Positions 1-64,000 of a DNA stretch of 64,000 nt are shown here, piece by piece. Below the pieces are notes generated by a model. It was not told where the DNA came from and did not search any database. It saw nothing but the letters and a program-made list of their open reading frames with translations. Made by a program: the position numbers and the translations under genes. The stretch comes from Armatimonadetes bacterium Uphvl-Ar1 (lineage in GTDB: Bacteria; Armatimonadota; Fimbriimonadia; Fimbriimonadales; Fimbriimonadaceae): the NCBI GenBank assembly GCA_002162075.1, contig CP021423.1, forward strand, positions 1,860,001-1,924,000. Reading direction: 5' to 3'. Every line of letters begins with the position of its first letter. Positions within the stretch are counted from its first letter, which is position 1.

Positions 1-168
1 GTCAACAAGATCAACTCGCCACAAGGACAAATCCATACCCTCTCCGTCGCCCGAATCACACCTGATGGAATCGCAAACGGACTGGTGATCAACATCCAAC
101 CGTTAATCGATGCCGGAATCTTGCCTTCAGAAATCACGGTTACCCGCGAAAAAAGTCCCCAAAATTAG
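1..168 (+). CDS. C-terminal fragment of an unidentified protein
   Basis: An open frame runs from the window edge to a TAG at 166-168 and gives 55 residues. The sequence has a pattern of short beta-strand-like stretches (HTLSVARI, GLVINIQPLI, EITVTRE) and no membrane segment. The family cannot be identified from this fragment and the start lies outside the window. Being open across its whole length and ending just before a non-coding gap supports it as the tail of a real gene. Confidence 0.5.
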   Translation, partial: VNKINSPQGQIHTLSVARITPDGIANGLVINIQPLIDAGILPSEITVTREKSPQN

Positions 169-340
169 TGACAAATACCGGCGAATGTGCAGAAATTTAC
201 AACTTCTAGCGATAGAGATTGCGAGATCAACCCGCCTACAATAACAACCGGAAGAAGCATTTCTCCCGGCAAGCACTTAACTCGGATACATTCCGAAGTC
301 TGATAGGCGGCGAGCCCTTGGGCCACGACCGCCACTTTTT

Positions 341-508
341 TTATCTTCCTGTCAATCCCGCGATCAACCCCAAAACCAATCCCGCAACGACCGGCACCGC
401 CGGCACTTGGCAAGTAATTCAGCCAGGGTTACCCGCTTTCATTAGCATCAAATAACCAAATCCCATCGCACCGCCAATCAGAGTCGAAGCAACCAATTTC
501 ATGACCAT
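341..508 (-). CDS. Candidate selenoprotein: small two-helix membrane protein with in-frame TGA (Sec-x-x-Cys)
   Basis: Reading from ATG at 508 gives 29 residues, a TGA at 421-419, then 25 more residues in the same frame to a TAA at 343-341. The part before the TGA contains a hydrophobic helix (LVASTLIGGAMGFGYLML). The part after it contains a second one (VPVVAGLVLGLIAGL), so the frame clearly stays coding through the TGA. If TGA encodes selenocysteine, residue 30 forms a Sec-Ile-Thr-Cys motif (30-33), a redox-type UxxC, in the loop between the helices. A 5-bp hairpin lies 15 nt downstream of the TGA. The pattern of two helices with a Gly-Cys/Ile-Thr loop recalls small DUF6132-type membrane proteins, but that is from memory and weak. 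The alternative is a nonsense mutation. ATG at 502 is another possible start; no strong ribosome site is seen. Confidence 0.55.
391..403 (-). promoter_or_regulatory. SECIS-like hairpin downstream of the TGA at 421-419
   Basis: On the minus strand the bases CCGGC-GGT-GCCGG form a perfect 5-bp stem with a GGU loop, extendable by one G-U pair. The stem starts 15 nt after the TGA and the loop 20 nt after it. Known bacterial SECIS elements have a small apical loop about 16-37 nt past the UGA with a G in one of its first two positions, which this matches. Function as a SECIS is inferred. Confidence 0.5.
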
Positions 509-569
509 GACTCATTAAAGCCGAATCAAGCCATCAAAGTTCCGATCGCGCAAAAATCCGCAATCTTTG

Positions 570-1742
570 TCAAGCATCAAGAAGTGCCGCAATCCCCGGC
601 AGAACTTTTCCTTCCAAAAATTCCAATGAAGCACCACCGCCCGTTGAAACATGGCTCACCCGATCCGCCAAACCAAACTTTTCAATCGCCGCTGCAGAAT
701 CTCCTCCGCCAACAATCGAAATTCCCTGGCACTCCGTCAACCCCAAGGCAACCTCGCGAGTCCCATGAGCAAACGCGTCAAACTCAAAAACTCCCATCGG
801 ACCGTTCCATAAAACGGTTCCCGCTCCCGCCGCAATCTCTCGGAATCGTTGGGCCGTCTCCGGTCCAATATCAAGCCCCATCTGATCGCTTGGAATGGCA
901 TTGCTCGCCACCACCGTCGGCGGGGCATCCGCCGCAAAAGTCGGGGCAACCACAGTATCCATTGGTAAAACAATCTTGCCTGTCTTCATCACTTCGAGGC
1001 AATACTCCATCGAATCCGCATCTAGCAAGGATTGCCCAATCTCCCAACCCTGAGCCTTGTAAAACGTATAAGCCATCCCACCACCAATCACCAGTTGATC
1101 AACCTTGGGCAAAAGCGAATCAATGACCTGAATCTTATCCTTCACTTTCGCACCACCCATGATCGCCACAAAAGGTCGCTTGGGATCCTCGACCGCCTTA
1201 CCCAAAAAGTCAATCTCTTTCTCGATCAAAAAGCCCGCCACCGCCGGAAGCAAATGCGCCACTCCTTCAGTTGAAGCATGCGCGCGGTGTGCGGTGCCAA
1301 ACGCATCGTTGACAAAAACATCAGCTAACCTCGCCAACTGAGCCGCAAATTCCGGATCATTGTCTTCTTCTGCTCCGTGAAAACGGACGTTCTCCAGCAA
1401 AACCGCCTTCCCAGTATCCAAACCAGCAACCGCCGACTCGGCTGCTTCGCCAATACAGTCTTCCGCCAAAACCACGTCAAATCCCAGCAACTCCGAAAGC
1501 CGCTTCGCAACGGGCGCAAGCGAATACTTCATGTTGCGTTCTCCATTTGGTCTCCCCAAATGTGAACACAAAACCACCTTTGCCCCCGCCTCTAAAGCAA
1601 ATTGGATCGTCGGCAAACTTGCCGTGATCCGAATGTCATCCGTGATCCGGTCTCCATCCAGGGGAACATTAAAATCGCAACGCATCAAAACCCGCTTCCC
1701 CGTCAAATCCAAATCACGAATCGTCTTCTTGCTCAGAGCCAT
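570..1742 (-). CDS. pgk: Phosphoglycerate kinase
   Basis: A 390-residue cytosolic glycolytic enzyme that transfers phosphate between 1,3-bisphosphoglycerate and ADP. The family signature RCDFNVPL lies near residues 21-28, followed by SHLGRP (about 60), ENVRF (about 116), the HRAHAS segment (about 153), the nucleotide-site GGAKVKDKI (about 196) and GGGDSAAA (about 346). Length matches the usual 390-400. It has no close co-directional partner: the pseudouridine synthase gene ends 41 bp upstream. No truncation or oddity is seen. Confidence 0.97.
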   Translation of the reverse strand: MALSKKTIRDLDLTGKRVLMRCDFNVPLDGDRITDDIRITASLPTIQFALEAGAKVVLCSHLGRPNGERNMKYSLAPVAKRLSELLGFDVVLAEDCIGEAAESAVAGLDTGKAVLLENVRFHGAEEDNDPEFAAQLARLADVFVNDAFGTAHRAHASTEGVAHLLPAVAGFLIEKEIDFLGKAVEDPKRPFVAIMGGAKVKDKIQVIDSLLPKVDQLVIGGGMAYTFYKAQGWEIGQSLLDADSMEYCLEVMKTGKIVLPMDTVVAPTFAADAPPTVVASNAIPSDQMGLDIGPETAQRFREIAAGAGTVLWNGPMGVFEFDAFAHGTREVALGLTECQGISIVGGGDSAAAIEKFGLADRVSHVSTGGGASLEFLEGKVLPGIAALLDA

Positions 1743-1783
1743 TCGACCATTCTACATCCCCAAACAATCCTTAACCCGTCGCG

Positions 1784-2527
1784 CTACGAAAGTCCAACAC
1801 TCGCCCGGAGCTTCTCGTGATCTTTCTTACCGATCAGCCGCATTTCCCCCTGCTCCATACCTTTAACTCGGAAATTCCCGATCCGAACCCGTCGAAGTGA
1901 AATCACCGGGTGCCCCACCATCTCCGCCATCTTACGAATCTGCCGGTTCCGCCCTTCGTGCAAGATAATCCTCAATCTCGCCTGGTTCTCACTTTTCACC
2001 GGACCAATAAACTCCCAATGCGCAGGTGCGGTTTTCTCCCCATCGATAACCACGCCTCGCCGCAACCGCGCCAGGGTCTTCTCCGTCGGAATCCCGGCCA
2101 CCACCGCAACATACTCCTTCTCAATACCAAACCGGGGGTGGGTCAAGCGGTGCGCCAAATCGCCATCATTGGTCAAAAAAATAAGCCCCTCAGTATTCAT
2201 GTCCAGTCGCCCCACTGGCTTCACTCCACTTGCCGATTCCGGCACCTGATCGCCCACACTTGGCCGATTCCGGTCGTCTTCCATTGTCGTCACAACTCCA
2301 AGCGGTTTGTTGTAAAGATAAAGTCTCAAATCCGGCGGTCGAATCGGATTCCCGTCAAACTCCACCCGATCACCCGGCCCCACTTTCACCCCCTGCTCAA
2401 TCACAATTTCCCCGTTCACGCTCACTTTCCCCTGAGCAATCAATTCCTCCGCTTTCCGACGACTCGCAATCCCACACTGCGCCAAAAATCGGTGCAATCG
2501 CACCTTTTCGCTCTGCTCTTCCGCCAT
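1784..2527 (-). CDS. RluB/RsuA-family pseudouridine synthase
   Basis: Isomerises a uridine in rRNA to pseudouridine. An N-terminal S4 RNA-binding domain (LHRFLAQCGIASRRKAEELI, about 11-30) precedes the catalytic domain, where VGRLDMNTEGL carries the catalytic Asp and RIILHEGRNRQIRKM is the family's C-terminal signature. The start at 2527 is chosen over an upstream in-frame ATG because GGGGGAGAG sits just before it and the S4 domain then begins close to the N terminus. That gives 247 residues, normal for RluB/RsuA types. The exact target uridine cannot be told from sequence. Confidence 0.9.
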   Translation of the reverse strand: MAEEQSEKVRLHRFLAQCGIASRRKAEELIAQGKVSVNGEIVIEQGVKVGPGDRVEFDGNPIRPPDLRLYLYNKPLGVVTTMEDDRNRPSVGDQVPESASGVKPVGRLDMNTEGLIFLTNDGDLAHRLTHPRFGIEKEYVAVVAGIPTEKTLARLRRGVVIDGEKTAPAHWEFIGPVKSENQARLRIILHEGRNRQIRKMAEMVGHPVISLRRVRIGNFRVKGMEQGEMRLIGKKDHEKLRASVGLS

Positions 2528-2617
2528 AAAACTCTCCCCCAATTGTAGCCCCGATTTCCAAACCACCTCATCCACCAATTGTCATTCCGGTCGTGACCCG
2601 AGGTCTACGCCCAGATA

Positions 2618-2659
2618 CCCCCCTCCTAGGGAGAAGTGAGCCGGGGGGTGAAGGTCATA
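2618..2659. repeat. Degenerate copy of the dispersed C-rich/G-rich palindromic repeat
   Basis: A C-run with CTCC, a short AGGGAG arm, then a GGGGGGTGAAGGTC tail. The layout matches the better-conserved copies at 10827, 13906 and 17062 but the stem is imperfect. It lies in the roughly 300-bp gap between rluB and the next gene, where no coding sequence is seen. Confidence 0.45.
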
Positions 2660-2741
2660 GTCCTTGTCACAACCCACTCGTCCGCAAAATACCTCTCAAC
2701 TGATAAATTGAAATGAGTGAATGCGTAGCTCAAAAGGGTAT

Positions 2742-2785
2742 CCCCTCCCCAAAGTTTGGGGAGGGGCTTGGGGTGGGGTTGATGG
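2742..2785. repeat. Dispersed palindromic repeat copy
   Basis: CCCCTCCCCAAA at 2742-2753 pairs perfectly with TTTGGGGAGGGG at 2755-2766, followed by a CTTGGGGTGGGG tail. The palindrome plus G-rich tail has the same architecture as the copies at 10827, 13906, 17062 and 53881. It is intergenic, shows no coding potential, and could also fold as a transcript hairpin. Confidence 0.6.
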
Positions 2786-2835
2786 GCTCAGATCACCGTC
2801 AAGCATTACCGCACATCATAGTGGAGAACAATGGT

Positions 2836-3210
2836 TTACCGCACCTCTGGCGATTGAATTTCTCCAAATTTTAATCGTTCTGTATTACTACGAAAAATCT
2901 CGACCATCACACAGAATCCAATACCCGCACTTATCAAATCTCCGGTTGAGTGCCAAACCAACAATGCAAGCCCGATAGCACCGCTCAAAATCACAATACA
3001 AAGCAAAACGAACCCTATTTTGGTTCGGATTGCCTGGGCTACAACTTTGGGAAATATCAAACAACCAAATGCGAACGCAATGAATCCGAGATAAAACTGC
3101 CAACCAACCCGTGAAATCGCCAGCGAGATGACACCAACAACGACCCATAGAGCAAAAAACCATCTGTTCCAATCCCAAGGCTCGCATATCCAAACACCTT
3201 TCTTATTCAT
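2836..3210 (-). CDS. Hypothetical four-helix membrane protein
   Basis: A 124-residue protein with a short polar N terminus (MNKKGVWICEPWDWNR) followed by about four hydrophobic segments: FFALWVVVGVISLAI, FYLGFIAFAFGCLIF, IGFVLLCIVILSGAIGLALLV, and a weaker ISAGIGFCVMVEIF. The C-terminal tail is polar. No family is recognised. It stands alone between the repeat-bearing gap and the carboxypeptidase gene, transcribed in the same direction as its neighbours. The clear alternation of helices and loops makes it a likely real gene. Confidence 0.6.
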   Translation of the reverse strand: MNKKGVWICEPWDWNRWFFALWVVVGVISLAISRVGWQFYLGFIAFAFGCLIFPKVVAQAIRTKIGFVLLCIVILSGAIGLALLVWHSTGDLISAGIGFCVMVEIFRSNTERLKFGEIQSPEVR

Positions 3211-3239
3211 AGGAACCGCTAGTTTAACCCAAGCAGCCG

Positions 3240-4400
3240 CTACCCAACCCCAAACCGCTCATAACTCCGACGCCGATACCAATAAAACCCAGACGCCAGC
3301 AAAACGAGAACAATTGCCACCGGATTCCCCAAGAACTCTTGCAAATCAAACGACCTCTCAACCGAATTCTCCGCTACCAAATCCACCGGAAACTCCGTTC
3401 CATCCGGCAAAACCAAACGCCCTGTCCCTATGCCCTGACCCACCTCAATCGGGGCCGTAACCGCCAAACCCCCAACATCCAACCGCGCCCCCGCCGAATC
3501 GTCTGCCGATGCCAGAGCCCGAACGGGTTCTCGCATCCGAACTTTTAATTCCTGATCATCCTTCGCCTTTGCTACAGAAATCTCTGTCGAAGCCGAAAGC
3601 TCCCGCTCGGCAAAGCTCTTCTCCGCCCAATTCGCCAACGCCGATTCATCCGCCGCCCAATCCCAGCTATTCAAAACCACAGTAACCACATCCCCAATCC
3701 CCGTCTGCCAATAACCCACAAAGCAAAGCCCCGCCGGATTCGTATATCCCGTCTTGAACCCCTTGATGCGCGGATCCTCTTTCAATAGCTTATTCTTTGT
3801 TTCCAAAAGTGTGTCTTTTTGGTTCAAGCTTCGCTGAATCGTGTATTTCTGAGTCGAAGTAATCGCTACCAATTCGGCATTTTCTCGCGCATAAGATGCA
3901 AGCTTGGCCATATCGCGCGCGGTCGTCTTGTGCCAATCGTTATTCAAACCATGAGGCGTCACCCACTGCGAATTTGTCATTCCGAGCTTTGCTGAATAGT
4001 CATTCATCTTGCGCGCAAAGCCATCCTCACTCCCTCCCAATTTCCGAGCAATCGCGTAACCAACGTCATTAGCACTGCGGAGCATCAATGCATATGCCGC
4101 CCCCTCCGCACTAATCTGCTCACCCGGCATCAAATGCAAAGAACTTCCCCGCACGGACTTCACATCCTCGGGCGCAACAATCACCTCGTTCGGATTCGTT
4201 TCCTCCAGCAAGATCAAAGTTGTTAACAGCTTGGTCGTACTCGCCGGATACATCGGACGGTCAACATTCCGCCCCCATAACACCCGACCGGATTCTGCGT
4301 GAACCGCAATCGCCGCTTCCGCCGTTACGACCGGCATCGCCGACTGCCCGACAAAAGTCGAACTCTTCGCCAGCCATGCCAAGATCAGAACGGACGTCAT
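3240..4400 (-). CDS. D-alanyl-D-alanine carboxypeptidase (peptidase S11, DacF/PBP5-like)
   Basis: A 386-residue envelope enzyme that removes the terminal D-Ala from peptidoglycan pentapeptides. A signal peptide at the N terminus leads into the serine-peptidase domain. The three active-site motifs are complete: STTK (Ser54, Lys57), SAN (Ser109-Asn111) and KTG (Lys216-Gly218). A PBP5-like C-terminal beta domain is followed by a hydrophobic segment (PVAIVLVLLASGFYWY) and an Arg-rich tail, so the protein is probably anchored in the inner membrane facing the periplasm. Its start overlaps the scpB stop by 4 bp (4397-4400), implying co-translation with scpAB. Confidence 0.93.
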   Translation of the reverse strand: MTSVLILAWLAKSSTFVGQSAMPVVTAEAAIAVHAESGRVLWGRNVDRPMYPASTTKLLTTLILLEETNPNEVIVAPEDVKSVRGSSLHLMPGEQISAEGAAYALMLRSANDVGYAIARKLGGSEDGFARKMNDYSAKLGMTNSQWVTPHGLNNDWHKTTARDMAKLASYARENAELVAITSTQKYTIQRSLNQKDTLLETKNKLLKEDPRIKGFKTGYTNPAGLCFVGYWQTGIGDVVTVVLNSWDWAADESALANWAEKSFAERELSASTEISVAKAKDDQELKVRMREPVRALASADDSAGARLDVGGLAVTAPIEVGQGIGTGRLVLPDGTEFPVDLVAENSVERSFDLQEFLGNPVAIVLVLLASGFYWYRRRSYERFGVG

Positions 4401-4993
4401 GCCAGGCGGGGCCCGTCCTCACCATCACTACCCTCATCCAAAAGTGAGGGTTGTTCGGGCGGAACATCGCGACCAATTTGCTCCGGCAACAACTGGGATT
4501 CAAAGTTCAAGACGGGCAACTCTTCCAAACTCTGTAAATTGAATGCGTGCAAGAATTGCTGCGTTGTCCCATACAAAACCGGACGCCCCGGCGTAGATTT
4601 ACGCCCAATCTCACAAACCAATCGCCGCTCAACGAGCTGACGCACTCCATAGCCACTATCCACCCCCCGCACCTCTTCTAATTCCCCCAAAGTAATGGGC
4701 TGTTTATATGCAACCACGGCCAAAACTTCCATCAAACTCCGCGACAACTTACTCCCCTGCGGCTGAGTAAATCGCGCCACCGCTTCCGCAAATTCTGGCT
4801 TGGTGCAGAGCTGGTATCCCCCCGCAATTCGCACCAATTGCAACGCCGAAGTGTGCTGCAACTTGCCCCCCAATTTCTCCAACCCCTCTTCCACTTCAAA
4901 AATAGGCACGCTCAGAGCCTTGGCCAATTCTTCAGGGGTCGCCGGAGAATCTGCCACGAAAAGCAACGCTTCCAAAGCCTGGACAATTCTCAT
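4397..4993 (-). CDS. scpB: Segregation and condensation protein B
   Basis: A 198-residue partner of SMC and ScpA in chromosome condensation. The order is typical: an N-terminal winged helix beginning MRIVQALEALLFVADSPAT, then a second winged helix containing LSRSLMEVLAVVAYKQPIT, RGVDSGYGVRQLVERRLV and the conserved GRPVLYGTTQQFL near residues 155-167. The C-terminal tail is acidic. It overlaps scpA by 4 bp (4990-4993) and the carboxypeptidase gene by 4 bp. Confidence 0.95.
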   Translation of the reverse strand: MRIVQALEALLFVADSPATPEELAKALSVPIFEVEEGLEKLGGKLQHTSALQLVRIAGGYQLCTKPEFAEAVARFTQPQGSKLSRSLMEVLAVVAYKQPITLGELEEVRGVDSGYGVRQLVERRLVCEIGRKSTPGRPVLYGTTQQFLHAFNLQSLEELPVLNFESQLLPEQIGRDVPPEQPSLLDEGSDGEDGPRLA

Positions 4994-5817
4994 TCTGCTG
5001 GCTCAAACGGCACATATTTTCCAAATTTCACTGTCCCGTCCTCCATAACCACCCGCGCTTGGGCCAACCGAATCAGCTCCAACAACGCCAAGAACCACCA
5101 GACTACCTCGGACCGCGTGAACTCAACATCAATCAATTCATCAAGCTCCAAAGCTTGATCCCTCAAAGCCCTCAACACCACAACCATCTGCTCACTCAAG
5201 CTCCGCCGGGGCCGATCCAAACGCTCAACTGTATCGGGCTTTGCCCGCGCCAATACACGCTCCAAAGCCCGCGCCAGGTCAAACGTCGTGACACTTGTCG
5301 CCTCAAACGGCATTTCATAGAGCGAACTCGCTTCTCCTGTCCGGAAGAACAAATGCTCCCGCTCATCCTTCAGATCGAGCAACGAGTCAATCGCGGGCAA
5401 AAATTCCTGAACATAAGGCTCAACCTCATCCAGAATATCGTGATCTTCTGGCTCCTCTTCCGCTTGTTCAACCGGGAGCAACATCCAAGCCTTCCGTTCT
5501 AAAAGCCAACACAGAGCCGAAACCGCTACCGCATGAGATTCCAAATGCGGCTCCTGAGTTTCCAAAAGATAACGCAGATAAGTCTCGCAAACTGCCCCCA
5601 AAGGCACACCGAGAAGATCAACTTTGTGATCCCGCACCATGATGAAGAGTGCCGTCAATGGCCCGCTAAACCCCGGCGTTTCCAAGTGGATCGCTGGCGG
5701 CTCAATCACCCCAAATACCGCGGCAATCTGCTGCGGGTTCGGCTGGACAAGGGCACTCATTGTCGTACCGCTTCCAGACGCAATCACTCCCAATTCAGCA
5801 TCAGAACTTTTCCCCAT
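4990..5817 (-). CDS. scpA: Segregation and condensation protein A
   Basis: The kleisin subunit that bridges SMC heads, about 275 residues from ATG 5817. The family start of domain HLETPGFSGPLTALFIMVRDHKVDL falls at about 45-70, with helical and acidic linker regions after it, and a C-terminal winged helix (VVWWFLALLELIRLAQARVV) near 240-260. A second in-frame ATG at 5760 has a better ribosome site (GGAAGCGG) and would remove 19 low-complexity residues, so the true start is uncertain. It precedes scpB with a 4-bp overlap, the standard scpAB arrangement. Confidence 0.93.
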   Translation of the reverse strand: MGKSSDAELGVIASGSGTTMSALVQPNPQQIAAVFGVIEPPAIHLETPGFSGPLTALFIMVRDHKVDLLGVPLGAVCETYLRYLLETQEPHLESHAVAVSALCWLLERKAWMLLPVEQAEEEPEDHDILDEVEPYVQEFLPAIDSLLDLKDEREHLFFRTGEASSLYEMPFEATSVTTFDLARALERVLARAKPDTVERLDRPRRSLSEQMVVVLRALRDQALELDELIDVEFTRSEVVWWFLALLELIRLAQARVVMEDGTVKFGKYVPFEPAE

Positions 5818-5832
5818 GCCTTCAGCACCAAA

Positions 5833-6381
5833 TCATGCCCAGCTCATCAACCTCGTCCCCATCCTGACCAAATCCCCGTGCCTCCCCCGGAGGTACCGCA
5901 TTCCCGCCCAAGCACAAAGACAAGAATCAATGAAATCCTTGTACCCCGCCCGCTCAACTTGTCCCCCTTTCAACAACTTCAGTGGCAAAACTAGCTCACA
6001 GTCCCCCAACTCACTACTCACGATTGTGGGAAAAGTCTCGATCATTTGAACCTGTGGGCTCAACTTTTCCAGACTTTTCCACAGCTTCTCCCCATTAAAC
6101 ATCCACTCATCCGGCTCCATCGGCCTCCGCCTCGTCCACTGAACCTTAAACCCTGCTTGATTGATCTGCCGCTCTGCCAAACGGGTTCGAGGCCCACCAA
6201 TCTGCGCTCGGGGCGGACAATCAATTGCGACCAACTTCAACGCTTCAAACTCCCTCATATAATCCACAATCCCCTCTGAAGTATGAAAATTTCGCAAGTC
6301 AACAAACCCCTCAGCAAGATCGAGCACCGAAACGTGAAACCCTTTCTTCACTCCTCCAACATCAATGCCAACAATCACCAC
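5833..6381 (-). CDS. DUF429 family protein (RNase H-fold predicted nuclease)
   Basis: A 182-residue protein beginning with the nucleotide-fold motif IVGIDVGGVKKGFH, with a second acidic motif VAIDCPPRAQIGG near 50-63 and the DUF429-typical CAWAGMRYLRGR near the C terminus. DUF429 proteins are predicted RNase H-like enzymes; the substrate is unknown. The start is GTG at 6381-6379, sharing one base with the TAG of the upstream YCII gene, so translation is probably coupled. It sits immediately upstream of scpA. Confidence 0.75.
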   Translation of the reverse strand: MVIVGIDVGGVKKGFHVSVLDLAEGFVDLRNFHTSEGIVDYMREFEALKLVAIDCPPRAQIGGPRTRLAERQINQAGFKVQWTRRRPMEPDEWMFNGEKLWKSLEKLSPQVQMIETFPTIVSSELGDCELVLPLKLLKGGQVERAGYKDFIDSCLCAWAGMRYLRGRHGDLVRMGTRLMSWA

Positions 6382-7073
6382 TATTGCGCCAATTTCTTAA
6401 ACAAACCCTCACCCATCCAAACCGTTTTCATCTCCATCACAAAATAGCCCGACTTCAACAGCGGATCCTTTTCATTCATGGACTTGATCTTCTCCTGGTC
6501 ATCCGTCAAGAACAAATAGAATCCACGACCTAATTCGTTCTTCGTCCCTGCCGGTCCCACTAATCCCGCTTCACCGGAACGCATCAAATCCAAATTGTGG
6601 TTGATATGCACCGCCATCGCCTTGTTCAATTCCTCTCCTTTTAACGTCTCAACCCCCGGCCCAGATTTCACCCACCCCAAGGTTCCCTTCATCATCCCCG
6701 TCTTGTCTTCCCACTCATAAGTGAACAAACCCTTCGGCACCATCCAATCGTAAAGTTCAAGCTTGAGCAACCCATGTTTAACAAAGGGGTCAGACTCAAA
6801 CTCCGCTGCCACTTTGTCCTTAGGCATCTGCAAAATCACAATGCCCCGAAACTCACCCCCGTCCGCAAAGGGTCCGGCACACGGTGCTTTGCGCTCGTTG
6901 AACAACCGCCCGAGGTTATCCAGGTGCCCTTGTTGCATCTCATTCACCGCTTCCTGAGAAATCCCCTCCGGCCGAATCCCACTTTTGAAAATCAAGAGGG
7001 TCACCGTTTCCATCGGCGGCAGTTTCAATTCTTGCGGCACGCTCATCATTAATCCAACCAACGCCGGAACCAT
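6381..7073 (-). CDS. Tandem YCII-domain protein
   Basis: A 230-residue soluble protein with two YCII-like domains. The first (about 25-115) has HLDNLGRLFNERKAPCAGPF and DPFVKHGLLKLELYDW. The second (about 135-225) has INHNLDLMRSGEAGLVGPAG and DPLLKSGYFVMEMKTVWMG. YCII domains are ferredoxin-like, often dimeric, with a His/Asp pair proposed as catalytic. The His is kept in both domains but the substrate is unknown. ATG 7073 is used; the in-frame ATGs at 7049 and 7046 are possible. It is the first gene of a run with DUF429, scpA, scpB and the carboxypeptidase. Confidence 0.7.
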   Translation of the reverse strand: MVPALVGLMMSVPQELKLPPMETVTLLIFKSGIRPEGISQEAVNEMQQGHLDNLGRLFNERKAPCAGPFADGGEFRGIVILQMPKDKVAAEFESDPFVKHGLLKLELYDWMVPKGLFTYEWEDKTGMMKGTLGWVKSGPGVETLKGEELNKAMAVHINHNLDLMRSGEAGLVGPAGTKNELGRGFYLFLTDDQEKIKSMNEKDPLLKSGYFVMEMKTVWMGEGLFKKLAQ

Positions 7074-7161
7074 TTGCCCATTATATTGGATAAGTTACAT
7101 CAAAAGTTCCCAGCCTGTATCAAAGCGGAAACCGATCAAACAATTTGAGAGTGTGATAAAT

Positions 7162-7815
7162 ATGGCAAGAATTCGCTACCGCGATTTCGGGGTATTCCTG
7201 GCATTGGTGTTAATCGGCGGATGCAATAACGTAACCCAGTCACCCATTACCCAGAAAACCCAACCCGCCCAAGCTGCAGCCCAAAACCCAATCGTTCGAG
7301 CCGCCCGTGCCCAACTCGAAAAACCCGCCCAATACTCCGGCGCATACTACAAGATCGACTACCCGATGGGAGATGTCCCAGCGAATCGAGGCGCATGCAC
7401 AGATGTCATCATTCGCGCCCTCCGACCCGTCGGAATTGACCTCCAAAAAGCTGTTCAGGAGGATGCAAAAGTGCGCATGTACCCCCGAATGCTCATCCCC
7501 GACCGAAACATTGATCACCGCCGCTGCCCCAATCTAATCCATTACTTCAGCAACCACGCCGAATCCATTCCCTCCAAGACAAAGGAGCAATCCACCAAAA
7601 ACATCAAACCCGGCGATATCATCTTTTGGAAGCTCCCCGGCAACAAAGACCATGTCGGAATCGCATCTGACGCCTCGTCACCAAAAGGCCACCCCTTGAT
7701 CATCCACAACATCGGCCCCCATGTTAAAGAAGAAGACGTCCTCTTCCGCTGGCCCATCGTCGCCCACTTCCGCATTGAACCCTTAATTCATCACGGCACA
7801 AACAGCTCACGTTAG
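7162..7815 (+). CDS. DUF1287 lipoprotein (NlpC/P60-like fold)
   Basis: A 217-residue protein with a lipoprotein signal (FLALVLIGGC, Cys about residue 23), so probably attached to the outer or inner membrane. The mature part matches DUF1287: ARAQLEKPAQYSGAYYKIDY, then GACTDVIIRAL with the likely catalytic Cys, and PGDIIFWKLPGNKDHVGI with the likely catalytic His. DUF1287 proteins are predicted papain-like hydrolases, possibly acting on cell-wall peptides. The ATG at 7162 is chosen because the signal peptide begins there and GAGAG lies upstream. The gene is divergent from the YCII gene. Confidence 0.85.
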   Translation: MARIRYRDFGVFLALVLIGGCNNVTQSPITQKTQPAQAAAQNPIVRAARAQLEKPAQYSGAYYKIDYPMGDVPANRGACTDVIIRALRPVGIDLQKAVQEDAKVRMYPRMLIPDRNIDHRRCPNLIHYFSNHAESIPSKTKEQSTKNIKPGDIIFWKLPGNKDHVGIASDASSPKGHPLIIHNIGPHVKEEDVLFRWPIVAHFRIEPLIHHGTNSSR

Positions 7816-7872
7816 CATCGAACTTTCACTTTGCCTTGATCACTCCGCAATGAAAAACGGAGAGATCCAAGA

Positions 7873-7898
7873 CCTCCCCGGGCATGAACCAGGGGAGG
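7873..7898. repeat. Short inverted repeat between convergent genes
   Basis: CCTCCCC (7873-7879) pairs with GGGGAGG (7892-7898). It lies in the 142-bp gap between the DUF1287 gene and thiolase, which converge, so it may act as a terminator for either. No T-run follows immediately. It may be a reduced relative of the C/G-rich repeat family. Confidence 0.4.
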
Positions 7899-7957
7899 GG
7901 TTAACGCCAACTACAGTCCAGTAATCCTGTATTAGTCTTTTCAAAAAGAACCCGGAA

Positions 7958-9142
7958 TCAGACCACTTCAACTAAGATCGCCGTTGCTTCGCCCCCACCA
8001 ATACAAGGAGATGCAATCGCCCGCTTCCCACCCGTTCGGTGAAGCTCCATCAAAGCCGTCAAAACCAGACGTGTCCCCGTCATCCCGATCGGGTGACCAA
8101 TCGAAACCGCCCCTCCGTTCACATTCAGCTTCTCATGCGGAATCCCGACGTCTTTCGCTGTCGTCATCGCGACCACCGCAAACGCCTCGTTGATTTCAAA
8201 CAAGTCAACATCGTCCACAGACAATCCCGTCTTGTCCAGCAACTTCTGAACCGCTTGGGCCGGAGCCGTGGTGAACCACTTTGGCTCTTGCGCGTGCTGA
8301 GCGTACGCCGTGATCTTGCCAATCGGCTTCAATCCATACTTCTCAACCGCCGCCGCACTCGCCAAAACCATCGCCGCTGCCCCATCATTGATCGAGCTCG
8401 CATTCCCCGCCGTAGTCACCCCATCCTTGTTAAATGCAGGGCGCAGTTCGCCCAACTTATCTGGTCGACCTCGACCCGGTTCTTCATCTTCCGTAACAAT
8501 CACGGGGTCACCCTTCCGCTGAGGAACGCTCACTGCCGTAATCTCATCTTGGAACTTCCCTGTTTGCTGAGCCGCAACTGCCCTCCGGTAACTTTCCGCC
8601 GAAAACGCATCAAGCTCCTCGCGACTAAATCCTTTCTCACTCGCACAAAGGTCACCACAACTCCCCATGTGCATATTGTCATAAGGATCCCAAAGACCAT
8701 CCGCAATCATCAAATCAACTGCTGCCTGGTTCCCCATCCGCATCCCCGCCCGCGCGGTCGGTAATGCATAGGGTGTATTCGTCATCGACTCCATCCCGCC
8801 CGCAACCACGATGTCGGCATCGCCACACTTGATCGCCTGGGCCGCCATCATGAGCGTCTTCATCCCGCTCCCGCAAACTTTATTCACCGTCGTGCATGGC
8901 ACCCCATCCGGAATTCCCGCACCTTTGCTCGCTTGTCGCGCCGGAGCCTGACCAATGCCCGCACTCAAAACGTTCCCCATCAAGACTTCATCAACATTCT
9001 CCGGGTGAACTCCTGCGGCTTCCAAAGCCGCATGGATCGCCGCTGATCCAAGCTGCGGAGCCGTCAAACTCGAAAACGCCCCCTGAAATGCCGCAATCGG
9101 CGTCCGCTTCCCCGAAATGATGTAGACCGCGTTGTCGCTCAT
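7958..9142 (-). CDS. Acetyl-CoA C-acetyltransferase (thiolase)
   Basis: A 394-residue thiolase II that condenses or cleaves acetoacetyl-CoA. The acylated Cys90 lies in NKVCGSGMK, the catalytic His in GGAVSIGHPIG (about 350), and the second Cys in SPCIGGGEA (about 380). The NEAFA motif (about 318) is also present. Length and all motifs are those of the biosynthetic AtoB/PhaA group. No other fatty-acid or PHA genes are nearby, so the pathway is not settled by context. It is divergent from purA. Confidence 0.93.
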   Translation of the reverse strand: MSDNAVYIISGKRTPIAAFQGAFSSLTAPQLGSAAIHAALEAAGVHPENVDEVLMGNVLSAGIGQAPARQASKGAGIPDGVPCTTVNKVCGSGMKTLMMAAQAIKCGDADIVVAGGMESMTNTPYALPTARAGMRMGNQAAVDLMIADGLWDPYDNMHMGSCGDLCASEKGFSREELDAFSAESYRRAVAAQQTGKFQDEITAVSVPQRKGDPVIVTEDEEPGRGRPDKLGELRPAFNKDGVTTAGNASSINDGAAAMVLASAAAVEKYGLKPIGKITAYAQHAQEPKWFTTAPAQAVQKLLDKTGLSVDDVDLFEINEAFAVVAMTTAKDVGIPHEKLNVNGGAVSIGHPIGMTGTRLVLTALMELHRTGGKRAIASPCIGGGEATAILVEVV

Positions 9143-9262
9143 AACGAGAGATTACCTAGACTGACCCCTTGGCGAAGTGATGAATGGTTCTCATCATAGG
9201 CACGGACCCAGTCCTAAACCCACGCCCCAAACATCAAAATTTTTCGCACCTTTTTTCCATAG

Positions 9263-10795
<1,533 letters not shown>

Positions 10796-10826
10796 ACAGC
10801 ACGCACAAAACGGAAAAATCGCCATT

Positions 10827-10868
10827 CCCCCTCTCCGTTTTAATGGAGAGGGGGCCAGGGGGTGAGGT
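10827..10868 (+). repeat. Dispersed palindromic repeat, conserved type
   Basis: CCCCCTCTCC and GGAGAGGGGG form a 10-bp stem around GTTTTAAT, followed by CCAGGGGGTGAGGTC. The copies at 13906 and 17062 are nearly identical, with the same orientation and tail. It lies between purA and the FGE-like gene. Confidence 0.8.
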
Positions 10869-10909
10869 CAGTTTAAAGCAGCCCCTCAAAAATCAGCCAC
10901 AATAAAACT

Positions 10910-11665
10910 ATGATCCTCGCCGGACTCCTGGCAATCATTTCCCCCATGCAAACCGCCGATCCCATGGTCGTCAAAATCGAGGGCCACCTCGCCGAATACA
11001 AAATGATCCGCATCCCCGCCGGAACCCACCGGAAAGACGGCAAAGAAACCCCCGTCAAGTCCATCTGGATCGGACAAACCGAAATCACCTGGGACATCTA
11101 CGATATCTTCGCCTACCGCCTTGATCTCAGCCAAGAAGACGCCGCCAAAGACGAAGTCATCAGGGCCCGACCCTCCAAACCGTACGGCGCACCCGACCGA
11201 GGTTATGGACACAAAGGCTATCCCGCCATCGGGGTTCACGCCCAAGCCGCCGAAGCATTTTGCCAATGGCTCTCCCAAAAAACCGGCCGGAAGTTCCGAC
11301 TCCCAACCGAAGCCGAATGGGAGTACGCCGCCGCCGCTGGGCTCGATATAGTCCCAGACAACAGAGACGAGATCGCTTGGCACTGGGACAATGCCGACGA
11401 CACCACCCATCCTGTCGGAACCCTCAAACCCAACCCCTGGAGCCTCCACGACATGCTTGGCAATGCCTCCGAATGGGTGACCCGCACCGACAAAACCACA
11501 ACCACAAAGGGCGGTCACTTTTGCGAAAAACCTGCCAAACTCAGCTTCACGCTTTCCGAGGATTACAACCCCAACTGGCAAATGCGCGACGCCCACATCC
11601 CTAAATCAAAATGGTGGCTCAGCGACGGCGAATTCGTCGGCTTCCGCATCGTCTGCGAAGATTAA
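10910..11665 (+). CDS. Formylglycine-generating-enzyme-like (SUMF1 domain) secreted protein
   Basis: A 251-residue protein with a short hydrophobic N-terminal signal (MILAGLLAIISP), so probably exported. The SUMF1/FGE fold is shown by YKMIRIPAGTHRK, IGQTEITWDIYD, FRLPTEAEWEYAAAAG (about 125-140), LHDMLGNASEWV (about 180-191) and GFRIVCED at the C terminus. True FGEs use a copper-binding Cys pair to oxidise sulfatase cysteines. That pair is not evident here and no sulfatase is nearby, so a binding or structural role is as likely. Its TAA abuts the stop of the convergent kinase gene with no gap. Confidence 0.8.
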   Translation: MILAGLLAIISPMQTADPMVVKIEGHLAEYKMIRIPAGTHRKDGKETPVKSIWIGQTEITWDIYDIFAYRLDLSQEDAAKDEVIRARPSKPYGAPDRGYGHKGYPAIGVHAQAAEAFCQWLSQKTGRKFRLPTEAEWEYAAAAGLDIVPDNRDEIAWHWDNADDTTHPVGTLKPNPWSLHDMLGNASEWVTRTDKTTTTKGGHFCEKPAKLSFTLSEDYNPNWQMRDAHIPKSKWWLSDGEFVGFRIVCED

Positions 11666-13121
11666 TCACCCCACCAAAACCCCAATTCGGGCCACCGTCC
11701 CCACCCCAACTTCAGAAGAAATCTCAAACCGCCCCCCGTGCAACCGTGCAATCTGGTCAACAATCGCCAGCCCAAGCCCCGTCCCACCCGTTCCCGTTCC
11801 CCGGGCCGAATCAACTCGATAAAACCGCTTTGTCAAATTCGGCAAGTGCTCCGCCGGAATCCCCTCCCCCGAATCCCGAACTTCAATCCAAACCAGCCCA
11901 TCTCGTTCCTCGGTCACTAGTCGAATCTCGCCGTCATCCGGAGTATGGCGCGCCGCATTACTGAGCAAGTTGACAACTGCCCGCTCCAGAAGACCAGGCT
12001 CAATCATTGCCCGCTTGTCCTTCAATTCCAACTTCAGCCGCCCATCTTCACCGAGACCCGTTAAAGCAACCGCCTTCGCAAGAACAGCCGTCACGCTCAG
12101 AGCCTTAAGTTCGACTTTTCCTCCGTCTGTCCGCGCCAAAGTTAAAAGCTGATCCACCAACCCCGCCATGTGATCAGCCGCGCCCTCAATCACTCCGAAC
12201 CGCTCCCCAATCTCCCCCGGATTCTCCTCCCGACCGCTACTCGACACAAGTTTGATCCGTGTCAATGGCGTCCGCAATTCATGGCTCGCATCTGCCGTGA
12301 ACTGCTTTTGCGCTTCCAATAGAGCCTGTTGTTTCTCAAACGAATTATGGAGCCGCCCCACCATCCCATTGAATTCCTCGGCTAAATCCCCAAACTCATC
12401 ATCCCCTTCAACAACAATGCGCTGATTCATGTTCGTCGCCGAAATCCCGCGCGCTGCAGTCGTCAAATCCTCGATCGGCTTCAATGCCCGTCGAGTCAAA
12501 AACCACGCTCCAAGTGATGCCAGCAGCAAAGTCGCCGGTACCAAAACCATAAAGACTCCCATCTGCGCCCGCTGCAACGCCGCAATCGATCGCAACTCTG
12601 ACCCCGACTGCACGACTCCCACAATCTCCCCTCTTCGTCGCACCGGCGCCGATAAAATCCGGACATCTTCCCCTCAAACTGCACCGTTACAAACCCCACC
12701 TCACCCCGCAGCGAAGCCTTGAGCATTTCTTGATCCCACGGTTCAACCCCCGCATCCAAGAGTGAAACCCCATCCAATCCAAAAACCCGAGGACGCCTCA
12801 CCGCAACTATCTTTTTTGTCTCTTCGTCGGCTGTTTCCGGAATCGGTGGCTGTCGAAAACGATCAATCCACCGCCCCCGACCCCCCTGATCTGGTCCACC
12901 CCCATCCCTCCAAAAATATTCTGACCGCCAAATCCCCCCTGCTCCCCGCGCCCTTCCGCTGCTCGCATAATCGGCGACACACGGTCACGCAATTCCCGAT
13001 CAATCCCCACCATCGCCTGCTGACGAGTCGCCACCGCCACAAACACCGCCAGAACCACCATCGAGACAAACAGAATGACAATGTTCCACAAGGTCAAGCG
13101 AGTCTTAAAACTCCCCGCCAT
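11666..13121 (-). CDS. Sensor histidine kinase, frameshifted twice as sequenced
   Basis: Read with two repairs this is a 485-residue membrane sensor kinase. It has an N-terminal TM (NIVILFVSMVVLAVFVAVA), a periplasmic region, a second TM (VLVPATLLLASLGAWFL), HAMP, the phospho-acceptor ADASHELRTPLTRIK, and an ATPase domain with NLLSNAARHTP, DSGEGIP and GTGLGLAIV. The frame breaks at the C-run 12899-12903 (should be six) and again at 12670-12673 (should be five). Both are single-base losses and the repaired length is an exact multiple of three. The ATG at 13121 directly follows the response regulator's TAG. The ligand is unknown. Confidence 0.85.
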
Positions 13122-13797
13122 CTATCCCCCCTCCGGCGGTCTCAATGTGTAACCCACACCATGAACGGTATGGATCAACGGATCCCACCCTTCTCGATCA
13201 ACCTTTTTCCGCAGGGATGAAACATGAAAATTCACTGTATTCGGCTGTGTCTCAAAATTGTGCCAAACCCGTTCCAAATCGCCTCGCGACTCAAAACATG
13301 ACCCGTTCGTCGCGCAAGGGCCTCCAGCAGAGTGAATTCCCGTTTTGTCAACTGCAGATCCTCTCCTGCCCGCCTCGCAGTGTGTGATCCGGGATCAAGT
13401 TCCAAATCCGCGACCTGAATTAACTCCGACTTCATCTGCGCATCACGCCGGGTGATTGCGCGAACCCGAGCCATCAATTCTTGCATCGAAAACGGCTTAA
13501 CCAAGTAGTCATCTGCCCCACATCCAAACCCTTCACCCGATCCTCAATCGCATCCTTAGCCGTCAGCATTAAAATCGGCGTCGCATCCCCCATTGACCGC
13601 AATCTCCGACATACTTCCACCCCATCCGGAGCCGGGATCATCAAGTCCAAGAGAATTGCCGAGTAGCTCCCTTCCTGTGCCAGGTCAAGGGCCGTTGCGC
13701 CATCTCGGGCAACATCCGCCGAGTGCCCCGCCTTTCGAAGCGCCCTCTCAAGCTCACTCGCAATCACGAGATCATCTTCCACAACCAATAGCCGCAC
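13122..13797 (-). CDS. OmpR-family response regulator, frameshifted twice as sequenced
   Basis: Repaired, this is 225 residues, the usual OmpR length. The receiver domain has RLLVVEDD, the phospho-acceptor in ILLDLMIPAPDGVEV and MLTAKD, then the ADDYLVKPF segment. The DNA-binding winged helix contains LTKREFTLLEALARRTGHVLSRE and ends with TVHGVGYTLRPPEGG. The frame breaks within the C-run 13516-13519 (should be five) and around AAACCC at 13265-13270; each needs one added base. It is the first gene of the pair with the kinase at 11666-13121 (stop and start codons adjacent). Confidence 0.87.
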
Positions 13798-13905
13798 CCC
13801 CTCATTCTAGGCTAATCCCATGAGTTTCTCGTGAGATTAAGTTCAAAATTGTCGATTATCTATGAAGAAGAATCTCAATCAATTCCAAAGTCTGAATTCC
13901 AAATG

Positions 13906-13947
13906 CCCCTCTCCGTTTTAATGGAGAGGGGGTTAGGGGGTGAGGTC
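13906..13947 (+). repeat. Dispersed palindromic repeat, conserved type
   Basis: CCCCTCTCC (13906-13914) pairs with GGAGAGGGG around GTTTTAAT, followed by GTTAGGGGGTGAGGTC. Nearly identical to the copies at 10827 and 17062. It occupies the gap between the response regulator and the hypothetical gene ending at 14030, where no coding sequence is seen. Confidence 0.8.
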
Positions 13948-14029
13948 AATGGGATTTTTTCGACTTCCTAGTTGAGCCAATGCTAAGCTGAAGTAATAGT
14001 GTAAGCCTAATCCAAAATCGAGATAATCA

Positions 14030-14433
14030 TCAGTCCAAGTACTCCAAAAGCACATCATGCCCCAGATAAAAATGATGGCTCATCGTCCCCGCCTTGAACC
14101 ACATCATCGCGACAGGAACCCCGGATAGAAAAAGTCAACTACACTTTGAGCCTCCTCCGGTGAAACCTCCCCTCCTGCCTCCCGAACAACCATCAAATGA
14201 AGCAGATCCTCTTCGCCCTCGAATTGATACCGAAACTCCCCCACCGTCCCTCCGTAATCATTCGCCTCAATCCCCACACTCAACATCGCAAATTCATCAC
14301 TCGGGCGAGAAACGTCGCGATCAAAATCCGGCAAGTAAATCGTCCGCCCTGCCCGAACATCTTCCAGAATGCGCCCAATCACCTCGTCCCGACGCAACCG
14401 CTCCGTCTCCGAAATCAACATCACCATCAACAT
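14030..14433 (-). CDS. Hypothetical protein, one frameshift as sequenced
   Basis: A soluble acidic protein with no recognised family. As it stands it ends early after FFYPGFLSR. Adding one base to the C-run at 14119-14122 lets the frame continue as YPGVPVAMMWFKAGTMSH and end at a TGA at 14032-14030, giving 134 residues. The repaired C-terminal part looks protein-like and the length becomes a multiple of three. ATGs at 14433, 14427 and 14421 are all possible starts. Neighbours give no functional hint. Confidence 0.55.
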
Positions 14434-14487
14434 TCTACGAGATCAATTTGCGTTCTCCCAACCCTTTAGGGTTAAACTATCAAAACT

Positions 14488-15750
14488 ATGGCGAAGCGCG
14501 ACGTATCACGACGAGATTTCCTGGCGGGAACCGCCGCCCTCGGCGCAACCGCAATGATGCCCAACCTCGCCTTCGGGCAAACAAGTGAAACCATGAAAGT
14601 CGGAGTTATTGGATGTGGAGGACGCGGCCGCGATGCCGCCATAAACGCAATTGATGCTGCCCCTGGAGTCGAAATCGTCGCACTGGGCGATGCCTTCGCC
14701 GACCGCACTCAGCAAGCGGCGGACGTCATCAAACAATACCGAGAAAAGAACTTCAAAGCCCCCAAGGATCAGCTCTTCTCCGGGATAGATGCTTACCAAA
14801 AAGTTCTCCAATGTGACGTGGATTACGTCATCCTCGCCACGCCGCCCGCCTTCCGCCCCCAACACCTGGAGGCCGCAATCAAAGCCGGCAAACACGTCTT
14901 CATGGAAAAACCCGTCGCCGTCGATGGCGAAGGCATCCTCAAAGTCTTTGAAATCAGCGACCTCGCCAAATCAAAAGGTCTTGCCATCGTTGCCGGTACC
15001 CAACGACGCCACGAAGCGCAATACTTGGAGACGATCAAGCGCATCCAAGACGGTGCAATCGGTGATGTCGTTTCAATGCGGTGCTACTGGAACCAAGGCG
15101 GACTCTGGAGCGTTAACCGAACCCCCGAGATGTCTGACCTCGAATGGCAACTCCGCAACTGGCTCTATTTCACCTGGCTCAGCGGAGATCATATCGTCGA
15201 ACAACACATCCACAACATTGACGTGTGCATGTGGGCTTCCGGAAGAGTGCCTCAAGCCGCCGTCGGTCTCGGTGGACGCCAAACTCGAACTGCCGAAGTC
15301 TTCGGTCACATCTACGATCACTTCTCGGTCGAATTTGACATGGGCGATGAAGTCCGAATTCACAGCTACAGCCGCCAACAAGATGGCACGGTCAGCAACG
15401 TCAGCGAGTTTATTCAGGGAACCAAAGGCAATTCAAACGCCGCCAACCGAATCTGGGGTGAAAACGCATACCGATTCGATGGCGAAAAAGAAAATCCCTA
15501 CATGGTCGAACACCGCAACCTCATCAACGGCATCCGATCCGGGAATGTCCTCAACGAAGGACGCCAAGTCGCAGAATCAACTCTCGCCGCCATCATGGGA
15601 CGCTTTGCGTGCTACACCGGCCAACGAGTCACCCGGGAGCAAGTTCTGGCAACCAAGGGAATGGTTCCCTCAAATCTCGAATGGGGTATGGAACTGCCCG
15701 TCCCCGAAGTCTGCATGCCCGGCAAAACAAAAATCGAAGACTTCAGCTAA
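14488..15750 (+). CDS. Tat-exported Gfo/Idh/MocA family oxidoreductase
   Basis: A 420-residue NAD(P)-dependent dehydrogenase-like protein with a twin-arginine signal (SRRDFLAGTAALGATAMM), so probably folded in the cytoplasm and exported. The Rossmann motif VGVIGCGGRGRD is near 34-45. ILATPPAFRPQHLEAAIKAG and the family EKPVAVD with its catalytic Lys are near 112-145. AGTQRRHEAQYLETIKRI and HNIDVCMWASG follow. Such exported members act on sugars or sugar-like compounds; the substrate is unknown. A strong terminator follows the gene. Confidence 0.9.
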   Translation: MAKRDVSRRDFLAGTAALGATAMMPNLAFGQTSETMKVGVIGCGGRGRDAAINAIDAAPGVEIVALGDAFADRTQQAADVIKQYREKNFKAPKDQLFSGIDAYQKVLQCDVDYVILATPPAFRPQHLEAAIKAGKHVFMEKPVAVDGEGILKVFEISDLAKSKGLAIVAGTQRRHEAQYLETIKRIQDGAIGDVVSMRCYWNQGGLWSVNRTPEMSDLEWQLRNWLYFTWLSGDHIVEQHIHNIDVCMWASGRVPQAAVGLGGRQTRTAEVFGHIYDHFSVEFDMGDEVRIHSYSRQQDGTVSNVSEFIQGTKGNSNAANRIWGENAYRFDGEKENPYMVEHRNLINGIRSGNVLNEGRQVAESTLAAIMGRFACYTGQRVTREQVLATKGMVPSNLEWGMELPVPEVCMPGKTKIEDFS

Positions 15751-15761
15751 TCGTGAACACA

Positions 15762-15794
15762 TCCCCTTGGATCACTCATCCAAGGGGACTTTTT
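15762..15794 (+). terminator. Intrinsic terminator after the Gfo/Idh/MocA gene
   Basis: TCCCCTTGGAT (15762-15772) pairs perfectly with ATCCAAGGGGA (15778-15788) around CACTC, followed by CTTTTT. It terminates the plus-strand dehydrogenase gene; the T-run touches the stop of the convergent lyase gene. Confidence 0.85.
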
Positions 15795-16953
15795 ATGTCA
15801 ACGCCGCAAAGGCCTGATCAATATCCTCTTTCAAATCTTCAATATCTTCTAGCCCCGCATAAAACCGAATCGCCCATTTCTCCTCGGGCCAATCCATCGG
15901 CTTGCCAAAAATCGGCACCGCCAAGCTCTCATAACCACCCCAGCTCACCCCCATCTGGAACACTTCCAAGTTCTCTAGGAACGCTCGTACCCACTCCTCT
16001 TCCTGGTGCCGCGGAATGATCGTCACCAAAGACGTATGCCCCGTCTGTTGCCGCGCAATCAAGCCCGCCTGAGAATGTTCCGGATCGCCAGAATAGTAAA
16101 TCTCCGCCACTTCATCACGCCCCCGCAAAAACTCAAAAAGCTCTTTACCCACCCTCTGCGCTTCTTCCACTCTGAGCCGCAAGGTTCGCATCCCCCTCAG
16201 CAACAACCAAGCATCAAACGGCGCCAACCTCGCCCCCAGCCACTGCCCTTCCCGGAGTTCAATCGCTCGGCAAATCTCTCGACTCGCACAAAGTGCCCCC
16301 GCGACCACATCACTGTGACCCGCCAAGTATTTCGTCGCCGAATGCAGAACAATATCAACACCCATCGCCGCCGGATTCTGAAAAATCGGCGAGCAATTGG
16401 AATTGTCAATCAGAGTCAATATCCCCCGCTCCCGGGCAAATCCTGTCACGACCGCCAAATCCTGAATCCGGAACAATACACTGCTCGGCGACTCCAGATA
16501 AATCAACTTCGTATTTTCGCGAACCGCCCTAAAGATCTCTTCGGGGTCAACTCCCACCACCATCGTGGTCTCCACGCCAATCCCCGGCAGATACTCCAGT
16601 AAAAAACTCCGCGTTGGACCATAAGCTGTGTCCACGCAAACAACATGATCCCCCGCCCGCACCCCATGCAAAATCGCTGCCGAAATCGCTGCCATCCCAC
16701 TCCCAAACACCAGCGCATCTTCTGTCCCCTCCAGCATCGCCAGCTTTTTCTCCACCATCGTCAAATTGGGATTCCCTACCCGACTGTAAATGTAATGTTC
16801 TTTCTCAGCCGAAGAGTCCGCCAGCTTCCCCCGCAAAGAATCAAATGTGTCATGGACGAACAACGAAGTCTGAAAAATCGGCGGCGTCACTGCCCCCAAG
16901 TGATGAACCTCTTCGCCTAGATGCTGTAACTTCGTGTCCCGCCGCATGACCAA
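15793..16953 (-). CDS. Trans-sulfuration family PLP enzyme (cystathionine gamma-synthase/lyase-like)
   Basis: A 386-residue Cys/Met metabolism PLP enzyme. YSRVGNPN (about 56-63) and FGSGMAAISAAI form the PLP phosphate site. LIYLESPSSVLFRIQDL and DNSNCSPIFQNP follow, with the Schiff-base Lys in HSATKYLAGHSDVVAG (about 210). The family includes MetB, MetC and methionine gamma-lyase; the motifs do not decide which reaction. The start at 16953 gives a normal N terminus (DTKLQHLG). No sulfur genes are adjacent. It converges on the dehydrogenase across a terminator. Confidence 0.9.
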   Translation of the reverse strand: MVMRRDTKLQHLGEEVHHLGAVTPPIFQTSLFVHDTFDSLRGKLADSSAEKEHYIYSRVGNPNLTMVEKKLAMLEGTEDALVFGSGMAAISAAILHGVRAGDHVVCVDTAYGPTRSFLLEYLPGIGVETTMVVGVDPEEIFRAVRENTKLIYLESPSSVLFRIQDLAVVTGFARERGILTLIDNSNCSPIFQNPAAMGVDIVLHSATKYLAGHSDVVAGALCASREICRAIELREGQWLGARLAPFDAWLLLRGMRTLRLRVEEAQRVGKELFEFLRGRDEVAEIYYSGDPEHSQAGLIARQQTGHTSLVTIIPRHQEEEWVRAFLENLEVFQMGVSWGGYESLAVPIFGKPMDWPEEKWAIRFYAGLEDIEDLKEDIDQAFAALT

Positions 16954-17061
16954 AAAACTTTACCCATTTAGCCAAACTCGTTCGCTTTCGAACTTTGTTG
17001 TCCCAAATCCAATTGTCCGGGATCGAGTCAACTTTACACTGAATCTTGAGGGTTGTCGAAT

Positions 17062-17104
17062 CCCCCCTCTCCGTTTTAATGGAGAGGGGGTCAGGGGGTG
17101 AGGT
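17062..17104 (+). repeat. Dispersed palindromic repeat, conserved type
   Basis: A CCCCCTCTCC/GGAGAGGGGG stem around GTTTTAAT, then TCAGGGGGTGAGGT. Third near-identical copy in the window, in the gap of about 295 bp between the lyase and acetyltransferase genes. The rest of that gap shows no gene. Confidence 0.8.
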
Positions 17105-17248
17105 AAAGGTAGCTAACCGCAAAACCCATCCGAAAAACAGAGCACCCATTCACACACCCGTCGATAAAGGGTTAAACTTTCCTCCTCACCCTAAGCCGAT
17201 GCATCTCACCACGGAGCAACTTCCGACAAATTGTTGATTCTCGAAGTC

Positions 17249-17725
17249 ATGATCACCTACCGACCCGCAACTCCCGACGAATCAGAAACCCTCCTCACCC
17301 TCGCTCGAGAAACGTTCGCTGAAACATACACCGATCTCACGCCCGAAGACCTCGACCATCATTTCAAAACCACCCTCACCCCAGACTACATCCAATCCGC
17401 AATCATTCAAGACCACATCATCTTCGCCCTTGATCAAAATCTTCCCATCGGCTTCATCCAATTCGGCCCGACCGAACCAAGTCTTCCCAAACATATCCAC
17501 CGCATCTACCTCCGCAAAACTCACCAACGCCAAGGCATCGGCACCCACCTCCTCAATCTCGCCCTCGATCACCCCCTCATCAAATCGGCCCCAGAAGTCA
17601 CGATTGATGTATGGAGTGAAAACACGGTCGCTCTCCGCCTCTATCAAACCCACGGATTTGAAATCACCCGTGAATACTTCCTCACTTTCCCTTCCGGCCC
17701 AAGCGAAACCCCGACTATTTCATGA
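17249..17725 (+). CDS. GNAT-family N-acetyltransferase
   Basis: A 158-residue acetyl-CoA-dependent acetyltransferase. ITYRPATPDESETLLTLARETF is the typical GNAT opening. IHRIYLRKTHQRQGIGTHLLNLAL (about 90-113) contains the acetyl-CoA-binding Q-x-x-G-x-G loop, and the C-terminal VWSENTVALRLYQTHGFE is motif B. The substrate is unknown. ATG 17249 is chosen over an upstream in-frame TTG because the domain begins there. It is followed 61 bp later by the thioredoxin-like candidate selenoprotein gene on the same strand. Confidence 0.88.
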   Translation: MITYRPATPDESETLLTLARETFAETYTDLTPEDLDHHFKTTLTPDYIQSAIIQDHIIFALDQNLPIGFIQFGPTEPSLPKHIHRIYLRKTHQRQGIGTHLLNLALDHPLIKSAPEVTIDVWSENTVALRLYQTHGFEITREYFLTFPSGPSETPTIS

Positions 17726-17786
17726 CCCGAAAAAACCCCCTGCAACCTTCACCAAATCCCGAAACGTCCCTATAATCAGGTCACTA

Positions 17787-19010
17787 ATGCTTGCCGCCCT
17801 TCTCCTCACCGCACAAGCTCCAACCCAAACCCCGAGCCGGCTCACTTGGCAAACTTTTGAGCAAATCAAAGCCCACGCTTCTCTCCAAGGGAACGACACT
17901 GTATTCCAATCCCTCGACTGGCGAACCCGAATTTTCGACGGCCTCGTCGCTGGTTCAAAGGCCGATAAACCCGTCCTTCTCTGGATGTATTTCGGCGACC
18001 CGCGCGGCCACTGCTGACAAAATGGCGCAAAAACCAGACAGTTCGTCTGGACTCGACCCGAAATCGCCCAATACGTTTCCACCAACCTCATCCCCGTCGC
18101 TGCCGACGATGTGAGTTACAACGAGCACCCCGACAAATCAAACTGGGAACACCGCATCACAACCAAAATTTTCAGCCGAAATCCCGCTGGAATCCACCAA
18201 GGAATCTATGTCGCAACCCCCTCTGGCCAACTCCTCGCCCGAGTCAATGCCGGATGGCCCGACCCCGACGCCGATGAAACCCTCCGGCTCATCAAACAAG
18301 CTGTCTCGCGCTACAAGCAACTTCCGGTGAACGAACGCATCATCACCGAACTCCCCGACCCAAAAACCGACCGCCTCACATTCAAACAAGACCAATTCAC
18401 CAAACCGAAAGGGACCCTTGACCTGCGCGTCACCAAGAGGGGCTACTCCTTCCCCGGAATGACTACTTTCGACGAACGCCATCCCAAATTCTTTGGCATC
18501 GACCGCCTCTGGTTCAAGCCATCGGAATACAAACAGTTCATCCCCCGCCAACTCGCTGCGAACGCCTCAGTCAGCATCAAGGGGCCTGCCCTCGAACGCT
18601 GGATTCTCCACAACCATATGCAAAAAGCCTGCTCCGCCTGGTGGCCCGAACACATCAAGCAGGCCTCCCTCACCAGTACCATCACCAGCATCTCAGGCGA
18701 CGCCATCGACATCGAACTCAAAGGAACTTTCCATGTCAAAGCCGACTCCGAATGGAATACCGGCTCCTACCAGGGCTCTCTTCTCGGCAAAGCCACTTAC
18801 AACCAGCGAACCCGAGAGTTCATCGCCTGGGACAGTGTCATGTACGGCAAATCAACTCTCGGCAAACTCCTCCCCAACGCTCACGTCGGTGACCCCTCTC
18901 AAATGGTCGCAACTTACGCCACCATCAACCCCCTCACTGATGCCGACGACGCCATGGTTCCATCCGACTGGCTGTACGGATACGGCCTCAACTGGTGTCG
19001 CAATCCATAA
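17787..19010 (+). CDS. Candidate selenoprotein: exported thioredoxin-like protein with Cys-Sec (in-frame TGA)
   Basis: From ATG 17787 the frame runs to a TAA at 19008-19010, interrupted only by TGA at 18015-18017. With Sec at that codon it is a 407-residue protein. The N terminus is a short signal-like peptide (MLAALLLTAQAP). Residues about 60-120 look like a thioredoxin fold: KPVLLWMYFGDPRGHC, then Sec77, then QNGAKTRQF, EIAQYVSTNLIPVAADD and GIYVATPSGQLLARVNAG. Cys76-Sec77 sits where thioredoxins place their active site. From memory, similar planctomycete-type proteins have a C-T-G-N-G motif here. About 280 further residues form a second region of unknown fold. A 6-bp hairpin lies 16 nt past the TGA. 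Without read-through the product would be a useless 76-residue stub. No frameshift is needed. Confidence 0.75.
18034..18050 (+). promoter_or_regulatory. SECIS-like hairpin downstream of the TGA at 18015-18017
   Basis: CCAGAC (18034-18039) pairs perfectly with GTCTGG (18045-18050) around an AGUUC loop. The stem begins 16 nt after the TGA and the loop 22 nt after it, with G as the second loop base, as expected of a bacterial SECIS. It lies within the coding sequence, as bacterial SECIS elements do. Function is inferred. Confidence 0.65.
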
Positions 19011-19017
19011 ACAAAAT

Positions 19018-19050
19018 TCCCTCGCCCGCAAGATGCTTGAAGGCGAGGGA
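19018..19050 (-). terminator. Hairpin terminator for terC
   Basis: TCCCTCGCC (19018-19026) pairs perfectly with GGCGAGGGA (19042-19050). On the minus strand the stem is followed by ATTTTGTTT, so it fits as an intrinsic terminator for terC. It may also stop transcription of the convergent selenoprotein-candidate gene. Confidence 0.7.
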
Positions 19051-19072
19051 AGAAGGACAAAAAGAACTGAGC

Positions 19073-20101
19073 TTAAGCTTCCGGAGTTTCTTCAGAAACG
19101 CTCGGAACCTCGTGCGGATTATTCTTCGGCGGAAAGAGCATTGAAGCGATGATTGACAATGCCAATATTCCCGCGATGATTCCCAGACTCAAACCAACGG
19201 GGAACTTGGTGACCCCATCAATCAAGTCATAAGTCTTCTCCGCGTAGTTATAGATCATCTTGCCACCGACAAAAATCAAGATCGCTGACAAACCATATTT
19301 CAGGTAAGCAAACAATTTGACCAAGCCCGCAATCGCAAAGAACAATGCCCGCAAACCAAGGATCGCGAAAACGTTCGATGTGAACACGATGAACGGATCA
19401 GCCGTAATTGCGAAAATCGCCGGAATGGAATCCACCGCAAAAACAATGTCGGTGAACTCAATCATCATCAAAACGACGAACAACGGTGTCGCCCAAAGCT
19501 TTCCATCAATCCGAGTGAAGAACTTCTGACCAACGTAGTCATTGGTTACCGGGAAAATCTTGCGCACAAGCTTCACCGCCGGATTCTTCTCCGGATCAAG
19601 CTTTTTGTCCGCAACCAGCAACATTTTCAATCCGGTAAAGATCAAAAATGCTCCGAAGACGAGCATCATCCAGAACCACTTTTCGAGAATCGCGGCACCC
19701 ATGGCAATGAAAATCGCACGGAAGAACAACGCCCCCACAATTCCCCAGAACAAAACGCGGTGCTGATATTTCGCCGGAACTTGGAAATAGCCAAACACCA
19801 TCAAGAAGACAAAGATATTGTCTACGCTCAGGGCCTTCTCAACCAGATATCCCGCGAGAAACGCCTGTCCCGCCTGATTCGGCGTGTATTGACTACCCGG
19901 CTGAATTTTGTCCCAAAGGAGAAAAATTCCCGCGTTGAAAATCAGCGCAATTACGATCCAAATCGCACTCCACGTCAAGGCTTCCTTCATCTTGACTTCG
20001 TGAGCTTCTTTGTGGAAAACCCCCAAGTCAAGAGCCAGAAGCAAGAAAACGAATCCAAGGAAACATCCCCAAATCCAAATCGGAATTCCTGCTAGCTCCA
20101 T
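19073..20101 (-). CDS. TerC-family integral membrane protein (Alx-like)
   Basis: A 342-residue polytopic membrane protein with about eight or nine helices. Family landmarks are WSAIWIVIALIFNAGIFLLW, the conserved AGYLVEKALSVDNIFVF (about 80-97) and EFTDIVFAVDSIPAIFAIT (about 205-223), each with membrane-embedded acidic residues. Alx/TerC-type proteins are implicated in manganese or calcium export and tellurium resistance. The upstream 200 bp was checked for a yybP-ykoY-like manganese riboswitch and none was recognised. The C terminus is a short polar acidic tail. Confidence 0.92.
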   Translation of the reverse strand: MELAGIPIWIWGCFLGFVFLLLALDLGVFHKEAHEVKMKEALTWSAIWIVIALIFNAGIFLLWDKIQPGSQYTPNQAGQAFLAGYLVEKALSVDNIFVFLMVFGYFQVPAKYQHRVLFWGIVGALFFRAIFIAMGAAILEKWFWMMLVFGAFLIFTGLKMLLVADKKLDPEKNPAVKLVRKIFPVTNDYVGQKFFTRIDGKLWATPLFVVLMMIEFTDIVFAVDSIPAIFAITADPFIVFTSNVFAILGLRALFFAIAGLVKLFAYLKYGLSAILIFVGGKMIYNYAEKTYDLIDGVTKFPVGLSLGIIAGILALSIIASMLFPPKNNPHEVPSVSEETPEA

Positions 20102-20298
20102 AACGCGCTAATCTACGCAACTCAACTGGTCTAATTGTGCGATCTGAGAAAAATCGTGAAAATTCTCTGTATTTGATGCTAAATTACACCCTAGTCAAAG
20201 GCCTCATGAAACAAATGTCTACAACTTGCAACCTTCCGTCCCAAATCTATGGATTGACAAACATCACTCAAAGTGGCGAAAAGACGCACTTCAATCCC

Positions 20299-21292
20299 TA
20301 CAACAACTTCGCCAAATACTGCCCTGTATAGCTCGAAGGAATCTTCGCAATCTCCTCCGGCGTTCCCATCCCCACAACCGTCCCCCGCCCGTGCCTCCTT
20401 CCGGACCCATGTCAATCAACCAATCCGCCGTCTTGATCACATCCAAATTGTGCTCAATCACCAAAACCGTGTTCCCCGCATCCACCAATTGATGCAACAC
20501 CGCCAGGAGTCGCCGGACATCCTCAAAGTGCAACCCCGTCGTCGGCTCATCCAAGATGTAAAGCGTCCGGCCCGTTGACCGCTTGGAAAGTTCGGTCGCA
20601 AGCTTCACCCGCTGCGCCTCCCCTCCCGAAAGCGTTGTCGCCGCCTGCCCCATCCGAATGTAGCCAAGACCCACCTGCAGCAGCGTCTCCAGTTTCCGGA
20701 AAATCTTCGGAATCGGCTTAAAAAACTCGCACGCCTCCTCAATTGTCATTTCCAAAACATCCGCAATCGACTTCCCTTTGTACTTCACTTCCAAAGTCTC
20801 GCGGTTGTACCTCCGCCCCTTGCACACCTCACACGGCACATAAACATCCGGCAAAAAGTGCATCTCAATCTTAATAATCCCGTCCCCTCGGCACGTCTCG
20901 CACCGCCCCCCTTTCACATTAAAACTAAACCGCCCCTGCTTATAGCCTCGCATCTTCGCGTCCTGCGTTTTGCTGAAAAGGTCACGGATCATGTCAAACG
21001 TGCCCGTGTAAGTCGCCGGGTTGCTCCTCGGCGTCCGCCCAATCGGCCCCTGGTCAATGTCAATAACCTTGTCAATCTCGTCGTGCCCCGTCAGCTCATC
21101 GTGCGGCTCCCACACCCCACGCGTCCCGTGCAATTCATACATCATCCTCGGGAACATCGTGTCCTGGATCAAAGTGGACTTCCCACTCCCACTCACCCCC
21201 GTCACGCAAGTGAAGCAACCGAGCGGAATCGCCACATCCACCCCTTGCAAGTTATGCCCCCGCGCATTCTTTATTACTAACCAATCACTCAT
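20299..21292 (-). CDS. uvrA: UvrA C-terminal half (second ABC module), frameshifted near its end
   Basis: This encodes only the second ABC module of UvrA, about 330 residues, as a separate gene. It has Walker [15 protein letters not shown], the UvrA zinc module [18 protein letters not shown] (C-x2-C, C-x2-C), the signature [15 protein letters not shown] and Walker [12 protein letters not shown]. It starts at ATG 21292 with a 4-bp ATGA overlap with the MGMT-family gene; an upstream in-frame ATG is unlikely. Near the end the frame breaks at the C-run 20382-20386. Adding one base restores the UvrA ending ([19 protein letters not shown]) and a TAG at 20299. The N-terminal half is encoded 1.7 kb upstream on the same strand. 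Confidence 0.9.
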
Positions 21293-22533
21293 GATGCCTC
21301 CACACTGAAGTCCCAAACTTCATATCTTATCGGGTAATCGAAAGGCCCAATACGCCGGAACGGTTTTCCAATACTATCTGCAAATAATTCAGCAAACTCA
21401 AAACCACTAAGTTTCGTATCCTCAAACGCATCATACATTGGCATTTCATTGCCTTCAAAGTCCGACGCAAAAGTTAAGTCCCGAATGACCCCGAACCAGG
21501 GCTTTCCTTCATAAATAAATGCCCATTTGAGAAAATCAGTAAGCTCAAAACCCTTTTCATCTCGAAAACTAGTCCAGAGTCCCTGGGAAATCCGAATATC
21601 AAGCAACATTTCAATCGGATCATTTCCAATCTCTTCTGGGCTGGGCCAATCAAACCCTAAAATACGGTGAGCTTTCTCCCAAACCGATTCCGGAGCAGTT
21701 TCCTTTCTACGCATTTCATAAATCCATTCGGATCCGCAGAGAAGCCCTTTTGCAAAATCAGATTCTGGTTCAATCACCCGCCAAAAAGGAGCTACATAAT
21801 CAATGGGGGCCCCTCGGCAAATATCTTCATAAGAAGCCTCACAAGCAATTTTCATTGATGATTCAAATTTCTCTAGGCAAATTTCATCTCCTCTGAGCCT
21901 TGCAGCTAACCGTTTTCTCAACTCCTCAACGGAACAAAACTCTGCCCAACCGAGGGAAGTCATCTGTACCCAAATCACTCTTGGATTCACGGAAACAACC
22001 TTCCGAGTGGTTTTCTTTATGCCCTCACCATGACCGTCTAACACTCGCACCGCGACCTCATCGCCTTCTTCTTGAAGTTTCAAGCGCCAACTCCAATGAT
22101 CAGTCATCTGCCCCCCATTGATCACCAATTCCCTCCCCTCCCGAACATCCCGAATCCAATCCACCCCACACGCCAACTTCTTCCCCAAAGCCGAACCCGG
22201 CTCCACAACCCGCCAAAACGGAGCCACATGCCGTAAATCCACCCCCAAAGAAACCTCCTCAAAAGCCGCCTCACTCACCACCCTCAAAAAAATCCCCGTC
22301 GTCAGCGGGCAACAAACATCTGCCCCATACTCCCGCGCCAAATCCGCCCGCATCGCGACCACCGACCGCCCCTCTCCCGCCGGAATCCCCCGAACATAAT
22401 CCCGAATCACCCCCGGCGTTGGGATCAAAAGCCGATCCCCCGACTTCCCCCAGCTCCCCATGTCCTTTTCCATCACCTTCACCTCAACCTCCGCCGGTTT
22501 CAGCATCTTCTCCGCCCAACTTTTCTTCGCCAT
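21289..22533 (-). CDS. MGMT-family protein with duplicated module and extra C-terminal domain, inserted in uvrA
   Basis: A 414-residue protein. Residues about 1-135 match the small MGMT-like family related to O6-alkylguanine-DNA alkyltransferase: [34 protein letters not shown] and [18 protein letters not shown]. Residues about 205-280 repeat this module in degenerate form ([19 protein letters not shown] aligns with the first), without the CPLTTG motif. Residues about 290-414 resemble the whole protein encoded by the next upstream gene, both ending in IG.FD.P..Y.VW. It starts 3 bp after that gene's stop and overlaps the uvrA C-half by 4 bp. A DNA-repair role is inferred from family and context. 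The usual PCHR alkyl-acceptor motif is absent. Confidence 0.7.
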
Positions 22534-22536
22534 CGC

Positions 22537-22956
22537 CTACTCCACCTCCGGCCCCAGCCAAACCTGATAATGCACCGGACGATCAAACTCCCCGATCATC
22601 ACAAACTTCTTCGCCAACCCCATCGCCGCCAAAACTTCCGGTACCAACCCGAACGCCGTCCCCCGAAACCCCTCGAACTGCGCCACCAACCCATCCATAT
22701 TCCCCTCCCAATCCGCCGTCACCGCGACCTCATCCACCACATACTCCGCCGGCTGACCCGCATAAAAAATCGCCAACCGCTCCCCCTCTCCTTCCGCTAA
22801 GTCTGCCCCCGTCGCCAAGAACCGCTCCTCCAACTCAATCCGAATCCCCGCATGCAAAACCTCATCCCCCATCCCCTCATCAATCAACTCCTGATCCGGC
22901 ATCGCAACCCCGAGCCCCCGCGCAACTTTCACCAATTCCGAATTCAATTCACTCAC
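22537..22956 (-). CDS. Hypothetical protein coupled to split uvrA
   Basis: A 139-residue acidic soluble protein from GTG 22956, which overlaps the stop of the uvrA N-half as GTGA. A longer frame exists upstream but runs antiphase through the Lys-rich uvrA tail, so GTG is preferred. The C-terminal part ([20 protein letters not shown]) resembles the C terminus of the following MGMT-family protein ([20 protein letters not shown]), so the two share a domain of unknown function. No known family is recognised. Its place between two uvrA halves suggests co-expression with nucleotide excision repair. Confidence 0.65.
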
Positions 22957-24913
22957 TTTTTCACCTTCTTCACCGAAGCCTTCTTCACCGAAGCCTTTTT
23001 CACTGGAGCCCTCTTCGCCGGAGATTTCTTGACCACCCCATTCCCTGGCTCCACCCCGAAGAGCGGACACCGCGACCTCGGCTCCCGCCGCACCAAAGGC
23101 ACCTCAATTTTCTCCAGACCGTTCAAATACCGCGCCGTCGGCGAATCTCGCTTGATAAACTCTTCATAAGGCCCCTCGTTCACGATTCGCCCCCCATGCT
23201 CGCCCGCCGCCGGACCGATGTCAATCAGCCAATCCGCCGCCTTCATCGTGTCTTCGTCGTGCTCCACAACGATCACCGTATTCCCCAAATCCCGCAGACG
23301 AATCAGCGTCTCAATCAGCTTGTTGTTGTCCCGCTGGTGAAGCCCAATGGATGGCTCATCCAGCACATAGAGACACCCCATCAAACCACTCCCAATCTGC
23401 GTCGCAAGCCGAATCCGCTGGGCTTCACCTCCCGCCAAAGTATTCGCCGACCGACTCAAATTCAGATACGACAACCCCACATCGTTCAAAATCCGAGCCG
23501 CTCCCGAATCTCCTTGACCGCCCGCTCCCCAATCGCCTTCTGACGATCATTCAGATGCCCCCAGAGCCCCTCAAAAAACGCAAACGCATCCCCCACGCTC
23601 ATTTCCGTCACCGTGCTGATATCTACATCTGCGAGTTTCACACAAAGGCTCTCCGGTTTTAGCCGCTTGCCGTGGCAACTCGGGCAAGGATTCGTCCGCA
23701 TGTACTGCGCCAAATCCTGCTTGACCCACTCGCTCTCCGTCTGCTCATATTTCTTCCGCAGAACATTCAAAACCCCATCCCACTTACTCGAAAATTCCCG
23801 CTCCGACCGCGCGTATTGCATCCGCACTTTGACCGGTTCTTTCAAACCGTGCAGGACCGCGTGATACTGCTCTTCCGTCAACTCGCTGACCGGTTTGTGC
23901 GCATCAAACCCCATCGCCCGCCCCACTCCGTCCAGAACCTGCGGCCACCACTCTTTCACCTCTCCCGACTTGTAAACAAACGGAACAATTGCTCCATCGC
24001 GCACCGGCTTGCTCTTATCCGGAATGCACAAATCAGCATCAAACTCCGTCTTCGTCCCAAGACCCGTACACTCCGGGCATGCCCCAAACGGCGAGTTGAA
24101 CGAGAACATCCGGGGCTCCAATTCCGGCATCGTGAAGCCACTTTCCGGGCACGAATAAAACTCACTAAAAAGCACATCCACCCACTCTCCGTCAACTTCG
24201 TGGCTCACTGTCACTAGCCCTTTCCCCATTTTCAGGGCCGTCTCAACCGAATCCGCCAGCCGCCGTTCAATTCCCTCTTTCACCACCAATCGGTCAATCA
24301 CGACCTCAATCGTGTGTTGCTTGTACCGATCCATCGGAATATCATCCGTGACCTCGTACATCTCCCCGTCCACCCGCACCCGAACAAACCCCGCTTTCCC
24401 TACGTCCTCCAACTCCTTTTGGTAGACCCCTTTACGCCCTCGCACAATCGGCGAAAGAACTTGAACCTTGGTTCCCTCCGCCAGCCCCATCGTGGCATCC
24501 ACCACCATCTCCGGGCTACTCCGTTCAATTGGCTTCCCCGTTGCCGGCGAATAAGGCACCCCGATCCGCGCAAAAAGAATCCGCAAATAGTCATAAATCT
24601 CCGTGACCGTTCCCACCGTCGAGCGCGGGTTCCGACTCGTGCTCTTTTGGTCAATCGAAATCGCCGGGCTCAGCCCTTCCACCGAATCTACATCCGGCTT
24701 ATCCATCTGCCCCAAAAACTGCCGTGCATAAGCACTCAGGCTTTCCACATACCGCCGCTGCCCCTCGGCATAAATCGTATCGAACGCCAGCGAACTCTTC
24801 CCACTCCCGCTCAAACCCGTAATCACAACGAGCTTATCCCGCGGAATCTCAATCGTGACATTCTTCAGGTTATTCTCGCGCGCCCCGCGGACAATGATCT
24901 TCTCGTTGCTCAT
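22953..24913 (-). CDS. uvrA: UvrA N-terminal half (first ABC module) with Lys-rich tail, one frameshift as sequenced
   Basis: It encodes the first ABC module of the excinuclease ATPase UvrA, about 653 residues after repair. It starts at ATG 24913 ([18 protein letters not shown]), with Walker [15 protein letters not shown], the insertion and zinc region ending [11 protein letters not shown], signature [16 protein letters not shown] and Walker [14 protein letters not shown]. The frame breaks after EIRERLGF at the A-run 23488-23491 (plus strand). One extra base gives the normal [11 protein letters not shown]. After the module the protein does not continue into module two. It ends in a basic tail of repeated KKASV units and a stop, coupled by GTGA to the next gene. 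Confidence 0.88.
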
Positions 24914-24972
24914 GCCAACCCCCACATTCTACACGAACAACCTAGACAGAATTCTACAGACTAAGCCCTAAG

Positions 24973-25848
24973 TTAATCAACTTCAAACTCTACTCCCTCA
25001 ATCTGAAATTCCTTCCAAGCCCTCTCCATCGACTCAACCCGGGCGACGTCCTCAGCCCGTCCCTCAAATGGAAAAAACCACCACGTCTCACCATCTGAAT
25101 CTATGAACTGCCACCGCTCAACAACTTCTGAAGTGCCATCCTTCATCACAAACCGAGCCCGGACTTCGTGCATTGTAAAGTCAAACATCGAGGTCTTGAA
25201 GAAGAAGCCCTGAGCCTGTCCATCGAGCCATTCAACATTCATCCGCTCGACGAACGGCGAGATGTAGTCATGCTCCGCCAATTTCCCCGGCTTCCCAAAC
25301 TGAAACTCAGTAAAAGTCGCCCAACCACCGCCTTTCTTCTTGGAATCGACTTCATAGAAACTATCGGAGACAGACTCCCCGTCGGTGAACTCAAGATAAA
25401 CACTATCTGGATCAAAAAACTCTACGCATACTTCAAACCGACCATCTTCAAACTGCTCGGTCGGGCCAAGTGCACTGTGAATCACCCAGTCATTCAATGC
25501 ACGATTTTCCAGCCGACCAAAAACATAACCGTCACACATCTCAAAGTCCGGCAAATCCTTTTTGTTTTGAATAATCTCCCACCCCCCATCTGGTCGCCAC
25601 CGCTCAAAATTCTCGCCCTTCCTTCTCCACATCTCCTCAATCATCAACTCCCCGCCACCCTTCACATAAACTCGAAAATTGTTCTGCACGTTCAAAGCGT
25701 ATTCCTCGCCTTCAAACTGAGACATCTGGTCAAGAACTCGCCCAAGTTCCTGCGCTTTACTGTATCCAAACCAACCCACCACTCCACAGCAACCAAACAT
25801 GAGTGCAACAACCGACACCCCTAAGACAATCCAAACTGATTTGCTCAT
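24973..25848 (-). CDS. Hypothetical membrane-anchored protein
   Basis: A 291-residue protein with one N-terminal hydrophobic segment (VWIVLGVSVVALMFGCCGVVGWF) and a large, acidic, aromatic-rich extracytoplasmic part. A Cys pair in the segment is not a clear lipobox. The motif FERWRPDGGW near 80-90 matches FREWRPGKGW in the next protein (25904-26680), so the two may be distant paralogues. No family is recognised. It lies downstream of that paralogue and upstream of uvrA, same strand. Confidence 0.6.
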   Translation of the reverse strand: MSKSVWIVLGVSVVALMFGCCGVVGWFGYSKAQELGRVLDQMSQFEGEEYALNVQNNFRVYVKGGGELMIEEMWRRKGENFERWRPDGGWEIIQNKKDLPDFEMCDGYVFGRLENRALNDWVIHSALGPTEQFEDGRFEVCVEFFDPDSVYLEFTDGESVSDSFYEVDSKKKGGGWATFTEFQFGKPGKLAEHDYISPFVERMNVEWLDGQAQGFFFKTSMFDFTMHEVRARFVMKDGTSEVVERWQFIDSDGETWWFFPFEGRAEDVARVESMERAWKEFQIEGVEFEVD

Positions 25849-25903
25849 AAGAATTGAGCTAGATTACACGAGAACTTAGCGAGATAGCTGCTGACAACGC
25901 AAT

Positions 25904-26680
25904 TTATTGTAAAGGCAAACCCTTTGCGCGTGCAACTAAAACTGGTCGCTCCTGAATTTCCACAAAATCAATCGCTTTCAAGTCAACAAACGCTCGGTAC
26001 TGGATTCGTTTCTCCAAACCAACTCCGACTTGAAACTCTCGACCTCGCATCTTGTCTCCCATCCGATTCACAAATACTACGCGGCGATCAACAAGCGAAC
26101 GGTCAAGCCCGTCATACAAATAAGAAAATTCAAGGCATCGCTCGTCAGTCCCAAGGACTATTTGTGTCCAATCCCTCGAAAATTCTCCACTCGTCCAATA
26201 CTTACTCACCATTTCGAGCTTGGTATCTTTCAGTTTTCCCGCGATCCCTCCCTTTTGCCCATTTGCCCAAAAAACTCCAACCGGACGCCACTTCGCGCGC
26301 GAATAGACAAGGGTTGTCCAGTCTCTGTCCTTGAATCCAGGCTCCAAAAAGACAGAAAAGTTATCGCCTCCTTGAAACGCCCCCAAATCAGTCAGTGAAT
26401 ACGCCGGCGAGTAATCCGAAAAATCAACGTCCTCTATCGTGAGCGCAACGGTTGCTCCTCCGCGATGAACATTGTCAAACATCCGATCTTGCCTTTCAAG
26501 TTCAGACCAGCCCTTGCCAGGTCGCCACTCCCTGAACCGTCCATCGACTCTCCTTGTCACCGAAGTTACTGAAACACGCTTCCCTTCAATATCCACCGCT
26601 GAAAAGCCATTCGCCATGTCCAAAACTGTGACATTCTCCGGCATCGTTGCCCAAGCAAAAATCAACGCGACCATAAACAA
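25904..26680 (-). CDS. Hypothetical secreted protein, likely paralogue of 24973-25848
   Basis: A 258-residue protein with a short hydrophobic N terminus (MFMVALIFAWATM) suggesting export. The body is rich in beta-like and aromatic segments. FREWRPGKGW (about 48-57) parallels FERWRPDGGW in the adjacent gene product, and both contain pairs of aspartate-rich loops. No catalytic motif or family is recognised. It is transcribed with the adjacent lipoprotein gene (38-bp gap). Confidence 0.55.
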   Translation of the reverse strand: MFMVALIFAWATMPENVTVLDMANGFSAVDIEGKRVSVTSVTRRVDGRFREWRPGKGWSELERQDRMFDNVHRGGATVALTIEDVDFSDYSPAYSLTDLGAFQGGDNFSVFLEPGFKDRDWTTLVYSRAKWRPVGVFWANGQKGGIAGKLKDTKLEMVSKYWTSGEFSRDWTQIVLGTDERCLEFSYLYDGLDRSLVDRRVVFVNRMGDKMRGREFQVGVGLEKRIQYRAFVDLKAIDFVEIQERPVLVARAKGLPLQ

Positions 26681-26717
26681 CCGAACGAATTGGCCCCTTA
26701 CAAAGTTTCCGTTCTGG

Positions 26718-27530
26718 TCACTCTAACCCCGGCATCCCTTTCAACGATTCACGCAACGCCCGAACCTCAGCTTCATAAAGTTCAATCCGCTTTGCATCCG
26801 CCTTCGCAATCTTCCCCTGATCCTGGATCGGCTTCCCTTGCGCGTAGTCCGCAAGCTCCTCATCCGTCATACCTGCCGCTTCACCAGCTTCTCGCATCAA
26901 GTCACCGACGTGCTTCGCCAATTCCTTCTGGAACTTGTCATACCATTTCGTAAACTCGTCTAGCTTTGCTTGAACACGTTGAACATCTTTCTTCGACTTC
27001 TTTTCCGTCCAATACGCAATCTCGCTTTGGTAACTCTTGCGGATCACCCCAGTCCCGTTCAAAACCGACAAACTGTTCACTGGTTCAGCATTCGCAACCC
27101 GCTTCCCCATCCGTCGAACTTCAACAAAAACATCTTCCGCGATCTCCTTAAATTCTTTAAAATTCTTCGTCTCAAACCCCACTTGCCGGATTCGCCCCAA
27201 ACTCTTGATGTTGTCCGCTGGTGGCGGCTCAGTCACATAAATCAAACATTTCTCCCGTCCGTTTCCAGTCCGCAAAAGTTCCAGGCCACCTTCAAAGTCT
27301 TTTGTTCGAAATGCAATCCAGCTCTCCAAATAATCAGTATACGCATTCTCCGCATCCGCTTTTCGCGCCTTAGAGAGCGCAATTTTCGCCGCACCTGTGT
27401 CCCCACCGCCCACATCATAAAACTCGTCGTACGCCGCTGCAATATCCGGTCGAACCTCTACTGGAGGTTTCGGCCCACACCCAACCAAAACCAGCCCCAA
27501 ACCAATCACCATCCAACTTGAATTTTTCAT
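26718..27530 (-). CDS. Hypothetical lipoprotein
   Basis: A 270-residue protein starting at ATG 27530, with a canonical lipoprotein signal (MVIGLGLVLVGC). The mature region begins with KPPVEVRPDIAAAYDEFY and is largely helical and highly charged, including a probable coiled coil near EIAYWTEKKSKKDVQRVQAKLDEF. The N-terminal third (AKIALSKARKADAENAYTDYLESW) looks like TPR-type helices. No family is assigned. A long upstream in-frame extension is rejected because it crosses the terminator hairpin of the preceding gene. Confidence 0.7.
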   Translation of the reverse strand: MKNSSWMVIGLGLVLVGCGPKPPVEVRPDIAAAYDEFYDVGGGDTGAAKIALSKARKADAENAYTDYLESWIAFRTKDFEGGLELLRTGNGREKCLIYVTEPPPADNIKSLGRIRQVGFETKNFKEFKEIAEDVFVEVRRMGKRVANAEPVNSLSVLNGTGVIRKSYQSEIAYWTEKKSKKDVQRVQAKLDEFTKWYDKFQKELAKHVGDLMREAGEAAGMTDEELADYAQGKPIQDQGKIAKADAKRIELYEAEVRALRESLKGMPGLE

Positions 27531-27546
27531 CTCATAAACTCCAAAA

Positions 27547-27570
27547 GCGAGGGAGCGTCCGCTCCCTCGC
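27547..27570 (-). terminator. Intrinsic terminator of the prepilin gene
   Basis: GCGAGGGAGCG (27547-27557) and CGCTCCCTCGC (27560-27570) form a perfect 11-bp stem with a 2-nt loop. On the minus strand it is followed by TTTTGG, 25 bp after the prepilin stop. Confidence 0.85.
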
Positions 27571-27594
27571 AGGTCTTTGCTCAAGCGCGAGCGA

Positions 27595-28536
27595 TTACCA
27601 AGCTCGACCAGTAAGCGTCGAACAAGTAGCTGCACCTTGAGGGCAGTAGTTGTTGTCCGTAGTTTCGGGGAACGTATAGATTCCGCGTTGTTGATACTCC
27701 CACATGATTTCTCGTTGGGGCTTCGTCGTTCCGTTTGCTCGGGTGTACGAAGTATCTTTCACAAACTTCGCGTGACCGTCCGTAAACGTCCAGTTTCGAC
27801 CGCCACCGTGGCGCCCTCCGCGCTCCCAGCGACCCGTTCCGTTGCCGTTGTTACCGTAGCCCGGGGCAACATACCAGCCCGCAAACACACCGCCGCTTGC
27901 CAATCGCGCTGATCCAACTTCAGCCGTGAAGACAACGTTTGCCGGATTCTCAATCTGGGTCAAAACTCGACCCTTGGCCGTGGTTGAACCTCGGGGCGCG
28001 TCATAAGCTCGGGCCAAGAAGTAGTTTCCAGCATAGGAAACCGGGAACACTCGAGCCATTCCGCCAGGAACCGATCGGATTCCGTCGTAAGCACCTTGGA
28101 TTCCAAAGGCAAGCAACTGTCGCTCAAAGCAGACAGAGCCTTCTTTGCCCCAAACACCCTTGTCCGGGTCGGTCGGGTCAGCCAATAGCTGAAGATTCTT
28201 CATGTAAGGCTGGTTAGCCAAGGGGAATGCATATACGCCGCTCCAGAAGGCATCGCCAACACTCGCCGAAGTACCACCATGATTCTGCTCCGGTTGCTGG
28301 CAAGGTCCATCCCAACCTGTTTCGGGCAATGTATCGTCGTAGTCGCCTGCATACATCTGAGTTGCGAGAGCCATTTGCTTTTGGTTAGAAAGCGAGTTCG
28401 CCTTCTTTGCCGCCGATTTAGCTTGAGCAAAAACCGGGAACAAAATCGCCGCCAAGATTGCAATAATTGCAATCACGACTAAGAGTTCGATCAACGTAAA
28501 TCCACGTTGCAATTGAGATGAAGTGCGGGTTTTCAT
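27595..28536 (-). CDS. Type II secretion/type IV pilus prepilin-like protein (DUF1559 style)
   Basis: A 313-residue protein with a classic class III signal: a short positively charged leader, then [25 protein letters not shown]. Gly at -1, Phe at +1 and Glu at +5 mark prepilin peptidase cleavage. The globular part ends with a [12 protein letters not shown] segment as in DUF1559 pseudopilins common in Planctomycetes and Armatimonadota. ATG 28536 is preceded by GGGAGG. A perfect terminator follows. It likely assembles with the PilB/PilT ATPases encoded at 48.6-52.6 kb, though no assembly gene is adjacent. Confidence 0.88.
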
Positions 28537-28668
28537 GAGTTGTAGTGCCTCCCAAGCAGCCCTAAGAGGGCTTTGGGTGACCCCACTAAACATCTCAAAC
28601 ATTATGGTTGGATTAAGCAATCATTCCGCTTAATCGAAACTTAATGTGAGCATGGAACCGTTAACAAT

Positions 28669-29010
28669 ATGTTGCGTATCCCGGCTTACCTGGCTCTTCT
28701 TCTCGCTTCCATTCTGCTTGTTGGTTGCAATCAAACTCCACCTGCCGATGACTACATCACTTCAATGCCCACGGGCCTCTGGGTCGGCACGTCGAACTCC
28801 GATCTCGGACTCGATATTCAAGACGACGGCACACTCAAACTGACTTCGGGAGCCCAAGAAACACTCGGCACCTGGCAGAAGAAAGATGACTCAACCCTGA
28901 CCATCACCCTCAACGGTGAAACGATCGACAGCCCTTTCCAACGCAAAGACCTAGACCTCACAATCACCCTCCCAGGTAACCCTGCTCCCCAAACTTTCAC
29001 CCAAATGTAA
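28669..29010 (+). CDS. Small hypothetical lipoprotein
   Basis: A 113-residue protein with a clear lipobox (LASILLVGC, Cys about 18). The mature part (PTGLWVGTSNSDLGLDIQDDG..) has alternating beta-strand pattern ending in LPGNPAPQTF, like small beta-barrel or lipocalin-like lipoproteins. No family is assigned. Its TAA shares its last base with the ATG of the downstream phosphoesterase gene (TAATG), so the two are translationally coupled. Confidence 0.7.
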   Translation: MLRIPAYLALLLASILLVGCNQTPPADDYITSMPTGLWVGTSNSDLGLDIQDDGTLKLTSGAQETLGTWQKKDDSTLTITLNGETIDSPFQRKDLDLTITLPGNPAPQTFTQM

Positions 29011-31391
29011 TGAAAAATCCCTTCATCATCCTTCTCGTCATCGTTCCATTTGCAGCGGCGGCAGCAGGAATATCTTCACTCATCTCCAAATCAGAAGTCT
29101 CACTGCCAAGTGGATGGAAAATCAACCCCTTGGGTAAATCGGTTCCAACGGGAGACCTCCTTGCAGGAGGAGACAAGAGTCCAAACGGCAAGTGGATAAG
29201 TTTTCTCGCGGTTGGACAAGGCACCCATAGACTCTATATCGTCTCCGCAGAATCTGGCAAGATCGCATCGGAAACGTCTCTTCCCATCGGATGGATCGGT
29301 CAAACATGGAGCCCTGATTCAAGGGCCATAAGCATCACCGGCGGAACCCAACATGCGATCAATACATTCGATGTTTCTGATCAGGGCCAAGCGACAAAAA
29401 CAACAACAATTCAAATCCCAGACTACAAGCCCGGGACGGTCTGGTTCTCCGGACTAGCCCGAACAAATACACATTTCTTTATTAATTCCAGCGCAAGTGA
29501 CCAAATACTAAAAATAAACATTGAATCGGGCAAAATCGAAAAAACCCTCCAGCTGGAGACATCCGCAAGTCCTTATCAACTAAGAACTCATGATCATAAG
29601 CTTTATGCCTCTCTCCAAGGGTCAGATCGTGTCATTGAACTAGATACCGAAACATTAACCGAAACCCGAAGTTTCTCAACCGGGGATCACCCGAACGACA
29701 TCCTCTTCCTGAATGATCGTATGGTTGTAAGCTGCGGCAACGAAGATACGGTCGAAATATTTGATCTTTATACTGGTTCACGAGAAGAGCGACTCAACGT
29801 ACGACCGTGGCCGGATGCCCCTGCTGGTTCAACTCCCCATGCCCTTGCTGCAAGCCCTAATCAAAAGCTACTTTACGTTGCTCTGAGCGATAACAACTGC
29901 GTCGGTGTGATCGATATCGAAAATCGGGCTCAGTCCCATATCAAAGGATTCATCCCCACTGCACTCTATCCTTCTGCACTTGCATGCCTCAAGGACGGAA
30001 CACTTATCACCGGATGCGGGAAAGGAGTCGGAACTGGACCAAACGGAAACACTGACAAAATTGACCCCGTCGCACCCCAAGGCTATCCATACATCGTCAC
30101 CCTTTTGAAAGGAACCCTTCAAACTACACCACTTCAAAACGATGCCCAACTCCGGGCCGCAACAAATTCTGTGCTTGAACTTTCGGCTTACAAGACCGGG
30201 AATATAAACCGCCCCAATTCAGCTCCGAAGCCCGGCTCCAATCCAATTCCCTCAAAAACGGGCGATCCGTCACCTATCAAGCATGTTCTCTATATCATCA
30301 AGGAAAACCGCACTTACGACCAACTCTTCGGCGACCTCAAACGCAACGGAAAGCCGTACGGGAATGGCGAACCCAAACTCACTCTCTTCGGTCAAGATAT
30401 CGCGCCAAACCACAGGAAATTAGCTCAAGACTACGTCCTATTCGATAATTTCTATGCCAGCGGAGAGGTTTCCGTCGACGGACATCACTGGACAAAAGGA
30501 GCCTACGTTCCTGATTTCATGCAAAGAACTTGGCCGCAGCAATATAGCGGTAAAGGAGCCCCCAGATTAACAGAAAAACTGTCCGTTCCACCCAATGGTT
30601 ATATCTGGGATACCATCCGCCGCGCCAAAAAGTCCTATCGAACCTACTACTACCACACCCAAGACCGGCAATCCGAAGCATGGGCCGAAGCGCGAAAAAA
30701 TCGTGAGCGAGACTACAAAGCTGTAGATATATTCATCAAAGAGTTCCGCGAATTTGAAGCAAAAGGAACCATGCCCAATTTTATGGTCCTTGCCCTCAGC
30801 GAAGATCATACATCCGGAACACGCCCCGGCGCATTTACCCCTCAAGCATGTGTCGCCTCAAACGATCTAGGTCTCGGAAAAATCGTCGAAACAATCTCTA
30901 ACAGCAAACTTTGGGACAAATTCGCAATTTTCGTAGTCGAAGATGATGCGCAAAACGGGCCCGATCATGTCGACGCTCATCGAACTGTCTGCCTCGCTAT
31001 CTCGCCATATACTCGTAACCGTGGGATTGATTCCACACACTATACGACGACTTCTCTGGTCCGAACAATTGGCCTGATCATGGGAGCCCAGCCGCTTACT
31101 CAGCACGATGCCGCCGCGACGCCTCTATACAATGCGTTCCGAAACACTCCAATTCTAACTCCTTACCGCGCCCTCACCCCGAACACCGATTTGCTGGCCA
31201 TAAACCCGCCCCGAGCTACCGATCCTAGCGTTGATACCATCGATTTTAGCGAACCAGACCAACTGGACATCATGCAGGAGCAAGCCCTCAATCGAGACAT
31301 CTGGCATGCGATCAAAGGCAAGTCAATCCCATATCCAGGAATCACGCGCAGATTCGGAGCACCCAAGCCCGGAACCGATGACGACGATTAA
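29010..31391 (+). CDS. YncE-like beta-propeller/alkaline phosphatase-family phosphoesterase fusion
   Basis: A 793-residue exported protein. An N-terminal signal (FIILLVIVPFAAAAAG) precedes a beta-propeller of YVTN/YncE type (about 30-400: DRVIELDTETLTETRSFSTGDHPNDI and QKLLYVALSDNNCVGVIDI). The C-terminal phosphoesterase domain (about 430-760) has HVLYIIKENRTYDQLFGDL, DNFYASGEVSVDGHHW, LALSEDHTSG and FVVEDDAQNGPDHVDAHRT, the metal-binding acids and His of the alkaline-phosphatase superfamily. Such fusions act on phosphoesters at the cell surface; the substrate is unknown. Coupled by TAATG to the preceding small lipoprotein. Confidence 0.88.
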   Translation: MKNPFIILLVIVPFAAAAAGISSLISKSEVSLPSGWKINPLGKSVPTGDLLAGGDKSPNGKWISFLAVGQGTHRLYIVSAESGKIASETSLPIGWIGQTWSPDSRAISITGGTQHAINTFDVSDQGQATKTTTIQIPDYKPGTVWFSGLARTNTHFFINSSASDQILKINIESGKIEKTLQLETSASPYQLRTHDHKLYASLQGSDRVIELDTETLTETRSFSTGDHPNDILFLNDRMVVSCGNEDTVEIFDLYTGSREERLNVRPWPDAPAGSTPHALAASPNQKLLYVALSDNNCVGVIDIENRAQSHIKGFIPTALYPSALACLKDGTLITGCGKGVGTGPNGNTDKIDPVAPQGYPYIVTLLKGTLQTTPLQNDAQLRAATNSVLELSAYKTGNINRPNSAPKPGSNPIPSKTGDPSPIKHVLYIIKENRTYDQLFGDLKRNGKPYGNGEPKLTLFGQDIAPNHRKLAQDYVLFDNFYASGEVSVDGHHWTKGAYVPDFMQRTWPQQYSGKGAPRLTEKLSVPPNGYIWDTIRRAKKSYRTYYYHTQDRQSEAWAEARKNRERDYKAVDIFIKEFREFEAKGTMPNFMVLALSEDHTSGTRPGAFTPQACVASNDLGLGKIVETISNSKLWDKFAIFVVEDDAQNGPDHVDAHRTVCLAISPYTRNRGIDSTHYTTTSLVRTIGLIMGAQPLTQHDAAATPLYNAFRNTPILTPYRALTPNTDLLAINPPRATDPSVDTIDFSEPDQLDIMQEQALNRDIWHAIKGKSIPYPGITRRFGAPKPGTDDDD

Positions 31392-31427
31392 CAGCAAATT
31401 CCCCTGAGGAACCGCTAAACTATTCCC

Positions 31428-31742
31428 ATGCGAAAAATTCTCGCCCTCGCCATCCTTGCTTCACTTGCCCTTGCTGCTTGTGGCCCCGCTGAGCCAGAAG
31501 GATATGTCAAAGGCGAAGAACCTGCGACCACCGAACAGCCCGCAACGACCGAAGGCACAGGCGGTGGAATCCAAATTCAAGGTGGTGCCGCTGGAGCATC
31601 CGGAATCGCACCCGTGACCGGAACCGAAAACCTTCAAGGGTCGGGTGGAGGTGGTGGCGTCGGTCAAGCCGCCAAAGATCAAGCGCGGCGAGTATCCGGG
31701 TCAGCCGGAAGTTCGCTGGATCAAATGACCGAAGGCGAATAA
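31428..31742 (+). CDS. Small Gly/Thr-rich lipoprotein
   Basis: A 104-residue protein with a lipobox in LAILASLALAAC (Cys about 18). The mature part is low complexity: repeated EPATTEQPATTEG, Gly-rich GGGGVGQAA, then a short amphipathic tail. No fold or function is indicated. It is probably an envelope lipoprotein and is followed by a large palindrome. Confidence 0.65.
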   Translation: MRKILALAILASLALAACGPAEPEGYVKGEEPATTEQPATTEGTGGGIQIQGGAAGASGIAPVTGTENLQGSGGGGGVGQAAKDQARRVSGSAGSSLDQMTEGE

Positions 31743-31750
31743 ACAAATTA

Positions 31751-31819
31751 GCCCGTCCGGCCCGAAGCCAAGCCCTCGTCATTCCGATCCCATCGGAATG
31801 ACTCCGCCCCCGGACGGGC
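31751..31819. repeat. Nested palindrome between convergent genes
   Basis: GCCCGTCCGG (31751-31760) pairs with CCGGACGGGC (31810-31819), and inside it GTCATTCCGAT (31778-31788) pairs with ATCGGAATGAC (31792-31802). The element separates the small lipoprotein gene and the convergent hypothetical gene by a few bases and may act as a bidirectional terminator. The inner GTCATTCCGAT arm looks like the core of a dispersed repeat. Confidence 0.7.
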
Positions 31820-31821
31820 AA

Positions 31822-32532
31822 TCACTCCATAAACCGGCCCAAAACCATCCCAAAGTGCGGAAGAAACTCTTCAACCGCCCCCTGAGAACCCTCCCAAGCC
31901 ACCAATCCCATCACGGACCCATCAACCACTACCGGAACAACCGTCACATCATCCCCGCTCACCAGTTCAAACTCCCGACCGTAGCTCCGCTGACCTGTTC
32001 GATAAGCCCGCGACTCAGTAACCGAAAATCGCAACGGCATCAGTATTCCTTGATCCAAAGGCCAAGCTGCCCATAACACCATAGACTCTTCATCGCGTAA
32101 GGCAATCGCCCCGCGAAATCCATCACTCTGATCATCAAAGTAATCACCAAGCCAGGTCATCACATCTTCCAAAGAATCAAGTCGAAGCAACTCTTCCAAA
32201 ACATTCATTGTTGGCCTCCGTTCGATCATTGGCTCTACAGAAATCACGCCGAATTCATAAATGGCGACTGCCCCTTCCCCAATCACGAGGTGAACCCCGT
32301 CAAACTCGCGGTCTCCCCAAGCGTTCCCCAATTCCCGCCGGGGATCCAAATCCAAAATCCGAGTTGCACCCGCGTCCATCAATTCAATCAAACCGGAACG
32401 ATCCAGCAGGACGATCCCATCCGGTTGTCGCCCTTCTGCCCGTGCAAAGTCTGCCCGGACCAAGTCAAGTCGTTCGCCAATTCCCACTGATGCAAGCCTA
32501 GCCATAGAACCCACGCTCAAGTTTGCATCCAC
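31822..32532 (-). CDS. Hypothetical protein with GAF-like C-terminal domain
   Basis: A 236-residue soluble protein with no signal. The first half contains PDGIVLLDRSGLIELMDAGATRIL, similar to a PAS- or GAF-like beta start. The C-terminal part ends VVPVVVDGSVMGLVAWEGS..VEEFLPHFGMVLGRF, the usual end of a GAF domain. No output domain follows, so a role as a signalling modulator is inferred only. ATG 32505 is an alternative start. It lies alone between the palindrome and pstB. Confidence 0.5.
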   Translation of the reverse strand: MDANLSVGSMARLASVGIGERLDLVRADFARAEGRQPDGIVLLDRSGLIELMDAGATRILDLDPRRELGNAWGDREFDGVHLVIGEGAVAIYEFGVISVEPMIERRPTMNVLEELLRLDSLEDVMTWLGDYFDDQSDGFRGAIALRDEESMVLWAAWPLDQGILMPLRFSVTESRAYRTGQRSYGREFELVSGDDVTVVPVVVDGSVMGLVAWEGSQGAVEEFLPHFGMVLGRFME

Positions 32533-32601
32533 GTCTCAAAGAAATCCCCATTTCTGGCGAAATCACTAGCCTAAACTAGCAATCCTAACAGGTTCGACTT
32601 C

Positions 32602-33429
32602 CTAACCAAACCGACCGGAAATATAGTCTTCCGTCCGCTTGTTCTTAGGACGCAAGAATATATCTCGGGTCGGAGCAACTTCCATCAGTTCACCCAGCAT
32701 AAAGAACGCCGTCGTGTCGCTGGCTCGTTGCGCTTGTTGCATATTGTGCGTGACGATGACGATCGTGAACTGCTCTTTCAATTCAAGCATCAAGTCCTCG
32801 ATCTTCGCCGTAGCAACCGGGTCAAGAGCCGAGCAAGGCTCATCCATCAAAATGATCTCGGGGTTTACAGCAATCGTCCGCGCAATACAAAGCCGCTGTT
32901 GCTGACCGCCCGAGAGCCCCAATGCACTTTGGTGCAACTTATCCTTTACTTCATCCCACAAAAAGCTACGGGTCAAACATTCCTCGACCTTCACTTCAAG
33001 GTCGGCCTTTTTCTTCATCCCGTGAATTTTTGGCCCATAAGCCACATTGTCAAAAATCGACATCGGGAACGGATTCGGTTTCTGGAAGACCATCCCCACC
33101 GTCTTCCGAAGTTCAACGACATCCACGTCTTTAGAATAAATATCATGTCCGTCAATCGTCACCAGCCCTTCCAAACGTGTGCCATCAATCAAGTCATTCA
33201 TTCGGTTCAGACAGCGCAAAAAGGTGGACTTTCCACATCCTGAAGGGCCAATCAGAGCGGTGATTTTCTGAGGTGGCATCTCCAAACAAACCTTCTTCAA
33301 TGCCTGAAAATTGCCGTAGTAAAAGTCTACGTCTTGGGCTACCATCAAACCATTCGGCGGCTCAGTCATTGTCTTCTCAGTCTGCATCCCGACGGCAAGT
33401 TCGCCAAGGACAGTCTTCATTATCCCCAA
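32602..33429 (-). CDS. pstB: Phosphate ABC transporter ATP-binding protein
   Basis: A 275-residue PstB with Walker [16 protein letters not shown], the Q-loop [18 protein letters not shown], signature [15 protein letters not shown] and Walker [15 protein letters not shown], and the family ending EDYISGRFG. It energises high-affinity phosphate import by PstSCA. About 25 N-terminal residues precede the usual PstB start, and a nearer ATG at 33420 is possible. No pstS, pstC, pstA or phoU flanks it here, so the other subunits must be elsewhere. Confidence 0.93.
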
Positions 33430-33484
33430 AAGGATAACACACGATTGTTAAGACCTCCCGCCAGTCCCTTAACGTGATTGTCCT

Positions 33485-34158
33485 TCAAAATAAAGTCGAA
33501 CCCCCAACTGGCTCAATCAACTCCCGCCCCTCATTTCGAGGATTGCCGACCGCTTTACCGACCGGATGCATCACCAAAGTTCCATCCTCCGCCGGAACCA
33601 TGAGCCCCTCAATGCCTCCCCGTCCGTCAACCCCGGATCAAGCCATCGCTCCCAATCCGAACGTTCCAAAATCACTGGCATCCGATCGTGGAGATCACTC
33701 ATCTCGCGGTTGGCGTCCGTCGTGATAATCGTGAACGTTTCAACGGTCCCCGAAGGGCTTTCCCACTCCTCCCAAAGCCCCGCCATTGCCATCGCCACGC
33801 CGTCAACACGGTGAATAAAGTACGGCTGTTTGTAACCCTTCTCCCCCTGCCATTCAAAAAATCCGTCTGCCGGAACAAGGCATCTTCGATATTTCAAAGC
33901 CCCTCTAAAACTCGGTTTCTCCGAAACCGTCTCGCTCCGCGCGTTAATGCATTTAATCCCGATTCCTTCGTCCTTGGCCCAACTCGGAATCAATCCCCAA
34001 CGCATCGGCCACATCCGTCGCTTTCCCTCCGCCATCCGAACAATGAGCGAATAATCCGTCGGCGCAACATTGTAACTCCCTGCAAAATCCCATAACATCT
34101 CCGCGTTGAAACCCAAAAATGCCGCTTGCTCATTCGTAAAAACAAACCGTGCGCACAT
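33485..34158 (-). CDS. SRAP-domain protein (YedK/HMCES-like), one frameshift as sequenced
   Basis: Protects abasic sites in single-stranded DNA by forming a covalent bond through Cys2. The N terminus is MCARFVF, exposing Cys2 after Met removal. Other family marks are NVAPTDYSLIVR, MRWGLIPSWAKD, NARSETVSEKPSFRGALKYRRCLVPADGFFEW and the catalytic-His region LHDRMPVILE. As sequenced it ends early at 33571. One extra base at the C-run 33605-33608 restores LRGLMVPAEDGTLVMHPVGKA and an end at 33485, giving 224 residues, the usual length. Spacing and context give no operon. Confidence 0.88.
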
Positions 34159-34186
34159 TTTTGGGCTCCTCTACTTCAGAGATCAA

Positions 34187-36397
34187 TCAAGGTTTGATCG
34201 TTCCGCCCCCACCAAATCCACCCATTCCGCCACCGGAACCCATCATCTGGAAGAACTTACCCATCGGTGAAGCCGCAATCGCATCGGCATCCGCCTTTGC
34301 ATTCGCGCCCAATTCACCAGGCATGTTCGAAAACTTAAAGATGTTCTTCAAATCTGGATCGCCCATGTCGCTCAAAACACCTTGCGCTCCTTTTTTCGGC
34401 GCAATCATCACCGCAAGGTGAATCTGGGTGCGGTCGCCCGCCGCAATCCGAGCAAGGAATTCCTGCGCTTCCGGAGTCTCCGACAGGAACTGCGGATTTC
34501 GCGTGAGCAATGAAATGAATGCAATTTCAGACCGACCAAATGGCGGCATCCCTGAAACCGGTTGACCCTGTTGATCAACGGAAACCACATATTTATCTTG
34601 GAAGGCTTGGCTCGCAACAAAGCCATTCATGGGCAACCCCGTCGGCATAAGCTCAGTGGGTTCGTCTCCGCCCCCGCTCATCATTTCACCAAACATCATC
34701 CCTCGTCCAAACATTGAATTGGCCATGTCCGTCGGGTTCTCCTGCTTTAAGGCTTGCTCCAATTCCACCGGCATGATTCGACCCTCTGCGCCAAAGAACA
34801 TCTCGACCAAAACGTTTCGTGCTGATCCAGAGAGTTGACCAAGTGAAATCTGCCCCCCTCGCCGGACAAATTGCCGCTCACTCGCTGTCATCGCACCATA
34901 AACTCGGTAAAGCTCATTGGCGCTACCCATTCCCATCATGCTCCCCATCAAGAACGGGGCGAATGCCTGAATCCGCGAATTCGCAACATCATTTGAAGTT
35001 GCATCTGGATACTGATAAAGAAATGTTGCTAGGGGGTCAAGTGGAACATACGTCCGACCGTCCGCCGCTCGCATCACCATGGCCAAAGTGGTTCGGTCAA
35101 CTCGACCATCCCAAGCCGAGCCAATCTCCTTCGGCAAAACCTGCCAAAAACCACCCTCTTCTTTCTCGACAACATTGTAAATCTCAAATTGGTCGCGGAC
35201 TTCACCAATTGTCTCCGGAATTTTTTCACTAAATTGCCATGTTTCATCGGGCAAAAGCGCAATGAGCGGCTTATCCATTTTTTCCGCCGCTTGCCACAAC
35301 AGCTCACCCAATTCAAATCTCAAGGGCTCAAAATTTTCAATATCCTTCAGCTTCTGCCGGATCTCGGGAGTGACTTTCGGTGCGTTAGGATTCTCAAAAC
35401 TGATCGTAGTGGCCTTGCGAATCGAGAGATATTCCTCAGATGGTTTGATCTTCAGATCATCTCCCGGCATCGGCTTCCGCGCTGGCTCTTCATCCGAATT
35501 ATCACTCGTCGTCATTGTCGGTACCGCAATCGTAAAATTGCCAAACATCTCCCCACCTCCACCAAAGGCACTCTGCTCGCTCAACAACGTTTTCCCTCCC
35601 GGACCAATCACCTTGAGCGTTACCGAAACCCCCGACTCCGTATATTCCGACCGTCCTGATCGGGCCAGAACCAAAACCACTTTCTCCGGCTGTTCTGTGA
35701 TCGGTTTGGGCGCCATGTCCTCCATGTTCATCCCAAACATCTCCATCATCTGCTGAACCCCTTCATCATCACCCGGATCAATCTGACCGACCGCTTTGCG
35801 CTGCTCATTTGTTTCCGCAATCCACTTCGTCACCATCTGCACGTTCACACTACCGAGCGGCTGTTGCATCCGCGTCGGATTCGTACTCAAAACAATGCGC
35901 TGACCAGGAGCCAATCGGCTGAAGACCTGATCGCCCAATCCCTGGACAACCTGCCCCAGTAGCTTTGAACCCGTTCCCGCCTCATAGCTGAACTCCTCTC
36001 CCTCCATGCTCGTGGCTTTGGGATTTGCAAGATTCTTCAAAAATTCCCCTTTAGCTTTGAGAATCCGTTGCGTATTCTCCGCCCGCTTCTTGGCGCGCTC
36101 CCGGTTCCGAGCATCAAAATCCGGTTGAACAAGCATCCGGTTACCATCCAAAATCCACTTCGTCCCCGTTACTTCGGCGATCTTAGCCAATGTCTTCTGC
36201 GGATCCATCCCGTCCGTGCGAATAACCAGAACTTCACTGCGAACCGAAGGGTCAACCTGGACATCCCAACCCATTTGTTCCCCAATCTTTCCCGCCAAAC
36301 TCCCAAGCGTTGCCCCGGGCACATTGAGCACAAGTTTCGGCTCCTCTTGCAGTACCCCAGCCAAAGCCAATGCCAAGATCGAACTAGTCATACCCAT
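34187..36397 (-). CDS. Large secreted protein with STN-like N-terminal domain
   Basis: A 736-residue exported protein with a short signal (TSSILALALAGVLQ). Residues about 22-95 (LVLNVPGATLGSLAGKIGEQMG..LVIRTDGMDPQKTLAKIAEVTG) resemble the secretin/TonB short N-terminal STN fold. A charged helical part, then long mixed beta regions follow, including PEKVVLVLARSGRSEY. The C terminus is Gly/Met-rich (MGSGGGMGGFGGGG). No enzymatic motif or known full-length family is recognised. It stands divergent from mrpA. An in-frame ATG at 36391 is an alternative start. Confidence 0.65.
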   Translation of the reverse strand: MGMTSSILALALAGVLQEEPKLVLNVPGATLGSLAGKIGEQMGWDVQVDPSVRSEVLVIRTDGMDPQKTLAKIAEVTGTKWILDGNRMLVQPDFDARNRERAKKRAENTQRILKAKGEFLKNLANPKATSMEGEEFSYEAGTGSKLLGQVVQGLGDQVFSRLAPGQRIVLSTNPTRMQQPLGSVNVQMVTKWIAETNEQRKAVGQIDPGDDEGVQQMMEMFGMNMEDMAPKPITEQPEKVVLVLARSGRSEYTESGVSVTLKVIGPGGKTLLSEQSAFGGGGEMFGNFTIAVPTMTTSDNSDEEPARKPMPGDDLKIKPSEEYLSIRKATTISFENPNAPKVTPEIRQKLKDIENFEPLRFELGELLWQAAEKMDKPLIALLPDETWQFSEKIPETIGEVRDQFEIYNVVEKEEGGFWQVLPKEIGSAWDGRVDRTTLAMVMRAADGRTYVPLDPLATFLYQYPDATSNDVANSRIQAFAPFLMGSMMGMGSANELYRVYGAMTASERQFVRRGGQISLGQLSGSARNVLVEMFFGAEGRIMPVELEQALKQENPTDMANSMFGRGMMFGEMMSGGGDEPTELMPTGLPMNGFVASQAFQDKYVVSVDQQGQPVSGMPPFGRSEIAFISLLTRNPQFLSETPEAQEFLARIAAGDRTQIHLAVMIAPKKGAQGVLSDMGDPDLKNIFKFSNMPGELGANAKADADAIAASPMGKFFQMMGSGGGMGGFGGGGTIKP

Positions 36398-36486
36398 AGC
36401 AACGTTTCACACCCCCTCGCAAGTTTCAATTTTCAAAATATTGACCTGGGTCTGTGCCGCACTATTTCACCAAGAATCGTACGACC

Positions 36487-36546
36487 CCGGAGTGATCTTC
36501 CCAGGGAGAACCTTGAGCAATCACTAAACTCCGGTAATCTCTCCGG
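36487..36546 (+). promoter_or_regulatory. Structured mrpA leader with two alternative pairing partners
   Basis: CCGG-AGTGAT (36487-36496) can pair with ATCACT (36520-36525) and CCGG (36531-36534) across a five-base bulge. CCGGAG can instead pair with either of two CTCCGG copies at 36529-36534 and 36541-36546, the second lying 13 bp before the mrpA ATG (36559). Mutually exclusive folds next to the start codon are typical of a regulatory leader. No known riboswitch consensus was recognised. Confidence 0.35.
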
Positions 36547-36558
36547 CATCCCAAAGGC

Positions 36559-38807
36559 ATGGCAACGATTGAAATTTTTCTGATCGCAGGACTCGTCCTG
36601 GCCGCTTTGGCTCAGCCTATCGGGCGACGCCTTGGATCGTCGTTTGGGCTCCTGGCTTCACTCGTCCCACTCAGTGCCTTTGTTTGGGGAATCACGAGCC
36701 TCCAGATTCTTCCGATCATTTCCTCTCGGCCCTGGGTTCCAACCGTCGGACTCGATTTCAGTCTTCGGCTCGATCATCTTGGCCTCCTCTTTTGGCTACT
36801 CATCAGCGGAATTGGCACCCTCATCTTCATCTATGCCGGCGCATACATGAAGCCCAAAGAACTCCCTCGGCTTCTGAGCATTCTCAGTGTTTTCATGGTT
36901 GCCATGCTCGGCATCGCTAGTGCCGCCAACGCCATAACCCTTTTCCTCTTCTGGGAAATCACCAGCATCACCAGCTTTCTCTTGATTGGATTCAAAGGAG
37001 AGTACGAAAACTCACGGAAATCAGCCATCCAAGCCCTTGCCGTCACCGGCGTCGGCGGGCTGATTCTTTTAGCGGGACTTATCCTCCTCGGAAACGAAAA
37101 TCAAACCTTTGAATTCGCCCAATGGAAGACGGCAAGCCCTCTCGCCATTACTCTGGTCGCCATCGGGTGTATGACCAAATCAGCCCAATTCCCCTTTCAT
37201 TTTTGGCTCCCCAATGCGATGGCCGCCCCACTCCCGTCAGCGCATACCTCCACAGCGCAACCATGGTCAAGGCCGGGGTCTTCCTCCTCGCCAAATTGTC
37301 TCCTCTCTTCGGACCCCAGCCCGCCCTGGCATGGATCGGTGCAATAACGCTCATTTGGGCGAGCATTCTCTCATTGGGCGAACGCGACCTCAAACGCATT
37401 CTCGCCTGGTCTACTGTTGGCGCACTCGGCCTCATGGTCATGCTCATCGGGCACGGAACAAAGGAAGCCGCTGAAGCCGTCGCATACACGATCGTTGCCC
37501 ATGCTCTCTACAAAGGCGCCCTCTTTATGACCGCCGGGTCAATCGACCACGCGATGGGCACCCGAGACGCCCTTAAACTTGGCAACCTGCGCCGTCATAT
37601 TCCCACCCTCGCTTTGCCCGCAATACTTGCCAGCCTGAGTCTCGCCGGAATTCCCATTTTCGCAGGCTTTATCAAAAAGGAACTCGCCCTCGCCGCATTT
37701 GATCCCGCAACCGGTCTTCCTTTCCTCATCGCCATCATCATCAGCGCCATCAGCGGCATCATCGTCGCCATGACTCTAACCCACCGCATCTTCTTCCAAT
37801 CCCAAGCGGAAGAAGCCGAACTCCACCACGCACCCACACCTGGACTCTGGATTCCTCCGCTCATTCTTGCCATCCTCGGTCTCCTTGTCGGCGCTTTGTG
37901 TCTCCCAATCGGCGAACAATTCATCCAGTACGTTGCAACAACAATTCATGGCTCCGAAGTCAAGAACCACATCGCCCTATGGCACGGATTCAAATTGCCC
38001 CTCTTCCTCAGCATCGGTGCCATTGTAACCGGGTTCATTCTGAATCCCTTCTGGCCTCGCATCCGCACCGCATTAGAAAATCTACCGAAAACAATCACCC
38101 TCGAAGGCAGCTTCCGCGCCCTCAATCAACTCACCAATCAAACGGCCGTCGGAATCACCACGTTCTATGAGCGGCGATCAGTACGTGATCACATGATTCT
38201 CAACTTCGGAGCTTTTCTCGTGATACTCGGAGTTGTCGCCATCCAAAACCCCTTGACCTTGGCTCTTCCCGGCGGCCCCGGCATCCTCTTCCACGAAGTC
38301 GTTCTGCTCCTGTTCGCGGCCCTCGCCGCAATTGTCGTTCTATTCATTCGCAATCGGCTAGGAGCCGTTGCCGTTCTTGGCATTGTCGGAGTCGCCATGG
38401 CAATTACGTATGTCACCTTCTCCGCCCCTGATCTCGCCCTCACACAAATTCTCATCGATGTCCTAACTGTTGTCCTCTTTGTCTTAATCTTCGCTAAACT
38501 GCCACGGTTCAAAGACACCCTCACCAAAAACCAAAAGCTGACGAACGCCGTCGTTTCGGTCGTATTTGGTTCAGCTATGACCTTCCTGATGCTCGCCGTC
38601 CTTTCCGCCCCCCAACTCCCCAGCATCAATCACTACTTCGCCGAAACGTCATACACTCTCGGGCAAGGTCTCAACGTCGTCAACGTCATCATTGTGGACT
38701 ACCGTGCCCTGGACACGATGGGTGAAATCACCGTGCTTTGCCTCGCCGCCCTCGGCGTCCACACATTACTAAGACTCAAAGTAAAACCAGGAGGAACCAA
38801 GCAATGA
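36559..38807 (+). CDS. mrpA: Na+/H+ antiporter subunit A, one frameshift as sequenced
   Basis: The large subunit of the Mrp multisubunit cation/proton antiporter, a NuoL-like polytopic membrane protein of 749 residues after repair. The N half has the conserved [15 protein letters not shown] and [16 protein letters not shown] segments. After the break come [16 protein letters not shown], the Lys-containing helix [19 protein letters not shown], and a C-terminal MrpB-like/DUF4040 part ([25 protein letters not shown]). The frame breaks at the C-run 37226-37229, which needs one more C. It is first in mrpABCDEFG and overlaps mrpB by ATGA. Confidence 0.93.
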
Positions 38808-39211
38808 AGTCAATCCTCCTCCAAACAATTTGCCGGTTTATCATTCCGTTCCTCCTCGTCCTGAGCGTATTCCTCCTCCTGAGAGGGCACAACGAGCCGG
38901 GAGGTGGATTCGCAGGTGGACTCGTCGCTGCCAGTTCCTTCGCCCTCATCCTGCTTGCGTTCGGCAAAAAAGAACTGCGTATCGCTATGCGGTTCGATCC
39001 TAAGTCCATCGCTGGTATCGGACTCGTCATCGCCGTACTCAGTGGAATCCCCGCATTCTTCATTGGAGAGCCCTACCTCAAAGCCATTTGGTTCATGCTC
39101 CCCACTCCCCTCGGTCCAACAAAAGTCGGGACCCCCGTCATCTTTGACATCGGCGTTTATCTCGTTGTCATCGGCATCACGGTGAGCTTCCTGGAGGACA
39201 TGGACGAATGA
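38804..39211 (+). CDS. mrpB: Na+/H+ antiporter subunit B
   Basis: A 135-residue membrane protein (MnhB domain). [40 protein letters not shown] carries the family's GHNEPGGGF motif. Four helices in total end with [17 protein letters not shown]. The ATG at 38804 overlaps the mrpA TGA, and its own end overlaps mrpC by 4 bp (39208-39211). Part of the Mrp antiporter complex in the cytoplasmic membrane. Confidence 0.95.
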
Positions 39212-39588
39212 CCGAACTTGCTGTTGCCATCCTCACCGGAATCCTCTTCACCACCGGGGTTTATCTCCTTCTTGAGCGAACCATGATCAAGTTCCTCATC
39301 GGTCTCGTCCTTCTCGGCAACGCCACCAACCTTGTCGTCTTTACCTGCGCCCGGCTTGTCAGAGGCGCACCACCTATCATCCCAAAAGGCGAAAAAGTTC
39401 TCCAGCCACCTTTCGCCGACCCGCTCGGTCAGGCACTGATTCTCACCGCAATTGTGATCAGCTTCGGCGTCCTAGCCTTCAGCATGATGCTCATCCGGAG
39501 AACGTATGACGCCATCGGATCAGACGACGTGGAAGACCTCATCGAACCTTTGAGTCAAGACCCAACCGAGCCGGAGAGTGCCCTGTGA
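39208..39588 (+). CDS. mrpC: Na+/H+ antiporter subunit C (NuoK-like)
   Basis: A 126-residue three-helix membrane protein homologous to NuoK/Mrp[31 protein letters not shown] and the [25 protein letters not shown] helix are the family marks. Overlaps mrpB by ATGA and mrpD by GTGA. The C-terminal cytoplasmic tail is acidic ([12 protein letters not shown]). Confidence 0.95.
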
Positions 39589-41045
39589 GCGTTATTTTTG
39601 TAGTTCTCATCCCTCTTCTCATGGCCGCCATCCTCGTCAGTCTTTGGAACGTTCCAAAGGGACGCAAAGTGATCGCCATCATTGGGAGCGGAGCCCATGC
39701 CCTCGCCGGAGCTTGGCTTCTTACAACGGTCATTCAGTCTGGATTGGTCACAAAGAACATCTCCGGATGGATTCCTCCATTCGGCATTGAATTTCGCGCC
39801 GATCTGTTCAGCGCTACCCTAGTCGCCCTCGCCAGCTTTATCGGCCTGTGCGTCACCATTTACGTTCACAGCAACATTGATGACGAGCGAACCAACTTCG
39901 GATTCCACCCTCTCTTCTTTGTCCTTCTGGGAGGAATTTCGGGCGCATTCGTCACCGCCGACCTATTCAACATGTTTGTCTGGTTCGAGTGCATTCTCCT
40001 CTCAAGCTTTGTCCTGCTCGGCTTAGGAGGAGAAAAGAAGCAGCTTCGCGGGAGCCTCAACTACGTCATACCAAACCTTTTCAGCTCCATGCTATTCCTG
40101 ACTGGTCTTGGCCTGATTTACGGCGCAACGGGCACCCTCAACATGGCCCAGCTGGCTGAGCGAACCGCCCAAATCAACCCCAGCACCGCCGCTCTCGTCA
40201 CGGTCGTGTTCGTCATCGCGTTCGGGTTAAAAGCCGCCCTCTTCCCATTCTTCAGCTGGCTCCCAAACAGTTATCACACTCCCCCGACTGCTGTCGCCGC
40301 CCTCTTCGCCGGACTCCTCACCAAAGTCGGCATCTACGCCATCATTCGCTTTGTCGGCACAATCGCCCCAACCACCGCCTCCGCCGTACTCCCAATCCTG
40401 ACCATAGTCTGCGTTCTGACCATCGTCATCGGCTCAATCGGAGCCCTCGCCCACACAAGTCTTCGCAAAATTCTTGGCTATCTCCTCATCGGCCATATCG
40501 CCTTCATGCTTCTCGGTTTAATCGTCCCTTCCCAAGCCAGCATGGCCGCCGCTTACTTTTACATGCTCAACCACATTCTCGTAATCACGTGCCTCTTCTT
40601 CTTCGTGGGAATCATCCAGTGGCACACCGGACAAATCGACATCCGCAAAATCGGTGGACTCCAGGCAAAATATCCCGCCCTCGCCATCGGAATGGCAATC
40701 CCAACTTTGAGCCTGATCGGGATTCCTCCATTCAGCGGATTCTGGCCCAAAATCGGCCTCCTCCAAGCCGCAACCGACTCTCCCATTTTCTTTGCCTCGA
40801 TCATCTTCTCGAGCTTCCTGACCCTCCTCGCAATGGCGAAGGTGTGGATGACTATTTTCTGGCGCGCTGAGGTCACCGAAGCCCCCGAGATGCCCCCCTG
40901 CCCGACAACAAAAGCTCTCCCTGCCTACCTCCTGGCAGCGGTCATCCTCTTAATCAGCGTTTTCCCCGCCCCTATCGCCGATTTAACAAATCGTGCCGCC
41001 AAAGAATTTGCTCCGTACTTCCAAATCAATGGAGGTGATCAATAG
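39585..41045 (+). CDS. mrpD: Na+/H+ antiporter subunit D (NuoM/N-like)
   Basis: A 486-residue polytopic subunit with about 14 helices. The proton-translocation segments are visible: FNMFVWFECILLSSFVLLGL (conserved Glu), FGLKAALFPFFSWLPNSYHTPPTAVAALFAGLLTKVGIY (conserved Lys residues) and IPPFSGFWPK. The start is GTG 39585, overlapping the mrpC TGA. Ends one base before mrpE. Works with MrpA in ion exchange. Confidence 0.95.
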   Translation: MSVIFVVLIPLLMAAILVSLWNVPKGRKVIAIIGSGAHALAGAWLLTTVIQSGLVTKNISGWIPPFGIEFRADLFSATLVALASFIGLCVTIYVHSNIDDERTNFGFHPLFFVLLGGISGAFVTADLFNMFVWFECILLSSFVLLGLGGEKKQLRGSLNYVIPNLFSSMLFLTGLGLIYGATGTLNMAQLAERTAQINPSTAALVTVVFVIAFGLKAALFPFFSWLPNSYHTPPTAVAALFAGLLTKVGIYAIIRFVGTIAPTTASAVLPILTIVCVLTIVIGSIGALAHTSLRKILGYLLIGHIAFMLLGLIVPSQASMAAAYFYMLNHILVITCLFFFVGIIQWHTGQIDIRKIGGLQAKYPALAIGMAIPTLSLIGIPPFSGFWPKIGLLQAATDSPIFFASIIFSSFLTLLAMAKVWMTIFWRAEVTEAPEMPPCPTTKALPAYLLAAVILLISVFPAPIADLTNRAAKEFAPYFQINGGDQ

Positions 41046-41518
41046 ATGTTTCTCTGGAACATCCTCATCGCCGTCGTTTGGTGCTGGCTCCAAGGCAACT
41101 TCTCCACGGCAAACATGGTCGGGGGGTTCGTTCTGGGCTACATCGTCCTTCTCATCTTGACTCGCCAGGGACTCACCGACAAATCCCGGTACGTCGCTCG
41201 CTTTCCAAAAGCAATCGGCCTGTTCTTCTTTTTCATCAAAGAACTGTTCATCGCCAACATCCGAATCGCTTGGGAGCTTCTCACCCCGGGCTTTCCATCA
41301 AACCCGCGATCATCGCAATGCCCCTTGATGCCAAAACCGACGCCGAAATTACTTTAATTGCTTCGCTCATCACGCTGACTCCGGGGACTCTCAGCATGGA
41401 AGTCTCCGAAGACAAATCAACACTGTTCATCCACGCCATCTATTGCGACGACGAAGAAGCCCTCATCCAAGAGCTGAAACAGGGCTTTGAAAGAAAAGTC
41501 CTGGAGGTTCTCCGCTAA
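41046..41518 (+). CDS. mrpE: Na+/H+ antiporter subunit E, one frameshift as sequenced
   Basis: After repair 157 residues. The N-terminal membrane part is MFLWNILIAVVWCWLQGNFS and VLGYIVLLILTRQ, followed by FFFIKELFIANIRIAWELLTPG. The soluble C-terminal part PAIIAMPLDAKTDAEITLIASLITLTPGTLSME is the MNHE domain hallmark. The frame breaks at the C-run 41284-41287 (needs one more C); the true length is a multiple of three. It starts directly after mrpD's stop and its TAA shares a base with the mrpF ATG (TAATG). Confidence 0.93.
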
Positions 41519-41796
41519 TGACAATCTCGCCCTTCGTTCTCCAGGTTTGCCTCATTTCGCTCACCGCAAGTCTCGCGTTCGTTCTGTACCGAGTTTTCAA
41601 GGGCCCCCACCGCCAAGACCGCATTGCGAGCCTAGATCTTGCCAGTGTCATCATTATTTGCACCATCGGCATCCTGAGCATCGAGTTCAAAAACGCAGCA
41701 TTCCTTGATGTCGCCGTCATTCTCGCCGTCATCGTCTTCCTCGGAACCGTGGCCTTTGCCCGCTATCTCGAAAGGAGTGCCCTCAACCATGACTGA
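41518..41796 (+). CDS. mrpF: Na+/H+ antiporter subunit F
   Basis: A 92-residue, three-helix membrane subunit (MrpF/PhaF). The family core YRVFKGPHRQDRIASLDLASVIIICTIGIL is at about 25-55, followed by FLDVAVILAVIVFLGTVAFARYL. It overlaps mrpE by one base (TAATG) and mrpG by 8 bp. Confidence 0.95.
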   Translation: MTISPFVLQVCLISLTASLAFVLYRVFKGPHRQDRIASLDLASVIIICTIGILSIEFKNAAFLDVAVILAVIVFLGTVAFARYLERSALNHD

Positions 41797-42151
41797 AATC
41801 ATTGTTTCCACCTTGCTCCTTCTGGGTTGCCTGTTCACATTGGTCGCCGGAATCGGGCTTGTGAGAATGCCCGATTTCTATTGCCGCATGCAAGCCATCG
41901 GAAAAGGCACAACCCTCGGTGTCGCCCTCGTGATGCTCGGCGTCGCAATCAACTTCGCTGACACCCCCGGCGCATCCAGCCGTGCGGTGGTCGTCATACT
42001 TTTCCTTTTCGTCACCTCCCCGGCTTCAGGCCAGATGCTCAGCCGGGCCGCATATCTGTTGCGTACCGAGAAGTCAGATACGAAAGACAGCATGGCCAAC
42101 CACCCCGCATGGCGAAAATACGCCCCGACCCGCCCCCCAAAAGGCGAGTAA
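41789..42151 (+). CDS. mrpG: Na+/H+ antiporter subunit G
   Basis: A 120-residue membrane subunit (MrpG/PhaG). Three helices include LLLLGCLFTLVAGIGLVRMPDFYCRMQAIGKGTTLG, whose RMPDFY.RMQA motif is the family signature, and AVVVILFLFVTSPASGQML. The C-terminal tail is polar and Pro-rich. The ATG at 41789 overlaps the mrpF end. Last subunit of the Mrp operon. Confidence 0.95.
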   Translation: MTEIIVSTLLLLGCLFTLVAGIGLVRMPDFYCRMQAIGKGTTLGVALVMLGVAINFADTPGASSRAVVVILFLFVTSPASGQMLSRAAYLLRTEKSDTKDSMANHPAWRKYAPTRPPKGE

Positions 42152-42161
42152 CATCCAACCA

Positions 42162-42458
42162 ATGGTCGTCCTCGTCGCCCACGCGCATATCAAACCCGAG
42201 TCTCTTCCCGCCTACCTTGAACTAGCAACCGCAATGCTGGCCCCCTCCCAAGCTGAAGAGCCTTGCATCACCTACGAATTCTTCCAACATCCAACTGACC
42301 CGAACCACATCGTCTTCGTTGAAGAATGGACTACCCGCGCTGGACTGCAGGATCATTTCGAGATGCCTCATTTCAAAGAATTTGTCAAAGCAACCGCCGC
42401 CCTTGTGGAGTCATCAAACATCCGCATTTACGAAGTCGCAGGCCACGAAGACCTGTAA
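42162..42458 (+). CDS. Antibiotic biosynthesis monooxygenase (ABM)-domain protein
   Basis: A 98-residue ferredoxin-like protein of the ABM/YgiN type, small dimeric enzymes or quinol monooxygenases. Landmarks are VVLVAHAHIKPESLPAYLEL, PCITYEFFQHPTDPNHIVFVEEW and HFEMPHFKEFVKATAAL. It starts 10 bp after mrpG's stop and is probably co-transcribed with the antiporter, an unusual partner for it. The ligand is unknown. Confidence 0.85.
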   Translation: MVVLVAHAHIKPESLPAYLELATAMLAPSQAEEPCITYEFFQHPTDPNHIVFVEEWTTRAGLQDHFEMPHFKEFVKATAALVESSNIRIYEVAGHEDL

Positions 42459-42558
42459 TCAACCCGCAAAAAAACGGGAATCCCCAAGCACAACTACTGG
42501 ATCAAATCCAAAAACCATACACTGGCACAGCCGCCTGATGTATAACTAAATCGAACCA

Positions 42559-42652
42559 AGAGACCGGACAAGCTAAGCAATCAAAATCAAAAGCGACGAT
42601 CAATTTGCTGTAGGAGAGGATCAAGCTGCTTAGCCCCGGTTTCTACTTTTTT
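42559..42652 (+). ncRNA. Candidate structured RNA with U-tract
   Basis: AGAGACCGG (42559-42567) pairs with CCGGTTTCT (42636-42644), one G-U. Then, across a small internal loop, GCTAAGCA (42572-42579) pairs with TGCTTAGC (42627-42634) and encloses about 47 nt. The outer stem runs into ACTTTTTTT. The large apical domain is bigger than a simple terminator needs, so a small RNA or regulatory element ending in a terminator is possible. It lies in the 221-bp gap between the ABM gene and the next gene, which is otherwise empty. No known RNA family was recognised. Confidence 0.4.
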
Positions 42653-42679
42653 TAGTTCAAGCAAAATCCGTGCCAGCCT

Positions 42680-42922
42680 TCACTGCTCAGCTGGTTGTTG
42701 ACGGGACACCACAACGTAAATCCCTTCGCCCATCACGCGGCTCCGGCGAATAAAGTAAGCCGCATTCTCCCCTATCTGCTTGGCATAGTGCGCATCCGCA
42801 TCATCAAATATCAAAACCCCGAGCCCCGGGAGCTTGATCTCAGCGGCAACGGTCGGCTTTCCTAATTCCGCCCACGTAAACAAGTACTTGTCGCCCACAA
42901 CCGGTTCAATTGCCATTCCCAA
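42680..42922 (-). CDS. Hypothetical small protein
   Basis: An 80-residue soluble protein (KYLFTWAELGKPTVAAEIKLPGLGVLIFDDADAHYAK.. shows strand-helix alternation) ending RQQPAEQ. ATG 42916 is an alternative, closer start. No family is recognised. It is preceded by a GC-rich hairpin and followed by a structured RNA candidate on the other strand. Plausible but short. Confidence 0.45.
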   Translation of the reverse strand: MGMAIEPVVGDKYLFTWAELGKPTVAAEIKLPGLGVLIFDDADAHYAKQIGENAAYFIRRSRVMGEGIYVVVSRQQPAEQ

Positions 42923-42939
42923 AATATACCGAATTGAGC

Positions 42940-42957
42940 GGCCCCCATACGGGGGCC
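42940..42957 (-). terminator. GC-rich hairpin between two minus-strand genes
   Basis: GGCCCCC (42940-42946) pairs with GGGGGCC (42951-42957) around ATAC, 8 bp past the stop of the membrane protein gene at 42965. No clear T-run follows on the minus strand, so termination is uncertain. Confidence 0.45.
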
Positions 42958-42964
42958 AACTCGA

Positions 42965-43318
42965 TCACTTCTTGTCCAGCGCAATAATCAACGGACAGAA
43001 ATAGAGACAACACGGAATCACACACAACCAACCCAGAAGAGCTTTCCCTCTTGGCTCACCAATTTTCGCCCACAAATAGCCAAGCATCAAAAATCCAACA
43101 CAGGGCACGAAAAATAGCAAGAGCAGGAGAGGATTGACTTTCCCAATTTTGCACATCAAGAAGAGGTTGAGAATTGGAACAAACGCAAACCACGCAAATT
43201 CCTCTCGTTCCTGCTGAGCGATGATAAAGAGACTTCCGCAGACCAGCAGATAGCCGACTAATCCACCGACCATTCCTGGACCACTTGTCAAAGCATTGAG
43301 GATTCCTTGGAATTCCAT
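42965..43318 (-). CDS. Hypothetical membrane protein (DUF5684-like)
   Basis: A 117-residue protein with about four hydrophobic helices: MVGGLVGYLLVCGSLFIIA, FAWFAFVPILNLFLMCKIG, PLLLLLFFVPCVGFLMLGYLW and LLGWLCVIPCCLYFCPLII. The FVPILNLFLMCKIG motif is shared with small signal-peptidase-like/DUF5684 membrane proteins, from memory. Function unknown. Same strand as the downstream small hypothetical gene. Confidence 0.65.
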   Translation of the reverse strand: MEFQGILNALTSGPGMVGGLVGYLLVCGSLFIIAQQEREEFAWFAFVPILNLFLMCKIGKVNPLLLLLFFVPCVGFLMLGYLWAKIGEPRGKALLGWLCVIPCCLYFCPLIIALDKK

Positions 43319-43360
43319 AACACCCCTTACGAAGCACCCCCCACAAAAGGATTCAGAAAA

Positions 43361-44701
43361 CTAGGTCCGCGATTTCGCAAAATCTGCATCTGCATCAACC
43401 GACTCCGGCGAATCACCCGTCCCAAAGTCAACCTCAAAAACCGACCCTTCCCCTAACTTACTGCGGATCGAAAGCTTCGCTCCATGCGCCGAAACCAACT
43501 CGGTGATGACCTTCGTCCCCAGGCCGCTCCCCGTTGACTGTTCCCAATTCGACTTGGCACTTCCGCCCAAAATCTGGCGAATTGTCCCTGGAGACATGCC
43601 CGGTCCATCATCACTGACAATCAAAACGTGATTCCCCGCCGCGCACCGGTACTGAACTCGAACCTTGCCAAATGTTGCCTTCTCATTCTCGCCATTCTCG
43701 CGGAGCCACTCGTCTGTGATCGTTTCATGAACCGCTTTGATTGCGTTACCAACCAAATTCTCAACAATCCGAATCACATAGAGATCATCAAAAGCAAAAT
43801 CGGGAGCGTCTCGTTGCAAGTCATAAACCAACTCAACATGACTCCTTCGCGCATTTGTTTCCATATATTGGGCCGCTTCATGGACAACATGAGCAAAGTT
43901 CCATCGCTTCTTAAGCGGCTTGAGCGGCTTACCCGCCGCCAAGTTGTTAACCAACTTCGCATACCGGTAAACCCGTTCGCTATACGGAGCAAAAACATCC
44001 TCGAATGTCCCTTGCAGCATCTCCAGATAGAACTGCGCCTCGCCTCCGGCATTGGCATCCAAAAGCGCCTTCCGCAAGCCGTTCAGATTCCGCTCAAAAT
44101 CGGGCAAAAACGTGACCAAAACGCCCGCCTTATTTGCCAAATCATGCGCAGCCTGGCCCATCCCTTCCAAGGCTGCCACCCGAGTTGACCGATCCAGCAT
44201 CCTCGAGTTCATGATCGCCAAAGTCGCAACATCGCTGATCGTATCCAAAACCGCTTCGTCCGTATCGTCGAACTCACCGTGAATTTTATTGACAAGTTGC
44301 ACAATCCCGATCGGCTTCAATCCTGCAATCTGCAACGGAATCGTGATCATATTCTCAACCGTCACCCCCGTTCGCCGAACAATCGCGCGCCGGTGAGGAT
44401 CGCCCGAATTCCCATAAACGCTCATCATAGATTTTCCGCTCTGGAAAACCTCTCCCGCCACCCCGTAATCGTCGGGAATATCAAGCCGCTCTAGCTTTCG
44501 TTCAATTTCATCCGGCAAGACATGAAGAAAACGAAGCGTCTTATTGCCCGGATCATGCAGATAAATAGATCCACCCATTGCGCCTGTCGCTTCGACGCAA
44601 ATGCTTAGCACCTCCCGCAAAACCATTTTAAGGTCCGCCGTGGAAGCCAGTTTTTGCGCCGCTAAGTGAACAGCGTCAAGGAGTCGAGCAAGCTCTGCCA
44701 T
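43361..44701 (-). CDS. GAF-domain sensor histidine kinase
   Basis: A 446-residue cytoplasmic sensor kinase. The N-terminal GAF domain (about 15-170) includes VLSICVEATGAMGGSIYLHDP and TVENMITIPLQIAGLKPIGIVQLVNK. The phospho-acceptor candidate His lies in GQAAHDLANKAG (about 183-194). The ATPase domain has ENLVGNAIKAV (N box), SDDGPGM (G1) and GSGLGTKVI (G2). It lacks a receiver or HTH domain; its response regulator partner is not adjacent. Ends with an acidic tail. Confidence 0.9.
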   Translation of the reverse strand: MAELARLLDAVHLAAQKLASTADLKMVLREVLSICVEATGAMGGSIYLHDPGNKTLRFLHVLPDEIERKLERLDIPDDYGVAGEVFQSGKSMMSVYGNSGDPHRRAIVRRTGVTVENMITIPLQIAGLKPIGIVQLVNKIHGEFDDTDEAVLDTISDVATLAIMNSRMLDRSTRVAALEGMGQAAHDLANKAGVLVTFLPDFERNLNGLRKALLDANAGGEAQFYLEMLQGTFEDVFAPYSERVYRYAKLVNNLAAGKPLKPLKKRWNFAHVVHEAAQYMETNARRSHVELVYDLQRDAPDFAFDDLYVIRIVENLVGNAIKAVHETITDEWLRENGENEKATFGKVRVQYRCAAGNHVLIVSDDGPGMSPGTIRQILGGSAKSNWEQSTGSGLGTKVITELVSAHGAKLSIRSKLGEGSVFEVDFGTGDSPESVDADADFAKSRT

Positions 44702-44802
44702 CGCGAGTACAACAAGTCGTAAAGCCTTTAAGGACTTTAGTCCCTTATTCTAACGCATAAACCCCCCATTCAGTTTCCGTACTTGCCAGTTTTTAATGGA
44801 AT

Positions 44803-45600
44803 TTACAAAATTTCCGTCGTTTCTTTCGGCCTTTGGTTCAGCAACTTCACCAAAACCACCCCACCAACCAAAGCAATCACCAAACTCGCCCCCTGACCGT
44901 TCGTCAGCGGACCCCAGTAAGTTTCAGCCTCACGGAACGCCTCAGTAACGACCCGCAATAGACCATACACCAGGACAAAGATCGCCCCGAGTACCCCTGG
45001 CTTTGCCTTGGCCCACTCCTGACGACCCGCCCAAATCAACACCCCCGCCAAAACAATGTGCGTCACCATTTCATAAAGTACACTCGGATGCCGCGGATTA
45101 ATCGGATCAAACTGCGGGAAAATCACCCCCCAACTCCCATCCGTTTTATTCCCCGGTAACTCCCCGTTGATAAAGTTCGCCAGCCGACCAATTCCAAGAC
45201 CAAGCGCTGCCGGAATCGTACATGCGTCACCTAATGCCGCAAACCCCATCCCCTTGCGCCAAGCGAACAAAACCAGGGCCAGCACCACTCCCGCTAGCCC
45301 ACCAAAAAACGCCATGCCCCCCTCATTAAAGTGGAAAAAATAGAAGGGATCTTTCAACCACAAATCCATGTTCTGCAAGCAATATCCAAGCCTCCCTCCC
45401 AGCACCACTCCCGCCACCAGCCCAATCATCAGATTCTCAATGTCCGCTTCTTTCAAACTCGGAAACTTACCCGCCACAAATGCTTTCTTCAGCGCCTGGT
45501 AACCCAAGAAAAAACCAATCACATAAGCCAGTCCATACCAGCGAGGTCCGAAATCCCCGATCTTGAAAATATAGGGTGAGAGGTTGTGCGTCCAAATCAT
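44803..45600 (-). CDS. lgt: Prolipoprotein diacylglyceryl transferase
   Basis: A 265-residue polytopic membrane enzyme that attaches diacylglycerol to the lipobox Cys of prelipoproteins. Signature segments are FGPRWYGLAYVIGFFLGY, GGRLGYCLQN, FHFNEGGMAFFGGLAG and the Lgt motif IGRLANFINGELPG (about 135-148), then RHPSVLYEM. Essential for the many lipoproteins encoded nearby (DUF1287, BMP, small lipoproteins). It lies alone; the Hsp20-Lon operon diverges from it. Confidence 0.95.
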   Translation of the reverse strand: MIWTHNLSPYIFKIGDFGPRWYGLAYVIGFFLGYQALKKAFVAGKFPSLKEADIENLMIGLVAGVVLGGRLGYCLQNMDLWLKDPFYFFHFNEGGMAFFGGLAGVVLALVLFAWRKGMGFAALGDACTIPAALGLGIGRLANFINGELPGNKTDGSWGVIFPQFDPINPRHPSVLYEMVTHIVLAGVLIWAGRQEWAKAKPGVLGAIFVLVYGLLRVVTEAFREAETYWGPLTNGQGASLVIALVGGVVLVKLLNQRPKETTEIL

Positions 45601-45658
45601 CGACGGCTCAGTTTAGCCTCACCCACTCCCAGCCCCAAACCCCAAGTAAAATCAAACC

Positions 45659-46108
45659 ATGAACCGGCGCGATGTCGAAGAGTGGATCCTAGAAATTGGC
45701 CCCAACCTCGCCAGCAGGGAAATAACAACTCCAAAGTTTGTCCGCCAACGCGGATGGATGCCCAAAATAGATGTTCTCGAGTCCGACCGAGCCCTCCTCA
45801 TCCGCGCCGAACTCGCCGGAGTCACCAACCAAAATATCCACATCGGCATCAATAGAGACCGCAATTCCCTCACGATCAAAGGCCAACGCCCCGATGACCT
45901 GTATGCCCGCGAAGAGCAAATGCAAGCCCACCTTCTCGAAATCGAAGAAGGCCCCTTTCACCGAGAAATCCTTCTCCCAAAAGGTAAATTCCGCTTCCAA
46001 GAAATTCAAGCCCACCACAAAAACGGCATCCTCAACATCACAATCCCCAAAGACACCCCCGACGAACCCATCCTCGTCGTAGAACAGATTACAATCAAGC
46101 GCATTTAA
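45659..46108 (+). CDS. Hsp20/alpha-crystallin small heat shock protein
   Basis: A 149-residue small heat-shock chaperone. The alpha-crystallin domain spans about 35-140: PKIDVLESDRALLIRAELAGVT, ITIKGQRPDDL-type strands (NSLTIKGQRPD), FHREILLPKG and the C-terminal KNGILNITIPK motif. It starts with a short N-terminal arm and ends three bases before the lon start, so the two are almost certainly one operon, a usual proteostasis pairing. Confidence 0.93.
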   Translation: MNRRDVEEWILEIGPNLASREITTPKFVRQRGWMPKIDVLESDRALLIRAELAGVTNQNIHIGINRDRNSLTIKGQRPDDLYAREEQMQAHLLEIEEGPFHREILLPKGKFRFQEIQAHHKNGILNITIPKDTPDEPILVVEQITIKRI

Positions 46109-46111
46109 CGA

Positions 46112-48562
46112 ATGAACTCCAAAAATTTTCACGATGATCTCGACGCCCTCGAGCAAGACATGCTCGATGCCGTTATCGAATCCGTAGCCGTCGATGCCGA
46201 AACATCCGATAGCGACGAGAAAACCCCAGAAATCCCCGGCGAACTCAACATCCTTCCTCTTCGCGATAGCGTGATTTTCCCGATGCTGATCGCCCCCCTC
46301 AGCGTCAGCCGACCGTCCAGCATTAAACTCATTGATGAGAGCGTTGTTTCGTCTCAACGCATGGTCGGAACTCTCGCCCAACGTGATCCCGAGACCGACG
46401 ACCCAGGATTCGACCAACTTCACCCGGTTGGCTGTGTGGTCATCATTCGCACCCTCATGAAAGGAACGGATAACGTCCGCATGATCGTGCAAGGCACCGC
46501 CAGATTTCGTATCACCGAGCCCGTCCAGTCCTCACCCTTCCTCCGGGCCAAAATCGAAGTCCTTCAAGACGAACCCATCGACCCCGAAAAGGTCGAAGAA
46601 ACTGAGGCGCTTCGGCGGTCGGTAGCCGCTTTGTTCGAGCAAGCGGTAAGACTCTCTCCAAACCTCCCAGAAGACCTTGCCTCTCTGACTCAATCCGTTT
46701 CAGAACCGCACACCATGGCGGATCTCATCGCCGCTCACACTCCATTCTCAATCGAAGACAAGCAAGCCGTCCTCGCCGACACCAATATCACCAACCGCCT
46801 CCGTCGACTTCTCGCCATCCTCGGTCGTGAAGTTCGGGTGCTCGAACTCACATCCAAAGTCCACAGCGAAGTCACCCAAGAACTGTCCCGCAATCAACGC
46901 GAATATTATCTCCGTGAACAACTCCGCGCTATCCAGCGTGAACTCGGCGAAGGGGACGATTACAGCGAAGATTTAGACGAACTCCGCCAAGCGATCGAGG
47001 ATGCGGAAATGCCTCCCGAAGCTGAGAAGGCCGCCTTCAAAGAGCTTGACCGCCTCCAACGAATCAATCCCTCGTCGCCGGAATACACCGTCGCGAGAAC
47101 CTACGTAGAAACGATCTCCTCAATCCCTTGGAGCAAATCCACCCAAGATGACCTCGATCTCGACCACGTCAAAGAAATACTCGACAAAGAACACGCTGGG
47201 CTCGACAAAATCAAAGAGAGAATCATCGAATTCTTGGCCGTCCGCCTCGTGAAAACCGATTCGCCACCCCGGCAACCCATACTCTGCTTTTACGGCCCAC
47301 CCGGTGTCGGAAAAACCTCTCTCGGTCAATCCATCGCTACCGCAATGGGCCGGAAATTTGTCCGACTCTCTCTCGGTGGCATGCGCGATGAAGCCGAAAT
47401 TCGGGGTCACCGCCGCACTTACATCGGCTCCCTCCCCGGTCAAATCGTCCAAGGACTCCGCCGCGCCGAATCAAATAACCCCGTCTTCATCCTCGACGAA
47501 ATCGACAAGCTCGGCAACGATTTTCGGGGTGACCCTGCTTCGGCAATGCTCGAAGTTCTTGATCCGCAACAAAACAACGCCTTCCGCGATCACTACCTCG
47601 ACGTCCCCGTCGATCTCAGCCGCGTTTTCTTCATCACCACCGCAAACCGCCTCGACACCATCCCCCCCGCCCTGCGCGACCGGATGGAAATCATTGAGCT
47701 GGGCGGCTACACCGAAGACGAAAAATTTGCCATCTCTACCGAGCACCTTGTCCCGCGTCAACTGACAGAGCATGGCCTTACCGCTAAAAAACTTGAATTC
47801 AAGTCAGACGCCCTCCGTTTTCTCATCCGCCACTACACCAGAGAAGCAGGAGTTCGCAACTTGGAGCGCGAAATCGGTTCCGTAATCAGAAAAGCCACCG
47901 TTGAATTCGCCAAGGGTCGCAAAGCAAAAGTCACCGTCACCAAGAGTTGGATTCAAAAAGCCCTCGGTGCTCCTCGCTATCTCAACGACGAAGTTGCCGA
48001 GCGCAAACTCGTCCCCGGCGTTGCCGTCGGACTTGCCTGGACCCCTGTGGGCGGGGACATCTTGTTTATCGAAGCCAGTATGTTTCCCGGCAAAGGGTTG
48101 ACCGTAACCGGACAACTCGGTGACGTGATGAAGGAATCTGTCACTGCCGCCCTTAGCTACATCCGCGCCCATGCGAAAGCCCTTAAAATTGACGCGAAAG
48201 TCTTCGAAGAGAACCAAATTCACGTCCACGTCCCCGCAGGTGCCGTTCCAAAAGATGGCCCCTCGGCCGGAATCACCATGCTCACTGCCCTGGTCAGCCT
48301 TCTCACAAACCAACCGACAAAGGAACGCCTCGCCATGACCGGCGAAATCACTCTGACGGGCCAAGTCCTTCCCATCGGCGGAGTCAAAGAAAAAATCCTC
48401 GCCGCTTTCCGCTCCGGAGTCACAACTGTAATCCTTCCCGAACAAAACAAAAAAGACTATCTGGAAGAGGTTCCCGAAGACATCCGCGCCCAACTCACCG
48501 CCCACTTCGTCTCCGATGCCAAACAAGTGCTCAAAATCGCAATTGCCCCAATACAAGTTTAG
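46112..48562 (+). CDS. lon: ATP-dependent Lon protease
   Basis: An 816-residue cytosolic AAA+ serine protease that degrades misfolded and regulatory proteins. The N-terminal LON substrate domain begins LNILPLRDSVIFPML. A coiled region (RNQREYYLREQLRAIQRELG) follows, then the AAA+ module with Walker A GPPGVGKTSLGQS and Walker B FILDEIDKLG. The C-terminal protease domain has the catalytic Ser in PKDGPSAGITM and Lys in GGVKEKILAA. Length and order are normal. Downstream of hsp20 by three bases; a terminator follows. Confidence 0.97.
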   Translation: MNSKNFHDDLDALEQDMLDAVIESVAVDAETSDSDEKTPEIPGELNILPLRDSVIFPMLIAPLSVSRPSSIKLIDESVVSSQRMVGTLAQRDPETDDPGFDQLHPVGCVVIIRTLMKGTDNVRMIVQGTARFRITEPVQSSPFLRAKIEVLQDEPIDPEKVEETEALRRSVAALFEQAVRLSPNLPEDLASLTQSVSEPHTMADLIAAHTPFSIEDKQAVLADTNITNRLRRLLAILGREVRVLELTSKVHSEVTQELSRNQREYYLREQLRAIQRELGEGDDYSEDLDELRQAIEDAEMPPEAEKAAFKELDRLQRINPSSPEYTVARTYVETISSIPWSKSTQDDLDLDHVKEILDKEHAGLDKIKERIIEFLAVRLVKTDSPPRQPILCFYGPPGVGKTSLGQSIATAMGRKFVRLSLGGMRDEAEIRGHRRTYIGSLPGQIVQGLRRAESNNPVFILDEIDKLGNDFRGDPASAMLEVLDPQQNNAFRDHYLDVPVDLSRVFFITTANRLDTIPPALRDRMEIIELGGYTEDEKFAISTEHLVPRQLTEHGLTAKKLEFKSDALRFLIRHYTREAGVRNLEREIGSVIRKATVEFAKGRKAKVTVTKSWIQKALGAPRYLNDEVAERKLVPGVAVGLAWTPVGGDILFIEASMFPGKGLTVTGQLGDVMKESVTAALSYIRAHAKALKIDAKVFEENQIHVHVPAGAVPKDGPSAGITMLTALVSLLTNQPTKERLAMTGEITLTGQVLPIGGVKEKILAAFRSGVTTVILPEQNKKDYLEEVPEDIRAQLTAHFVSDAKQVLKIAIAPIQV

Positions 48563-48584
48563 GGATCAACAAGAGTTGATCCCT
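48561..48584 (+). terminator. Hairpin terminator after lon
   Basis: AGGGATCAAC (48561-48570) pairs perfectly with GTTGATCCCT (48575-48584) around AAGA, followed by AATTTC. It overlaps the last base pair of the lon stop and separates lon from the convergent pilT. Confidence 0.75.
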
Positions 48585-48607
48585 AATTTCATAGCATTCA
48601 TACAGTA

Positions 48608-50014
48608 CTAAGCAACGCCTTTCGCCAGCCGAGTAAACGAATCCTTGTCCACCGACCGCATCACACACTCTTCATAAGCCACTTGGCCCGACTTAAAGTG
48701 GTCTGCGAGCGACCGATCCATCGTCACCATCCCAATATTCGAGTTCGTTTCCAAAACCGAATACATCTGGTGCGTCTTCCCTTCTCGAATCAAGTTCCGA
48801 ATCGCCGGAATCCCGAGCATAATCTCAAGCGCCGCCACCCGGCCCCCGCCAAGCTTGGGCAACAACTGCTGAGAAATAACCGCTTCAAGCGTATTCCCCA
48901 ACAGAACCCGAATCTGCTCCTGCTGATCCGCGGGAAAAACGTCAATGATCCGGTCAATCGTACTCGGAGCGTTCCGCGTGTGCAACGTACCGAAGACTAG
49001 GTGACCCGTTTCCGCCAAGGTCAGTGCCGCCTCAATCGTCTCTAGGTCGCGAAGTTCACCAACCAGGATGATGTCCGGGTCCTCCCGCAGAACCGCCCGC
49101 AGCGAAGCATGGAAGCTATAGGTATCTTCATGCATCTCACGCTGGTTAATCATGCACTTCTTATGCTTATGCAAATACTCGATCGGGTCTTCAATGGTCA
49201 TGATATGACCCTGACGGTGCTCGTTAATATCATCAATCATCGCCGCAATCGTCGTGGATTTACCGGAACCAGTCGGACCCGTCACCAAAACCAACCCGGA
49301 GTGCCGTTTACTCACCTCGCGAATAATCGGGGGAAGGCGCAATTCCTCAAAAGTTGGAATCCGGTTCGCAATGACCCGCATCGCCGCCGCCGTTGCTTGC
49401 CGCTGTTGATAAACGTTGACCCGGAAGCGACTCAAGCCTTTAACCGTGTAACCACAGTCAAGCTCTTTTGTCGATTCAAACTTAGTGATCTGATCGTCTG
49501 TCAGAATCTCGTAAAGCAGTCGTTGAGTATCTTCCGGCTTTAAAGTCATATAGGGGAGGCCAACGATTTCACCATCGAGCCGCATCATCGGCGGCAATCC
49601 CGCCGTGATGTGAATATCACTCGCCTTGCGCTCATGGGCCATCCGCAAAATCTCATCAAGGTGGACACCTGCTATCGGAGCAAGCTGTTCGCCACGCTCA
49701 AATCCTGGGGTTTGAATCTCCTCGTCAACAAAGAACTTCCCACGGAACTTCTCGGGTGTCCTTAACTCCAAAGGCACTGGAGCGGGAGAATTATGGTCAA
49801 TCCCAATGCTTGAAGGAGTGAAGTCAATCGGAGCCATATCCCCACCAAGATCAGGAATAGTCGGAGCGGGCGATGCCACTGGCGGAGCTGTGTTCGCCGG
49901 CTGGGCTGGATTTGCAACCGGGGGCATTCCTCCCGGTGCCGCCGGCGGAGGTGTCAATCCGCTCGGTTCAGTCGAACCCGTCAAGTGTTTGTCCCAGCTA
50001 AACTCTTCTGACAT
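48608..50014 (-). CDS. pilT: Twitching motility ATPase PilT with Pro/Ala-rich N-terminal extension
   Basis: A 468-residue hexameric ATPase that drives type IV pilus retraction. Residues about 1-110 are a low-complexity Pro/Ala-rich extension, longer than usual. The core then follows: LDEILRMAHERKASDIHITAGLPP, Walker A GPTGSGKSTTIAAM, the Asp box HEDTYSFHASLRAVLREDPDIILVGELRD, the His box ETGHLVFGTLHTRNAPSTIDR, and the PilT-specific AIRNLIREGKTHQ motif. Coupled in a minus-strand operon with the HDOD gene and pilB. Confidence 0.93.
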   Translation of the reverse strand: MSEEFSWDKHLTGSTEPSGLTPPPAAPGGMPPVANPAQPANTAPPVASPAPTIPDLGGDMAPIDFTPSSIGIDHNSPAPVPLELRTPEKFRGKFFVDEEIQTPGFERGEQLAPIAGVHLDEILRMAHERKASDIHITAGLPPMMRLDGEIVGLPYMTLKPEDTQRLLYEILTDDQITKFESTKELDCGYTVKGLSRFRVNVYQQRQATAAAMRVIANRIPTFEELRLPPIIREVSKRHSGLVLVTGPTGSGKSTTIAAMIDDINEHRQGHIMTIEDPIEYLHKHKKCMINQREMHEDTYSFHASLRAVLREDPDIILVGELRDLETIEAALTLAETGHLVFGTLHTRNAPSTIDRIIDVFPADQQEQIRVLLGNTLEAVISQQLLPKLGGGRVAALEIMLGIPAIRNLIREGKTHQMYSVLETNSNIGMVTMDRSLADHFKSGQVAYEECVMRSVDKDSFTRLAKGVA

Positions 50015-50028
50015 ACCTGTTCCTTTTC

Positions 50029-50895
50029 TTAGAAGTGCAAATGCGACCCTGCCGTAATCGCCCCAAGCCCTTTCTCAATAATCTTGTCGGTTTGTTCGTC
50101 CGAAATCCCAAGGTGAGGCAAGACCCAATCCGGCAAAGCCTTCGCACTTCCATCATTCCGAATTCTTCCCGTTAAGGCCACATCCGCAATCACTCCCCCG
50201 ATCGCAACCAATGCCCCCAACCGGTTATCTTCCGGATGGTCATCCGGCCGGCGATAGTAGGCAAGCCCATTCACCAACTCTTCCGGGAATCCCCAAGAAG
50301 CCGCGCTCGCCATTGCCACGTCGCGGTGATCACACCCATAAACGGCCTCCTCTGCTTGCCAAAACGGCACTCCACGATCCTGCAGCTGAATCACTTTCTC
50401 ATAAGCACCAGGATTTGATTTATCCAAGACCGTTCGTCCAAACCAGTGCAAAAGCCCCGCCGTGTAGGCGGAGTTTTCATCAACGCCATACTCTTTCGCG
50501 AGCGCTTTTGCCGCTGTTGCCGAGTCAACCGAGTGTCGCCACCAAGCTCGACGACGACGGCTTTCAGAGTCAGATTTGCCTAGGAACATATCAAAAACCC
50601 CTACCGCCATTGCGGTCTGGCGAACCTGCCGCAACCCAATGAACATAATCGCGTCCTTGATCGAACTCACCTTTTTTGGCAAAGCAAAATGCGCGGAATT
50701 GGCGAGTGCGAGCAACTTCGCACTGAAGCCAGGATCAACAACAATCGCTCTCTCCAGAGCAACCGCACAAGCCGGATCCGTACCCGTGATTTCCATCACC
50801 TTAAAAACAACCTGGGGCAACGCCGCAAGGTCACCATTGTTCGCCAATATTCGCGCCACCGCCGACGCTCGATCCATGTGTGGTTGTGCTGCCAT
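50029..50895 (-). CDS. HDOD-domain signalling protein
   Basis: A 288-residue soluble protein with an HDOD domain (about 20-225), a catalytically silent relative of HD phosphohydrolases used in signalling. LAALPQVVFKVMEI, VVDPGFSAKLLALANSAHFALPKKVSSIKDAIMFIGLRQVRQTAM and AYTAGLLHWFGRTVLDK are typical. Lying between pilB and pilT, it may regulate pilus function, for example by c-di-GMP or phosphorylation cascades; this is inferred. Confidence 0.85.
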   Translation of the reverse strand: MAAQPHMDRASAVARILANNGDLAALPQVVFKVMEITGTDPACAVALERAIVVDPGFSAKLLALANSAHFALPKKVSSIKDAIMFIGLRQVRQTAMAVGVFDMFLGKSDSESRRRRAWWRHSVDSATAAKALAKEYGVDENSAYTAGLLHWFGRTVLDKSNPGAYEKVIQLQDRGVPFWQAEEAVYGCDHRDVAMASAASWGFPEELVNGLAYYRRPDDHPEDNRLGALVAIGGVIADVALTGRIRNDGSAKALPDWVLPHLGISDEQTDKIIEKGLGAITAGSHLHF

Positions 50896-50904
50896 ATTTT
50901 TTCC

Positions 50905-52614
50905 CTATGAGTAAATCACTCGAATTACTTCGTCCAAGTCCGTGACACCCATCAAAATCTTCGAGACCGCATCCTCCTGCAAAGTCTTCATCCCCCCTTC
51001 AATCGCTAGTTTCCGCACTTCGTGCGACGCCGCTCCCTTGATCAATGCATCCCGGATATCATCATTCATGTTCAAAACCTCGTGCACGCCAGAACGACCC
51101 TTGTATCCGGACCCCTTGCACTTCTCGCACCCCTTCCCCCGGAAGAGCGTAATCTCACCATGTGTATCTGCACCCAACTCTTCGGGCAATGGAAGCCCCG
51201 CCCGAAGCAGAAGTTCTCGGGTTGCTGTGTACTGTTCCTTGCAGTTGGGGCACAAAACCCGAATCAATCGTTGAGCCAAAATCCCAACAATTGAAGAACT
51301 AATCAAGAACGGCTCGACTCCCATATCAACGAGCCGTCCCGGTGCCGAAGGCGCGTCATTTGTGTGCAAAGTACTGAACACCAAGTGGCCGGTCATCGCC
51401 GCTTCCATCGCGATGGTCGCCGTCTCCTCGTCTCGCATTTCCCCAACCATGATAACGTCCGGGTCTTGCCGCAACATTGAGCGCAAACCTGCCGCGAACG
51501 TCATCCCCGCTTTGTTATTCACCGAGCACTGATTGATTGAGTCGAGCTCGTACTCAACCGGATCCTCAATCGTGATAATGTTCTTCAAACCATCATTGGT
51601 TTGGTTCAAAAGTGAATAGAGTGTTGTGGATTTCCCAGATCCTGTTGGACCAGTAACCAAGACAATCCCGTAACTGCGGGAAGCAAAGTCCTCCATCATC
51701 TTATAGTTATGCTCAAGAAATCCTAACTTAGACAAACCAACATTGATACCCCCCTTATCCAAAACCCGCATAACAATTTTCTCGCCGTAAACAACCGGCA
51801 AGGTCGAAACTCGAAAGTCATATGGCTTTCCATTAATGACCGCGCTGATCCGGTTATCTTGAGGTGCCCGCTTTTCCGCAATATCCATGTTCGCAATGAT
51901 CTTAAAGCGGCTGGTCAATGCATTACTAATCTTCTTCGGGAGCCGCATAATCTCGTGCATGATCCCGTCAATTCGGTACCGCACAACAATCTCTTCTTTG
52001 CGAGGCTCAATATGAATATCACTTGCCTTGTCCGAAACGGCTTGATTAACAATCAAATTCGCCAAGCGAATTACCGGTGCATCATCCGCTTCGTTGACCT
52101 CTTCCTCATCTGTGGTCAAAGCGGCAAAAGCTGAATTTTCATCGTCCAGCTCTTTCATCATCCCACTGAGTTCGTGAGAGACGCTCGTATCCGAAGCATA
52201 ATATTCCGCCATCGAGGCGGTAATTTCTTCCTCAACTGCAATGTAAGGCTGAATGTCTAGCCCTGTGTTCATCGAAAGTTCATCAATGACAAACACATCA
52301 AGCGGATTCGACATTGCGACATGGAGAACCCCTTCTTCAAGTCGCAACGGTAAAACGCGAAATCGCTTGGCAAATTGGGGGGTCAGAATTTGGAGAGCTT
52401 CCTGGGTTGGCCCCTGAACCGCCAAATCCGCAAACGGAATGTCCCACATCCGACCAGAACAGCGAACTTTGTCTTTCTCTGTGATCAAACCAAGGTCAAC
52501 CATGACCTTGGCAATAGGTTCAGTGCCCCCCATCTCCACCTGCTTATTCACTGCAAGTTGAAGTTGATAGGGGGTGATCAAACCCTCTTCCACAAAGACG
52601 TCGCCCGTAAGCAT
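50905..52614 (-). CDS. Type IV pilus assembly/type II secretion ATPase (PilB/GspE)
   Basis: A 569-residue extension ATPase. The N-terminal GspE_N/MshEN-like domain (LTGDVFVEEGLITPYQLQLAV) leads to the ATPase core with ASDIHIEPRKEEIVVRYRIDG, Walker A GPTGSGKSTTLYSL, Asp box LRSMLRQDPDVIMVGEMRDEETA and His box AAMTGHLVFSTLHTNDAPSAPGR. A tetracysteine zinc motif (CPNC..CEKC) is near 455-500. Partner of PilT and the prepilin for pilus assembly. The start is ATG 52614, the first gene of the pilB-HDOD-pilT run. Confidence 0.92.
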   Translation of the reverse strand: MLTGDVFVEEGLITPYQLQLAVNKQVEMGGTEPIAKVMVDLGLITEKDKVRCSGRMWDIPFADLAVQGPTQEALQILTPQFAKRFRVLPLRLEEGVLHVAMSNPLDVFVIDELSMNTGLDIQPYIAVEEEITASMAEYYASDTSVSHELSGMMKELDDENSAFAALTTDEEEVNEADDAPVIRLANLIVNQAVSDKASDIHIEPRKEEIVVRYRIDGIMHEIMRLPKKISNALTSRFKIIANMDIAEKRAPQDNRISAVINGKPYDFRVSTLPVVYGEKIVMRVLDKGGINVGLSKLGFLEHNYKMMEDFASRSYGIVLVTGPTGSGKSTTLYSLLNQTNDGLKNIITIEDPVEYELDSINQCSVNNKAGMTFAAGLRSMLRQDPDVIMVGEMRDEETATIAMEAAMTGHLVFSTLHTNDAPSAPGRLVDMGVEPFLISSSIVGILAQRLIRVLCPNCKEQYTATRELLLRAGLPLPEELGADTHGEITLFRGKGCEKCKGSGYKGRSGVHEVLNMNDDIRDALIKGAASHEVRKLAIEGGMKTLQEDAVSKILMGVTDLDEVIRVIYS

Positions 52615-52751
52615 CCCAATGATTCATTCCACACCCACCCCCACCCACCCTCTGCAAAATTACTAGGTCACGGGACGACCACCCTCATTTCAGTCAAAAC
52701 TCCGTCACCCCAAACAAGGACTACATTTCACGCCTCGGGGATAATGCTTTT

Positions 52752-53861
52752 ATGATCACTTCGCTTGTCGTGGCTGGACTTGCATTTATCCCAACCACCC
52801 ACCTCGGATGCCTGTGCCACGCAGTTCTTTCACAGCCTGCTCCGACACAAGCAACCCCGATGACTGAGTGGCCAAAAAACCGAGCGTTCGCCCCGGAATC
52901 AGGTGAACTCCATCTTAAGAATCTCCGCCAGCTCACTTTCGGAGGGCAAAACGCCGAAGCTTATTTCAACCTCAAAGGCAACAAACTTTCCTACCAGACC
53001 CGCCAGCCAAACTACCCCGACGAGCAAATCTACACGATGAACATTGACGGGTCAAATCGCACCCGCATCAGTACCGGAAAGGGCCGAACAACATGCTCCT
53101 TTTTCAGCCCCGACGAAAAGTGGGTCTATTTCAGCAGCACTCACTTTGCTCAGCCCGGCGGACAACCCCCAATCGATATGTCAAAAGGCTACGTTTGGAT
53201 GGTCAACCCCAATTTCATCTTGTACCGCAGCCGCCCTGATGGCAAGAATCTCGAACGCGTTATCGCCAAGCCTGGTTATGTCGCCGAAACAACAATCGCT
53301 CCTGATTCCAGCTACATGACTTTCACCGGAAACTGGGAAGGCGATGTTGAAATCTATCGCTCCAATCTTGACGGCTCTGGAATCACAAAACTCACCGATG
53401 AAATTGGATATGACGGGGGCCCATTCGTCTCATGGGATGGCAAGCAAATTGTCTATCGCCGCTCTGCCCCATTCAAAAACCAAGAAGAAATCACCGCCTA
53501 TCAATCTTTGCTAAAAGAAAATCTTGTCCGCCCTAGCAACATGGATGTCTGGCTTATGGATGCCGACGGCTCCAACAAACGCCAAGTCACCAATCTTGGT
53601 CGGGCGAGCTTCGCGCCGTTTATCCACCCGAATGGCAAGCAAATCATTTTCTCCAGTAACCACCATGACCCCACCGGGCGAGAATTTGACCTGTTCCTGA
53701 TTAACACCGATGGAACTGGCCTCAAGCAAATCACATTTTCTCCCGAGTTCGACGGCTTCCCGATGTTTAGCCGCGATGGAAAGAAGCTCGTTTGGGGCAC
53801 CAACCGCCACGGAGCCGTCCGAGGCGAAACCAACATCTTCATTGCCGACTGGGTGGAATAA
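52752..53861 (+). CDS. TolB-like PD40 beta-propeller exported protein
   Basis: A 369-residue exported protein: hydrophobic N terminus (MITSLVVAGLAFIPTTHLGC), then repeated PD40/TolB-type propeller motifs such as IYTMNIDGSNRTRIS, IYRSNLDGSGITKLT, VWLMDADGSNKRQVT and LFLINTDGTGLKQIT. Each is a W-D-G-S-type blade. The lipobox-like Cys cluster near residue 20 is not clear-cut. It differs from TolB by lacking its N-terminal domain. Substrate unknown. It is divergent from pilB. Confidence 0.85.
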   Translation: MITSLVVAGLAFIPTTHLGCLCHAVLSQPAPTQATPMTEWPKNRAFAPESGELHLKNLRQLTFGGQNAEAYFNLKGNKLSYQTRQPNYPDEQIYTMNIDGSNRTRISTGKGRTTCSFFSPDEKWVYFSSTHFAQPGGQPPIDMSKGYVWMVNPNFILYRSRPDGKNLERVIAKPGYVAETTIAPDSSYMTFTGNWEGDVEIYRSNLDGSGITKLTDEIGYDGGPFVSWDGKQIVYRRSAPFKNQEEITAYQSLLKENLVRPSNMDVWLMDADGSNKRQVTNLGRASFAPFIHPNGKQIIFSSNHHDPTGREFDLFLINTDGTGLKQITFSPEFDGFPMFSRDGKKLVWGTNRHGAVRGETNIFIADWVE

Positions 53862-53880
53862 TTTTGTCTCGTCAAAAAAA

Positions 53881-53930
53881 CCTCCCCCTCCCTAAATTCC
53901 TTTAGGGAGGGGGAGGCTGGAGGGGGTGGG
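53881..53930 (-). terminator. Long perfect hairpin with T7 tract, also a dispersed-repeat copy
   Basis: CCTCCCCCTCCCTAAA (53881-53896) pairs perfectly over 16 bp with TTTAGGGAGGGGGAGG (53901-53916), followed by CTGGAGGGGGTGGG. On the minus strand the stem leads to TTTTTTT. It can terminate the minus-strand QueD-like gene ending at 53939. The G-rich tail is shared with the other repeat copies. Confidence 0.8.
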
Positions 53931-53938
53931 TTCCGAGC

Positions 53939-54772
53939 CTACAGTCCCCTTGTAACCTCAAAAACATTCCGGGCCGTCTCATACAACCGCACTCGTTCCA
54001 ATCGACCCGGAACCAAACCGTCCAAACGTCCAAAGATCTCCGCCGCCACAACTTCACTTGTCGTATTCCGACCGGCAAATTCCGGAATGTCCAAGTCCAA
54101 ATTCTTGTGGTCGTACCGTCCCACAACTTCCTCCTCACACACCGCATCCAGAGCCCCCAAATCCACACTCATTCCCGTAACCGAATCAATCGCGCCACTC
54201 ACTGTGACCTCCAAAACGTAGTTGTGTCCATGGCCATTCGGGTTATTGCACTTCCCAAAAAGCCGAACGTTCTCATCCTGTCCCAATTCCGGAACATCCA
54301 AGCGGTGCGAAGCCGCAAACTCATAAACCCGTGTGATCGTTACCATGTCGTTCTCTTTAGTCCATTCTCCGTAGAGCAAGGGCGTTTCCTCCAATTTCAA
54401 ATGCGTCGTCTCAACCCCACCCGGCAACCCGGTCAATTCGTCCCGAAAATGAAGGAGCAAATTCTCCAACGAAGGTGACTGATCCGCAAACCCTTCAACT
54501 TCGTCATTGATCGACTTCTGATCAAACCGAGCAATTACCCGCTCCTTCAGAACATCGTCAATCCACTTGATGTTCACAACCATCCCGTTACTTTCATCAA
54601 CCGGTCCCCGCGCCGAAACCCACAACACATAGTTGTGACCATGATTAAACGGCGAAGCCCACCAGCCAAACAAGGACCGATTTTCAGGTTCGGAACGTGA
54701 TGCAAGCCAATACCGATGCCCGCTACTAAATCCAATTTTCCGAGTCAGTGTAACGATCCCCATAGTCCTCAC
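53939..54772 (-). CDS. Tandem 6-pyruvoyl-tetrahydropterin synthase/QueD-like protein
   Basis: A 277-residue protein made of two PTPS/QueD domains. Domain 1 (about 8-130) has FSSGHRYW and HGHNYVL zinc-ligand His motifs, but where the catalytic Cys normally sits it reads FGWWASPFNHGH. Domain 2 (about 145-270) has FAASHRL and FGKCNNPNGHGHNYVL with the catalytic Cys present. So only domain 2 is likely active. QueD makes 6-carboxytetrahydropterin for queuosine; PTPS makes pyruvoyl-tetrahydropterin. It starts at GTG 54772 overlapping the upstream ABC permease stop (GTGA), or at ATG 54763. Confidence 0.87.
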   Translation of the reverse strand: MRTMGIVTLTRKIGFSSGHRYWLASRSEPENRSLFGWWASPFNHGHNYVLWVSARGPVDESNGMVVNIKWIDDVLKERVIARFDQKSINDEVEGFADQSPSLENLLLHFRDELTGLPGGVETTHLKLEETPLLYGEWTKENDMVTITRVYEFAASHRLDVPELGQDENVRLFGKCNNPNGHGHNYVLEVTVSGAIDSVTGMSVDLGALDAVCEEEVVGRYDHKNLDLDIPEFAGRNTTSEVVAAEIFGRLDGLVPGRLERVRLYETARNVFEVTRGL

Positions 54773-55641
54773 CCTTTTCTACGGAAAGGAACCCCCAAGT
54801 TCTGCGGCTGCTGGGTGCCTTTGCCCACCAAAACCAATACGAACAAAGCCACAACGTAAGGCAATGCCAAGAACAGTTGAATCGGCAAAGCACTTTTCCC
54901 CTGCACCGCGAACTGCAACCACTCCAAAAATCCAATCAACGCCGACGCTGCCAAAACCCACCCCGGACGCCACCGACCAAATGTGACGAGCGCTATCGCG
55001 ATAAATCCTCGGCCCGCCGTCATGTTCTGCGCAAAGCTCTGCGAGATTCCAAGGGTCAAATATGCCCCCGCAAGACCAGCAAATGCCCCGCAAAAAGCTT
55101 GACCCCAAAGTCGCAACCGAATGACCGAAAAACCGGCTGATTCTGCCGCAGGTGGATACTCTCCCGCTGCCCTCATGGCAAGGCCAATTTCCATCCGAAA
55201 AAGAAGCCAATACACTCCAAAACCCAGAATGGGAAGCAGTACGAGAACCGGATCAATCACACCTCCAATTTTCTCAAATCCCGCCACTCCGCTATATTCT
55301 CGCCCTTCCGCAACCCCAAGATCAAAAAGCGTACTCGTCAAACCCAGTCCAAACAAATTCACAGCCGTCCCCGCAACCACTTGGTCGCTCGCCAAAACAA
55401 CCGTGAAATAAGCCTGAATCATCGTTAGCAACAATCCCAAACCAACCGCCGCGGCTAGACCCAACCATGCAGATCCTGTCGCACCGCTGACAACGACCGC
55501 GGCATACGCACTCACGAGCATTGTCCCTTCTAATCCAATGTTCAAAACCCCAGTTTTCTGGCCAATCGTCTCGCCGAGCGCCGCAAAAGCTGTCGGAGCA
55601 GTAAATTGGATAATCCGTAATCCCAGGCTAATCGGATCCAT
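54769..55641 (-). CDS. BMP-family ABC transporter permease (NupQ-like)
   Basis: A 290-residue polytopic permease of the branched-chain/BMP class. PTAFAALGETIGQKTGVLNIGLEGTMLVSAYAAVV is the family's EGxMLxxA region; about eight helices follow, including GMGFIA-type (AGRGFIAIALVTFGRWRPG). It overlaps the neighbouring permease gene by 14 bp (55628-55641) and the QueD-like gene at its 3-prime end. With the ATPase and BMP lipoprotein it forms a nucleoside importer. Confidence 0.92.
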   Translation of the reverse strand: MDPISLGLRIIQFTAPTAFAALGETIGQKTGVLNIGLEGTMLVSAYAAVVVSGATGSAWLGLAAAVGLGLLLTMIQAYFTVVLASDQVVAGTAVNLFGLGLTSTLFDLGVAEGREYSGVAGFEKIGGVIDPVLVLLPILGFGVYWLLFRMEIGLAMRAAGEYPPAAESAGFSVIRLRLWGQAFCGAFAGLAGAYLTLGISQSFAQNMTAGRGFIAIALVTFGRWRPGWVLAASALIGFLEWLQFAVQGKSALPIQLFLALPYVVALFVLVLVGKGTQQPQNLGVPFRRKG

Positions 55642-56653
55642 TCTTCGCCTCCGACCGCTGGTTCAACCAGTAACTCAATCCGACAAAAGCGAGCACCGCC
55701 AGCCCTTGGACTGCCGGAACCAAAGAGCTTCCAATCGGCGTAAACCGCTTCAACACTTCGCTTCCCGCAAAAAGCCCACCAAAGTAAGTTGCACTCACAA
55801 TTGTCCCCCAGGGGTTTAAACCTCCCAGTAACGCCACAGGAATCGCAATGAACCCCCAGTTCTGTGCAAAGCCATCCGCCAACCTACCCGTAAGCCCCAC
55901 ATAGTCAATCACCCCCGCCAAACCACAAAGCCCGCCGCTCAAAGCCATCGCCCGAATCTGAGTCTTGCCGACATCAATTTTGTTTGCCCTCGCCGCGCTT
56001 GCCGATTCACCCACAACTCGTAACCTGAATCCAGCGGGAGTAAATTTCAGAAACACCCAGACCGCAACCACCGCGAGCAAAGCAACAAAAACACCAACAT
56101 GCAAGTCCGATTGCCGGTCAGGACGCATGAGCATCACCGCATTTGGCAAACTTTCCGAGACAAATGTTTGACCTTTCGATTCTTGAAGCGGACCCCGAAG
56201 CGACCATTCCAAAAGGAGCAGAGCCAAGAAATTCATCAGGATTGTGGAAATGACAACCTGAACTCCACGCTTGACCTGCAGCCATCCCGCAAATGCACCC
56301 AGTAATGCCCCAAATCCTGCCCCCGCAAGAATGATCAATACCGACAAAACTCCCGGCGCAATTCCGACTAATAGTTTTGCAACAATCGCCCCCCCGATTC
56401 CTCCCAAAACGTACTGCCCTTCTCCACCAATGTTATACATACCCGCCCTCCAAGCAACGACAATTCCTAACCCCGCAAGGGTCAACGGAGTTGCCCGAAC
56501 CAGCGTCCTTCCAATCGCCACGGAATCCCCCGCCGCACCTCGCCACAAATAGTTGATGCTTTGAACAACATCAAGCCCAAATGCTGCCAACGTCAGAGCC
56601 ACAACGAACAGTAAGCCCGCAAATAAAACCAAATATCGAATCAAAACTTTCAC
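55628..56653 (-). CDS. BMP-family ABC transporter permease (NupP-like)
   Basis: A 341-residue permease with about nine helices. TLAGLGIVVAWRAGMYNIGGEGQYVLGGIGGAIVA holds the conserved N-I-G-x-E-G motif, and LRVVGESASAARANKIDVGKTQIRAMALSGGLCGLAG the cytoplasmic coupling loop. The start overlaps the ATPase stop (ATGA at 56650-56653). Works with the NupQ-like permease, ATPase and BMP lipoprotein. Confidence 0.92.
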   Translation of the reverse strand: MKVLIRYLVLFAGLLFVVALTLAAFGLDVVQSINYLWRGAAGDSVAIGRTLVRATPLTLAGLGIVVAWRAGMYNIGGEGQYVLGGIGGAIVAKLLVGIAPGVLSVLIILAGAGFGALLGAFAGWLQVKRGVQVVISTILMNFLALLLLEWSLRGPLQESKGQTFVSESLPNAVMLMRPDRQSDLHVGVFVALLAVVAVWVFLKFTPAGFRLRVVGESASAARANKIDVGKTQIRAMALSGGLCGLAGVIDYVGLTGRLADGFAQNWGFIAIPVALLGGLNPWGTIVSATYFGGLFAGSEVLKRFTPIGSSLVPAVQGLAVLAFVGLSYWLNQRSEAKNGSD

Positions 56654-58083
56654 TTTGGGCCAACCAAAAATTCTTCAGTAAAGCAACCGCGATCCATATA
56701 GACCGTACGATCCGCCAATGCCGCCAATTCATCCAAATCCGTGGAAAACAAGAACACGGCTGCTCCCTCGTCAGCCGCCCGGATTAAGCGCGAATGAACA
56801 TAATTGGTCGCTTTGAGATCAAGACCCCTCGTCGGATTGACCGCAACCACGGCCCTCGGTTTTTGGGACAATGTCCTTGCCGCCACAATCTTCTGCTGAT
56901 TCCCCCCGCTCAAACTTCCGGCTGAATCACCTGCCGAACCCACTTTGATCTGAAATTCTTTAATCAACTGATTCGCCCGATTTCTTACCTTCCCGGGCGC
57001 AACGAAACCTCCAGAAAAAACATCATTAGGTATCGCACCAAGCAGCATGTTTTCCTCTATAGACATTCCGAGTGCAAGTCCATCGCTCTGACGATCTTGA
57101 GGAATGTATCCCACTTCATCGATTCCTTCCAAGGTTCCCGAAAACATCCGCACCCCCGCCAATACCTCGGCCAGTTCCACCTGACCGTTGCCATCCACTC
57201 CACCTATTCCCAAAATCTCTCCCGTCCTGACTTGCAGATCAATACCGCAAACCACTTCAACCCCCCGATCATCAATAGCTCGAATCCCATGTCCCCGGAC
57301 AATCACTTCACCGAATTCACGATCGCGAATCTCTGCCGCTCCGGGCATTTCCCCCACCATCCACTCCGCCAATTGATTCCGGCTAGTTTCGCCAATCAAG
57401 CATGAAGCCACAAACTCTCCCCGCCGCAAGACCGTCACCCGGTCTGCTACCGCCATGACTTCACTCAGCTTGTGGGCAATCAACAACACCGCCACACCTT
57501 GCGAGGTCAATGCCCGCAGAACCCCAAACAATTCATCAACCTCAGCCGGGCTCAAGACTGCCGTAGGTTCGTCCAAAATCAGCACTCGCGCCTTCCCCGC
57601 CAACGCTGTCAAAATTTCGACCCGCTGTTGCGCCCCCACTTGCAAATCACCCGCCCGCGCATCCAAATTAACTTCCCACCCGAGCTCCCGACTGATCTCA
57701 ACTGCGTCCAGTGCCAATCTATCCGCATCCAGTCGCCGTACTCCACCCTCCAATTGGACTAAGGCAAAATTCTCCCGAACCGTAAGTTGAGGAACCAACA
57801 TAAAGTGCTGGTGAACCATGCGAATCCCCTTGCCCCTTACCTCGAAGGGCTTGCCAACTGGCAACTCAGACCCCTCAAAAACCAAAGCCCCGGAGTCTGG
57901 AACGACAAAGCCACCAATCATCCCCATCAACGTGGACTTTCCCGCTCCATTCTCCCCCAATACAGCGTGAACTTCGCCAGAAAAAAACTCTGCGGAAATC
58001 TCCCGCAGAGCCTGTACCGAACCATAAGCCTTGCTCACCGACTGAACCGAAAGCAAAGGCCCTGAGTCAGAATTCGAGACCAT
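56650..58083 (-). CDS. BMP-family ABC transporter ATPase (NupO-like)
   Basis: A 477-residue double-ABC ATPase. Module 1 has Walker A GENGAGKSTLMGMI and signature LQVGAQQRVEILTAL, with ARVLILDEPTAVLSPAE. Module 2 has a degenerate nucleotide site (GVDGNGQVELAEVLAG) and signature LSGGNQQKIVAARTL. This is typical of RbsA/YufO-type importers. Six bases downstream of the BMP lipoprotein gene. Confidence 0.93.
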   Translation of the reverse strand: MVSNSDSGPLLSVQSVSKAYGSVQALREISAEFFSGEVHAVLGENGAGKSTLMGMIGGFVVPDSGALVFEGSELPVGKPFEVRGKGIRMVHQHFMLVPQLTVRENFALVQLEGGVRRLDADRLALDAVEISRELGWEVNLDARAGDLQVGAQQRVEILTALAGKARVLILDEPTAVLSPAEVDELFGVLRALTSQGVAVLLIAHKLSEVMAVADRVTVLRRGEFVASCLIGETSRNQLAEWMVGEMPGAAEIRDREFGEVIVRGHGIRAIDDRGVEVVCGIDLQVRTGEILGIGGVDGNGQVELAEVLAGVRMFSGTLEGIDEVGYIPQDRQSDGLALGMSIEENMLLGAIPNDVFSGGFVAPGKVRNRANQLIKEFQIKVGSAGDSAGSLSGGNQQKIVAARTLSQKPRAVVAVNPTRGLDLKATNYVHSRLIRAADEGAAVFLFSTDLDELAALADRTVYMDRGCFTEEFLVGPK

Positions 58084-58088
58084 TAATC

Positions 58089-59114
58089 TTAAAACTCATC
58101 TTTTGGAGTGGCGAACGCTCCTTCCGTCATCATGAGTTGCTTCTCACTGACCAAAGTTTTGGTTTCGGGTGCGATTTCACCAATGAGCGCGGAGTTGAAA
58201 ATGAAGTCAATCGCGCCGTCCTTCATGCCGACAAGCTCAATTCCACCTTTGTACGATCCGTCCTGAATGCGCTTTGCCAAGTTGACAAACGGCTTTTCGG
58301 CTTTGATCACCGCTGATCCCACCACCCGTGGACTCATTCCGTTCTGATCTTCGTTTGCTCCAAAGCACCATACTTTTCGCTCCTCACAAGCTTTGAAAAA
58401 TCCTGAGACCGCATTATTTGTTTGGTGAATCAAGAAATCCGCCCCTTCATCAATCGCTTGCAAGGTCGCTTGCTGGGCTGCCGCAACATCATCGTTCTTG
58501 CCCGTGAACTTGGTAATCACCTTAATAGAGGGGTTCACGGATTTCGCTCCCTCTTCAAAAGCCTTAAACGTTGATCGGATCGAAGGAACGTCCGGGCCAC
58601 CAATCATCGCAATCGTCCCTGATTTCGACTCTTTCCCGGCGATCATCCCCGCCAAGAAGAATCCTTCCTCAAGATAAAACCGGAACGCTCCCGCATTGTC
58701 CCCAAATCCTCCACCCGAGCTCGAAACAAACACTGTCTTAGGGAAATCTTTGGCTGTTTCAACCGCCGGATCGTTGTATTCAAATCCGTGCCCAATGACT
58801 AAGTTATAGCCATCCTGAGCGAAGCTCCGCATCGCATCTTTTATGCCTGCGTCCTTGGTGACCTGCTGACTCGTTTCTGCACCAAGTTCATCTTTGATTG
58901 CGATCAGTCCGCGATTCGCAATTGCGCTCCAGCCGCTGTCATTGACATTTCCTGGGGTAAGCAGAGCAACCTTCAACGCTCCTTCAACTTTCTGACCCCG
59001 CAAGTCCGGCTCAATGGTGACTGAAGTCTCTTCGTTAGGAGCCCCTCCCGAACAACCAATCATCAACACCAACGCCGCAAGTCCGCCCAGTAGGAACCGA
59101 TACATCATCGCCAT
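58089..59114 (-). CDS. BMP-family substrate-binding lipoprotein (nucleoside importer)
   Basis: A 341-residue BMP (PnrA/BmpA-like) lipoprotein. From ATG 59114, MAMMYRFLLGGLAALVLMIGC gives a lipobox with Cys about 21. The mature domain has KVALLTPGNVNDSGWSAIANRGL, YNLVIGHGFEYNDPAVETAKDFP and KVWCFGANEDQNG, typical of the nucleoside-binding BMP fold. Upstream in-frame sequence is rejected because it lacks a signal. First gene of the transporter operon ending with the QueD-like gene. Confidence 0.9.
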   Translation of the reverse strand: MAMMYRFLLGGLAALVLMIGCSGGAPNEETSVTIEPDLRGQKVEGALKVALLTPGNVNDSGWSAIANRGLIAIKDELGAETSQQVTKDAGIKDAMRSFAQDGYNLVIGHGFEYNDPAVETAKDFPKTVFVSSSGGGFGDNAGAFRFYLEEGFFLAGMIAGKESKSGTIAMIGGPDVPSIRSTFKAFEEGAKSVNPSIKVITKFTGKNDDVAAAQQATLQAIDEGADFLIHQTNNAVSGFFKACEERKVWCFGANEDQNGMSPRVVGSAVIKAEKPFVNLAKRIQDGSYKGGIELVGMKDGAIDFIFNSALIGEIAPETKTLVSEKQLMMTEGAFATPKDEF

Positions 59115-59172
59115 TCTACGGGATAGAGCCCAAAAAGATAACCGCTCCCCCACCCTAAAGCCCGAAAAACGA

Positions 59173-60054
59173 TCAACTATTCGCCGAAACAAGCTCAATA
59201 ATCGAAACTTCTGGGCGCGATCCAACGCGCAAATGAATCTTCGTCCGGCAGATTCCCCGGGTTACATAAACCAAGTTCTTTCGCCCCTGAACCAATCCCC
59301 GAACGAAAGTTTGGCCATATTTGCTCGGCGTCACGGGTGCCCACCCAAACAAGTTCACCTGCCCTCCATGCATATGACCGCTGACCTGCAAATCCACCCG
59401 ATAGTCCCCGGTCATGTCATGGGCAACATCGGGATTGTGCGACATCAAAATCCTCGGAATTTCTGGATCTAAACCTGCAAATGCCTTGTCCACATCCATA
59501 AATCCATCGGTATAATCATCTACTCCCACAATCGCTATCGCCGAACCTTTCTTTTCGATCAAATGAAACTCGTTGTCCAAAAGTTTGAGCGGAGTATTCT
59601 CTGCTAGTTCTTGCGTAACATGCTTAGCCCCCGACCAATGATCGTGATTCCCTAGCGTCGCGAACTGCCCATCTGGTGCCGTCCAATTGTCAAAAACGCC
59701 CTTTAAACTTACTTTTTTTCCGCTAGATTGATCGACCAAATCACCGGGAACCAGCACCGCCTTAACACATTCCAATTGGATTAAATCTCCAACCCGAGTC
59801 ATAAATCCCTGGTCAATCCCTTCCGGCCAGTGCGGATCGCTCACCAAAGCAAACTTATATCCTTCAAATGGTTTCGGTAACCCTTTCACCGGAATCTGGG
59901 TGTGCGTTACTTCAAGCCAATTTGGCTCACCCAAAAATCCATAGCCCCCAAATGCTGCTCCGAGTCCCGCCGCCGCTTTCAAAACTTTCCGTCGAGTTAA
60001 TGTGCGCCCCGAAACCTCGACGTCATCCTGCCCTTGTTCTTGCGCGTGCATCAA
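59173..60054 (-). CDS. Tat-exported metallophosphoesterase (YkuE/YaeI-like)
   Basis: A 293-residue calcineurin-like phosphoesterase. The N terminus has a Tat motif (TRRKVLKAAAGLGAAFGGYGFLG), so it is probably exported. The five metal-site motifs are complete: SDPHWPEG (D-x-H), VPGDLVDQ (GDxxD), LGNHDHW (GNHD), SHNPD and SGHMHGGQ (GHxH). YkuE-type enzymes act on lipid-linked phosphates or UDP-sugars; the substrate here is unknown. It sits 59 bp upstream of the BMP operon. Confidence 0.9.
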   Translation of the reverse strand: MMHAQEQGQDDVEVSGRTLTRRKVLKAAAGLGAAFGGYGFLGEPNWLEVTHTQIPVKGLPKPFEGYKFALVSDPHWPEGIDQGFMTRVGDLIQLECVKAVLVPGDLVDQSSGKKVSLKGVFDNWTAPDGQFATLGNHDHWSGAKHVTQELAENTPLKLLDNEFHLIEKKGSAIAIVGVDDYTDGFMDVDKAFAGLDPEIPRILMSHNPDVAHDMTGDYRVDLQVSGHMHGGQVNLFGWAPVTPSKYGQTFVRGLVQGRKNLVYVTRGICRTKIHLRVGSRPEVSIIELVSANS

Positions 60055-60092
60055 CCAAGAATAACCGCGAACCGTGTTGAGCCGTTCCGCAT

Positions 60093-60296
60093 CTAGGCCG
60101 CTTGATCTTCGTCAATGATTGACTTTGCCGCTTCGGCTGAACTGTAATCCCAATTGTCACAGTCCAGCCGGAGACAATGGATCATACGCTGCATTGATCC
60201 ATCCGCCAATTCGACTTCCGCCGTCTTGGCAAAACGACACTCCAAGCACATCTCTGGCTCAATGAGTCGAACTACTTTTAGGTTGCGTTTGGCCAT
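60093..60296 (-). CDS. Hypothetical small Cys-rich protein
   Basis: A 67-residue soluble protein from ATG 60296 (MAKRNLKVVRLI). It carries two Cys pairs, MCLECRFAK and HCLRLDCDNWD, a possible zinc ribbon (C-x2-C, then C-x4-C). An upstream in-frame extension is likely spurious. No family is recognised. Same strand as and between the regulator and the phosphoesterase. Confidence 0.55.
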   Translation of the reverse strand: MAKRNLKVVRLIEPEMCLECRFAKTAEVELADGSMQRMIHCLRLDCDNWDYSSAEAAKSIIDEDQAA

Positions 60297-60388
60297 CCTT
60301 TGCCTCACTCCCAGCCCTGGGATACCAATGAATATCGGAGGCCCAATCGAACCTAATCTCTGCATCATTACCAGGTTTTTTCTGATCC

Positions 60389-61480
60389 TCAAATCAGCCG
60401 GTAGTCTTCACTCCCCAAAGGTCTCTCCATGACGACACTTTGTTCGTGCTGGGCAATCAATGCCGCCGAGGCGGCGTTGATTCGTGTTTCGCCCGGCTCA
60501 AGGATTGACAGCCAACTCAACAGCCTCGTCTCATCGCGATTCTCAAAGTCCGCGACCTCAGTCGAAACATAAATCCTCGCCGTCGGATGATGAAGCCGAA
60601 TACTCCTCACCAATCGCTGAGCAAACAACGGATTCCGGGCGCAGAAAATCTGCGAACTTCCGCTCCATTCAAGTTGGGGCTGAGCTTGGTCGACAAGTGT
60701 CTTGAGAGCCGGAACAATTGATCGCTCGACGACAACTGCGGTCACCGTCGGACGACGCGCAAGCAGGCCAACATCGTCACGGCTAAACGAATAGTATTGA
60801 CCCGAATGCCGCCGACTCCCTTCATCTGTCACCGAAAAATTCCAACTCGTCAACAAATCAGGCTGACCAATGCGATCTCCGTATTGCAAAACCATTGTCC
60901 GTGTCACCGATAAAATTGGCTGAACTTTTGCCAATTTCTCAAGACCACTATCCAGAGGAATCGACCCTATAGAGACCAGCGACAGAACCGCTTCCGTCCA
61001 CCGACTTGCCCAAAGCGATTGAATGGGTTCATACCACTTGCCATTCAAATCCGCTCCCAAGTGACCCGAATAATTTTGGGACACCAACTTTCCAAAGTTC
61101 AATCGCTGAGGATCATCGGTCGCATCTCGAAAACCAACCCAGTACCGCTCAAGCGAACCCAAGTCGGATTCAACCGAATCCTCTAGCCAGAGCTGACCCT
61201 CTCCTGTTTGGATCAGTCGCGCCGCCGTTTCACCAAAATGAGTCTCAAGTGTCCGACGAAGCATGTAGAGCGTTGCCGACAATCGATTGCTTGCTCGTCC
61301 ACCCGCTGTCCCCGGCCAAAGTAGCTTGATCACATCCTTACGAGGCAACCGTTGACCCTGATGCAGAGCCAACGCGAGCAATAGCTCCGCTACCTTCTTG
61401 GTCGGAAATGCGACCAAGAGTTGGTCACCACGACGAACGCTGATACGGCCGAAAAGGCCAATCACGTATTCTGTATTCAT
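60389..61480 (-). CDS. Winged-helix (SARP/OmpR-like) transcriptional regulator with unknown C-terminal domain
   Basis: A 363-residue cytosolic protein. The N-terminal about 100 residues (YVIGLFGRISVRRGDQ..VAELLLALALHQGQRLPRKDVIKLLWPG..RLSATLYMLRRTLE) match the OmpR/SARP-type winged helix. The remaining about 260 residues lack receiver, bacterial transcriptional activator or ATPase motifs I recognise. SIRLHHPTARIYVSTEV and the C-terminal RPLGSEDYRLI are distinctive. ATG 61480 is chosen because GGGAGAG precedes it. The target genes are unknown. Confidence 0.75.
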   Translation of the reverse strand: MNTEYVIGLFGRISVRRGDQLLVAFPTKKVAELLLALALHQGQRLPRKDVIKLLWPGTAGGRASNRLSATLYMLRRTLETHFGETAARLIQTGEGQLWLEDSVESDLGSLERYWVGFRDATDDPQRLNFGKLVSQNYSGHLGADLNGKWYEPIQSLWASRWTEAVLSLVSIGSIPLDSGLEKLAKVQPILSVTRTMVLQYGDRIGQPDLLTSWNFSVTDEGSRRHSGQYYSFSRDDVGLLARRPTVTAVVVERSIVPALKTLVDQAQPQLEWSGSSQIFCARNPLFAQRLVRSIRLHHPTARIYVSTEVADFENRDETRLLSWLSILEPGETRINAASAALIAQHEQSVVMERPLGSEDYRLI

Positions 61481-61572
61481 TTGTCTCTCCCTTTTTGCCA
61501 ATTCCTGTTCGGATTCGACAACATAAATATCACATAAAAACTAGACGAATTTCACCATTTTGGAAAAAAACA

Positions 61573-62412
61573 ATGAAAAATTTCCAAAATGTCTACCGCT
61601 TTCTCACGACAGTCTTACCCGCGCCCTCCCTTGACCCATGCCAAAATAACCCTGTGAAGATTCACCGCAATGTCGCCTATTCCCCCAACACCAAAGGCGC
61701 TCTCCTGGACCTCTTCACCCCGGAAGGGAATGACCTTAATCCCACCCTCATCATGCTCCACGGAGGCGGATGGATCAGTGGCGATAAATCCTCATTTCAC
61801 GACGAAGCCGCATTTTTTGCTTCGCAAGGCATCGCATGCGCTTGCATTGCCTACCGTCTTGCCCCTCTCCACCCCTTTCCCGCCGCTTGCGACGACGTGC
61901 TCACTTCAGTCAAGTTCCTTCGTGAGAATTCCAAAGAATTCAACCTCGACCCCAAGCGATTAGTTGCGTTTGGCAACTCTGCCGGAGGTCATCTCAGTTG
62001 CATTGCTGGGCTCCAACAATCTGACTCCCAAGGAAACCCCGCCGAAAACGTCAATGGGGTGATTACCATATGCCCAATCACCGACATTCGGAATCCCCAA
62101 GAAACCCAATACCCAATCTCAATGTCCTTTCTCGAGCAGTTTATGGACTGCTCATACAGCCAATTTCCAGAAAAATACGCCGATGCATCTCCGATCACCC
62201 ATATCAACGAAAACGCCCCTCCATTTCTGATCTTCCATGGAGATAGCGACGACATTGTCCCGCCAGAACAAAGCAAAGACCTCTACGTCCATCTCTGCCA
62301 AGCTGGCATTCCTGCGGAATATCACAGTCTCCCCGGGGAAGGTCACTCTTTCACAATGGAAAGTTGGCTCCACATTCGGGATCTGAGCCTCGAATTTGTT
62401 CGCACTTTATAG
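61573..62412 (+). CDS. Alpha/beta hydrolase (esterase/lipase, HSL family)
   Basis: A 279-residue alpha/beta hydrolase. The oxyanion motif LHGGGW (about 65), nucleophile elbow GNSAGG (about 138-143), catalytic Asp in FHGDSDDIVPPEQ (about 222) and catalytic His in PGEGHSF (about 255) are all present, as in HSL/carboxylesterase family members. No signal peptide is clear. It diverges from the regulator gene and lies 9 bp upstream of threonine aldolase, likely co-transcribed. Substrate unknown. Confidence 0.9.
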   Translation: MKNFQNVYRFLTTVLPAPSLDPCQNNPVKIHRNVAYSPNTKGALLDLFTPEGNDLNPTLIMLHGGGWISGDKSSFHDEAAFFASQGIACACIAYRLAPLHPFPAACDDVLTSVKFLRENSKEFNLDPKRLVAFGNSAGGHLSCIAGLQQSDSQGNPAENVNGVITICPITDIRNPQETQYPISMSFLEQFMDCSYSQFPEKYADASPITHINENAPPFLIFHGDSDDIVPPEQSKDLYVHLCQAGIPAEYHSLPGEGHSFTMESWLHIRDLSLEFVRTL

Positions 62413-62421
62413 AAAACTACG

Positions 62422-63438
62422 ATGATCATTGACCTTCGATCCGACACTGTCACCAAACCAACGCCGGAAATGCTCCAGGCAATGATCTCAGCGCCGGTCG
62501 GTGACGATGTCTTGGGCGATGACCCCACCGTCCAAGCCCTGGAACAAAAAATCTGCGATCTAACCGCGATGGAAGCCGCCGTTTTTGTCCCCAGCGGCAC
62601 AATGGGCAACCAAATTGGAATCGCCGCGCTCACCAATCCAGGCGACAGCATCTTGGTCGAAGACGAAGCCCACATTCTTCACTATGAAGTCGGTGCCCTC
62701 GCCGTTCTCAATGGACTCACAATTCGCACTTACGAAACCGAACGCGGCACCCCCACTCCAGACTTAATCCGAAGAAAGTACCTCGCGGCTTCCCTCCACA
62801 CGCCCGGAACGACTTTACTCTGCCTCGAGAACACCCATAACCGTCACGGCGGCTCAATTCTGAGTCCAAACGAGCATTTTGAACTTCGCCAAACCGCAAA
62901 CGAACTCGGCATCCGAATCCACCTCGATGGAGCGCGACTGTGGAATGCCGCTGCCGCCTTAAACAAGCCCATCAGCGAGTTCACAAACCACGTTGACAGC
63001 GTCAGCCTGTGTCTCAGCAAAGCCCTTGGTACGCCCGTCGGAAGCGTCCTCGCCGGAACTACTTATCACATTGAACGAGCCAGAATATGGCGAAAGCGCC
63101 TCGGGGGTGGTATGCGACAATCCGGACTTCTTGCTGCCGCTGGGCTCTACGCAATCAAACACCAATTTCCAAAATTAAACGAAGACCACTCCCGGGCAAA
63201 ACAATTCTCCGAGTTCATCAATACAAACACCCAATGGAAATCTCCTGAACCCGAAACAAACATTGTTATGCTCGACCTTGACCAACCGGCATCAGAGATT
63301 GCCGAACTATGCGAGTCAAAAAATCTGCGGGCATATCCTTTTGGGCCACAGCGAATGCGGTTCGTTTTTCACCACCAAATCAACGATGAAATGCTAGAAG
63401 AGGCGTGCCGACGGTTGGTCGAAATCAGCCGGAGTTAA
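62422..63438 (+). CDS. Low-specificity L-threonine aldolase
   Basis: A 338-residue PLP enzyme that cleaves threonine to glycine and acetaldehyde. The start MIIDLRSDTVTKPTPEML is typical. PSGTMGNQIGIAAL, EDEAHILHYEVGALAVLNGL, LCLENTHNRHGGSILS and LHLDGAR-type (IHLDGARLWNAAAAL) follow, with the PLP Lys in SKALGTPVGSVL (about 202). It overlaps the convergent yprB-like gene by 45 bp (63394-63438). Confidence 0.93.
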   Translation: MIIDLRSDTVTKPTPEMLQAMISAPVGDDVLGDDPTVQALEQKICDLTAMEAAVFVPSGTMGNQIGIAALTNPGDSILVEDEAHILHYEVGALAVLNGLTIRTYETERGTPTPDLIRRKYLAASLHTPGTTLLCLENTHNRHGGSILSPNEHFELRQTANELGIRIHLDGARLWNAAAALNKPISEFTNHVDSVSLCLSKALGTPVGSVLAGTTYHIERARIWRKRLGGGMRQSGLLAAAGLYAIKHQFPKLNEDHSRAKQFSEFINTNTQWKSPEPETNIVMLDLDQPASEIAELCESKNLRAYPFGPQRMRFVFHHQINDEMLEEACRRLVEISRS

Positions 63439-64000
63439 TCCTGCCATTCCCAAAGTTTCATCGCGCAATTTGCCGTAGGTAATTGCCGCCAAAACTTCCA
63501 AATTAACAACGTCCTCTCGGTTGTACTCGATCAATGTTTCAAGCGATGAATCGTCCCCTCGTTGATATTGTCTCCACAACCGAATCGCATCCATTCCCGA
63601 CAAACCGTCCGTCTCGTCACCTCTCGCAATCCCAAATTGCTTCTCAATTTTCTTGAGCCCACCTCTAACCCCAACTCGCTTCAGCGCAAAACACAAATCG
63701 AGATGAATCTGATCAAAAGGCACAAGAGGAAAAGCCTTCTTTAGCATAGGAATATCAAAGCCTTGTCCAAAAAATGTCACGAGCATTCCTGCCCGGCTAA
63801 TCACGTCAGGAAAGTCCCCCAAATCTTGCCCTTTGACCAAGCAAGTAAACTCCTTTCCATCGTACAGTCCAACTGTTGTGATGGAGTCCCCCGATTGACC
63901 ACCATCGGTTTCGATATCCAGATAGAAAATCTTGTCGCCAAATTCTGGCCAAGCCCGCCAAGCTTCCTTACTGCTCAAAGAGTCAGCAAAATACTGGTGG
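63394..64000 (-). CDS. YprB-like RNase H-fold exonuclease, 5-prime end outside window
   Basis: The frame is open to the window edge (reading ..QYFADSLSSKEAW), so the start lies beyond 64000. An in-frame TTG at 63978 is probably not the start. The DEDD-type motifs are visible: FYLDIETDG (about 18-26 from TTG), LVTFFGQGFDIPMLKKAF, HLDLCFALKRVGVRGGLKKIE and YNREDVVNLEVLAAI. This is the YprB/RNase_H_2 family of predicted 3-prime-5-prime exonucleases. C-terminal end overlaps threonine aldolase. Confidence 0.85.
   Translation of the reverse strand, partial: HQYFADSLSSKEAWRAWPEFGDKIFYLDIETDGGQSGDSITTVGLYDGKEFTCLVKGQDLGDFPDVISRAGMLVTFFGQGFDIPMLKKAFPLVPFDQIHLDLCFALKRVGVRGGLKKIEKQFGIARGDETDGLSGMDAIRLWRQYQRGDDSSLETLIEYNREDVVNLEVLAAITYGKLRDETLGMAGLTPADFDQPSARLF

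Follow-up and report, generated by a model that had tools for sequence, protein, structure and literature searches.

Most often, a selenoprotein family is recognised and validated by way of its numerous homologues that contain cysteine (Cys). Several described systems come close to the gene analysed here. The VPGUxxT family (NF041382/NF041383) is thioredoxin-like, carries a single selenocysteine (Sec, U) or Cys in a similar N-terminal domain, and is the best named match for several relatives of our gene. The Trx7/PDZ selenoprotein (NF041199) likewise has a Thioredoxin_7-type fold with Sec, but is set apart by a CxxU motif and a PDZ domain. The exported thioredoxin-like protein 3f9u of Bacteroides fragilis is the best match by profile and structure, with the strand, the active-site helix and a W-x-D-P-x-V motif all aligning. 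In the iodothyronine deiodinase DIO1, Cys124 of the Cys124-Thr-Sec126 centre bonds Sec126 as a selenenyl-sulfide (PMC9141512). We compared with these systems the product of a gene lying in a 64,000-nucleotide stretch of Armatimonadetes DNA, hereafter referred to as the window, together with its relatives. No Pfam or NCBIfam model matched the window protein at E 0.1 or better. For Thioredoxin_7 (PF13899), the window protein gave no match and 8 of 30 family members matched weakly, below the gathering cut-off (best E 2.3e-4), while neither the window protein nor any of the 30 members matched the iodothyronine deiodinase model (PF00837) at E up to 1. The window protein itself did not match NF041382 or NF041383, and its relatives reached at most 19.5 bits (Sec forms) and 26.6 bits (the Cys homologue) against cut-offs of 350 and 275. 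None of the 30 members matched NF041199 (cut-off 300) at E 1, and the Cys homologue (L111) scored 18 bits.

The gene had been singled out in an original prediction, which described one TGA directly after a Cys codon in an otherwise intact 407-codon frame with no need of a frameshift, followed by a 16-nt spacer and a 6-bp hairpin with an AGUUC loop; our coordinates and translation agree with it throughout. The frame runs from ATG at 17787 to TAA at 19008-19010 and is interrupted by TGA at 18015-18017. Translating TGA as Sec yields 407 residues, with U77 after C76 and no further stop. The features of the locus are as follows:

17771-17776, plus strand: candidate TATAAT -10 box, 10 nt before the ATG (box enrichment upstream of family genes).
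17787-19010, plus strand: predicted selenoprotein gene, 407 residues, one Sec (U77), TAA terminator (translation with TGA as U; full-length homologue alignment on both sides of the TGA).
17787-17820, plus strand: hydrophobic N-terminus MLAALLLTAQA, probable export signal (by inspection).
17913-18326, plus strand: thioredoxin-fold domain, residues 43-180 (AF2 model aligned to 3f9u; profile match to 3f9u).
18012-18014, plus strand: Cys76 codon (TGC), proposed resolving Cys adjoining Sec (H-C-U in 9/60 members, A-C-U in 1/60, and C-T-U, with Cys at -2, in 46/60).
18015-18017, plus strand: predicted Sec-encoding TGA, U77 (TGA in 60 distinct members; selA, selB, selD and tRNA-Sec in the genome).
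18018-18050, plus strand: putative SECIS element (spacer, stem and loop fit the bacterial model; peak of synonymous constraint).
18369-19007, plus strand: beta-rich C-terminal domain, residues 195-407 (AF2 of this part, pLDDT 59.5).

Hydrophobic N-termini are alike in nearly all homologues, and from this feature the window protein is probably exported. A TATAAT-like box (at most one mismatch) was found 6-12 nt before the start of 40% of the family genes vs 10% of shuffled upstream sequences, and its closeness to the start suggests a promoter giving near-leaderless transcripts.

We then surveyed the homologues and found 54 matches in 85 genomes of the same taxonomic family, 48 of which contained exactly one in-frame TGA. 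Across Armatimonadota, 60 distinct members were read with TGA at the same column, where TAA and TAG never occur, and protein homology is present on both sides of this codon. Three paralogues reside in the genome itself (C1:1877787, which is the window gene, C1:1794223 and C1:1155938). A near relative is 93% identical, and another, in 'Armatimonadetes bacterium isolate FIMBRI1', is 50% identical. A profile built from 30 members detected relatives in 52 of 113 genomes of the order and in 75 of 291 genomes of the phylum, the weakest of these 75 being general thioredoxin-like proteins. Neither viral contigs nor plasmids yielded relatives. The homologue searches by genome were centred on Armatimonadota, and restriction to the phylum is therefore not implied; the family profile did not retrieve a weak match to a Gemmobacter MAG (L051), which we attribute to chance. 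Comparison of gene neighbourhoods across seven genomes revealed genus-level synteny but no conserved partner beyond it. A PLP-dependent enzyme resembling those of Cys/Met metabolism (window 15793-16953, minus strand; named from sequence) occurs close to the selenoprotein gene in four members of the genus and not in more distant relatives, which is probably ordinary synteny. A codon-bias scan of the window for other genes with in-frame TGA returned minus-strand frames only, several of them antisense to likely genes.

The Cys-Sec pair of the original prediction holds in the window gene but proved to be a subfamily form: up to Sec, the motif reads C-T-U (Cys-Thr-Sec) in 46 of the 60 members, H-C-U in 9, and A-C-U, C-V-U, M-T-U, T-T-U and S-T-U in one each. 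This proximal Cys is the sole Cys of many members. Sec is followed by N-N-G in 47/60 members and by Q-N-G in 10/60, and U-x-(N/K)-G is present in 60/60, in place of the CxxC or UxxC of a classical thioredoxin. In the profile alignment to 3f9u (E 2.6e-4), Sec falls opposite the first Cys of CVNC. An AF2 model of the window protein, built from a three-sequence alignment and of low confidence (mean pLDDT 51), shows a thioredoxin fold at residues 43-180, in which Sec77 occupies the loop that joins strand 63-68 to helix 79-87; this low-confidence model aligns with 3f9u (VIA) at Z 12.2 and 1.9 Å over 99 residues. No PDB entry matched significantly when Foldseek was used alone. The model, though of low confidence, thus has a thioredoxin topology and places the active residue at the start of helix 1, in agreement with the profile match to 3f9u. 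The C-terminal domain gave only tied weak matches to cystatin- or NTF2-like folds (Z about 8). The earlier description of the gene as thioredoxin-like stands as regards the fold and the placing of Sec where thioredoxins carry their nucleophilic Cys, but the family is a new one and not thioredoxin proper.

These features suggest how the protein may be made and work. SelB carrying Sec-tRNA-Sec would bind the downstream hairpin and decode UGA 18015-18017 as Sec, giving a probably exported product in which a thioredoxin-fold domain is fused to a C-terminal domain. Sec77 would sit at the start of helix 1, in the position of the thioredoxin nucleophile, and the second Cys of CxxC is replaced by the invariant Gly80 (U-x-N/K-G). 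Sec most likely serves as the catalytic selenolate; the nearby Cys, at -1 here and at -2 in most relatives, would attack the oxidised Sec to form a selenenyl-sulfide, which an external thiol would then reduce. The predicted class is a one-Sec oxidoreductase or peroxidase-like enzyme and not a dithiol isomerase, with the direction of the reaction likewise a prediction. Such a resolving-Cys cycle is slightly favoured. The resolving step cannot be universal, because positions -1 and -2 are both devoid of Cys in three members (M-T-U, T-T-U and S-T-U), of which L031 is free of Cys altogether. Alternatively, the selenoprotein might act on proteins as a classical thioredoxin or disulfide isomerase, as its nearest solved folds (3f9u, AGR2/3, DsbH, TXNDC12 and DsbD-gamma) would suggest; however, Gly stands for the second CxxC Cys in all members read and some members lack any other Cys, and we regard this role as rather unlikely, if the strongest of the competing explanations.

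At the RNA level, the spacer spans 16 nt (18018-18033), and the stem is formed by CCAGAC (18034-18039) and GUCUGG (18045-18050) around the loop AGUUC (18040-18044). The bacterial SECIS model specifies a loop of 3-9 nt, a stem of 4-16 bp, a G in the first two loop positions, a UGA-to-loop distance of 16-37 nt and an MFE of at most -7.5 (PMC13188914). The window hairpin falls within every one of these limits, as the predicted bacterial SECIS geometry implied (loop 5, stem 6, AG, UGA-to-loop 22 nt; hairpin -7.9 and region -9.8 kcal/mol). Taken alone it is unremarkable, since the region (MFE -9.8 kcal/mol, z -1.3) is equalled by 19 of 200 shuffles; it gains significance because each TGA-bearing homologue repeats both the codon and a hairpin of that geometry, and because synonymous conservation peaks at the hairpin. 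A SECIS-geometry hairpin follows 62/62 TGA sites (60 of this family and 2 of a related family, L118 and L119) vs 54% of control positions in the same genes. Hairpins below -5 kcal/mol follow 66% of TGA sites vs 15% of controls (P 2e-28, too optimistic a value given that the sequences are related). By itself the local hairpin is weaker than -7.5 kcal/mol in many relatives, yet the geometry is retained at all 62 sites. It is built from differing sequence in nearly the same place, namely CCAGRC/GUCUGG in subfamily A and its nearest relatives, GACAAG/CUUGUU in C and GGGACC/GGUUCC in D. In subfamilies A, B and C, synonymous codon identity taken in windows is highest at the SECIS, and in subfamily D the identity window following Sec is 14th of 379 (top 4%); protein conservation close by could contribute to this signal. 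The register in subfamily B is ambiguous, with two possible hairpins. Few compensatory base changes occur inside one hairpin register, so the RNA-level support comes mainly from recurrence, geometry and synonymous constraint. Rfam models scanned against the window produced no match over the gathering score.

In bacteria, Sec insertion competes with termination, and the UGA might accordingly serve mainly as a selenium-dependent regulatory stop, with a 76-residue product keeping just the N-terminus as the usual form and the full length made only when selenium is plentiful. The short form, however, would be missing the greater part of the thioredoxin domain as well as the invariant residues that follow Sec, and the entire downstream protein is under selection, which makes a chiefly regulatory stop very improbable.

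Decoding of UGA as Sec further agrees with the gene content of the genome, where the search for selA, selB, selD and tRNA-Sec advised in the original prediction recovered all four. In the assembly, a single contig of 2.99 Mb, SelA was matched at E 3e-114, SelB at E 4e-105 (over the curated cut-off) and SelD at E 5e-104, and tRNA-Sec scored 73.9 bits with anticodon TCA. SelD has an in-frame Sec-TGA of its own in the motif CAGUASK (G000:C1:2772333-2773256, L009), followed by a strong SECIS-like hairpin of -11 kcal/mol. Within the same taxonomic family, SelA was present in 28/28 genomes with a TGA member vs 50/85 overall (P 4e-9), and across the phylum in 43/47 vs 148/291 (P 1.5e-10), the 47 being the genomes with a strong TGA match in the phylum profile search; these tests ignore phylogeny and their P values are too optimistic, but the direction is clear. 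The four TGA genomes with no SelA match are all fragmented MAGs: SelB and tRNA-Sec are present in G125 and SelB in G126, both over the SelB cut-off, and completeness is 73% in G089 and 78% in G139. A genome-wide reassignment of TGA, for instance to Trp or Gly, has nothing in its favour beyond the open frame. TGA ends 16/39 long frames examined in the window, 9/42 family members with a visible stop and the GNAT gene upstream of the selenoprotein gene; its use as an ordinary stop alongside a complete Sec system excludes reassignment, whose probability we put close to nil, and indicates that UGA is read by context. An accidental TGA in a broken gene (nonsense mutation, pseudogene or sequencing error) would fit a frame that the standard code cuts in two, but is left with practically no probability by the same TGA in 60 homologues, never TAA or TAG, with the frame intact after it and synonymous constraint at the hairpin, and sequencing error is excluded because the same TGA occurs in independent assemblies, from 93% down to about 25% protein identity. 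The window gene thus very probably encodes a selenoprotein with Sec at U77, and the candidate status first proposed for it is supported by the sel genes, the TGA in 60 homologues, the recurring SECIS hairpin and synonymous constraint.

We next considered the homologues that differ at the Sec column. The earlier expectation that this column would be Cys elsewhere was borne out by TGC in L111, but this is the only such full-length homologue found, against 60 others with TGA. Four further full-length homologues have Ser or Asp there and form one clade of the tree (L044/L076 in G071, L046/L077 in G036, L048/L078 in G037 and L070/L079 in G072). SelA is absent from three of these four genomes (G037, G071 and G072), and G036 retains the machinery; G071 and G072 are also without SelB and tRNA-Sec over the cut-off, and the tRNA-Sec match of G037 is barely over it. 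Sec is almost always retained in this family, whereas most such families also have Cys versions. With hardly any Cys homologues, standard annotation would split each gene at the TGA and miss the family. Tentatively, and with less confidence than in the cycle itself, these observations may be read as an exported, phylum-wide family of selenoenzymes whose reaction is hardly replaceable by sulfur: Sec has been kept in four subfamilies with up to three paralogues per genome, the clade that lost it has Ser or Asp instead of Cys and is mostly without SelA, and Cys-Thr-Sec would represent a deiodinase-like selenenyl-sulfide cycle of a separate bacterial lineage. With three copies in this genome, the family is a widespread addition to the selenoproteome of Armatimonadota, and it offers a bacterial system for asking why a Cys-x-Sec centre needs selenium over sulfur.

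A 2026 inventory of 119 prokaryotic selenoprotein families contained nothing with the same motif and context. Our literature search returned no description of selenoproteins or selenocysteine in Armatimonadota, Fimbriimonas or Fimbriimonadales, an absence that is no proof as subscription papers fall mostly outside such a search, and the single paper with both 'selenoprotein' and 'Armatimonadetes' concerns Planctomycetes. We also observed a second, distantly related thioredoxin-like family with an in-frame TGA (L118, 893-1861, in G085; L119, 941-1813, in G108), which reads F-C-U-TNARTLRA and has SECIS-like hairpins of about -7 kcal/mol after the TGA; its Fimbriimonad homologues (L113-L117) have PCANARTLRA or ACANARTLRA, with Cys then Ala, and no NCBIfam family scored over its cut-off.

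Compared with the VPGUxxT family, the motif here is a different one, mostly C-T-U-N-N-G and H-C-U-Q-N-G in the window gene. In 3f9u, CVNC stands where these proteins have U-N-N-G or U-Q-N-G, and the matched chain is without the long C-terminal domain. The iodothyronine deiodinases share the thioredoxin fold and the Cys-x-Sec centre, most relatives here being Cys-Thr-Sec, but there is no sequence match and no sign of an iodinated substrate, and the Cys of the window protein is at -1. The likeness to deiodinases is one of working principle, not of membership. We rate the window gene as belonging to a selenoprotein family not listed before, one that is new but of a known kind.
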